From an uncultured Gallionellaceae bacterium (GTDB lineage: Bacteria > Pseudomonadota > Gammaproteobacteria > Burkholderiales > Gallionellaceae): a stretch of DNA of 43,329 bases. This document shows, piece by piece, positions 1 through 43,329 of this stretch. A model generated the notes under the pieces. That model had not been told where the DNA came from, ran no database searches, and worked only from the letters and a program-made list of their open reading frames with translations. Made by a program: the position numbers and the translations under genes. Position 1 is the stretch's first letter, and each line of letters begins with the position of its first letter. The stretch spans positions 1 through 43,329 of the forward strand of contig CAIWKC010000060.1 in NCBI GenBank assembly GCA_903913145.1, read 5' to 3'.

Positions 1-1
1 G

Positions 2-187
2 CTGGAAAAAGAAAGAGGAAAGTTTCCTGAACCCGCTTTCAGAGTAAGTACTTTACCGGGAACAGGAAAACAGGCCGTTGTAGAAGGACAAATAAACGGC
101 ATGCAGCTCCAGCCAGGAGCCTTAGCTCGTTGGGGGAATGGTGCGCAAAACTATGAGCTGTTCAAGTCTGAATCATTTTGTCGTTGA
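2..187 (+). CDS. C-terminal end of an unidentified protein, truncated by the window start
   Basis: Open frame from position 2 (LEKERGKFPEPAFRVSTLPGTGKQAVVEGQINGMQLQPGALARWGNGAQNYELFKSESFCR*) ending in TGA at 185-187; no family recognised. Confidence 0.4.
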   Translation: MEKERGKFPEPAFRVSTLPGTGKQAVVEGQINGMQLQPGALARWGNGAQNYELFKSESFCR

Positions 188-266
188 GCGAGGCTTTGAC
201 GTACGTTATTTAATGACCTAGTTGCTTGGTTCCTTTAAATAAAATAGTTAAAGCGGGGGAGAAAAT

Positions 267-1148
267 ATGGGAACAGTATACAGTGTGATGGTCACAGGTG
301 TATTCATGGCCGCACTGGGCGGCTTGTTGGCGCTATTTCTAGCTATTGCCAATAAACGACTCTACGTTTACGAAGATCCACGCATCGAACAAGTCGAAGA
401 ATTACTACCTCATTCCAACTGTGGCGCTTGTGGCACGGCTGGCTGCCGTAATTTTGCCGAGCAAACTGTCGAAGGCAAAATTGATCCGGCTTGTTGCACT
501 GTCAATACATCCGAACAAAACAAAGGTATCGCAGCGTTACTTGGCGTTGCGATGGGTAATGTTGAAAAGCGGATAGCGAGATTGGCTTGTGCAGGTGGCA
601 ATCATGTTGCCAAGATGCGCGCGAATTATTCAGGACTTTCATCATGTCGCGCGGCGGCGGTTTCTGGTGGCGGTGGTAAAGGTTGTGCGTGGGGTTGCCT
701 AGGTTTGGGCGACTGTGCAGATGTATGTGATTTTAATGCTATAAAAATGGACAGCCACGGTTTGCCCATCGTAGACAGTACTAAATGTACTGCATGCGGA
801 GACTGTGTTGATATTTGCCCCAAGCATTTATTTTCTATTCAGGGTGTATCGCGCCAACTTTGGTTGGCTTGTCAAAACGAGTCAGATCCGGACGCAGCAG
901 AAGCCGTGTGCGAAGTTGCCTGCACCGCGTGTGGACGTTGCGTCATGGATGGCGCAGATGGCTTGATTCACCTGGAACGCAATCTTGTTGTTATTGATTA
1001 TGAGAAGAACGCCAGCGCAAATCGTCATGTAATAGAGCGATGCCCTACAGGCGCGATTGTATGGTTTGAAGGCGACCGAATCATTAAAGGCAAGTCAGCT
1101 AAAAAAATAATCCGTATCGAACCGTTACCTGCAACTGCTGAAGCATAG
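267..1148 (+). CDS. rnfB: Electron transport complex subunit RnfB (long, multi-cluster form)
   Basis: N-terminal TM, CGACGTAGC...C Fe-S motif, then CxxxCx5CxxxC, CTACGDCVDIC and a further C-terminal Cys-rich segment; first gene of an rnf operon; RBS gggggag upstream. Confidence 0.93.
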   Translation: MGTVYSVMVTGVFMAALGGLLALFLAIANKRLYVYEDPRIEQVEELLPHSNCGACGTAGCRNFAEQTVEGKIDPACCTVNTSEQNKGIAALLGVAMGNVEKRIARLACAGGNHVAKMRANYSGLSSCRAAAVSGGGGKGCAWGCLGLGDCADVCDFNAIKMDSHGLPIVDSTKCTACGDCVDICPKHLFSIQGVSRQLWLACQNESDPDAAEAVCEVACTACGRCVMDGADGLIHLERNLVVIDYEKNASANRHVIERCPTGAIVWFEGDRIIKGKSAKKIIRIEPLPATAEA

Positions 1149-1156
1149 GGGGAATT

Positions 1157-4100
1157 ATGTTGAATAAACTCAAGCAATTTAAATTGATCGGTGCTGCAGT
1201 TGACACCGAAGGAAGCAAGACAAAATATAAATATCCGGGTGTGAGAGACGCCATTGATGGCAACACAGCCGTTATTTTGGTGGAACGCGAAGCCTCGCAA
1301 GGAGCGGGGGCTTATCCGATTACTCCTTCGACACAAATGGGCGAATACTGGGCGGAAGAAGTCGCCAAGGGGCATCTTAATGCGGCAGGAAAGCCGCTCA
1401 TATTCATCGAGCCTGAATCTGAACATGCAGCGGCAGGCGTGACCGCAGGCCTTTCAATGACCGGGTTGCGCGCAGTAAACTTTACCTCGTCGCAAGGCTT
1501 GGCGTTCATGCATGAGTCGCTTTACGCCGCTGTCGGTAAACGTTTGCCTTATGTGTTGAATCTGGGCTGTCGTGCAATTACAAAAGCATCGTTGAACGTG
1601 CATTGCGCACATGACGATTACCATTGCGCTGATGACACTGGCTTTATTCAGGTCATGGCTAAAAATGCACAGGAAGCAGCCGATCTCAATATGATCGGAC
1701 GTAAAACTGCCGAGCTTTCACTCACGCCTGCTATTGTGGCGCAAGATGGTTTTTTGACCACGCACTTGATTGAACCCATGCTGGTACCGGAAAGAGAGTT
1801 GATCGCCGAGTATTTAGGTGATGGTGATGACATTATCGACACGCCTACGCCTGCCCAGCAAATGCTTTACGGACCGAAACGTCGCAGAATTCCATCAATC
1901 TGGGATGTTGATAATCCAATGATGACCGGCGGAGTCGCCAATCAGGATGTTTATATGCAAGCAGTTGCAGCCCAGCGTCCGTATTTCTTCAATCATATTT
2001 CTGCACTGTTCGATCAGTCGGCTGATGAATTTCAAAAATTGACAGGTCGCCGATATAACCGCATCGATGCCTATCGCTGTGATGATGCAGACTACATTAT
2101 TCTTGGCCAAGGCAGTATGACGGTACAAGCCGCAGCAGTTGCAGACTGGCTGCGCGACAATCGCAAAGTCAAAGTGGGCGTAGTCAACATCACGATGTTT
2201 CGCCCATTCCCCGGAGACATGCTGGGTAAAGTTCTCAAAGGCAAGAAAGGTGTTGCCGTGCTGGAACGTACCGATCAGCCCTTGTCGGAAGACTTGCCGT
2301 TGATGCGCGAGGTTCGTTCCACAATTACAAAATGCGTAGAGAATGCACGCGAAAATTCGTACCCAGATTATGCTTCTTACGACACAGCCAAAGAAATGCC
2401 GTCGCTATATTCCGGCTGTTATGGTTTAGGCTCGCGTGACCTGCAACCTGAAGGTTTGATCGCTGCTGTAGAGAATATGTTGCCAGGTGCGGCACATCGC
2501 AAGTTCTATTATTTGTCTGTGGATTTTGTGCGCGATGAATCGGCTAATCCGAAACAGGAAATTCGCCAGCAGGAATTGCAAGCCGCCTATCCGGGCATCA
2601 AAAATTTGGCACTGCGCGGTTCGGAGAATCCAAACCTGTTACCCAAAAATGCCATTGCTGTGCGCATGCACTCCATTGGAGGCTGGGGAGCAGTGACTAC
2701 CGGAAAAAATCTGGCAATGACGCTGTTTGAATTGCTGGGTTGGGATATCAAGGCAAACCCCAAATATGGCTCCGAGAAGAAAGGTCAACCGACAACTTAT
2801 TATCTGTCGGCTGCGCCGGAACCCATTCGCATCAACTGTGAATATACCAATGTAGATGTAGTGCTGTCACCTGACCCGCAAGTATTCTTGCATACCAATG
2901 CACTTGAAGGGATGAGATCAGGCGGTGTATTCATCATTCAAAGCAATTTGGCGAGTGCGGAAGCAGTATGGGAAACTTTCCCGATGCGCACACAGCAATT
3001 TATTGTGGATAAGAAGATTCGTGTTTTCTATCTGGATGCGTTCAAGATCGCACGAGAAGAATCCAGCAATTCTGACTTGCAATTACGTATGCAAGGCAAT
3101 GCATTCCAAGGGGCTTTCTTCCATGCTTCCGATGTGAAAGAGCGCGCAGGATTGAGTGAAGAAACTTTGTTTACTGCCATTGAAAATCAACTTGAATCCA
3201 AGTTCGGCAGCAAGGGCAAACGCATCGTTGAAGATAACCTGCGTGTGGTGCGTCGTGGTTATGAAGAAATATTTGAAATCAATTCTGCGCAGATGAAAAT
3301 CGGTCAACGCGCCAAGGCCGTCGGCAAGGTGGCTCCAGCGTTGCCTATCATGCTGAGTCGCTTACCTGAAGGGGATGGCGGCATCTCTGACATACACCGT
3401 TTCTGGGAACAAACGGGTAGTTTTTATATGAAGGGCCAAGGTTCGGATAATTTGGTCGATCCTTTTATGGGGCTTTCGGTTATTCCAGCGATTACGGGTG
3501 TGTATCGCGACATGACCGGCGTTCGGTTTGAGCATCCGGAATGGAAAGCTGAAAACTGTACTGCCTGCGGTGAATGCTTTACGCAATGTCCTGACAGCGC
3601 GATTCCGGGACTGGTTTCTACCACAACCGATGTGCTCAACTCCGCTATCCAAAAGATTGAAATCGGTGGACGCCCAACTCGCTTCCTGCGAAAAATTAGC
3701 CGCGTCATTGACAAAAAATTACGCACTGTTCTGGACAAAGAAGGTCTCGATGTAAGCGCATTGTTGTTAAATGCAATTACTGAAGCTTTCGTTGAAGATC
3801 CGACTCAGGGTGATGAGCGTGCCAGATTAGAAATCGAATTGAACCTGTTGCGTGAAATGATCGGCGGTTTTAAGTTCGCCACGACCAAGCCCTACTGGAA
3901 TCAGAAAGAGAAAAAAGAAAAAGGTGCGGGAGGATTGTTTTCTATCACCATCAATCCTTATACCTGCAAAGGCTGTGCAATCTGCGTGGAGGTATGTGAC
4001 GACAATGCTTTAGTCATGGTGACACAGACTCAAGACAGCATACAAACATTGCGTGATGATTGGAACTTCTGGCTAGAACTGCCAACCACGCCTGCGCAAT

Positions 4101-6067
4101 ACAGTCGTATCGATGATCTGGATGAAAAAGTAGGTGCACTGGAAACATTGTTGCTGGATAAACACAATTATATGTCTATGTCCAGCGGCGATGGCGCTTG
4201 TCTGGGTTGTGGTGAAAAATCGACCATACACTTGTTCACCAGTACGGTTACAGCACTACTACAGCCACGTGTTAAGAAATTTCTGGCCAAGCTGGATAGC
4301 TTGATCGGTGATTTGGAAAATCATATTCGTATGAAGCTCAGCAGTACAGTTGATCTCACGAACACCCAAGCATTGATGCAAGCGATTCAGACTTACAGCG
4401 GGCGAGATTTGACGCTTGCCAATCTGTCTGAAAGTTTGTTGGCTAAACATCCTGGACAGCCGATTGATCCGCAATGGCTGAAACGTGTCACGCAAATGTT
4501 GGAAAAACTGAAAGACTTGCGTTGGCGCTACATGGAAGGTCCGAGCAAAAATGGTCGTGCTGAAATGGGTGTTGTAAATTCCACCGGATGTACCTCGGTT
4601 TGGGCTTCTACTTTCCCGTTTAATCCTTATCCGTTTCCCTGGACTTCGCATTTGTTCCAGGATTCACCCTCGGTTGCGATGGGCGTATTTGAAGGCCATA
4701 TGGCGAAAATGGTAGAAGGCTTCAAGACCGTGCGCCAAGCCGAGATGGAACTTGCAGGTGGCTACGATCCCGAAGAAAGCGGTAAATTCTTTTCGCACTT
4801 TAACTGGGAGCAACTCAGTGATGAAGAGTGGCATCTGTGTCCACCCGTGGTAGCAATGGGCGGTGACGGTGCGATGTTCGACATCGGTTTTCAAAATCTG
4901 TCGCGAGCCCTGATGTCAGGTAAGCCGATCAAAATTATGATCGTAGATACACAAGTGTATTCAAATACCGGTGGTCAAGCTTGTACTTCAGGCTTTATTG
5001 GCCAAGTGGCAGATATGTCACCGTACGGCGCAAGCAAGCAGGGCAAAACCGAGAGCCGTAAAGAAATCAGTATTATTGGCATGGCTCACCGTACTTCTTA
5101 CGTGATGCAAGGCGCATTATCCAACGTCACTCATTTGCTGGAAAGTTTTATTGACGGATTGAACAGTCGCCGTCCGGCATTGTTTAACGTCTATGCGGTT
5201 TGTCCGCCAGAGCACGGTGTGGGTGACGACAGCGCAGTGGCACAAAGCAAAATGGCGGTTGAATCACGTGCTTTCCCGCTGTTCCGTTATAACCCTGATT
5301 TGGGCGTCACTTTTTCAGAGTGCGCTTCGCTCGAAGGTAATCCCGGAATAGATACCGACTGGGTGACTTATTCCCTCGATTATCTTGATGAACACGGGGA
5401 AATGAAGAAAATGTCTTTGCCCATGACCTTTGCCGATTTCGCATTGAGTGAAGGTCGCTTTGCCAAGCAGTTCAAAAAGGCTCCTCCGGAAACCTGGAAC
5501 GACGACATGGTGTTGCTGGGAGATTTTCTGAAACTTTCAGAAGTTGATCGAGAAGGAAAGTTCCCCTTTATCTGGTCGGTAGACAAGAAGAATCGTTTGA
5601 TTCGTGTAATGGTATCCGCTGAATTGGTTCGTTCATGCGAAGAAAGATTGCAATTCTGGCAACAACTTAAAGATGTAACAGGTGTTAGCCGTCCGATTGT
5701 AAATGAGGAAGCAATAGCTACTCGCGTTCGCCAAGAGTTGATTCAGAAACTCTCAACCGGTTTTGGAATTAGCTCAACTGATGCACCTCAACCGGCACCT
5801 GTTGCGGTAACAGATGGATATGAACAAGTATGGGTTGACTCTCCTGAATGCACGGCATGTGATGAATGTATCAATATCAATCCCAAGATATTCGCCTACA
5901 ACGATGCAAAGAAGGTCATCATTGTTAATCCGAAGGCAGGATCTTATGTTGATATCGTCAAGGCGGCTGAGAAATGTACCGCTGCTGTAATTCATCCAGG
6001 AACGCCTTGGAACATGAACGAAGCTAATCTGGACAAGCTCAAGCAACGCGCGGCCAAGTTCAATTGA
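1157..6067 (+). CDS. nifJ: Large fused pyruvate:ferredoxin (2-oxoacid) oxidoreductase with C-terminal single-cluster ferredoxin domain
   Basis: 1636 aa; YPITPSTQMGE domain I, gamma domain, CTACGECFTQCP and CKGCAICVEVC 2x[4Fe-4S], GDGACLGCGEKS and GDGAMFDIG...VYSNTGGQ TPP domain, C-terminal CTACDECININP...AAEKCTA ferredoxin-like tail. Exact substrate not provable from sequence. Confidence 0.88.
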   Translation: MLNKLKQFKLIGAAVDTEGSKTKYKYPGVRDAIDGNTAVILVEREASQGAGAYPITPSTQMGEYWAEEVAKGHLNAAGKPLIFIEPESEHAAAGVTAGLSMTGLRAVNFTSSQGLAFMHESLYAAVGKRLPYVLNLGCRAITKASLNVHCAHDDYHCADDTGFIQVMAKNAQEAADLNMIGRKTAELSLTPAIVAQDGFLTTHLIEPMLVPERELIAEYLGDGDDIIDTPTPAQQMLYGPKRRRIPSIWDVDNPMMTGGVANQDVYMQAVAAQRPYFFNHISALFDQSADEFQKLTGRRYNRIDAYRCDDADYIILGQGSMTVQAAAVADWLRDNRKVKVGVVNITMFRPFPGDMLGKVLKGKKGVAVLERTDQPLSEDLPLMREVRSTITKCVENARENSYPDYASYDTAKEMPSLYSGCYGLGSRDLQPEGLIAAVENMLPGAAHRKFYYLSVDFVRDESANPKQEIRQQELQAAYPGIKNLALRGSENPNLLPKNAIAVRMHSIGGWGAVTTGKNLAMTLFELLGWDIKANPKYGSEKKGQPTTYYLSAAPEPIRINCEYTNVDVVLSPDPQVFLHTNALEGMRSGGVFIIQSNLASAEAVWETFPMRTQQFIVDKKIRVFYLDAFKIAREESSNSDLQLRMQGNAFQGAFFHASDVKERAGLSEETLFTAIENQLESKFGSKGKRIVEDNLRVVRRGYEEIFEINSAQMKIGQRAKAVGKVAPALPIMLSRLPEGDGGISDIHRFWEQTGSFYMKGQGSDNLVDPFMGLSVIPAITGVYRDMTGVRFEHPEWKAENCTACGECFTQCPDSAIPGLVSTTTDVLNSAIQKIEIGGRPTRFLRKISRVIDKKLRTVLDKEGLDVSALLLNAITEAFVEDPTQGDERARLEIELNLLREMIGGFKFATTKPYWNQKEKKEKGAGGLFSITINPYTCKGCAICVEVCDDNALVMVTQTQDSIQTLRDDWNFWLELPTTPAQYSRIDDLDEKVGALETLLLDKHNYMSMSSGDGACLGCGEKSTIHLFTSTVTALLQPRVKKFLAKLDSLIGDLENHIRMKLSSTVDLTNTQALMQAIQTYSGRDLTLANLSESLLAKHPGQPIDPQWLKRVTQMLEKLKDLRWRYMEGPSKNGRAEMGVVNSTGCTSVWASTFPFNPYPFPWTSHLFQDSPSVAMGVFEGHMAKMVEGFKTVRQAEMELAGGYDPEESGKFFSHFNWEQLSDEEWHLCPPVVAMGGDGAMFDIGFQNLSRALMSGKPIKIMIVDTQVYSNTGGQACTSGFIGQVADMSPYGASKQGKTESRKEISIIGMAHRTSYVMQGALSNVTHLLESFIDGLNSRRPALFNVYAVCPPEHGVGDDSAVAQSKMAVESRAFPLFRYNPDLGVTFSECASLEGNPGIDTDWVTYSLDYLDEHGEMKKMSLPMTFADFALSEGRFAKQFKKAPPETWNDDMVLLGDFLKLSEVDREGKFPFIWSVDKKNRLIRVMVSAELVRSCEERLQFWQQLKDVTGVSRPIVNEEAIATRVRQELIQKLSTGFGISSTDAPQPAPVAVTDGYEQVWVDSPECTACDECININPKIFAYNDAKKVIIVNPKAGSYVDIVKAAEKCTAAVIHPGTPWNMNEANLDKLKQRAAKFN

Positions 6068-6069
6068 AT

Positions 6070-7410
6070 ATGCGACTTCCATCTTTCCTGCAGCGCACGG
6101 CGACTTTCGATCACGGCATACATCCGGTCTATCACAAAGAAACTGGCTGCTTGCCGATTCGAAGGTTTCCCTATGCCCCAAAATTATTTGTACCGCTGTC
6201 GCAGCACATTGGCAAACCGGCAATCGCGGCAGTAAAAGTTGGACAAGAAGTGTTGCGTGGGGAAATCATTGCGACGGCTGATGGCTTTCTTTCCTTGCCA
6301 ATACATGCACCAGCCACAGGAGTAGTGGAAGCTATTTCACCGATTGCTTCCGATAGCGGCAAAATGGAAATGGCGATCACGATCCGAGTTTATGAAGCCG
6401 ACAGTCAAGAAATAAAAGTAAGAAATCCGCACGAATTGGAAGGATTGAAAGGCAAAGATTTAGCGTTGATCATGCAAGAAGTTGGAGTGGCAGGGAAGGG
6501 GGGGGCGGTTTTTCCTACTCATGCCAAGTTGGTTCCTCCATCTGGTGCTGTCATCGACACCTTATTGGTGAATGGCGCTGAGTGCGAACCCTTTCTCACT
6601 TGCGATCATCGCATTATGCTTGAGCGAGCTCATGACGTGTTGACCGGCATTAAATATGCACGGCGCGTATGTGGAGCTCCAAGAGCCATCATAGGCATTG
6701 AAGATAACAAACCGGATGCGATTGCTGCATTGCAAGCAGCACTGCCTGACGATGGCACTGTATCAATCAAAGTGCTTGAAACAAAGTATCCGCAGGGTGC
6801 GGCAGAGACGATGACTTATGCCATTCTGGGGCGAGAAGTGCCGGTTGGCAAACGCAGTTCGGCCATTGGCGTGATCATGAATAATGTGATGACGCTGGCT
6901 TATATGGGCAGGTTATTGCCCTTGGGCGAAGGTATGACTGAGCGAGTTGTTACAATTGCCGGTCCCGCTGTGGCAAGACCCGGAAACTATATCGTACCCT
7001 TGGGTACCCCTTTGCGTTTTCTACTCGAGTGGGTTGGAGCAAGGAGCAATGCCAGTGAAGTGATTCTGGGCGGACCGATGATGGGCGCGGCGGTTTCTTC
7101 GCTCGATGTGCCGATTACCAAAGGAGTGTGCGGTGTGCTGGCGTTTGGCAAGACAGAAGTCGAGCCGCAACGCAGTTATCCATGCATTCATTGCGGGGAG
7201 TGCCTGAGCGCCTGCCCGAAAAAATTGAATCCCACGCAAATGGGATTGCTTGCTGCCAAACGTGAATTTGAAGTAATGGCAGACCGTTTTTCGCTTGGCG
7301 AATGTTTTGAATGCGGTTGTTGCAGCTATGTGTGTCCCTCGCATATTCCCCTGGTGCAACAATTTCGTATCGCCAAGTCCTTTCTTAAAGATAAGGCGCG
7401 TTCAGCATGA
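6070..7410 (+). CDS. rnfC: Electron transport complex subunit RnfC
   Basis: GKGGAVFPTHAKL nucleotide-binding motif, CIHCGECLSACP and CFECGCCSYVCP clusters. The track start at 6064 is TTG; ATG at 6070 is equally plausible. Confidence 0.93.
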   Translation: MRLPSFLQRTATFDHGIHPVYHKETGCLPIRRFPYAPKLFVPLSQHIGKPAIAAVKVGQEVLRGEIIATADGFLSLPIHAPATGVVEAISPIASDSGKMEMAITIRVYEADSQEIKVRNPHELEGLKGKDLALIMQEVGVAGKGGAVFPTHAKLVPPSGAVIDTLLVNGAECEPFLTCDHRIMLERAHDVLTGIKYARRVCGAPRAIIGIEDNKPDAIAALQAALPDDGTVSIKVLETKYPQGAAETMTYAILGREVPVGKRSSAIGVIMNNVMTLAYMGRLLPLGEGMTERVVTIAGPAVARPGNYIVPLGTPLRFLLEWVGARSNASEVILGGPMMGAAVSSLDVPITKGVCGVLAFGKTEVEPQRSYPCIHCGECLSACPKKLNPTQMGLLAAKREFEVMADRFSLGECFECGCCSYVCPSHIPLVQQFRIAKSFLKDKARSA

Positions 7411-8447
7411 CTCAACCCATCGAGTTGCGTGCCGCGCCTCACCAGCATAGTGGTCGGGATGTGCCGACTATTATGCGCAATGTTGTTTACTCAATGTTGC
7501 CGATTTGTGTTTTTTCAATTTGGCAATATGGGCTTTCATCTGCGGCATTGATATTTGTCGTTACGCTTTCTTGTTTAGCGGCAGAACGTATCAATAATCA
7601 CTTTTCGGGTTCGGTCAACACGCTGTCGGACTGGAGCGCGGCGATTACCGGCATTATTTTGGCGCTTACCTTACCTCCGGCATTTCCGCTTTGGATGGGT
7701 GCAGTGGCAGGGTTCTCAGCGATCTGGCTGGGAAAATCAATATTCGGCGGATTGGGACAAAATCCGTTTAATCCGGCATTGATCGGACGAGCATTTGTAC
7801 AGGCTGCTTTCCCGACGGCGATCAGTACTTGGGCACCTGCTTTTGCACCGCATCGATTCAGTGAATTTATTCCATCATCGCTTGCCGCGCCCTTTATGTC
7901 CCCGCCTGACATTGTGCTGTGGGCCAAACAGCAGGGAGTAGATGCATTTACCGGAGCAACCCCTTTGGCACGCTGGAAATTTGAAAACATCTCAGCCTCA
8001 TCCATGGATTTGTTGACCGGCAATGTCACGGCTAGCGCGGGTGAGACTTCCGCTATTTTGATTTTGCTTTGTGGTCTATATTTGGCATTCAGAAAGTTTT
8101 TGGACTGGCGCATTCCGGTTGCTGTTTTGGGCAGCGTCGTGCTGGTGGCTTGGGTGTTTCATTTTGCCCAACCGGCGCGCTACCCCACACCTACTTTTGT
8201 ATTGCTCTCCGGTGGATTGATGCTGGGTGCATGGTTCATGGCAACTGATATGGCTACCTCACCTGTGACGCCACGCGGTATTTGGTTGTATGGTGCGCTG
8301 ATCGGCATACTCACCGTGGTGATCCGCTATTTTGGGGGCCTGACTGAAGGTGTGATGTACGCGATTTTGATTGCAAATGCGGCAGCGCCATTGCTGGATC
8401 AATTTAGCCAGCCGCGTGTGTTCGGCAATGAACGGGATAAGTCATGA
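7407..8447 (+). CDS. rnfD: Electron transport complex subunit RnfD
   Basis: Multi-TM protein with flavinylation motif TGATPL; 4-nt ATGA overlap with rnfC. Confidence 0.93.
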   Translation: MTQPIELRAAPHQHSGRDVPTIMRNVVYSMLPICVFSIWQYGLSSAALIFVVTLSCLAAERINNHFSGSVNTLSDWSAAITGIILALTLPPAFPLWMGAVAGFSAIWLGKSIFGGLGQNPFNPALIGRAFVQAAFPTAISTWAPAFAPHRFSEFIPSSLAAPFMSPPDIVLWAKQQGVDAFTGATPLARWKFENISASSMDLLTGNVTASAGETSAILILLCGLYLAFRKFLDWRIPVAVLGSVVLVAWVFHFAQPARYPTPTFVLLSGGLMLGAWFMATDMATSPVTPRGIWLYGALIGILTVVIRYFGGLTEGVMYAILIANAAAPLLDQFSQPRVFGNERDKS

Positions 8448-9127
8448 GTGATACACCGAAGACAATAACGCCAAGTTTTGCGATGGTGCGTACGTTGGGA
8501 CTGGTATCGGTCATTTGTGGCATCATCATCGTGGGAGTTTATCAAATCACGTTGCCTGCGGTTAATGCGAATAAGAAGCTTGCGCTGGAACGCCAAGTGT
8601 TTAAAGTCCTACCGAATGCCAAGAAGGTAGTCACCTATTACGCTACGCCAACCGGAATTGTGATCGCTGAAGGTCAAGATCAACCACCTGCACAAGCCAT
8701 GGTTTTCTATGCGGTGTACGACAATAGTAATAAGCTGGCAGGCATCGCGGCAGAAGCATCTTCCGCCGGCTATGCCGATCAAGTGCGTGTGCTTTATGCT
8801 TACGATATCGCGAAACAGGCTATCACCGGTATTGGTGTGGTCTCCATGCGTGAGACCCCCGGCATTGGGGACAAGATTCTGACCGACGAAGATTTTCTGC
8901 GTAACTTTACTGCCCTTGATGTGCGATTGTCGGCGGATATGCAAGCTTTGGCTAATGCAGTGAAGACCGTGAAGCATGGCACGAAAACGAATCCGTGGCA
9001 GATTGACGCCATCGCAGGTGCAACAGTGACATCTAAAGCGGTTGGGCGTGGTATCAATGAATCCGCACAGACATTGATTCCAAGACTTTTACCCCATCTT
9101 GAAAAACTAACGGGAGTGACACCATGA
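8444..9127 (+). CDS. rnfG: Electron transport complex subunit RnfG
   Basis: N-terminal TM and covalent FMN motif AGATVTS; ATGA overlap with rnfD. Confidence 0.93.
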   Translation: MSDTPKTITPSFAMVRTLGLVSVICGIIIVGVYQITLPAVNANKKLALERQVFKVLPNAKKVVTYYATPTGIVIAEGQDQPPAQAMVFYAVYDNSNKLAGIAAEASSAGYADQVRVLYAYDIAKQAITGIGVVSMRETPGIGDKILTDEDFLRNFTALDVRLSADMQALANAVKTVKHGTKTNPWQIDAIAGATVTSKAVGRGINESAQTLIPRLLPHLEKLTGVTP

Positions 9128-9759
9128 GCGTACCATCCAATTTCGATGAATTTTTGGACGGTATCTGGAAACAGAATCCGATCTTCGTGATGGTATTGGG
9201 TATGTGCCCGACGCTCGCAGTGACAGTGTCAGCGGTAAATTCAATTTCGATGGGTCTGGCAACCACCTTTGTGTTGGCAGCATCCTGCCTTTTGGTCTCT
9301 ATTTTGCGAAGTGCGATCCCAAAACAAGTTCGCATCGCCAGTTATATCGTCATTATCGCCACCTTCGTTACCGTGGTGGATTATGCGATCCAGGCGATTA
9401 GCCTTGATCTATATGAAGCACTGGGTGCCTATATCAAACTGATCGTGGCCAACTGTATTTTGCTCGGGCGTGCAGAAGCTCATGCCGCAAAAAATCCTCC
9501 CTTGCCCGCGACTTTAAACGCATTTGGGATGGGTCTTGGCTTTACTCTGGGCTTATTGGCGATAGGCAGTGTTCGTGAAGTTTTGGGTGCGGGAAAGTTG
9601 TTCGGTTTGTCATTGTTTGGCCCACATTTCCAGCCTTGGGTCGTGATGGTGTTACCACCGGGTGGATTCTTTGTTCTGGCAGCATGGCTGATCGTATTTG
9701 CCGCCTTCCGGCATATCAATATTAAACGCAATACTCAATTGGGGGGTGTTCAGTCATGA
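9124..9759 (+). CDS. rnfE: Electron transport complex subunit RnfE
   Basis: RnfE/NqrD family: GMCPTLAVT and ANCILLGRAEA Cys motifs, six hydrophobic segments; ATGA overlap with rnfG. Confidence 0.93.
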   Translation: MSVPSNFDEFLDGIWKQNPIFVMVLGMCPTLAVTVSAVNSISMGLATTFVLAASCLLVSILRSAIPKQVRIASYIVIIATFVTVVDYAIQAISLDLYEALGAYIKLIVANCILLGRAEAHAAKNPPLPATLNAFGMGLGFTLGLLAIGSVREVLGAGKLFGLSLFGPHFQPWVVMVLPPGGFFVLAAWLIVFAAFRHINIKRNTQLGGVQS

Positions 9760-10343
9760 ACAACGATACCGTCGCCAATATTCTCTTAACCACCATTCTG
9801 CCGGGAAACTTTGTATTGGCGATGTTCCTTGGCATGTGTCCATTCCTGGGTGTGTCTCAAAAGCTCAGCACTGCCGTGCCAATGGGTATTGCAACCGCTT
9901 TTGTGATTTTGGTGGCTTCGCTGTCAGCTTATTTTTTGAACATGCTGTTGGTGCATTTTCATCTGGAATTTTTGAGCGTGATCACCTTTATCACGGTTAT
10001 TGCCTGCGCTGTGCAATTGGTCGAAATGTTTGTAAAAAAGACCTTTCCGGAATTGTTTCGGCAACTGGGTATTTACCTGCCGCTCATTACGACAAACTGT
10101 GCTGTGCTCGGCGTAGCCTTATTTCAAACAGCGCGTCAGTATAATTTCGTGCAATCACTGGCCTATAGCATCGGTGGTGGTATAGGATTCACGCTTGCAC
10201 TGATATTGATGGCCGGACTGAGGGAGCGTATGCAACTTTCCAATGTGCCCACGCTGGTACAGGGTGCTGCGATTAGTGTGGTATTGGGAGGTTTGTTGTC
10301 GCTGTCGTTTATGGGTTTTGCAGGCATCGGAGGTGGAGAATGA
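9756..10343 (+). CDS. rnfA: Electron transport complex subunit RnfA
   Basis: RnfA/NqrE family: GMCPFLGVS and LITTNCAVLGVAL motifs; ATGA overlap with rnfE. Confidence 0.93.
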   Translation: MNNDTVANILLTTILPGNFVLAMFLGMCPFLGVSQKLSTAVPMGIATAFVILVASLSAYFLNMLLVHFHLEFLSVITFITVIACAVQLVEMFVKKTFPELFRQLGIYLPLITTNCAVLGVALFQTARQYNFVQSLAYSIGGGIGFTLALILMAGLRERMQLSNVPTLVQGAAISVVLGGLLSLSFMGFAGIGGGE

Positions 10344-10513
10344 ACTATCTGGTTACTATTGGACTGTTACTGGTATTGTTGGTTGGCTGGGTAATAGTAG
10401 AACAATTAGCATTCATTTTTGCGCATCGACATCCGGAATTCGGTCCGCCGCGAAAATTGGGTTGTGGCGGTTGTGGAAATAATTGCGAAGGCCAATGCAA
10501 AAACGAGCATTAA
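10340..10513 (+). CDS. 57-aa single-TM protein with C-terminal CxxCxxxCxxxC (NqrM-like architecture); absent from the supplied ORF track
   Basis: ATGA overlap with the rnfA stop; translation MNYLVTIGLLLVLLVGWVIVEQLAFIFAHRHPEFGPPRKLGCGGCGNNCEGQCKNEH*. Confidence 0.8.
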   Translation: MNYLVTIGLLLVLLVGWVIVEQLAFIFAHRHPEFGPPRKLGCGGCGNNCEGQCKNEH

Positions 10514-10593
10514 AACTTTAAATAGCTCACAATATGGTTTTGGCAGAAATTCAGATTGATGCAAATTTAGTTAAATAAATACAGGAGTAGTTC

Positions 10594-12963
10594 ATGCAAC
10601 CTTATGTTATTCCATTCCAGTCTCTGGGTATCACTGACATTCCAGAGGTAGGCGGAAAAAATGCTTCACTCGGCGAAATGATTTCCAACCTGAGTTCCTC
10701 CGGGGTGAACGTACCGGGTGGCTTTGCCACAACAGCGCAGGCTTACCGGGATTTTTTGGCTGAAGACGGTCTGGACAAACGCATTGAGGATGCTGTATCA
10801 ACACTTAATGTGGATGACGTTGTCGCTTTGGCAGAAGCAGGCCGCAAAATTCGCGGCTGGATCGTCGATGCTCCGTTACCCAAGCGACTTGAATCTGAAA
10901 TTCGCGAACATTACACTAAATTGGCCGCTGAAGGAGAAGGAAGCTTCGCGGTACGTTCTTCAGCCACAGCGGAAGATTTGCCGGATGCTTCATTTGCCGG
11001 TCAGCAAGAAACTTTTTTAAACATTCACGGCATTGATCATATTTTGCATGCCATTCGTGAAGTGTTTGCCTCACTGTATAACGACCGTGCAATCTCTTAC
11101 CGTGTCCATAAAGATTTTACCCATGCCGATGTTGCGCTTTCTGCTGGCGTACAACGCATGGTACGTTCTGATCTGGGTGCTTCCGGTGTGATGTTCACCC
11201 TGGATACAGAGTCCGGTTTCCGTGATGCCGTATTCATAACCTCATCCTACGGCTTGGGTGAAATGGTGGTGCAGGGTGCTGTTAATCCAGATGAGTTTTA
11301 CGTACATAAACAACAACTCGCGGCAGGTTTCCCTGCTGTTATTCGTCGCAGTTTAGGTTCCAAACAACAGCAGATGGTTTTCGACGTGCAACGTTCTGCG
11401 GGTCGCTCTACGCGCATCGAGCCGGTACCGGCTGCCGATCAATCCCGATTTTCATTGAACGATGAGGATGTGTTGCAATTGGCTCGTTATGCTGTCTCCA
11501 TTGAAAAGCATTATGGTCGTCCGATGGACATCGAATGGGGTAAAGACGGCAATGATGGCAAGTTGTACATTTTGCAAGCACGTCCTGAAACAGTTAAATC
11601 AAATGCCTCCAGTGGCGCCACTGAAAAATATCGCCTGCAGCAACGCGGAGTTGTATTGGTTGAAGGCCGGGCTATCGGGCAAAAGATAGGCACCGGACGT
11701 GTGCGCATCGTCGACAGTACAGCTGATATGGACAAAGTACAAGCTGGGGATGTGCTGGTCACGGATATGACTGATCCGAATTGGGAACCCGTGATGAAGC
11801 GGGCTGCAGCCATTATTACCAATCGCGGTGGACGCACTTGTCATGCTGCAATCATCGCACGTGAATTGGGCATTCCTGCCATTGTCGGTTGTGGACACGC
11901 CACTTCAGCATTGCAAGAAGGTGAAACTGTCACGGCTTCATGTGCTGAAGGGGATACCGGTTATGTTTACCACGGAAGCTTGCCTTTTGAGATCGTAGTC
12001 AATAGCGAAGATGCTTTACCAGCGATCCCGGTAAAGCTCATGTTGAATGTGGGCAATCCAACGCTGGCATTCGAGTTTGCGCAACTGCCTTCCGCAGGTG
12101 TAGGTTTGGCTCGTCTCGAATTCATCATCAATAATCTGATTGGCATCCATCCGAAAGCGGTGCTTGAATACAATAAACTACCAAGCAAATTGCATGACGC
12201 TGTGGCACGTCGCTCAGCAGGATATTCCGACCCTGTCGAGTTCTATGTTGAGAAAATTGTTGAAGGTGTTTCTACACTCGCTGCTGCATTCTGGCCTAAA
12301 CCCGTGATCGTGCGTTTGTCAGACTTCAAGTCGAACGAATACCGCAAGCTGTTAGGCGGCGAAATCTACGAGCCGATGGAAGAAAACCCCATGATCGGTT
12401 TCCGTGGAGCCGGTCGTTACGTCGCGCCTAATTTCAGCGATTGCTTTGAGTTGGAATGCCGCGCGATGAAACGCGTGCGTGAAAAACTGGGATACACTAA
12501 CGTTGAGTTGATGATCCCCTTTGTGCGAACAGTGCAAGAAGCCCGAGAAGTGGTGACCACTTTAGAACAACACGGCTTGAAGCGCGGACAGAACGGATTG
12601 CGTCTCATCATGATGTGCGAGATCCCATCCAACGCATTGTTAGCCGAAGACTTCCTGCAATTTTTTGACGGCTTCTCTATTGGTTCCAATGATTTAACTC
12701 AGCTTACGCTAGGACTGGATCGTGATTCCAGTTTGGTGGCCGATCGTTTTGATGAACGTGACCCGGCGGTTAAGGCGTTATTGACAATGGCGATTACGAC
12801 CTGCAACCGTCTTAATAAATACGTCGGTATTTGCGGCCAGGGGCCTTCAGACCATTTTGACTTTGCCCAATGGTTGATGGATATTGGTATCCAAACCATG
12901 TCACTTAATCCTGACACCGTTGTTGATACTTGGCGCAAGTTAGCTCAGCGCAATAAGCCTTGA
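10594..12963 (+). CDS. ppsA: Phosphoenolpyruvate synthase
   Basis: 789 aa; [12 protein letters not shown]-terminus, [21 protein letters not shown] phosphohistidine loop, C-terminal [16 protein letters not shown] and CGQGPSD; RBS caggag. Confidence 0.95.
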
Positions 12964-12976
12964 AAACTGCTTAAAA

Positions 12977-13020
12977 CCCATCTCAAATTCACACTCTTCA
13001 AGATTTGAGATGGGCTTTCT
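12977..13020 (+). terminator. Rho-independent-type terminator after ppsA
   Basis: Perfect 12-bp inverted repeat CCCATCTCAAAT (12977-12988) / ATTTGAGATGGG (13003-13014) followed by CTTTCTTT. Confidence 0.75.
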
Positions 13021-13442
13021 TTAAGTAAGTCAGTATTTTCGGTAGTTGCAAGTAAATACAAATATGAATTGTTTGACTTGCAACTGCCTGAATATATTAG
13101 CCATAGATGAGTCCGCCAAAAAAGTACAAGCAATTTCAGCGCAATTAACCCTGAACCTGAATCATTTCAGTTCATCACCAATCTTTGCGATTAGTCGACT
13201 CTAAAGTGTCCTGAAAATTAACACATGACTATTGTCAATGGCATCGTAGATTCGCATACCCGTTGCATTGAAAAACAGTGGAACAGAGTCATATTTTCGA
13301 ACATTTCTCGAGAAGTTTGTGAAATAGTGCTAGGGTATAGTTTTACAAATCCGATGCTTACGGCGATCAAATTTTTTGGATAATCTTAACAAAGATTTTT
13401 TCGTAGAGTTAATCTGCATAAAGTAAGGGAAATGAGGAAGAA

Positions 13443-14760
13443 ATGATCCCTGCGCTGGCAGAAAAATTGGGGCTGAACATCTCCCCTGAGAATTTCCTGA
13501 TTCGTGCCAAACAAATGCGCACTCTGGTTAAGGCTTACCCGTCAATGATAGCGGCAAACATTGTGATGACTCCGTTAGTGGCCTGGCTAATGTGGAACAA
13601 GATTGATCATGTTGTGCTTATTTGCTGGGTTACGCTACTTTATTGTTTTCACATTTTGGAAGTCAGGCACTTGCATAGCTACCCCAATAAAATTGGAAAT
13701 ATAAAAGAATGCAGACGCTGGCAAATACAGTTTCAGTTATCCGATAGTCTGGTTGGAGCACTTTGGGGTAGTGCGGGTGTATTTATGTTTATACCCAGCG
13801 AACCTATATATCAGGCTTTTATGTTATGCATTATGATGGGAATGGCTGCCGGGGCAGTTGCAGGTAACCTCGTATTCCCGATGTCGCAGCAAACATATGT
13901 GGCGCTGGTAATTCTGCCTATAACAATAAAAATGCTACTTCAAGGAACGCGTGAATATTATTTATTAGCCACAATGGTAGGTATTTTTCTGGTTTTTGTT
14001 ATGAAAGCTGGACGTGATCAAAGTGAATTCTTTGAACTATCGATACACCGTGGATTTGAACACACTGAACTTTTGGAGAAGTTGGAAAAGCAAAACGATC
14101 AGATGCTCCGTGCAGGTGAGCTCAAGTCCAAATTCCTGGCTGCTGTTAGTCATGATTTGAGACAACCGTTATATGCACTTAATTTTTTTTTGATGCGCTC
14201 AAACCCTATGTAAACGAGGATGGACAAAAAGTTCAAGATCAAATAATGCGTTCAACGTTGGTTCTGAACAGTATGTTTGATAATTTGTTGGACATTACAA
14301 AGTTAGAAGCTGGCGTAGTTATCATAAACAGTATTCCAACAGAAATTAACCTGGTGTTAGACACAATTCGACATGAGTTCGAATGGTTGGCTAACCAGAA
14401 GAATTTGAAACTAATGATTCATAAATGTGAGCATATTGTTTTTACCGATACAGAACTATTGAAAACAATTCTTCGTAATCTAGTATCTAATGCAATCAGG
14501 TATACCGAACAAGGTGAGATACGATTAATCTGCCATCAGTAAAGTGACAAGCTGAGGATGGAAGTTTCCGATACGGGTATAGATATAGAGCCGGAATATT
14601 TTCAAGTATCAAAAATCAACCCACTAAGTGAAAAAGGTTTGGGTTTGGGACTTTCTATCGTAAAACATCTTGAAAAACTGCTAGGCTACGACATGCAGGT
14701 TATTTCAACCCTTGAAAGGGTACCAAGTTCGAATTATTTATTCCAATTATAGCAATGTGA
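13443..14760 (+). pseudogene. Degenerate membrane sensor histidine kinase
   Basis: ORFs 13443-14213, 14246-14542 and 14558-14752 form one kinase: 6TM-like N-terminus, SHDLRQPLYALNFF H-box, NLVSNAIRYT N-box, GLGLGLSIVKHLEKLLG G-box. Interrupted by a frameshift at T9 (14183-14191), an in-frame TAA (14540-14542), a likely small deletion near 14600 and a second frameshift near 14718-14720. Confidence 0.85.
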
Positions 14761-14775
14761 TAAAACGACTACACA

Positions 14776-16002
14776 ATGGCTGCTTTTAGATATGAAACAT
14801 TAGATACCAGCGGACGGGAATCAAGAGGTGTGATCGAGGCAGACACGCTGCGCCAGGCACGAGCAAATTTGCGGGATACTGGATTCACAGTAATTTCTGT
14901 TCAGACAGTTTCACAGGACAACCTGCAGGCAGGTGCTTCAGGGAGTTGGCGTGAACGCTTTCGTTCAGGTATATCAAGTGCTCAGCTCAGTCTTATTACC
15001 AGACAACTTGCGACATTGCTGGCTGCAGGATTGACTTTGGAGCAAGCGTTTAATGCTCTGATTGAGCAGAGCGAAAGTGAAACAGTGACTCACGTTTTGG
15101 CTGGCGTACGCGCAGAAATATTGGCGGGTCATACCTTGGCTCAAGCAATGGGTAAATATGAGCGTGTTTTCCCCGACATCTTCAGGGCATTGGTTAAAGC
15201 GGGTGAAGCGTCAGGAGAGTTGGGTCATGTGATGTTAAGGCTGGCGGACTACACAGAATCGCGCCAGGCGTTGCAGCAAAAAGTCGGGTTGGCGTTTGTT
15301 TATCCTGCCATTGTTACTGCTGTTGCATTGCTGGTGGTAACAGGACTCTTGATGTATGTTGTCCCACAGGTGGTCAGCGTGTTTCAGCAATCGCATCAAA
15401 GCCTGCCCTTGTTGACGCGACTTTTAATTGGGTTAAGTTCCGGGTTGCAGGCAAGCTGGGGATATTTACTCATTCTAATCGTTACAACAATATTGGGTAC
15501 GCGCATGCTATTGCAGCGTGAAGAAATACGGTTCCAATGGCATTTACGCGTTTTAAGGTTGCCTGTATTTGGACGACTGGTGCGGGGAATCAACGCTGCA
15601 CGTATGGCAAGTACATTAGCAATCCTTGCGGGAAGTGGGGTTCCCTTACTGATTTCACTTCAGGCTGCGACGGGAGTGGTGAATAATTTGCCTATGCGTC
15701 GCGCATTGGAAGAAGCGGCCAAAAAAGTGCGGGAAGGTGTCGAATTAAGCAGAGCCTTGGCTGTATCGAAACTATTCCCGCCTATACTGATTCATCTTAT
15801 TGCCAGCGGAGAATCGAGTGGTAAGCTTGATGCGATGCTAGAACGTGCCGCGACGCAACAAGAGCAAGAGGTGGGTAACTATACGTCAATATTGACCGCG
15901 CTGCTTGAGCCTGTCCTTATTCTTTCGATGGGTGGTGTAGTTCTGCTCATTGTATTGGCGATTTTGATGCCCATTATCGAAATGAATCAAATGGTGCACT
16001 AA
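14776..16002 (+). CDS. gspF: Type II secretion / type IV pilus inner-membrane platform protein, GspF/PilC family
   Basis: 408 aa; MAAFRYETLDTSGRESRGVIEADTLRQARANLRDTGF N-terminus, duplicated T2SSF domains with TMs. Confidence 0.88.
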   Translation: MAAFRYETLDTSGRESRGVIEADTLRQARANLRDTGFTVISVQTVSQDNLQAGASGSWRERFRSGISSAQLSLITRQLATLLAAGLTLEQAFNALIEQSESETVTHVLAGVRAEILAGHTLAQAMGKYERVFPDIFRALVKAGEASGELGHVMLRLADYTESRQALQQKVGLAFVYPAIVTAVALLVVTGLLMYVVPQVVSVFQQSHQSLPLLTRLLIGLSSGLQASWGYLLILIVTTILGTRMLLQREEIRFQWHLRVLRLPVFGRLVRGINAARMASTLAILAGSGVPLLISLQAATGVVNNLPMRRALEEAAKKVREGVELSRALAVSKLFPPILIHLIASGESSGKLDAMLERAATQQEQEVGNYTSILTALLEPVLILSMGGVVLLIVLAILMPIIEMNQMVH

Positions 16003-16031
16003 GCTAATCAACGCAGAAATACCACAGAATA

Positions 16032-16214
16032 TTATGCGCCATCCTTTTTTAGGAATTTCGATTCAAGTTCGATAATTCTTTCTTGAGCAGCCTCAAATTT
16101 TTCTACCAAAGTTTTGTAAGCAATTTCTTTTAGTTTTTCCTGTTTTTCGTATTCAACTTGTAACTCACGTATACGCCTGAGAAGTCTTTCAGTTTCATGG
16201 GTTTGTCCACTCAT
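16032..16214 (-). CDS. Small coiled-coil hypothetical protein
   Basis: Heptad-like composition MSGQTHETERLLRRIRELQVEYEKQEKLKEIAYKTLVEKFEAAQERIIELESKFLKKDGA; GGAG RBS-like sequence before the second Met of the track ORF (16032-16226). Confidence 0.45.
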   Translation of the reverse strand: MSGQTHETERLLRRIRELQVEYEKQEKLKEIAYKTLVEKFEAAQERIIELESKFLKKDGA

Positions 16215-16624
16215 TTGTTGCTCCATTTATTTGAGTTGCACAAAAGTCACTTAATGTGCGTTCGCTATTGTGACTTCTGCAAATTACAAAGTAGTTAAGG
16301 AGCAAAATACATGCCTCGAAACCAAAATGACACTTGAATTATCTTTAATTTGGCTGATTGTTCAATGGAAAGACCACATTACAACACAAAAGTTCCATTC
16401 ACTCGCTGCCGCGTAAACAAATCCAGCCCTGTTTTATTTTGATCTATTTTTTAACAAGCCGGCTAGGCAGCTTGCGCTTTAACGAAAAGGAAAGGTTGAT
16501 TGCATAGTTACTGTGAGGACAGAAATAACCCGCTTTTATGCCTTTATTCGAGCCTTATCTTAAATTGCAAACTGCTACCTTAGCGTCAAGCCAGCGTCTT
16601 GGTTTTAACGCAAATGAGGTTTTT

Positions 16625-19405
16625 ATGCCAGCCCAAAAGAAAATTCGTTTAGTAACCGATGAAAATCGTTCTGAAACTGAGGCCATCCAGGAAACACGCA
16701 GTCGAATGGAGGCAGAAATTGAGGTGCAATTAGCAGCTCAAGCTCGAACGCGTGCTGAGGCGCATGCCCGCGCAATTGCCAATGGCAAGGTGAGACAAGA
16801 AAACGAATTGGCTGAACAAATTGAATTACGTAGCCGGTCCGAGACTCAGTTGGTTGATGAAGTAAAGATGCGTTTAAAACTGGAACGAGAACTTACAGAA
16901 TCTGCCAGTGAAAAATTAATTGCTGAAAAGCTTTTGACGGACGCTGTTGAAATTAAACTTGCCGCAGAAAGGCAGGCACAGGCAGAACTTACACAACGTC
17001 TGGCTGAAGAAAAACACTTGAGTGGCGTAATAGAAGAACGAGCCAATTTGGATCGTGAGATTGCACTAGTAGCCCAGCAAAAAGCCCTCAACGAAACTCA
17101 ACTTGCAAAAATCTCACAAGAAAAACTTAAAGCTGAAAAGGAAGTATTGGCACTTGTTAATGCAAAACTGACCGCTGAAATGGCTGCGATGGAAGCCAAT
17201 CAATCGCGTTCACGTGCTGAGACGATCGCATTATCCGAAACTCAGGCTCGTGTATCAGCGGCAATTGAAGCAGAACGCACAGAAGTCGCAAGAGCGGAAG
17301 CAGAACGTAAAATCACTGAAACCTTTGAATTACGTGCACGGGTCGAACAACAAGCGCAGGCCGAAGCAAGTGCACGTGTAGCTGCAGAATTGCAATTGGT
17401 AGAATTTGGGAAAATTACCGCGCAGAAAGAACAGGAAAGCCGCATCGCGGCAGAACGCAAATTGCAAGCAGAGCAGGACATGCTTTCACTGCTGAATGCG
17501 CAGGTCGAACTGGAGCAACAAGCCGTAAAAGAACGTGAGGCTGGAAATCTGTTGCTGAAACAAGCCGAGCTTCATGCACGTGATCACCTAGCTGCGGAAT
17601 TGCAGGCTAAGCAAGCTACAGAAGCCAAAATTCAAGCCGAGCGAGATTTGACCGATGCTGCACGAGCTCGTGCAGAAGCAGAAATGCGTGCTGCGCGCGC
17701 GATTGAAATGCAACTAAAAGCAGAGGCAGCGGCAATAGATGCTGCCCAAAAGCAGGCTGAAGTTGCAATGTGTGCCAAGCAATTGGCTGAAGAAAATGCA
17801 GCCATGAATGAACAGTTGCTTAAGGTTGAACAATTGCCTGCCCAGGCCGCGGCAATGGCCAATAAAGAATTAAAAAAGAAATTGGAAGCGATTAATGAGC
17901 GTATCGCATTAGCCAATGAGCGCACTAGTTTAATGGTTGCAGAGTTTATGGCTGAAGCAGAAAGATTGGAAGCAGATCGCGAAGTGGTCACTGCAATCCG
18001 ACAACGTGTCGAAACTGAACAATCTGCCGCAGAGGCGAAGCAAAAACGAATTGCTTTGGAAGCGGATGCCGAACGCGTGTCTAAAGAACAAATTGCAATT
18101 GAGAATAAAACAGTCGCAGAGATTACTTTGCGCATGGATACCGAATTGCGTGCCATTGATGCGGACAACAAACGGATTGCGTTGGAGGTGCGCGCTCAAG
18201 AGGCAGCTGCTGCAAGCTTGGTGGCTGCCGAAGCAGCAATTGCTGTGGCCAAATCGAGAGAAGATTATGAAATGCGTGCATTGAACATGACCAAAATGCG
18301 CACTGAAACTGAAGCTCGTGCAGCCAAAGCTGCCGAGGAAGCTCTGCTGGCAGAATCTCGCGCAACGGTGTTTGCACGCCAACGTATTGAGGCGGCAAAT
18401 CAGGCGGCAACCAAGGCTACTGAAGAAATTAAGATTGCAGAATCTCGCGCAACGGCACTTGTTCGAGATCGTATCGAGGCGGCAAATCAGGAGGCCGCCA
18501 AGGCTGTAGAAGAAATTAAGATTGCAGAATCTCGTGCAACGGCACTTGTTCGCGATCGTATCGAGGCGGCGAATCAGGCCGCAGCCAAGGCTGCTAAGGA
18601 AGCAAAAGTTGCCGAGTCGCACGCAATGGCACTTGCGCTTGAACGTATTGAGGTTGCAAATCAAACTGTAGCCAAGGCCGTTGATGAAGCAAAGGCTGCA
18701 GAATCGCGCGCAACTGCACTCGCGAATCAACGTATTGAGGTGGCTAACCAGGCTGAAGAATTGGCAAGTGCCCGTGAAAAAGACGAGTATCTTCACCTTG
18801 AATTGGAACAACAAAAATTGCGTGAAGAGTCACGAGCAAGGGAAATTGTGGCTGAGCGGCTTGAAATGGAACGTCGCACTGCAAATGAGATTGAGGCGCG
18901 CATCGCCCTGGAATTACAAACAATAGAAGCAGTCCGCAAAATGGAAATGGCCGAAGTGCTGGCAAAAGATGCTGCCAGTGAAAAACTTTTAGCGCATGAA
19001 CAAACTGCAAATGCGATGCTCGCTCGCGAAGAACTTGACCGCCAATTGACTGCGGTAGAACGCCAAGAGTTCGAGCGCATCAATACGGAACTTGAAACAG
19101 GTAAGTTGATGAGCAAGTTGCGCAGAACAAGTATTATCAGCAAAATATCCCAAGTCGCCTTGGTTGCAACACTGGTATTTAGCTTGAGTTACATGTTTTT
19201 AGAAGGTCACTCAGTTGCGCACCCTGGCATTGAAACAAATGCCACAGAAGCAAAAATAAACACAGCAGAGCCTGTAGTCGCCGAAGCGACGATAGTCAAT
19301 ACACCAGTCGCGGAACCTATTGTTCTGGCAAGTTTTAAAATGGCAACAGAAATAAGCAGCTTTCAATTAACCGGGCAACCGTCTGAAAAAATATCAAGCA
19401 ACTAA
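16625..19405 (+). CDS. Very long Ala/Glu-rich coiled-coil protein with near C-terminal transmembrane segment
   Basis: Track ORF 16538-19405; the internal ATG at 16625 has GAGG at RBS distance. Long charged helical heptads, TM KISQVALVATLVFSLSYMFLEGH near the C-terminus and a polar tail. Confidence 0.8.
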   Translation: MPAQKKIRLVTDENRSETEAIQETRSRMEAEIEVQLAAQARTRAEAHARAIANGKVRQENELAEQIELRSRSETQLVDEVKMRLKLERELTESASEKLIAEKLLTDAVEIKLAAERQAQAELTQRLAEEKHLSGVIEERANLDREIALVAQQKALNETQLAKISQEKLKAEKEVLALVNAKLTAEMAAMEANQSRSRAETIALSETQARVSAAIEAERTEVARAEAERKITETFELRARVEQQAQAEASARVAAELQLVEFGKITAQKEQESRIAAERKLQAEQDMLSLLNAQVELEQQAVKEREAGNLLLKQAELHARDHLAAELQAKQATEAKIQAERDLTDAARARAEAEMRAARAIEMQLKAEAAAIDAAQKQAEVAMCAKQLAEENAAMNEQLLKVEQLPAQAAAMANKELKKKLEAINERIALANERTSLMVAEFMAEAERLEADREVVTAIRQRVETEQSAAEAKQKRIALEADAERVSKEQIAIENKTVAEITLRMDTELRAIDADNKRIALEVRAQEAAAASLVAAEAAIAVAKSREDYEMRALNMTKMRTETEARAAKAAEEALLAESRATVFARQRIEAANQAATKATEEIKIAESRATALVRDRIEAANQEAAKAVEEIKIAESRATALVRDRIEAANQAAAKAAKEAKVAESHAMALALERIEVANQTVAKAVDEAKAAESRATALANQRIEVANQAEELASAREKDEYLHLELEQQKLREESRAREIVAERLEMERRTANEIEARIALELQTIEAVRKMEMAEVLAKDAASEKLLAHEQTANAMLAREELDRQLTAVERQEFERINTELETGKLMSKLRRTSIISKISQVALVATLVFSLSYMFLEGHSVAHPGIETNATEAKINTAEPVVAEATIVNTPVAEPIVLASFKMATEISSFQLTGQPSEKISSN
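18341..18775 (+). repeat. Five tandem 87-bp (29-aa) repeats inside the coiled-coil gene
   Basis: Units at 18341, 18428, 18515, 18602 and 18689; consensus (I/A)K(I/V)AESRATALVRDRIEAANQAAAKAxEE. Units 2 and 3 are nearly identical. Confidence 0.9.
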
Positions 19406-19425
19406 GCTCAAATTTTGACGGAACG

Positions 19426-19456
19426 AGCGGAGGACAATCATCCTCCGCTTTTTTTT
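19426..19456 (+). terminator. Rho-independent terminator after the coiled-coil gene
   Basis: AGCGGAGGA / TCCTCCGCT perfect 9-bp stem, 6-nt loop, T8 tract. Confidence 0.88.
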
Positions 19457-19500
19457 ACCCAGTTTTTTCAGCAATCGAAGTCCCAAATGAATTTGTCGGG

Positions 19501-19529
19501 TTGAGTTGGTTCTTCGTTTCGGTTATAAT
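19501..19529 (+). promoter_or_regulatory. Sigma70-type promoter for rpsB
   Basis: TTGAGT - 17 bp - TATAAT (19501-19506 / 19524-19529). Confidence 0.7.
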
Positions 19530-19702
19530 TCGCGCCCTGTTTGTAAGGCATGTTGCCTGCAAGCATAATTTACCCATCCGTTCATGTTGGGGTGCCCTTT
19601 ATCAAAGTGAGGCAAATCCGTTACTAGCCAAAACTGGACGGAGTTGACACAGGGTCAAGCTGACGGGTGGTTGACATTAACCCTTAACAATTTGGAGTAA
19701 TC

Positions 19703-20425
19703 ATGGCTGTAACTATGCGTCAAATGTTGGAAGCTGGCGTCCATTTCGGGCACCAAACACGTTTCTGGAATCCCAAGATGGCTCCGTACATCTTCGGTCA
19801 TCGCAACAAAATTCATATTATCAATCTGGAAAAAACCGTCGTGATGTTTAACGATGCGTTGAAGCAAGTGAGCAAGCTTGCCGCAAAGAAAGGCACGATT
19901 TTATTCGTCGCAACCAAACGCCAGGCACGCGAAATTATTCGTGAAGAAGCAGTACGTTCTGGTTCACCCTACGTTGATTATCGTTGGTTGGGCGGCATGC
20001 TGACAAACTTCAAGACTGTACAGCAGTCCATCAAACGTCTTCGCGAACTGGAAGCTATTGTGGCTGATGGCAGCATTGAAAAAGTTTCGAAAAAAGAAGG
20101 CCTGATGTTGCGTCGCGAGCTTGAAAAGCTGGAACGTAGCTTGGGTGGAATCAAGGACCTGCAAGGTTTGCCATCGGCGATTTTCGTGATCGACGTAGGT
20201 TATCAAAAGGGCACCGTCACAGAAGCGCAAAAGTTGGGCATTCCTGTGATTGGTATTGTGGATACGAATCACAGCCCGTTGGGTGTTGATTATGTGATCC
20301 CGGGCAACGACGATTCAAGTCAAGCGATCCGTTTATATGCACGCGGTATTGCAGATGCGATTCTGGAAGGTCGGGCTCAAGCACTGACCGAGTTGACGGA
20401 ACAAGTTGAAGCGGCTGCCGCGTAA
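19703..20425 (+). CDS. rpsB: 30S ribosomal protein S2
   Basis: [28 protein letters not shown]...IHIINLEKT; canonical S2. Confidence 0.98.
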
Positions 20426-20441
20426 GCAGCCTTCCCGACAC

Positions 20442-20465
20442 AAAGGGGCGAAAGCCCCTTTTTTT
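20442..20465 (+). terminator. GNRA-loop terminator/attenuator between rpsB and tsf
   Basis: AAGGGGC-GAAA-GCCCCTT stem-loop followed by T-run. Confidence 0.8.
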
Positions 20466-20493
20466 ACAAATATTGATTGTTTAGGAGTGCAAC

Positions 20494-21390
20494 ATGGCGG
20501 AAATTACCGCAGGAATGGTTAAGGAATTGCGTGAGGCTACCGGCCTCGGCATGATGGATTGCAAGAAGGCACTGACTGAAACGAATGGTGACTTTAAAGC
20601 GGCTGAAGAGCTGCTCCGAATAAAGAGCGGAGCAAAAGCAAGCAAGGCGGCTTCTCGTGTGACTGCTGAAGGTGTGGTGAGTGCATTTATTACGCCGGAC
20701 GGAAAAGCGGGCGCTGTTGCCGAGATAAATTGTGAAACAGATTTTGTAGCCAAGAACGATGACTTTGTAGCTTTTGCAAAGCGTGTTGCCGAGATCGTTG
20801 CCAATAACAATCCTGCTGACATAGATGCGTTGCTGGCTCTTCCAAATGATTCCGGGACGGTGGAAGAAACTCGCAAGGCATTGGTGATGAAGTTGGGCGA
20901 GAATGTGACTATACGCCGCATCGAACGTTATGCCACTTCGACTGGCAAGCTTTCCAGCTACCTGCATGGCAGTAAAATCGGCGTATTGCTACACTACACT
21001 GGCGGCGATGATGCGCTGGGTCGCGACTTGTCGATGCACATTGCAGCAAGTAAGCCAAAGTCAATTGACGCTTCCGGCGTGAATGCTGAAGATATTGCCA
21101 CTGAGCGTCGAATTGCAATCGAGAAAGCGCGTGAAGCCGGCAAGCCGGATGCTATGCTGGAAAAAATCGCTGAAGGTTCGGTGCAAAAATTCCTGAAAGA
21201 CGTGACCCTGCTTGGTCAAGTTTTCGTGAAGGCCGAAGATGGGAAACAAACTATTGAACAACTCTTGAAGAGCAAAGGTTCTACTGTTAATGCTTTCAAG
21301 ATGTTCATCGTGGGCGAGGGCATCGAAAAGAAGGTAGAAGACTACGCTGCAGAAGTTGCGGCGACGATCGCTGCCATCAAGAAAGACTAA
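20494..21390 (+). CDS. tsf: Elongation factor Ts
   Basis: [27 protein letters not shown]; canonical EF-Ts next to rpsB. Confidence 0.98.
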
Positions 21391-21391
21391 C

Positions 21392-22114
21392 ATGCCAAAT
21401 ACCCCTGCCTACAAACGTATTTTGCTCAAGCTTTCCGGCGAAGCACTGATGGGTGATGACAGTTACGGTATCAACCGTGGCGTTATCGAGCGCATCGTGG
21501 CCGAGATCGCCGAAGTGGTGAGTTTGGGTGTGCAGGTGGCCATTGTGATCGGCGGCGGCAATATCTTCCGTGGCGTGGCTCCGGCCGCAGCTGGGATGGA
21601 TAGAGCGACTGCCGATTACATGGGTATGCTGGCAACGGTCATGAATGCCATGGCGTTGCAAGACGCGATGACGCGTGGCGGCGTTGCTTGCCGCGTACAG
21701 TCCGCGCTTAATCTGGAGCAAGTAGCAGAGCCGTTTATTCGCGGCAAAGCGTTGCGTTATCTGGAAGAAGGCAAAGTGGTTATTTTTGCAGCCGGTATTG
21801 GTAGTCCGTTTTTTACGACGGATACCGCTGCCGCGTTACGTGGCGTTGAAATGGATGCTGAAGTTGTCATCAAAGCAACCAAAGTGGATGGTGTCTATAC
21901 CGCCGATCCAAAAAAGGATCCGCTGGCGACGCGCTATCAAAAGGTGAGCGTTGACGAAGCGATCAGCAAAGGATTGAAAGTGATGGACGCAACTGCCTTG
22001 ACCTTGTGTCGAGACCAGAAATTGCCCATTATTGTTTTCAGTATCTTTAAACCGGGAGCGTTGAAGCGAGTCGTGACCGGGCAAGATGAAGGTACGTTGG
22101 TTCATTGCGATTGA
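21392..22114 (+). CDS. pyrH: UMP kinase
   Basis: [21 protein letters not shown]; the track start at 21356 overlaps tsf, ATG 21392 is the expected start. Confidence 0.97.
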
Positions 22115-22126
22115 AGAGGGTTCGAG

Positions 22127-22684
22127 ATGATTGCTGACATAAAGAAAAACGTAGAACAGAAAATGACCAAGTCGCTGGAAGCGCTCAAGGCGGATTTTGG
22201 CAAAGTTCGCACGGGACGCGCGCATACGGGAATTTTGGATCACGTCACGGTGGAATATTACGGATCTCCCACTTTGGTAAGTCAGGTTGCTAACATAACC
22301 CTGATTGATGCACGCACTATTGGTGTACAACCTTGGGAAAAAAACATGATCTCACCGGTAGAAAAAGCAATTCGGGATGCGGACCTCGGTTTGAATCCTT
22401 CGACAAATGGTGATTTGATACGTGTGCCGATGCCAATGTTGACCGAAGAACGTCGCCGTGACTTGATTAAAGTTGTTCGAGGCGAAGCTGAAAATGCAAA
22501 GGTAGCCTTGCGCAATGTACGTCGTGATGCCAATGAGCAATTAAAAAAATTGCTAAAAGATAAAGAAGTCGGTGAGGACGAAGAGCGCCGTGCTCAAGAT
22601 GAAGTCCAAAAATTGACGGATCGATTTGTCACCGAGATTGATAAGGCTTTGCAAGTCAAAGAAGCTGATCTGTTGGCAGTTTAA
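22127..22684 (+). CDS. frr: Ribosome recycling factor
   Basis: [22 protein letters not shown]...; 185 aa; conserved position after pyrH. Confidence 0.98.
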
Positions 22685-22725
22685 TGTTTAGACCGCCCCC
22701 TTGCTGAGGGTGAAGGTGCTGGCAA

Positions 22726-23490
22726 ATGGCGCTATTTAAAAGTTCTACCCGCACTATCCCCTCATCTGCTGAGGTACCGCGCCACATTGCTATTATTATG
22801 GATGGGAATGGCCGTTGGGCCAAGCAGCGACTGCTTCCGCGCATTGCGGGTCATCAGCGTGGCGTAGAAACGGTGCGAGAAATGGTAAAAGCCTGCCGCC
22901 AATTGGGTGTCGAATATCTAACCTTGTTTGCATTTAGCAGCGAAAATTGGAGGCGTCCCGCAGAAGAAGTTTCATTCCTGATGCAATTATTTCTTAAAAT
23001 GCTTGAACGTGAAGTCAGTAAATTACATGAAAATAATGTGCGACTGAAAGTCATTGGCGATTTGAGTCGGTTCGATGAAGAGCTTAGGCAATACATATCA
23101 AAAGCTGAAGAATTAACCTCGGCAAATGATGGACTAACTTTGACGATTGCCGCTAACTACGGCGGACGATGGGACATTATGCACGCGGTGGAGGGCTTGT
23201 GGAAAGCTCATCCCGAGATGAAGGGTGATTTTCGCGAAGAAGATTTAGAGCCGTATTTGTCGATGTATTATGCGCCAGAACCGGATTTATTCATTCGTAC
23301 CGGTGGAGAGCAGCGCATCAGTAATTTTTTACTTTGGCAGTTGGCCTATACCGAGTTGTATTTTACCGACACACTATGGCCTGCGTTTGATCGTGCCGCT
23401 CTGGATGCTGCGATTCTCTCATATCAAAAACGCGAGCGTCGCTTTGGACGTACCAGCGAGCAACTTACCGAGAATCAACCTAATGCTTAA
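22726..23490 (+). CDS. uppS: Undecaprenyl (polyprenyl) diphosphate synthase
   Basis: [54 protein letters not shown]. Confidence 0.97.
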
Positions 23491-24307
23491 ACAACGCATC
23501 ATTACTGCGATCATCTTGTTTGTTTTATTTCTTGCAGCGGTCTTTACCTTGCCGGAAACAGGTTGGACTATATTGGTTGCAGTCATATTTTGGCTGGCTG
23601 CTGCGGAATGGGCGCGACTATCCAAAATGACAAAAAATGGTGTGATCATCTACTGTGCGACTACGGTAGGATTAATGCTGGTAACACTTTGGCTGGATCA
23701 CGGAGTGGTCTCAGCGGCAGTGCCGTTGCCACATTTGTTATGGTATGGCGTTTCGGTCCTGATGTGGGTGTTTATTGTTCCTGCCTGGATGATTTTAGGT
23801 TGGCATCCGAGAAATTTATGGGCGATGGGGTTGGTCGGCTGGGTTGTGTTAATCCCGACTGGATTGGCAATGCTAGATTTGCGCGGCACGAGTCCATGGG
23901 ATTTGTTGGGTGTTATGTTTGTTGTCTGGTTGGCGGATACCGCAGCTTATTTTTCAGGCAGAAAATTCGGTAAGCATAAATTAGCACCCTCAATCAGCCC
24001 GGGGAAAACGTGGGAAGGTGTATTGGGTGCACTGGTGTTCGTTACAATTTATGTTGCAGCGATAGGCTGGGGAACCGGCCTGATCAAAACATATTTGGTC
24101 TTTGCTGCAGTTGTGCTCATTTCGTGGTTTTGGGTTGCGCTGTCAGTAATGGGCGATCTTTTCGAATCAGCGATCAAACGTCAGGCGGGTGTTAAAGACA
24201 GCGGTACTTTGTTGCCGGGTCATGGTGGTTTGCTTGACCGAATTGATGCACTCACATCAACTTTGCCGTTTGTTGCACTTGTGATCATTCTTCAGAAACT
24301 CGTATGA
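23483..24307 (+). CDS. cdsA: Phosphatidate cytidylyltransferase
   Basis: Multi-TM with [15 protein letters not shown]...[37 protein letters not shown] signature; true ATG 23483 rather than track 23270. Confidence 0.96.
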
Positions 24308-25506
24308 TTCCACAAACGGACCCGAATAAAGTGCAAAATCTGACTGTGCTTGGATCCACCGGCAGCATCGGAAAAAGCACCCTTGATGTTGTAGCCCGTC
24401 ACCCGGACAAATATCAAATTTATGCGCTCACGGCAAATCAGCAGGACGAGTTGTTGTTTGAACAATGCAGACTTTGCAAACCGCGCTTCGCTGTCATGCT
24501 GGATGAAAAAGCATGTCTGCGACTTGCGCAGCGGATTAAAGCTGCCGGATTAAATATTGAAGTGTTGAGTGGCGTTGAAGGACTGGAACGGGTTTCCAGT
24601 GCAGGGGAAGTAGATGCAGTGATGGCTGCGATAGTGGGTGCGGCCGGTTTGCGACCTACTTTGGCAGCGGCACGGGCTGGCAAACGAATCCTGTTGGCGA
24701 ACAAGGAAACACTCGTGATGGCAGGACGCATCTTTATGGATGCAGTACACCAGAGCAGCGCGATCCTCTTGCCAATTGACAGCGAGCACAACGCAATTTT
24801 TCAGGCATTGCCCCATCATTATTCCGGCGAAATGGCTCTTTCAGGCGTGAGTAAAATTTTGCTCACAGCTTCCGGCGGTCCTTTTCGAAACACTTCTTTG
24901 GCAGAGTTGAAACAGGTCACACCAGATCAGGCATGCGCCCATCCTAACTGGAGCATGGGGCGAAAAATTTCGGTTGATTCCGCCACGATGATGAACAAGG
25001 GTTTGGAGGTCATAGAAGCTCACTGGTTGTTCAATGCACATGCTGATGCTATTCAAGTGGTGATACACCCGCAAAGTGTCATTCATTCGATGGTGCAATA
25101 TGTGGATGGTTCGGTACTAGCGCAACTGGGCAACCCGGATATGCGAACGCCCATTGCCTACGGGTTGGCTTATCCCAAGCGTATCGATGCGGGTGTCGCG
25201 GCTTTGGACTTGTTCAAAATTGCCCGGCTCGATTTTTCCGCCCCTGATTTCGAGCGCTTTCCCTGTCTTGCTTTGGCCTATCGTGCGCTTCGCGCTGGAG
25301 GCACAGCTCCCTCACTGATGAATGCCGCAAATGAAGTTGCTGTGGAGGCTTTCCTTGAAAAACGTATCTCATTTCTCGATATTCCGCGACTGATCGGAGA
25401 TGTGTTGAATAAGTTGCCCTATGTTACCGTTAACGTTTTGGATGATGTGTTGCAAGCAGACGCGCAAGCGCGAGTAGCGGCACAAGATTGGATTTCACGC
25501 TTATGA
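24304..25506 (+). CDS. dxr: 1-deoxy-D-xylulose 5-phosphate reductoisomerase
   Basis: [51 protein letters not shown]. Confidence 0.97.
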
Positions 25507-26855
25507 CCGTATTAGCTTTTCTTGTAGCCATTGTAGTACTGGTGCTGATTCATGAACTCGGGCACTATTGGATAGCCCGCTTGTGCAATGTCAAAGTCCT
25601 TAAATTTTCTTTGGGATTTGGCAAGGCGATTTATGTGAAGCGATTTGCCGGTGGAGAAACAGAGTGGGTAGTCTCGATGATTCCAATTGGCGGTTACGTC
25701 AAAATGTTGGACGAACGAGAAGGCGATGTCGCTCCGGAAGAATTATCCAGAGCCTTTAACCGGCAACCTGTATTGCGGCGAATGGCAATTGTTGTTGCAG
25801 GCCCGGTTGCCAATCTATTGCTGGCAATTGTGTTGTATTTTGCCCTTTTTATTCATGGTGTTCCGGGTGTCAAACCAATCCTTGGCAATGTGCAACCTTC
25901 CACACCAGCTGCGGAAGCTCAGCTTCATACCCAAGAAACAATTATCAGCATCAATGGCCAAGCTACCCCTAGTTGGCAAGAAGTACGTTGGAGTTTATTG
26001 GATCTGATTTTGCAACAACGTCCGGCTAACTTGGAATTACGCAATACTGAGGGCGTTTCAATATCCAGAATATTGGAAACAACCACTCTGACTGCCGCTG
26101 ATTTGGACGGAGATTTTATTCAGAAGCTGGGATTGCATCCCTACCAACCACCTATATTTCCGCTTATCGATAAACTCACCAAGGGCGGCGCTGCTGAACA
26201 TGCAGGTTTGCAATCGCAAGATAAAATTTTGCGCGTAAATGGACAAACTATTCCTTTATGGGATGATTTTGTGTCTGTGGTACGCGGACACCCTGGAAGC
26301 GTGTTGAGCATTGAGGTTGAACGAGCAGGAAATGTACTTGCGTTCAGCGTTACTCCTGATTCAATTAGCGAAGGGGGAAAGCAAATTGGTCGAATCGGTG
26401 CCGCGCCGCTCATTGACCGTGCAGCCTTTGATCAATTGCTGACGGAAGTGCATTACCCGCCCTTGGCTGCCCTAAAAGAAGCCGTTCGCAAGACTTGGGA
26501 AACTTCGGCAGTCAGTGTAAAAATGATGTGGAAAATGGTAATGGGACAGATATCACTCAAAAATTTGAGTGGCCCAATTTCAATTGCGGACTATGCCGGA
26601 CAATCCGCACAAATGGGGCTTGGGCCCTATCTTGATTTTTTAGCACTGATCAGCATTAGTTTGGGTGTGTTGAATTTACTTCCCATCCCGTTATTAGATG
26701 GTGGCCATTTGCTGTATTATACGGTCGAATTAGTTAAGGGCAGCCCGGTACCGGAAAAGATTTGGGAAGCCGGGCAGAACATAGGGATTGCATTATTGGC
26801 TACCATGATGGCTTTTGCGTTATACAACGATATTAGCCGCCTGTTTTTAGGTTGA
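25503..26855 (+). CDS. rseP: RIP metalloprotease RseP (site-2 protease family)
   Basis: [28 protein letters not shown] domains, [19 protein letters not shown] overlap with dxr at 25503. Confidence 0.96.
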
Positions 26856-26862
26856 AAGATTA

Positions 26863-29154
26863 ATGGATTTTAAAAAACTGGTGGGGTTGATCCCACTGCT
26901 GTACGCCACATCTGTTTGGGCGATCGCGCCTTTTGTCATCAAAGACATCCGGGTTGAAGGCATCCAACGTACCGAAGCCGGTACGGTGTTTAGCTATCTC
27001 CCGGTAAAAGTCGGCGACACAATGAATGACGATCAGGCTTCGGCATCCGTCCACGCTTTGTTCTCCACGGGATTTTTCAAGGATGTCAGTCTCAAAACTG
27101 ACCAGGGAGTATTAGTCGTCACGGTGCGTGAGCGTCCTTCTATTGCCAGCGTGGAAATTGACGGCGTCAAGGATTTTCCCAAAGATCAATTACGCGATAA
27201 CCTTAAACAGGTCGGCTTGGCAGAAGGTCGGATTTTCGATAAATCCGCCTTGGATAAAGCCGAGCAGGAATTAAAGCGCCAATATGTTGCCAGAGGTAAA
27301 TACGCTGTGTCTGTTAAAACTACAATAACAGACTTGGAACGCAACCGTGTTTCTGTAACTTTCAATGTTGTAGAGGGTGAAACCTCCAAAATTCAGAAAA
27401 TCAATATAGTGGGCAATTCTGCTTATAGTGAAAAAGAATTGCACGATATGATGAAACTCAGCACTCCAGACTGGGCGAGTTGGATCAGCAAAAATGATCA
27501 ATACTCGAAACAAAAATTATCGGGTGATATGGAAACGATCCGAACATTTTATCTGGATTCCGGGTACATGGAATTTTCAATCGTCTCAACTCAGGTTTCA
27601 ATTTCACCAGATAAAAAAGACATATTCATCACGCTTAATATTTCTGAAGGTCCAAAATATACAATTTCGTCTATAAATGTAACAGGCCCTCAGTCCGTAT
27701 TTACGCATGATCAATTGCGCAAACTCATTGCAATAAAATCAGGAGATGTTTTTTCGCGTAAAGCCGTGACTTCATCCACACAAAAAATCACCGAACGCTT
27801 CGGCGATGAGGGATACGCATTTGCGAACGTCAATGCCGCACCGGAGATTGACAAGGTCAAGCATCAAGTGGGCTTTACATTTATTGTTGATCCTTTTCAG
27901 CGTGTTTACATCAGGCGTATCAATATTGCCGGTAATACCAAAACTCGGGATGAGGTCATTCGGCGTGAATTTAGACAAATGGAAAGCGGTTGGTTTGCCA
28001 CAGAAAAAATCAAAAAGTCGAAACAGCGCGTTGATCGATTAGGGTTTTTCAGCTCCGTAAATGTGGAAACTGTTCCTGTTGCAGGGACAAAAGATCAAAT
28101 GGATCTGAATGTTGTTGTGGAAGAAAAATCGACCGGAAATCTATCAGTCGGGGCTGGTATCAGCAGTAGTGAAGGTTTGGTACTAATGGCTGGGGTCTCG
28201 CAGAGTAACTTCTTTGGAACTGGAAACACGCTTTCAACCCAGATCAATACAAGTCAAATCAATCAAGTAGTTTCAGTTTCTTACACCAATCCCTATTATA
28301 CGGATGACGGCGTTAGTCGCGGCTTTGATATTTACAAGCGGCGAACCAATGCAACTTTGATTTCAGTTAGTCAATACACTTCAGATAGTGTCGGGGCAGG
28401 GGTGCGCTACGCCGTTCCGATTCAAGAAGAACAAATGATTCACTATGGTCTGTCGGGGGAACAAACAGGAATTGGTTTGACTCCACTTAGCCCTACAAGA
28501 TTTATCACGTATATCAATACCTACGGTGATACTACGGACAATCTAATTGGTACAATAGGCTGGAGCCATGATAGCCGAGATAGCGCAATTTATACCACCG
28601 AAGGGACCGTGCAGAGAGCTTCTACGGAATTGACTGTACCAGATCTATCAAGCCAGCAGTACTACAAATTTACCTACCAACATCAAATATTTTATCCAGT
28701 AAGCCGTGGTGTGACGCTGATGTTGAACGGTGAAGCAGATTATGCGAACGGTTATGGCGGGCAGACATTGCCGTTCTTCAAAAATTATTATGCCGGTGGC
28801 GTTGGATCAGTGCGGGGGTATCAACCCAGCTCGTTGGGACCTCGTGATCTCAACGGAAATTCACTTGGCGGCAATATGCGCGTCATCACGAATGCTGAAT
28901 TGTTGCTACCTATGCCTGGTTTTGATAAAGACACTTCTGTCAGAATCAGCGCTTTCTTGGATGGCGGTGCAATTTATGATAAAGATGAGGTATCGGCTGT
29001 TTCGGCTTCATTGGGTATGCGTTATGCTACCGGGGTTGCATTAACTTGGGTTTCACCAGTAGGGCCGTTGAAATTAAGTTACGGTATTGCACTGGCCCCG
29101 CAGCCGCAGGATAAATTGCAGCGCTTCCAATTTACATTGGGCACTTTGTTCTAA
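26863..29154 (+). CDS. bamA: Outer membrane protein assembly factor BamA
   Basis: Signal peptide, five POTRA-like repeats, beta-barrel with VRGYQPSSLGPRD (VRGF/Y motif). Confidence 0.97.
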   Translation: MDFKKLVGLIPLLYATSVWAIAPFVIKDIRVEGIQRTEAGTVFSYLPVKVGDTMNDDQASASVHALFSTGFFKDVSLKTDQGVLVVTVRERPSIASVEIDGVKDFPKDQLRDNLKQVGLAEGRIFDKSALDKAEQELKRQYVARGKYAVSVKTTITDLERNRVSVTFNVVEGETSKIQKINIVGNSAYSEKELHDMMKLSTPDWASWISKNDQYSKQKLSGDMETIRTFYLDSGYMEFSIVSTQVSISPDKKDIFITLNISEGPKYTISSINVTGPQSVFTHDQLRKLIAIKSGDVFSRKAVTSSTQKITERFGDEGYAFANVNAAPEIDKVKHQVGFTFIVDPFQRVYIRRINIAGNTKTRDEVIRREFRQMESGWFATEKIKKSKQRVDRLGFFSSVNVETVPVAGTKDQMDLNVVVEEKSTGNLSVGAGISSSEGLVLMAGVSQSNFFGTGNTLSTQINTSQINQVVSVSYTNPYYTDDGVSRGFDIYKRRTNATLISVSQYTSDSVGAGVRYAVPIQEEQMIHYGLSGEQTGIGLTPLSPTRFITYINTYGDTTDNLIGTIGWSHDSRDSAIYTTEGTVQRASTELTVPDLSSQQYYKFTYQHQIFYPVSRGVTLMLNGEADYANGYGGQTLPFFKNYYAGGVGSVRGYQPSSLGPRDLNGNSLGGNMRVITNAELLLPMPGFDKDTSVRISAFLDGGAIYDKDEVSAVSASLGMRYATGVALTWVSPVGPLKLSYGIALAPQPQDKLQRFQFTLGTLF

Positions 29155-29192
29155 TGGAAATATACAAAAGTATGGTTTTACGAGGAGCCAAA

Positions 29193-29696
29193 ATGAAACG
29201 AACTTTGAGTGTAATTCTGCTGTTGTTTGCTTGTGGTTCAGTTGCACAAGCAGCAGATTTTCGAGTGGGCGTGGTCAATACTGAGCGAATTTTACGCGAG
29301 TCCGTTCCGGCAGTAAAAGCTGAAAAAAAGATTGAAAAAGAATTTGCCGCTCGCGATGATGAAATAAAACAGTTGGTCAAACAAGCCAAAGATATTCAGG
29401 CGGCATTGGAAAAAGACAGCAATAAGGCTGATGCTGACCAGCGTGGTAAAGAACGTGAATTAGCCAACTTGAATGTTAATCTTCAACGATTGCAACGTGA
29501 GTTTCGTGAAGATTTGAACCTGCGCAAAAATGAGGAACTTGCTCAAGTTTTGGCGCGGGCAGACAAGGCGATACAAGCAATCGCCGAAAAGGAAAAATTT
29601 GATTTGATTTTGCAAGAAGCCGTCTATCGCAATCCTCAGATTGATATAACTGACAAAGTATTGCAGTACTTGGCTAATGAGAAAGTCGAAAAATAG
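29193..29696 (+). CDS. skp: OmpH/Skp-family periplasmic chaperone
   Basis: Signal peptide MKRTLSVILLLFACGSVAQA, coiled-coil body; ATG 29193 preceded by GAGGAG; position between bamA and lpxD. Confidence 0.92.
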   Translation: MKRTLSVILLLFACGSVAQAADFRVGVVNTERILRESVPAVKAEKKIEKEFAARDDEIKQLVKQAKDIQAALEKDSNKADADQRGKERELANLNVNLQRLQREFREDLNLRKNEELAQVLARADKAIQAIAEKEKFDLILQEAVYRNPQIDITDKVLQYLANEKVEK

Positions 29697-29708
29697 AGGA
29701 ATGGAATT

Positions 29709-30752
29709 TTGAAGAATCCAACTGCCTACCCTTTAAAAGAAGTAGTAACTCGATTCGGTGGACGTATTGAAGGAGATGCCGCAACACTAGTGAATCAGGT
29801 TGCTACGCTTGAAAATGCAACAGCCGGACAGATAGCATTTCTGACTAATTCGAAATACCGCAAGCAACTGGAAACAACTCATGCTTCTGCCGTAATTGTT
29901 GCCGAATCAGATATTGATGCCACTCATCTGCCGCGCATTGTATGTACTAATCCGTATTCATATTTTGCCAAGCTGTCAGCTTTTTTAAATCCGCTACCCG
30001 AAGTTAAAGCCAGAATTCATCCCAGTGCAGTTATTGGTGCAGATGCAAAAGTATCGCCCACTGCACAAATTGATGAATTTGTGTCGATAGGCGAGGGGGC
30101 CATAATCGGTAGCGGTAGTGTCATCATGGCTGGATGCAGTATCGGGGCTAATACCTCGGTTGGTGATAATACTCGGCTATATCCACGCGTCGTTGTTTAT
30201 CACAATTGCGTCGTTGGTAATAATGTCATTTTGCATTCTGGGGTGGTTATTGGTGCCGATGGTTTCGGTATTGCAATGGATGAAGGTGCATGGCTGAAAA
30301 TACCCCAAATCGGCCGTGCGATTATTGGCAACAATGTTGAAATTGGTGCCAATACCACAATTGACAGGGGTGCGTTGGACGATACCGTAATTGAGGATGG
30401 GGTCAAGCTGGATAACCTGATTCAGATTGCCCACAACGTGCATATTGGTGCACATACCGCGATTGCCGGATGTGCCGGAATTGCGGGTAGCACAACTGTC
30501 GGACGTTACTGTCGAATTGGTGGAAGTGCGGGTATCGTTGGTCACGTGAACATTGCCGATGGAGTTGAGATTTCCCCGTTTACCATGGTCAGTAAGTCGA
30601 TACGTGAAAAAGGCACTTACAGTGGCATGAATCCGTTTAGCGAAAAAGAAAAGTGGATGAAAAATATGGCGCACATGCGCCACCTGGACGAAATGGCGTC
30701 GCGCATTAAAAATTTGGAAAAAGAATTAGAAGCATTGATCAGGAGAGGATGA
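29709..30752 (+). CDS. lpxD: UDP-3-O-acylglucosamine N-acyltransferase
   Basis: Left-handed beta-helix hexapeptides, [31 protein letters not shown]. Confidence 0.97.
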
Positions 30753-31198
30753 TGAGTTTGCAAATGGACATCAACGAGATTTTGAAACTACTGCCGCACC
30801 GCTATCCTTTTTTACTGATAGACCGTGTTTTGTCGTATGAGCCAGGCAAAGAAATCATAGCATTGAAGAACGTGACGATGAACGAACCCTTTTTTCCGGG
30901 GCATTATCCTCACCATCCGGTTATGCCCGGTGTACTGGTTATTGAAGCGATGGCACAAGCTGCAGCGATTCTTTCATTTACGGGTGAAACAGGCAAAGCT
31001 GACGAAACAAAGGTTTACTACTTTGTGGGTATTGATAATGCACGCTTTAAACGTCCGGTCGTACCTGGTGATCAGCTCATTCTGACAATTACCCCTATTT
31101 TCAACAAGCGTGGCTTGGGTAAGTTCAAGGCTATTGCCAGCGTTGAGGGACAAGTTGCGGCTGAAGCTGAGATCATGTGCACGATGCGAGACAAATAA
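30749..31198 (+). CDS. fabZ: 3-hydroxyacyl-ACP dehydratase
   Basis: [35 protein letters not shown]. Confidence 0.97.
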
Positions 31199-31980
31199 TG
31201 CGCCATCCGACAGCGATCATTCATCCCAATGCCAAGCTGGATGCAGATGTTTCAGTCGGCGCGTACTCTATTATCGGCGAACACGTCGTAATCGGTGCGG
31301 GATCGGTTGTTGGTCCGCATGTTGTCATAGATGGACACACTACTATCGGTAAAGGCAATCGCTTTTTCCAATTTTCTTCTATCGGTGAGATTCCGCAAGA
31401 TAAAAAGTACAAGGGTGAACCGACGCAATTAATTATTGGAGACAACAATACAATACGCGAGAGTTGCACTTTAAATCTAGGCACAGTTCAGGATGGCGGC
31501 GTCACCAGCATTGGGAGCGATAACTGGATCATGGCCTATGTCCATGTGGCGCATGATTGCCACATTGGCAATCACAACGTCATCGCCAACTCAGTTCAGT
31601 TTGCCGGCCATGTAACAGTAGGAAATCATACCTTGATTGGTGGCTTGTGCGGAGTACACCAGTTCGTTCGCATCGGTGATTTTGCCATGGTTGGGTTTCA
31701 GACACGCTTGTCCCAAGATTTGCCGCCATTTGTGACGGCGGTCGGCAACCCCGCTGAAGCCAAAGGACCCCATCAGGAGGGGCCGCGTCGGGCCGGTTTT
31801 TCTCTAGCAAGAGTGGATATGATCAAACAAGTATATCGGGCTTTGTACCGCGCTGGTAGCAGCTTTGATACTTCGAAAAAAGAGATCGCAGAATTACGCG
31901 GTCAAGTGCCCGAAGCCGATGAAGATATAGATAATATGCTGGCGTTTTTGAATAACGCCAGCCGTGGCATCGTTCGTTAA
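31198..31980 (+). CDS. lpxA: UDP-N-acetylglucosamine acyltransferase
   Basis: Hexapeptide repeats, HVAHDCHIGNHNVIANSVQFAGHV; ATG at 31198 overlapping the fabZ stop. Confidence 0.97.
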   Translation: MRHPTAIIHPNAKLDADVSVGAYSIIGEHVVIGAGSVVGPHVVIDGHTTIGKGNRFFQFSSIGEIPQDKKYKGEPTQLIIGDNNTIRESCTLNLGTVQDGGVTSIGSDNWIMAYVHVAHDCHIGNHNVIANSVQFAGHVTVGNHTLIGGLCGVHQFVRIGDFAMVGFQTRLSQDLPPFVTAVGNPAEAKGPHQEGPRRAGFSLARVDMIKQVYRALYRAGSSFDTSKKEIAELRGQVPEADEDIDNMLAFLNNASRGIVR

Positions 31981-31987
31981 TTAATTC

Positions 31988-33154
31988 ATGAATCAAACTG
32001 TAAAAACCATCGCCCTTGTGGCGGGCGAAACCTCGGGTGATCTGCTGGGTAGTCACCTGATCGAAGCGCTAAAACTATCTTTACCCAATGCTCGTTTCGT
32101 CGGTATCGGCGGTCCGAAAATGCAAGCAGCGGGCATGCAGATCATGTTCCCAATGGAAAAACTGGCTGTATTCGGCTTTATTGACGCGCTGATACACATT
32201 CGAGAGATCCTTGGCATCCGCAATAAACTCAAAGCCGCGCTGCTTGCGACACCGCCGGATTTATTCATCGGAATCGATGCGCCTGACTTTAACCTGAATC
32301 TAGAAACCGTACTGAAACAACGCGGTATTCCTACCGTGCATTACGTCAGCCCCTCGATCTGGGCCTGGCGCGGAGAACGCATCCATAAAATCAAGCATGC
32401 TGTATCGCATATACTAACCTTATTTCCCTTCGAAGCGTCTATCTACGAGCAAGCGGGGATACCTGTGACTTACGTTGGACACCCTTTGGCAGACATGTTG
32501 CCGGAACTACCCAAGCGTGACTTGATGCGGGAACAGATGCGCATTCAAAAGCAACAAAAAGTATATGCATTATTACCGGGTAGCCGACGCAGCGAAGTGC
32601 GCTATTTGGCAGCGACTTATATTGAAACTGCAAAGCAAATATTGAAAAAAGAGCCTGGTGCTCAATTTTTGGTTCCGTTGGCAAGCCGTGAAACTCGAAC
32701 TATTTTCGAAAATACATTGTGGAAATTGGAAGCTCAGGAATTGCCTATTACCATGTTATTTGGTCATGCGCACGATGCCATGATTGCTGCGGATGGCGTA
32801 TTGGTGGCTTCGGGAACCGCAACGCTGGAAGCAGCACTCCTCAAGCGTCCAATGGTGATCACCTATAAAATGCTGCCGTTGACCTATTGGTTGAGCAAAC
32901 GTAAAGCCTATTTACCTTACGTTGGACTTCCCAACGTTTTGGCCGGAAAATTCGTTGTACCTGAGATATTGCAAAATGATGCTACGCCGGAAAACTTGGC
33001 GCAGGCGTTGTTGAATCTTGTGGGTGATAAAGATGCGGTTGCCGAATTGGAGGTATTGTTCGGACACATGCATAACCAACTCAAGCAAGATACAGCACAC
33101 AAAGCCGCTCAAGCCATCTTGCCATATTTGACTGATCTTACCTCTGCCGCGTAA
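31988..33154 (+). CDS. lpxB: Lipid-A-disaccharide synthase
   Basis: LVAGETSGDLLGSHLIEAL, GIDAPDFNLNLE, YVSPSIWAWRG, LLPGSRRSEV. Confidence 0.97.
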   Translation: MNQTVKTIALVAGETSGDLLGSHLIEALKLSLPNARFVGIGGPKMQAAGMQIMFPMEKLAVFGFIDALIHIREILGIRNKLKAALLATPPDLFIGIDAPDFNLNLETVLKQRGIPTVHYVSPSIWAWRGERIHKIKHAVSHILTLFPFEASIYEQAGIPVTYVGHPLADMLPELPKRDLMREQMRIQKQQKVYALLPGSRRSEVRYLAATYIETAKQILKKEPGAQFLVPLASRETRTIFENTLWKLEAQELPITMLFGHAHDAMIAADGVLVASGTATLEAALLKRPMVITYKMLPLTYWLSKRKAYLPYVGLPNVLAGKFVVPEILQNDATPENLAQALLNLVGDKDAVAELEVLFGHMHNQLKQDTAHKAAQAILPYLTDLTSAA

Positions 33155-33736
33155 ATGAGTCGAATACAGTTGATCTGCGGTGTTGACGAAGCAGGGCGGG
33201 GACCTTTAGCCGGGCCGGTTTACGCAGCAGCGGTTATTCTCAATAGCAAACATCCTATCATCGGTCTGGCTGATTCAAAGAAGCTAAGCGAAAAAAAGCG
33301 AGAACAACTTGCTCTAGAGATAAGGCAGCATGCCACTGCTTGGGCCATTGCCACTGCTTCAGTCGACGAGATCGACGAGATCAATATTTTGCGTGCCAGT
33401 CTGTTGGCAATGCGCAGAGCCATCGAAGCATTATCGGTACAACCGCTTGAAATATTGGTTGATGGCCTGTACTGCCCGCAATCAGGTCTGCCCAGTCGGG
33501 CAATCGTTAAGGGTGACAGTACAGTAGCGGAAATATCTGCAGCCTCTATTTTGGCAAAAACAGCGCGGGATGCGGCTATGATAGAGATGCATGATCATCT
33601 GCCACAATACGGTTTTGCTATTCACAAAGGCTATCCAACAACGGCCCATATTGCCGCGTTAAATTTACATGGAGTGTCATCCGAACATCGCAAGAGTTTC
33701 GGTCCGGTACGCAGACTTTTACAAGGAAAAAATTGA
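33155..33736 (+). CDS. rnhB: Ribonuclease HII
   Basis: [53 protein letters not shown]. Confidence 0.97.
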
Positions 33737-33737
33737 T

Positions 33738-34190
33738 ATGGCATTTATTAAACTTTTACACCTGCTTTCAGTTGTGGTTTGGGTGGGCGGCATGTTTTTC
33801 GCCTATGTGATATTGCGCCCGATTGCTGCAGAAATATTGCAACCTCCTGAAAGGCTGCAATTATGGAACAAAGTATTTAATCTATTTTTTAAATGGGTAT
33901 GGGTTGCCATCTTCCTAATTCTGGTAACAGGTTTATCGATGATTCATCAATTCGGAGGGATGCTTCAAGTGCCTAAATATATACATGAGATGTTATTGCT
34001 GGGTACCATTATGATGGCAATATTCGCTTATGTATTTTTTGTACCCTATGCGAACTTTAAGCTCGCCGTAAGTTCAACAGATTGGCCAAAAGCCGGAGCA
34101 ATTCTGGCGACGATCAGAAAACTCGTGGCAACGAATCTGCTACTTGGAGTACTTGCCATTATCGTTGTCGAACTGACTCGCTATATTTAG
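33738..34190 (+). CDS. CopD-like four-TM membrane protein
   Basis: FIKLLHLLSVVVWVGGMFFAYVILRP, four hydrophobic segments; ATG 33738 right after rnhB. Confidence 0.7.
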   Translation: MAFIKLLHLLSVVVWVGGMFFAYVILRPIAAEILQPPERLQLWNKVFNLFFKWVWVAIFLILVTGLSMIHQFGGMLQVPKYIHEMLLLGTIMMAIFAYVFFVPYANFKLAVSSTDWPKAGAILATIRKLVATNLLLGVLAIIVVELTRYI

Positions 34191-34215
34191 AGATTTATAA
34201 TCTTTAATTGATACG

Positions 34216-35076
34216 ATGAAAACTCCCAAACGAATCCAGCCGCTGCTTGAAGATGGTCTGGTAGACGACGTGATCCGTCAGCTCAAAAGCGGCAAAGAGG
34301 CGACTGTCTATGTCGTTCAATGCGGTGATGAGATTCGTTGCGCAAAGATATATAAAGAAGCCAACCAGCGCGGTTTTCATCAGGCAGTTCACTACACCGA
34401 AGGCCGCAAGGTAAAAAATAGCCGTCAGGCTCGCGCAATGGAAAAAGGCTCGCGTTATGGGCGCCAAGAGCAAGAGGCCGCTTGGCAACATGCTGAAGTA
34501 GATGCCTTGTATAAGCTTGCTGCTGCCGGAGTGCGTGTGCCGCACCCTTTTGGGTTTTACGAGGGCGTGCTACTGATGGAATTGGTAACCGATGAAAATG
34601 GTCAACCTGCGCCCAGACTCAATGATCTCGAACTTACTCGAGATCAGGCACTTGATTTTCATGCTTTCCTGATCAGGCAAGTTGTCTTAATGTTGTGTGC
34701 AGGTATTGTGCATGGTGACTTATCCGAGTTCAATGTACTTGTTGATACACAGGGTCCTGTTATTATCGACTTGCCCCAAGCAGTAGACGCGGCAGCTAAC
34801 AACAATGCCAGCCGTATGCTGGAACGCGATGTCGAAAACCTGGCAGTTTACTTTGGTCAGTTTGCCCCGGAATTACTTGCCACTCAATATGGAAAAGAAA
34901 TCTGGGCCATCTATCAAAAAGGTGAACTACTTCCTGACACTTTACTTAGCGGTATCTATCGGCAGACAGAAAAGAAAACCGACGTGCGTGCCGTTATGCG
35001 TGAAATTGATGCGGCACGCGATGATCATGCCGCCAAATTGCGCTACCAGCAACTCAAGCGCGAAGAAGGCCGGTAA
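34216..35076 (+). CDS. Bacterial RIO-family serine protein kinase
   Basis: LKSGKEATVYVVQ P-loop/Lys region, GIVHGDLSEFNVLVD catalytic loop, VIIDLPQAVD metal motif. Confidence 0.88.
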   Translation: MKTPKRIQPLLEDGLVDDVIRQLKSGKEATVYVVQCGDEIRCAKIYKEANQRGFHQAVHYTEGRKVKNSRQARAMEKGSRYGRQEQEAAWQHAEVDALYKLAAAGVRVPHPFGFYEGVLLMELVTDENGQPAPRLNDLELTRDQALDFHAFLIRQVVLMLCAGIVHGDLSEFNVLVDTQGPVIIDLPQAVDAAANNNASRMLERDVENLAVYFGQFAPELLATQYGKEIWAIYQKGELLPDTLLSGIYRQTEKKTDVRAVMREIDAARDDHAAKLRYQQLKREEGR

Positions 35077-35161
35077 CGTAGTTCATGTTAAAAAATTATT
35101 CAGTTTTTGGAATTAATTTCTGTTTCAAATTGCCATTACTTTCAGAGACTCACTCGGCACA

Positions 35162-36310
35162 ATGAGCGACTATCCCGTCATCCATTGGAACGAAGATAAT
35201 GTGGAAAAGTCGGCCCGTTGGCATTCTGAAACTGGCACACCTCCCCCAAAGAAGGTTCTCATTGCGGATGACACCATAACTGCGGATGCAGCCTACCGTC
35301 TGGCCTGCGAAGGTAACGCCCTGCTTTGGCGTGGTGATTTTCAGAATGCTCGGCAACTATTACAGGCGATGGCACGTCGTGCCGATGAAAAACCGCATAA
35401 AAGAAAAAACAAAGCCGTAACATCGATCACTGAAGCTTTTCATCTCTATCGGCTAGCTCAATCCCAGCGCGCGCGCATTCTGGGCATGTTACTGCTGCCG
35501 TTTGAGGTTGAGCATCGTATTCCGCTACGTCGTGCCCCCGATGTAAGTGCAGCTTGCGAAGAGGCGTATGGATCAGCACGAGAACCATATATTGCTTCTC
35601 TACGCGAACTGCAGGGAATAATCGGCGCATACGAATGGCGCAAAAACGGAATAGAAATTCCTGCACTTAATGCGCGTATACATCCTCATTACGGAGTGTT
35701 TGCGCCTACACGCAGTGAATACATCAGTCTGGTGATCGAAGCAACCTTGCCAACTATTATTAATGCTCAATCTATCGCATTCGACATTGGCACTGGGACG
35801 GGGGTACTTGCCGCAGTGCTGGCGCGGCGAGGAGTTCAGCGTGTTATTGCGACTGATCAGGATCAACGGGCTCTTGATTGCGCCAAGGAAAATATCTCGC
35901 GCTTGGGGATTACTGCACAAGTTGCAGTAATGCAAGCAGACCTTTTTCCCGAAGGCTTGGCATCACTCATCGTATGTAATCCCCCGTGGGTTCCGGCACG
36001 ACCCAGTTCGCCGCTTGAGCACGCTGTATTCGATCCGGATAGTCGAATGTTGCTCGGATTTCTGAAAGGTTTGGCTTCGCATCTTGCGCCTGGAGGCGAG
36101 GGTTGGTTGATTCTTTCCGATCTTGCCGAGCATCTTGGCTTGCGCACACGTGAGGAATTGCTGGCGGCGATAGACGGTGCTGGTTTAATTGTTGCGAATA
36201 AAAGCGATGTAAAGCCGCATCACCCGCGTGCTTCAGATAGCACTAATCTCCTTTACGCTGCGCGGGCGGCAGAGCTGACATCGTTGTGGCGGCTGAAAGC
36301 AAAATCTTAG
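35162..36310 (+). CDS. Class I SAM-dependent methyltransferase (HemK/PrmC-like NPPW motif) with N-terminal extension
   Basis: FDIGTGTGVLAAVLARRG SAM motif I, LIVCNPPWVPARP amino-methyltransferase motif. Confidence 0.8.
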   Translation: MSDYPVIHWNEDNVEKSARWHSETGTPPPKKVLIADDTITADAAYRLACEGNALLWRGDFQNARQLLQAMARRADEKPHKRKNKAVTSITEAFHLYRLAQSQRARILGMLLLPFEVEHRIPLRRAPDVSAACEEAYGSAREPYIASLRELQGIIGAYEWRKNGIEIPALNARIHPHYGVFAPTRSEYISLVIEATLPTIINAQSIAFDIGTGTGVLAAVLARRGVQRVIATDQDQRALDCAKENISRLGITAQVAVMQADLFPEGLASLIVCNPPWVPARPSSPLEHAVFDPDSRMLLGFLKGLASHLAPGGEGWLILSDLAEHLGLRTREELLAAIDGAGLIVANKSDVKPHHPRASDSTNLLYAARAAELTSLWRLKAKS

Positions 36311-36317
36311 ATTATGT

Positions 36318-37651
36318 CAGTAGTGTCCGGTTAACTTACATATTTCCGAGCCAAGAATGAGTATTGGCGCGGGTTACAGAACAATTTATTTTGGTGCCGA
36401 TTTGAAATCAGTTTACCCATATTCAAGTTCAAGTAACGTCCAGAGATTGATTTCTCTGGAGGTGAGCTATGAACATGGGCAAGACGTTGTTCGCGCAGAT
36501 CATGGGGTTTGTTCCATGGACCAGTTTTGCGCGCATCGTGACACGCTATGGCGGCGATACCAGAGTGCGCAGCTTGGCTTGCACCGAGCAATTCCGCGCC
36601 ATGGCCTTCGCGCAATTGACCTACCGAGAGAGTCTGCGCGACTTCGAAACCTGCTTGTTGGCAAATCAGGCGAAGCTTTACAGCATGGGATTTCGTACTC
36701 CGGTAAAACGGTCGACGCTGGCCGATGCAAACGAAGGACGCGACTGGCACATTTGGGCCGACTTGGCTGTTTTGCTTATCCGACGTGCGCGCAAGCTGTA
36801 CTGCAACGACAGCTTTGGTGTCGATCTCGACAATACCGTCTACGCGCTGGATGCGACGACCATAGACTTGTGTCTTTCGCTGTTTCCATGGGCGCCGTTT
36901 CGCACCGCCAAAGCAGCGGTCAAATTGCATACGCTGCTCGACCTGCGCGGCAATATTCCAGCCTTCATTCATATCTCGGACGGCAAGACACACGAGGTCA
37001 ACGTGCTGGATATGCTGTCCTTCGAGGCAGGTGCCTTCTACGTAATGGATCGAGGGTATCTGAATTTCGCTCGTCTGTTTGCATTGCATCAGACTGGAGC
37101 ATTCTTTGTGACCCGTGCCAAGCACGGTATGAATGCTCGCAGGGTGTACTCGATGCCAGTCGACCGGAGTACCGGCATCATTTGCGACCAGCGCATCGTG
37201 CTGAATGGTTTTTACATCGCGCAGGATTATCCCGAGCAGTTGAGGCGCATTCGCTTCAAAGACCCGGTGTCCGGCAAGACGTTGGTATTCCTGACCAACA
37301 ACACCGCGTTGCCTGCGCTGACGATTGCTGCTCTTTACAAGAGCCGCTGGCAAGTCGAGTTGTTCTTCAAATGGATAAAGCAGCACCTGCGTATCAAGCG
37401 TTTCATCGGCAACAGCGAGAACGCGGTGAAAACGCAAATCTGGTGCGCTGTCTCCACTTACGTACTGATCGCTATTATCAAAAAGGAGCTTCAACTTGAT
37501 GCCTCTCTATACTCTTTGCTACAGATTTTATCGGTGTCTGTTTTTGAGAAAACCCAGTTATCTCAAGCCCTCGCGGGCAATGGGCAATTCCAAGATCAGA
37601 CAGACATTTCTAACCAACTAAATTTGTTCGACTTTTAACCGGACACTACTG
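36318..37651 (+). mobile_element. Complete IS4-family insertion sequence, 1334 bp
   Basis: Perfect 17-bp terminal inverted repeats CAGTAGTGTCCGGTTAA (36318-36334) / TTAACCGGACACTACTG (37635-37651); 9-bp direct repeats AGATTATGT at 36309-36317 and 37652-37660. Confidence 0.95.
36469..37638 (+). CDS. IS4-family DDE transposase
   Basis: YALDATTIDL (first D), VMDRGYLNFARL (second D), YKSRWQVELFFKWIK = Y-x2-R-x3-E-x6-K signature; stop codon lies inside the right inverted repeat. Confidence 0.93.
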   Translation: MNMGKTLFAQIMGFVPWTSFARIVTRYGGDTRVRSLACTEQFRAMAFAQLTYRESLRDFETCLLANQAKLYSMGFRTPVKRSTLADANEGRDWHIWADLAVLLIRRARKLYCNDSFGVDLDNTVYALDATTIDLCLSLFPWAPFRTAKAAVKLHTLLDLRGNIPAFIHISDGKTHEVNVLDMLSFEAGAFYVMDRGYLNFARLFALHQTGAFFVTRAKHGMNARRVYSMPVDRSTGIICDQRIVLNGFYIAQDYPEQLRRIRFKDPVSGKTLVFLTNNTALPALTIAALYKSRWQVELFFKWIKQHLRIKRFIGNSENAVKTQIWCAVSTYVLIAIIKKELQLDASLYSLLQILSVSVFEKTQLSQALAGNGQFQDQTDISNQLNLFDF

Positions 37652-37688
37652 AGATTATGTAATGACATAAACCGGCCAAAATATTTTG

Positions 37689-38030
37689 CTAGAGTTCTGT
37701 ATATTTTTTGGAGACACCCTTTGATTTTTCTACAGGATACTTCAACGCATTCTTTGCGATCTTCTCAAGCACGATCTGTTTAACATCAAATCCGTATTGT
37801 TCAGCCAGCAAAAATGCAAAGGCGAATACATCGGCAAGCTCTTCCTTGACTCTGGCAATATTCGCTTCTTCAGCTGATTTCCACAAATATGTCTCCAATA
37901 ATTCACTCGCTTCAATATTAAGTGCAAGCGCGAGATCTTTGCTATTATGGAATTGAGCCCAATCGCGATCATCACGAAATTTTAGTAATGCGTCGGTAAC
38001 GTCTTTAAGGTCACTCACCAAGTGTTCCAT
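37689..38030 (-). CDS. MazG-like nucleotide pyrophosphohydrolase
   Basis: FRDDRDWAQFHNSKDLALALNIEASELLE...VKEELADVFAFAFLLAEQYG; EExxE-ExxD type motif. Confidence 0.85.
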   Translation of the reverse strand: MEHLVSDLKDVTDALLKFRDDRDWAQFHNSKDLALALNIEASELLETYLWKSAEEANIARVKEELADVFAFAFLLAEQYGFDVKQIVLEKIAKNALKYPVEKSKGVSKKYTEL

Positions 38031-38211
38031 TCAAAAATTTATATTTTGTTATACTTGTTGATAGTGATTGTAATGCAATTATTGCCTGAACAATATCTCT
38101 TTCATTTGAATAAAATAATTGTAAAAAGAATGTGTCAATTTATCCGCTTCGGCTAAAATCAAAAACTTTTGTATTGCTTCGAACGCATCTTTCAACAACC
38201 TCGCATCCATT

Positions 38212-39297
38212 ATGGATATATTGATACCCGGCAGATTAATACGAATCGTTATCGCGTCTTGCTTAATGGCGGGCATTGCAACACAACTATGGGCTGCTGA
38301 CAACGCCCCGTTGGATCCGGAATCTATTCTTTGGTTAGCTACGCAGAAGAAGAATTCAACAGACGGCTATGAAGCCTATCTTGCTCAGTATGCTGATGGC
38401 AAATATGCTACTTTTGCAGAATCTGCTATTCATAAAATTAAAACTGACAAAGCGCTTCAGCAGGAAAATGCAGAGTGGAAAATTGTACAAGATTCTGAAG
38501 ACGAATTAACAGTTCAAAAATTTCAGGTTAAATATCCAAAGGGCGTGAACGCCATTGCTGTGAAGCTAAAATTGGCTACCATTCGCAAAATTGCAACGGA
38601 ATTTAAACCCGGCCAATCATTCAAGGGGTGCACAACTTGTCCTGAAATGGTCATTGTGCCTGCGGGTAGCTTTGTTATGGGCGATGACCTTAACGCCCAC
38701 AATGTAACAATCGCAGTCCCATTTGCGATTGGTAAAAAAGAAGTCACGCAAAAGGAATGGGTCGCCATCATGGGGAGTAACCCTAGCAAGTTTAATGACT
38801 GTGTAGGTAGTTGTCCTGTAGACAATATAAGCTGGAACGAAGCACAAGAATTTGTACGTAGACTCAACCTCAAAACAGGGAAAAAATATCGCTTGCCGAG
38901 TGAAGCAGAATGGGAATATGCCTGCAGAGCAGGTGCCCGTCAAAAATATTGCGGCAGCGACGATGCCAATTCAGTTGCATGGTATGGCATTTATTCGATT
39001 TCAGACAAAATACTAACCAGATCAAGCAAACAGGTTGCCACTAAGAAGGCAAATGCGTGGGGGCTATTTGATATGAGCGGTAACGTTTCTGAATGGACGC
39101 AAGATGGTTACCATGAAAACTTTACCGGGGCTCCAACAGATGGCTCTGCTTGGTCCGGAGATGGACAGGGATATGTTCTTCGCGGTGGATCATGGGGTGG
39201 AACTATTGAGCAAGTTCGCTACGCTTACCGTGACTATGATGGCCCATCAAACAAAGATATCAGCTACGGTTTACGTATCGCAAGGAACTTCCCCTAG
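38212..39297 (+). CDS. Exported formylglycine-generating-enzyme-fold (SUMF1) protein, probably non-catalytic
   Basis: Signal-like N-terminus, YEAYLAQYADGKYATFAESAIHKI repeat-like segment, MVIVPAGSFVMG...EVTQKEW...YRLPSEAEWEYACRAG...GLFDMSGNVSEWTQD...LRGGSW. Confidence 0.85.
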   Translation: MDILIPGRLIRIVIASCLMAGIATQLWAADNAPLDPESILWLATQKKNSTDGYEAYLAQYADGKYATFAESAIHKIKTDKALQQENAEWKIVQDSEDELTVQKFQVKYPKGVNAIAVKLKLATIRKIATEFKPGQSFKGCTTCPEMVIVPAGSFVMGDDLNAHNVTIAVPFAIGKKEVTQKEWVAIMGSNPSKFNDCVGSCPVDNISWNEAQEFVRRLNLKTGKKYRLPSEAEWEYACRAGARQKYCGSDDANSVAWYGIYSISDKILTRSSKQVATKKANAWGLFDMSGNVSEWTQDGYHENFTGAPTDGSAWSGDGQGYVLRGGSWGGTIEQVRYAYRDYDGPSNKDISYGLRIARNFP

Positions 39298-39435
39298 TTT
39301 TTAAATTACCTATGTCCCTAGAAAAACAGTTAGTCACAGAGAAAACCGAGATCACAGGTTAAAAACAAACGGTGGTAACGGGAGCTTAATTAACCTATTG
39401 GGTGCAAAAATTGTCACTTTGGCTCGAGGGTAAGT

Positions 39436-40530
39436 TTAGGGCTGTGAAACTAAATGATAATTTTTAGGCACTGTAAATACGCTGTCGTGCAGGGATTCAA
39501 CCTTGAGTGACTTAACTTCTATGGTAAAAGATAAAAGTGGTTCACTTTCAGAGTTTTTAATACTCTCTTCAGTTTTCTTTTGAACGAACATTCCAGCAAG
39601 ACTAGAGACAAGACCGCCCGGACTAGTTGTTGTTATATTACTACGGGCAGAATTGTCCTCCGCACTTTTGGATTCTTTGGTGGCACAAGCATTGCCATCT
39701 AAATTCCAGGTTAGATGAGTTGAAATTGGATAACCCTTAATTTGACTCATTTGCTTTCCTGCATCTAGAAAAGCGTTTCGCGAAGTTGGTGCTAAAGAGC
39801 TAGCCAAATAGGCGGAAATCATTTTGGTTGCCTCAGTGGGCACGATCGGTTGTTTTTCAAAAGAGGGCAGAGTTCCTGCATAAGCTTTAGCATATTTGTC
39901 TTCCATGCTAAAAGTGTCACGTATAGCTTGAGTGAGCGGAGATGTCCAAATTTCTACATTTAACGTACTGGTCGAATTGCGGCCCGTTTTATCGCGCAGA
40001 TTGATTATCCAGGCAACCAGATATTCGTCAGTATCAAATCCGTTGATGGACTTCTTTTGCCCGGTTGGTTTAACGGTGAAACTGGTGTGTGCCACTTCCA
40101 TCGTGCAACCAGAGTCGTGCTTTGCCTCGGGAGGTTTGGCTGCATTTTCTTCTGGCTTTGCCGGGGATTTTTTTGCCGGATCAATGCATCCTTTCAAGGG
40201 ACATTCGGTGTATTCCTCTTTCTTGGTATTGAGTGACCAAAGCAAATTACGGTCAATGCGAGAAATTGTCGATCCGGCTCGGGAACCGACAAGGAAGCTT
40301 GAGTAAGTACCGGTGCCCTTGAATGAATTATCGTCACGGCGCATATTAGGACGCACATAATGAAGTTCATTATCTTCAAAAGGAAAAAACCCTTTTATTC
40401 CGTTGCTTTCGAGATGCCGTTCAATGACGGCTGTAGGGGCAAGAGGAGTATTGTCAGGTTCAATCATGCTGGTGGAACAACCCGCAATAGCGCCTGACAA
40501 AACTAGTATGCTCAGATGGATTCGTTGCAT
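39436..40530 (-). CDS. Predicted lipoprotein of unknown function
   Basis: Signal peptide with lipobox-like LSGAIAGCS; 364 aa, divergent from the rhodanese gene. Confidence 0.7.
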   Translation of the reverse strand: MQRIHLSILVLSGAIAGCSTSMIEPDNTPLAPTAVIERHLESNGIKGFFPFEDNELHYVRPNMRRDDNSFKGTGTYSSFLVGSRAGSTISRIDRNLLWSLNTKKEEYTECPLKGCIDPAKKSPAKPEENAAKPPEAKHDSGCTMEVAHTSFTVKPTGQKKSINGFDTDEYLVAWIINLRDKTGRNSTSTLNVEIWTSPLTQAIRDTFSMEDKYAKAYAGTLPSFEKQPIVPTEATKMISAYLASSLAPTSRNAFLDAGKQMSQIKGYPISTHLTWNLDGNACATKESKSAEDNSARSNITTTSPGGLVSSLAGMFVQKKTEESIKNSESEPLLSFTIEVKSLKVESLHDSVFTVPKNYHLVSQP

Positions 40531-40755
40531 AATTTCCCCCTTGCTGATTGATTATTCGTATTATGAGATTAATTTGATCAGACAGCTATAAAATTATTTT
40601 AAGAAAAATATGAGTTTCAAATATTGGGCAATAAGGTCAAGGTGAGCCAAGGATGAGGTTTTTTGAATTCCTATAAACATGACACAATTGAACTAACAGG
40701 TTTTCCTTTTATGTTGTAATATTTCATTAATCGAAAGTCAAAGAGAAAATTACGT

Positions 40756-41178
40756 ATGTACAATTTATTTAAACCTGAAAACCCTGTTGGCTTGATGGAC
40801 TTCGTTCGCGCTGCCAAATCATGCATATCTGAAATTTCACCTGCTGAACTTAAAGCTAAATTGGATGCAAAGGAGGGCCTTTTGCTTATAGACGTTCGAG
40901 AGGCCTCCGAGTTCGAGCACGGCCATATTGATGGAGCGCATTTAGTGCCACGAGGAATATTAGAACCGGCGGCAGACCCGAGTTATCCCAAAAACTATCA
41001 GCCGTTATCAAGTGCACGTAATCAACAAGTTGTTGTTTATTGTGCGACAAGCGGTCGTTCTGCTATGGCTGCAGCAGTTTTGCAGATGATGGGTTTTAAA
41101 AATGTTCTCAACCTTGCAGGTGGTATGACCCGCTGGGAAACGGAAGGATTGCCGCAGGTTCGCGAGGCAGAGTATTAA
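40756..41178 (+). CDS. Single-domain rhodanese-like sulfurtransferase
   Basis: LLLIDVREASEFEHGHIDGAHLVPRG and active loop VVYCATSGRSAMAA. Confidence 0.88.
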   Translation: MYNLFKPENPVGLMDFVRAAKSCISEISPAELKAKLDAKEGLLLIDVREASEFEHGHIDGAHLVPRGILEPAADPSYPKNYQPLSSARNQQVVVYCATSGRSAMAAAVLQMMGFKNVLNLAGGMTRWETEGLPQVREAEY

Positions 41179-41248
41179 TATTTTGTTGTTTTGATAATGC
41201 CCTTCAACTAAACATAGTTGCTCCATAAATACTAAGGAAAAGAATATT

Positions 41249-41602
41249 TTGGACTTGGATTCAGCGTTTCAAAAACACGGTGTATGGATAGAGGAATTTT
41301 GCACGGCAATATTTAATCAAAATTCTTTGGATGTCCTGAGTTACAAAACAGATAATCATTGTGAACTTGGCATTTGGCTTTATGGTGAGGGTAAAAAACT
41401 GTACGGTAATCTAAACGCTTACGCTAACCTAGTTTCAAAACACGCCATTTTCCATGAGGTGGCCGGTAAAATCGTGCAGACTATTAATGCAAAAGAGTAT
41501 GCAAATGCAGAGAATTTGTTAAGCGAAGAGGGTGATTACGCTATAGCCTCTAGTGCAGTTCATACAGCAATTAAGCAATTAAAAGAAGAAAGCCATATTT
41601 AA
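41249..41602 (+). CDS. Stand-alone CZB (chemoreceptor zinc-binding) domain protein
   Basis: HGVW, HCELGIWL and HAIFH match the CZB pattern HxxW...CxLGxW...HxxxH; TTG start with AAGGA RBS. Confidence 0.8.
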   Translation: MDLDSAFQKHGVWIEEFCTAIFNQNSLDVLSYKTDNHCELGIWLYGEGKKLYGNLNAYANLVSKHAIFHEVAGKIVQTINAKEYANAENLLSEEGDYAIASSAVHTAIKQLKEESHI

Positions 41603-41914
41603 TAAACCGCATAACGAAATGCTGAACTATTCATTTCAATTTGATCTGAAAATTCTGAAGCAACTTGGTACTTAAAGTACTACAAAATAGGTATCAGTTA
41701 ATCCCTATCCTGTCTAAAGCTTGAGTAACCCCTCAATTTTACATGCCATAAATTGTAGTGACTTGGCAGTCGTATAGTCCACACTTCTTGGTTAAAGAAT
41801 CACACTTCCGAGTTATCAGTTATTACTCATATGGAGTTATTTACTTTAAATCAACAGTCACATTAAATACGTCTGACTTTAATGATATAAATAATTAACT
41901 TTACAGGGGGAGTG

Positions 41915-42169
41915 ATGGCGATTCATTTTAAAGATTTCCAAGGCGGGTATTTAAATAGCAACGGTTGTATGTATGAACCTGAAATCGAACCTATAAGCGT
42001 TGCTGTGGAATTAGCAAATAAATGGATAGCAGAACATGCAGTAAAAGTAATCAATGTTGAAACAGTTTTGACTAATTTGAACAGAGAAACGGTGAGTTCT
42101 TTGCAGTATGAAGGAGGAAGAAATAAATTTAGAAATGCTCAAGTAGTCCGAGTCTGGATTTCAGATTAG
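41915..42169 (+). CDS. Small hypothetical protein
   Basis: 84 aa; ATG 41915 preceded by CAGGGGGAGTG RBS; no family recognised. Confidence 0.5.
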   Translation: MAIHFKDFQGGYLNSNGCMYEPEIEPISVAVELANKWIAEHAVKVINVETVLTNLNRETVSSLQYEGGRNKFRNAQVVRVWISD

Positions 42170-42351
42170 TTGGTTTTACGATACTACTAAGACTTGTTTG
42201 TGCAGGCCAGAAATTATTTGAAACGAATCGTTGTAGTTTGTGATGTCGCAATACGCATAGAGTCAAACGGAGAAGTTCGAGAATAGACCAATAATTATTA
42301 CACCAATTTAAAATTTAGTCGGTCCTCGGATTTCCTTTGCTTACCTCACTA

Positions 42352-42786
42352 TCAGCTATTGCTTTTGACCCAACGTAAAATATTTCCTGTATCCATAGCA
42401 CCCGCCTGCCGGGTAATTTCTTTCCCGTTTCGGAATATTGCCAGAGTAGGGATGCTGCGGATATTAAAACGGGCGGCGATATTTTGAGCTTGCTCAGTAT
42501 CCACTTTGACAAAACGATACTTGGGTTCCATCTGCCGGGCAGCATCCGAAAAGGAGGGAGCCATGCTCCGGCATGGAGCGCACCAGGGTGCCCAGAAGTC
42601 TACAACAATGGGCAGATCAGATTTCGAAATATGTTGATCAAAACTGGTTTCATTTAATTCAACAGGATGGCCTGTAAATAGCGGCGAATGACATCTTCCG
42701 CATGTACCACCATCCCCAAGTCTATCTTCAGGCAAGCGGTTTACACTATTGCAATGCGGACAAACTACATGTAACAAGTTACTCAT
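42352..42786 (-). CDS. trxC: Thioredoxin 2 (N-terminal zinc ribbon plus thioredoxin fold)
   Basis: CPHC...CGRC zinc motif and VVDFWAPWCAPCRSMAP active site. Confidence 0.93.
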   Translation of the reverse strand: MSNLLHVVCPHCNSVNRLPEDRLGDGGTCGRCHSPLFTGHPVELNETSFDQHISKSDLPIVVDFWAPWCAPCRSMAPSFSDAARQMEPKYRFVKVDTEQAQNIAARFNIRSIPTLAIFRNGKEITRQAGAMDTGNILRWVKSNS

Positions 42787-42853
42787 GGTCTACTCCAATA
42801 AATGCACTGGGCTCAACATTGGGTTGGCTTTTCCGGAATCAAGTTCAGCTTCA

Positions 42854-43329
42854 TTATTTCCGCATAGCGGTAATTAAAAATATCGGAAATTCAAGTTTTG
42901 ATTGAGCATCCTTTTGCTTAATCACGGTAGTCGCAGTTGAATCTCGAACATTGGAAAAGCCTGCATCAAGTAGTAACTGTTTTAAATGCGCCCGGTCAAA
43001 GCCACGGTGATGAACACCGGTATTGTCTCCATGAAACCCGCCATCTTCTGTGTCGAGGTCTGCAAAACACACTTGTCCATTGGGACGCAGAAGGCTGATC
43101 CATTCTTTAAATACTGCTAGTGATTCGGGTATATGGTGCAGAACCATGCTGCTGACAACAACGTCGTAAAGGCCTTCAATGCGATGACCTTTATCAAAGT
43201 CGACATATTGGGTATTCACATTGCCAAGTTTTTGCGATTTGACTTTATTTTCCAGCATGGTAAGCATTCCACGCGAGTTGTCGATTCCGGTAATTTTTTT
43301 TACCAAAGGTTGTAGTTTCAGCGTAAGTA
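42854..43329 (-). CDS. Class I SAM-dependent methyltransferase, truncated at the window edge (N-terminus missing)
   Basis: Reverse-strand frame stays open to the edge (LTLKLQPLVKKITGIDNSRGMLTMLENKV...YDVVVSSMVLHHI...LLRPNGQVCFADL), so the track start at 43306 is artificial. Confidence 0.8.
   Translation of the reverse strand, partial: LTLKLQPLVKKITGIDNSRGMLTMLENKVKSQKLGNVNTQYVDFDKGHRIEGLYDVVVSSMVLHHIPESLAVFKEWISLLRPNGQVCFADLDTEDGGFHGDNTGVHHRGFDRAHLKQLLLDAGFSNVRDSTATTVIKQKDAQSKLEFPIFLITAMRK

Follow-up and report, generated by a model that had tools for sequence, protein, structure and literature searches.

Why would a gene resembling pyruvate:ferredoxin oxidoreductase (PFOR) lie inside an rnf operon, between rnfB and rnfC? 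Rnf is commonly viewed as an all-purpose hub at which soluble ferredoxin and NADH exchange electrons, and a preliminary description of this locus had proposed that the PFOR is a dedicated partner of Rnf rather than one of many ferredoxin clients. The locus lies in a 43,329-nt stretch of DNA from an uncultured Gallionellaceae bacterium, the whole of which is here called the window. The reported layout, a PFOR-like gene (POR) within a complete rnf operon of the order B-POR-C-D-G-E-A, was confirmed by coordinates and family assignments (Table 1), as was a 4-nt ATGA overlap at every junction from rnfC/rnfD to rnfA/small ORF. The spacing between rnfB and POR is 8 nt, and rnfC has an ATG at 6070, two bases past the POR stop, as well as an in-frame TTG at 6064 that overlaps POR. 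Position 10513, at which the region described earlier ended, is the stop codon of the small ORF, which is part of the operon. A promoter search gave matches no better than chance level.

Table 1. Features of the POR-Rnf operon and its 3' neighbour (window coordinates)
Feature	Position	Strand	Remarks
rnfB	267..1148	+	long type, 293 aa
POR	1157..6067	+	1636 aa, uninterrupted, pyruvate:ferredoxin oxidoreductase-like
POR [4Fe-4S] site 1	3557..3589	+	Cys801, 804, 807, 811; in 94/94 active and 9/9 catalytically dead homologues
POR insertion (approximate)	3614..3946	+	between two internal 4Fe-4S motifs; not in classic NifJ (alignment to Moorella/Desulfovibrio PFOR)
POR [4Fe-4S] site 2	3965..3997	+	Cys937, 940, 943, 947; in 94/94 active and 9/9 dead homologues
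POR proximal [4Fe-4S] ligands and TPP-binding motif	4199..5203	+	Cys1015, 1018, 1145, 1349; Asp1237, Asp1242, Asn1270
POR linker	5729..5818	+	Ala/Pro/Ser-rich, low-confidence in AF2 model, probably flexible; precedes ferredoxin domain
POR fused C-terminal ferredoxin	5819..6064	+	single-cluster; Cys1565, 1568, 1571, 1607
rnfC	6070..7410	+	NADH/FMN and 4Fe-4S subunit
rnfD	7407..8447	+	TGAT flavinylation-type motif
rnfG	8444..9127	+	FMN_bind domain, AGATVT motif
rnfE	9124..9759	+	family assignment by profile
rnfA	9756..10343	+	family assignment by profile
small ORF	10340..10513	+	57 aa, Cys-rich, membrane; one TM helix, HPEFGPPR motif, CGGCGNNCEGQC tail
ppsA (PEP synthase)	10594..12963	+	80 nt 3' of operon

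All six Rnf subunits (RnfA, B, C, D, G and E) are encoded in this one operon. RnfC (464 bits), RnfD (301 bits) and RnfE scored above their profile cut-offs, and RnfA (226.8 against 229.3) and RnfG (90.8 against 102) fell slightly short of theirs. RnfB is a long variant that scored below the cut-offs of RnfB profiles and matched PRK07118-type models best. It has an N-terminal TM helix, an FeS domain and two 4Fe-4S motifs at about residues 140-187, followed by more conserved Cys at residues 202-259 and a basic C-terminal tail that is conserved among relatives, and shares only 21-25% identity, across most of its length, with the canonical RnfB of other Gallionellaceae rnf operons. (The AF2 model of RnfB, with a pLDDT of 54, was left out of the interpretation.) As read from the translations, RnfD and RnfG carry predicted covalent-flavin motifs (TGATPL and AGATVT, respectively), and RnfA and RnfE carry the LGMCP and NC motifs with the predicted intramembrane 2Fe-2S Cys. 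The encoded complex resembles known Rnf (RnfABCDGE of Acetobacterium woodii and Clostridium tetanomorphum, and Rnf1 of Azotobacter vinelandii) in its six subunits, their domain content and the flavinylation-type motifs, but the present operon differs from these in the POR between rnfB and rnfC, the long RnfB, the last place of rnfA, the extra Cys-rich small membrane protein and its position in a clade of its own. It also departs from the canonical proteobacterial form (order A-B-C-D-G-E, RnfB of ~180 aa), whereas canonical operons in the Gallionellaceae have that order and a short RnfB and lack POR. From its sequence, the Rnf of the POR operon is expected to couple ferredoxin:NAD+ redox chemistry to ion transport.

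The identification of POR as a PFOR held for the superfamily and failed for standard NifJ. POR_N, PFOR_II, POR gamma and TPP domains are all present together with the catalytic residues and three internal [4Fe-4S] sites, but the score on TIGR02176 (403 bits) is far below the equivalog cut-off (911), and POR therefore represents a distinct subfamily. Domain order, the TPP site, catalytic residues and the medial/distal and proximal [4Fe-4S] sites resemble those of the PFOR/NifJ enzymes of Desulfovibrio africanus (1b0p) and Moorella thermoacetica (6cin). In contrast to these enzymes of ~1170-1230 aa, POR is longer, is linked to rnf, scores low on the equivalog model, gains a fourth [4Fe-4S] site from its tethered ferredoxin and contains two insertions, the second of which is helical (at about residues 1020-1130) and falls within the span of the proximal ligands and TPP motif. 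Catalytic and proximal-cluster residues are kept in 94 of 94 relatives, with the single exception of a Glu kept in 93. Pyruvate is a putative substrate, assigned from residue conservation alone.

The nearest solved relatives of the fused ferredoxin domain are the ferredoxin I and II entries 1dax and 1f2g (E = 3e-5 for ferredoxin I). Its Cys are found in 92 of 94 POR relatives and the other two are cut by contig ends, such that all complete members have them. An AF2 model of POR residues 437-1636 (pLDDT 65, moderate) has a disordered linker and then a folded terminal domain at the C-terminus. Foldseek searches with this model returned PFOR matches by E-value with low global TM-scores and, given this and the moderate model quality, we used the model for the linker/ferredoxin boundary only. 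Relatives of POR without a fused ferredoxin, which are split two-gene or ~1690-aa forms, were not accompanied by rnf genes at any of the loci examined.

The rnfB-POR-rnfC synteny is conserved and not unique to this genome. The junction recurs in ~100 related loci from at least ten beta- and gammaproteobacterial families, and we therefore rejected a unique arrangement, whether by chance or assembly artefact. Among loci with room to tell, rnfB directly precedes POR in 93 of 95, and the first rnf gene 3' of POR is rnfC in 91 of 92, at a distance of 300 nt or less in 83. At locus L126, the 1.4 kb 5' of POR contain no rnfB. Trees of RnfC and RnfD each resolve POR-Rnf, canonical Rnf and a third form, KOR-Rnf, as three separate clades, with support of 100/96 or better for the POR group. 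Among 158 Gallionellaceae genomes, the POR-type RnfD is present in 39 of the 41 that have POR and in none of the 117 that lack it; in the two POR-positive genomes without a matching RnfD, POR is on fragmentary contigs. POR is not a general feature of rnf operons in the family, as canonical operons there lack it. The window's own genome also encodes a separate canonical Rnf and pyruvate dehydrogenase (G000:C96), and aceE is present in 157 of the 158 family genomes, this one included, so POR-Rnf cannot be the sole route of pyruvate oxidation.

The KOR-Rnf clade belongs to a sister operon in other gammaproteobacteria, composed of korA-korB, a ferredoxin-bearing protein, rnfB, a dead POR homologue and rnfC-A. 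In this homologue the equivalents of T56, D1242, N1270 and all four proximal Cys are lost (0/9), but all eight distal-cluster Cys are kept (9/9) and the gene still lies between rnfB and rnfC. In at least 8 of 10 sister loci, the protein encoded just 5' of rnfB ends in a ferredoxin of the fused-POR type. In the POR N-domain tree, which is unrooted, the dead PORs are on very long branches. The POR scaffold thus apparently survives in the KOR-Rnf operon only as a predicted electron conduit, and with it one can test directly whether electrons reach Rnf through the scaffold itself.

Synteny, coinciding presence and absence, the separate Rnf clade and the fused ferredoxin strongly support the proposal that the PFOR is a dedicated partner of Rnf. 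The almost constant place of POR inside the rnf operon suggests a dedicated module tying pyruvate metabolism to NADH and the membrane ion gradient, and the operon probably encodes an ion-motive-force-coupled pyruvate:NAD+ oxidoreductase/synthase. In such a module POR would interconvert pyruvate and CoA with acetyl-CoA and CO2 on TPP, and electrons would pass through its three internal [4Fe-4S] clusters to the ferredoxin tethered at its C-terminus. This ferredoxin may exchange electrons with the long-type RnfB, in place of or alongside soluble ferredoxin; the conserved basic tail of this RnfB can be compared with the 'fishing hook' for ferredoxin proposed in A. woodii RnfB (PMC11889175). Rnf would then link the ferredoxin electrons both to NAD(H), at RnfC, and to the transport of ions through the membrane. 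Run oxidatively, the module might be an energy-conserving alternative to pyruvate dehydrogenase; run reductively, NADH and the ion gradient might drive synthesis of pyruvate, which in Gallionellaceae could be passed on to the neighbouring PEP synthase. We infer direct electron transfer between POR and Rnf, and docking of POR on Rnf is made plausible by its tethered ferredoxin and by the sister operon's homologue with a dead active site. It is quite possible, if tentative, that a specialised Rnf includes POR as a stable subunit and acts as a membrane-bound ion-motive pyruvate dehydrogenase/synthase, with the tethered ferredoxin swinging between POR and RnfB, and that the sister operon is a second edition with KorAB (2-oxoglutarate synthase) as the catalytic part and the dead POR as an electron-wiring scaffold.

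Synteny can also reflect co-regulation alone. POR and Rnf might simply be needed under the same low-oxygen conditions and be linked via ordinary soluble ferredoxin, as canonical PFOR and Rnf are (PMC12174285). All evidence is genomic, the mildly acidic fused ferredoxin (pI 6.75 in the window, family mean 5.7) could equally serve soluble partners, and in many loci POR is separated from its neighbours by tens to hundreds of nt, so that operon control could suffice without a strict complex. Nevertheless, shared expression alone seems unlikely, as it must contend with a ferredoxin fused in every complete member, the absence of ferredoxin-less relatives from rnf loci and a single gene order kept across about ten families, and it gives no role to the dead POR retained in the sister operon. 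A different 2-oxoacid substrate, which would leave the coupling to Rnf unchanged, is more doubtful still: the low equivalog score, the two large insertions and the low identity to known PFORs would fit it, but the Thr and Arg equivalent to those that bind pyruvate, together with the TPP residues, are kept in 94 of 94 relatives, the closest solved sequences are pyruvate enzymes and ppsA adjoins the operon in Gallionellaceae (directly 3' in many of them, and absent there in most other lineages).

NifJ supplies reduced ferredoxin to nitrogenase in some enterobacteria, and POR and Rnf might likewise poise a reduced-ferredoxin pool for N2 fixation. Indeed, nifH occurs in 31 of the 41 POR-positive and 14 of the 117 POR-negative Gallionellaceae, but this correlation is confounded by genus, with one genus holding most of both. 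Ten POR-positive genomes lack nifH, among them that of the window and three with a completeness of 99-100%, and no nif genes lie within the window. Several genomes carry a separate, canonical rnf operon within 7-18 kb of nifH, indicating that nitrogenase has its own Rnf. Supply of nitrogenase is therefore very improbable as the role of the operon.

If the POR-Rnf module operates as proposed, the combination of a conserved Rnf, a dedicated 2-oxoacid oxidoreductase and a tethered ferredoxin would amount to an ion-coupled pyruvate:NAD+ enzyme, and its sister form to an ion-coupled 2-oxoglutarate:NAD+ enzyme. Such a module could explain low-potential carboxylations in microaerobic CBB-/rTCA-type lithotrophs without a free ferredoxin pool exposed to oxygen. 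It would also offer a function for the Rnf gene clusters that are widespread in Gallionellaceae iron oxidisers, for which the accessible text of one account leaves functions beyond nitrogen fixation open and draws no link to POR (PMC10734462). PFOR in this family is treated separately, sometimes adjoining hox genes, in the available part of another (PMC10734482). The rTCA gene cluster of Endoriftia, the Riftia symbiont, resembles the sister operon: as far as the accessible sections of its description go, it is clustered with Hdr-Flx, pntAB and Rnf and includes a 'dimeric OGOR korAB' and a 'PFOR-like' gene whose expression falls together, but those sections do not mention a POR inserted in rnf, active-site loss or a fused ferredoxin (PMC11636981). 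We found no published description of rnfB-POR-rnfC in a literature search thin on subscription papers, which is weak evidence of novelty and suggests a previously undescribed module.

Counterparts of the small ORF occur 3' of rnfA in most POR-Rnf and KOR-Rnf operons. They resemble NqrM only in general plan (one TM helix and a Cys tail, at the end of an operon), and we rejected this identity; 11 members had no PF04400 match even at a permissive E-value. When the window's own genome was searched with PF04400, no control matched either. Carriers of POR-Rnf are iron- and sulfur-oxidising bacteria and their relatives. The operon is present in several named isolates (Rhodocyclus tenuis, Rhodoferax antarcticus, Sulfurisoma sediminicola, Novimethylophilus kurashikiensis and Thiothrix caldifontis), and experiments are therefore possible.

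The preliminary description placed a pyruvate:ferredoxin oxidoreductase-like gene within an rnf operon; its product, here called POR, has 1636 aa. The positions and order of the seven genes, rnfB-POR-rnfC-D-G-E-A, and the ATGA overlap at each junction from rnfC/rnfD on were confirmed in the window sequence. Spacings of 8 nt (rnfB/POR) and 2 nt (POR/rnfC) keep this POR-Rnf operon tight along its whole length, and ppsA starts 80 nt after a 57-aa ORF. The window corresponds to contig C60 of a draft genome of 3.6 Mb, which also encodes RuBisCO, pyruvate dehydrogenase E1, a conventional split porABC-like set (contig C259) and a canonical rnf operon (contig C51). Within the named collection, an uncultured Gallionellaceae bacterium comes closest to the window's genome, with 94% identity over POR.

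Features of the window with their coordinates
Feature	Position	Remark
POR	1157-6067 (+)	between rnfB and rnfC
57-aa membrane ORF	10340-10513	one further operon gene beyond rnfA
955-aa ORF	16538-19405	Pfam search up to E 5 without match
DDE transposase gene	36469-37638	DUF4372/DDE_Tnp_1; insertion sequence on same contig

The proposed rnfB-POR-rnfC synteny held across genomes when gene neighbourhoods were compared. A scan of genome contigs gave 80 POR loci, all with a long rnfB immediately 5' of POR and, wherever the contig goes on, rnfC 3' of it. After class and phylum searches had enlarged this set, rnfB was found within 200 nt of POR in 93 of 95 measurable loci (one further at 212 nt), and the next rnf gene after POR was rnfC in 91 of 92, at no more than 300 nt in 83. 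These loci belong to Gallionellaceae, Thiobacillaceae, Hydrogenophilaceae, Rhodocyclaceae, Sterolibacteriaceae, Methylophilaceae, Comamonadaceae (Rhodoferax), Thiotrichaceae, Sedimenticolaceae and Ectothiorhodospiraceae. POR-Rnf is a real, widely conserved module and a new combination of two known machines; no description of POR within rnf was found in the literature searched. Locus L126 is the sole one of this type with upstream room that lacks rnfB within ~1.4 kb; rnfC and rnfD follow its POR as normal.

POR is present in 41 of 158 Gallionellaceae genomes, whose RnfD matches form two classes separated by a wide gap (66-100% vs at most 41% identity). RnfD of the high-identity class accompanies POR in 39 of these 41 genomes and is absent from all 117 others; in the remaining two POR genomes the loci stop at contig breaks. 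The rows are non-independent, since the whole operon is passed on together. At the loci read, the low-identity class is canonical rnf (A-B-C-D-G-E, short RnfB, POR absent). POR-type Rnf and POR thus travel together. RnfC and RnfD trees set POR-Rnf, canonical Rnf and a sister type, KOR-Rnf, cleanly apart. Gallionellaceae pangenome work describes Rnf as widespread and of unknown purpose (PMC10734462), and a separate report places a PFOR beside hox in some genomes of the family (PMC10734482).

POR represents a distinct enzyme type. The window protein has the standard PFOR domains, two insertions and, behind an Ala/Pro/Ser-rich linker, a C-terminal single-cluster ferredoxin; it scores far under the NifJ equivalog cut-off (TIGR02176) and aligns at low identity with the solved Moorella and Desulfovibrio enzymes. 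Among 94 sequences (the window POR and relatives), the positions equivalent to the catalytic Thr, the Arg and the TPP-binding Asp/Asn are invariant, as are the twelve Cys that make up the three internal clusters, and one Glu is conserved in 93; the correspondence to Desulfovibrio PFOR residues is drawn from motif alignment and from what is established for PFOR. All four ferredoxin Cys occur in 92 sequences, and contig ends truncate the remaining two. Among solved structures, this domain is closest to entries for ferredoxin I and II, the kind that partners Desulfovibrio PFOR. The closest relatives without a ferredoxin domain are a POR split into two genes and, in one family, a fused form of ~1690 aa; no rnf neighbours were found for either in the loci examined. 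Linkage to rnf and the fused ferredoxin coincide. The ~1690-aa form (L176, L179-L185, L201-L203), a third type of POR, occupies a single open frame and shows about 40% identity.

In other gammaproteobacterial genomes, homologues further removed from POR (about 30% identity) are encoded in an operon of another kind, KOR-Rnf (L146-L153, L160, L161). Its order is korA-korB, a ~840-aa protein, rnfB, the POR homologue, sucC-sucD in several, and rnfC-D-G-E-A. The ~840-aa protein ends in a ferredoxin of POR's type, with the Cys pattern confirmed in 8 of 10 loci. None of nine homologues retains the catalytic Thr, two of the TPP residues or any of the four proximal-cluster Cys, and all nine keep the eight Cys that belong to the remaining two clusters. 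Catalysis has apparently been transferred to KorAB, with the dead POR scaffold retained between rnfB and rnfC, apparently as an electron conduit; this retention is the strongest argument for a scaffold role at Rnf beyond supplying free reduced ferredoxin. The operon may represent an rTCA-like arm wired to Rnf. An Endoriftia cluster of rTCA genes with Rnf, in which a 'PFOR-like' gene is reported to be co-regulated with dimeric korAB (PMC11636981), resembles this sister operon and may be a counterpart of it. POR-Rnf and KOR-Rnf occur together in four genomes (G324, G375, G500, G507). NuoF-like and TfrA/FrdA-like genes lie upstream of KOR-Rnf at L152.

In the proposed route, electrons would pass from the POR clusters through the tethered ferredoxin to RnfB, RnfA/E, RnfG/D, RnfC and NAD+, or the other way round, as in the published scheme for Rnf (PMC11889175, PMC12174285); POR may be physically docked on Rnf. 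RnfB has a conserved basic tail, similar to the one proposed to catch ferredoxin in A. woodii RnfB. By textbook potentials, oxidising pyruvate with NAD+ could fund ion export, and NADH-driven pyruvate synthesis would require the ion gradient. The adjoining ppsA in Gallionellaceae favours synthesis, and pyruvate dehydrogenase in the window's genome leaves less need for a purely catabolic role, neither being decisive for the direction. The module might instead serve nitrogenase, as nifH is commoner with POR (31 of 41 POR-positive vs 14 of 117 POR-negative Gallionellaceae genomes). However, genus is a confounder of this enrichment, several nif regions come with a canonical rnf of their own, and searches found no nifH in the window's genome, nor is it present in three nearly complete POR genomes. 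Nitrogen fixation is thus probably a minor contributor to the role of POR-Rnf.

The 57-aa ORF belongs to a type with one TM helix, a Cys-rich tail and often an R-H/N-P-E/Q-x-GP motif. A small membrane ORF stands directly 3' of rnfA in most POR-Rnf operons and in 7 of 8 KOR-Rnf operons (counterparts at many POR-Rnf loci and at L147-L151, L160 and L161), and canonical rnf lacks it. A Pfam search gave no match; by analogy to NqrM, it may act in assembling the intramembrane 2Fe-2S.

Window rnfE and rnfA (compared over 9124-10513 with L040, L041 and L079) are 84-88% identical to Methylophilaceae vs about 66-77% to several other Gallionellaceae. POR shows the opposite affinity, nearer Gallionellaceae, which suggests that the 3' half of the operon may have been exchanged. 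A divergent LysR-type gene, recognised by sequence, lies upstream of rnfB in 16 loci (including L012, L014, L016, L019, L022 and L024) and is a possible regulator of the operon. In Sedimenticola L081 a thiol-peroxidase-like gene, so named from its sequence, lies between POR and rnfC (about 6970-7530), and POR/rnfC gaps are of similar size in L075, L082 and L084. An FNR-like (NAD_binding_1) gene lies downstream of rnfA in 14 loci besides the window's (L053, L058, L061, L063, L065-L067, L069, L072, L074, L078, L081, L082, L084), including Rhodocyclaceae, Rhodoferax, Thiothrix and Sedimenticola. Both neighbours are consistent with low-potential, oxygen-sensitive redox work.
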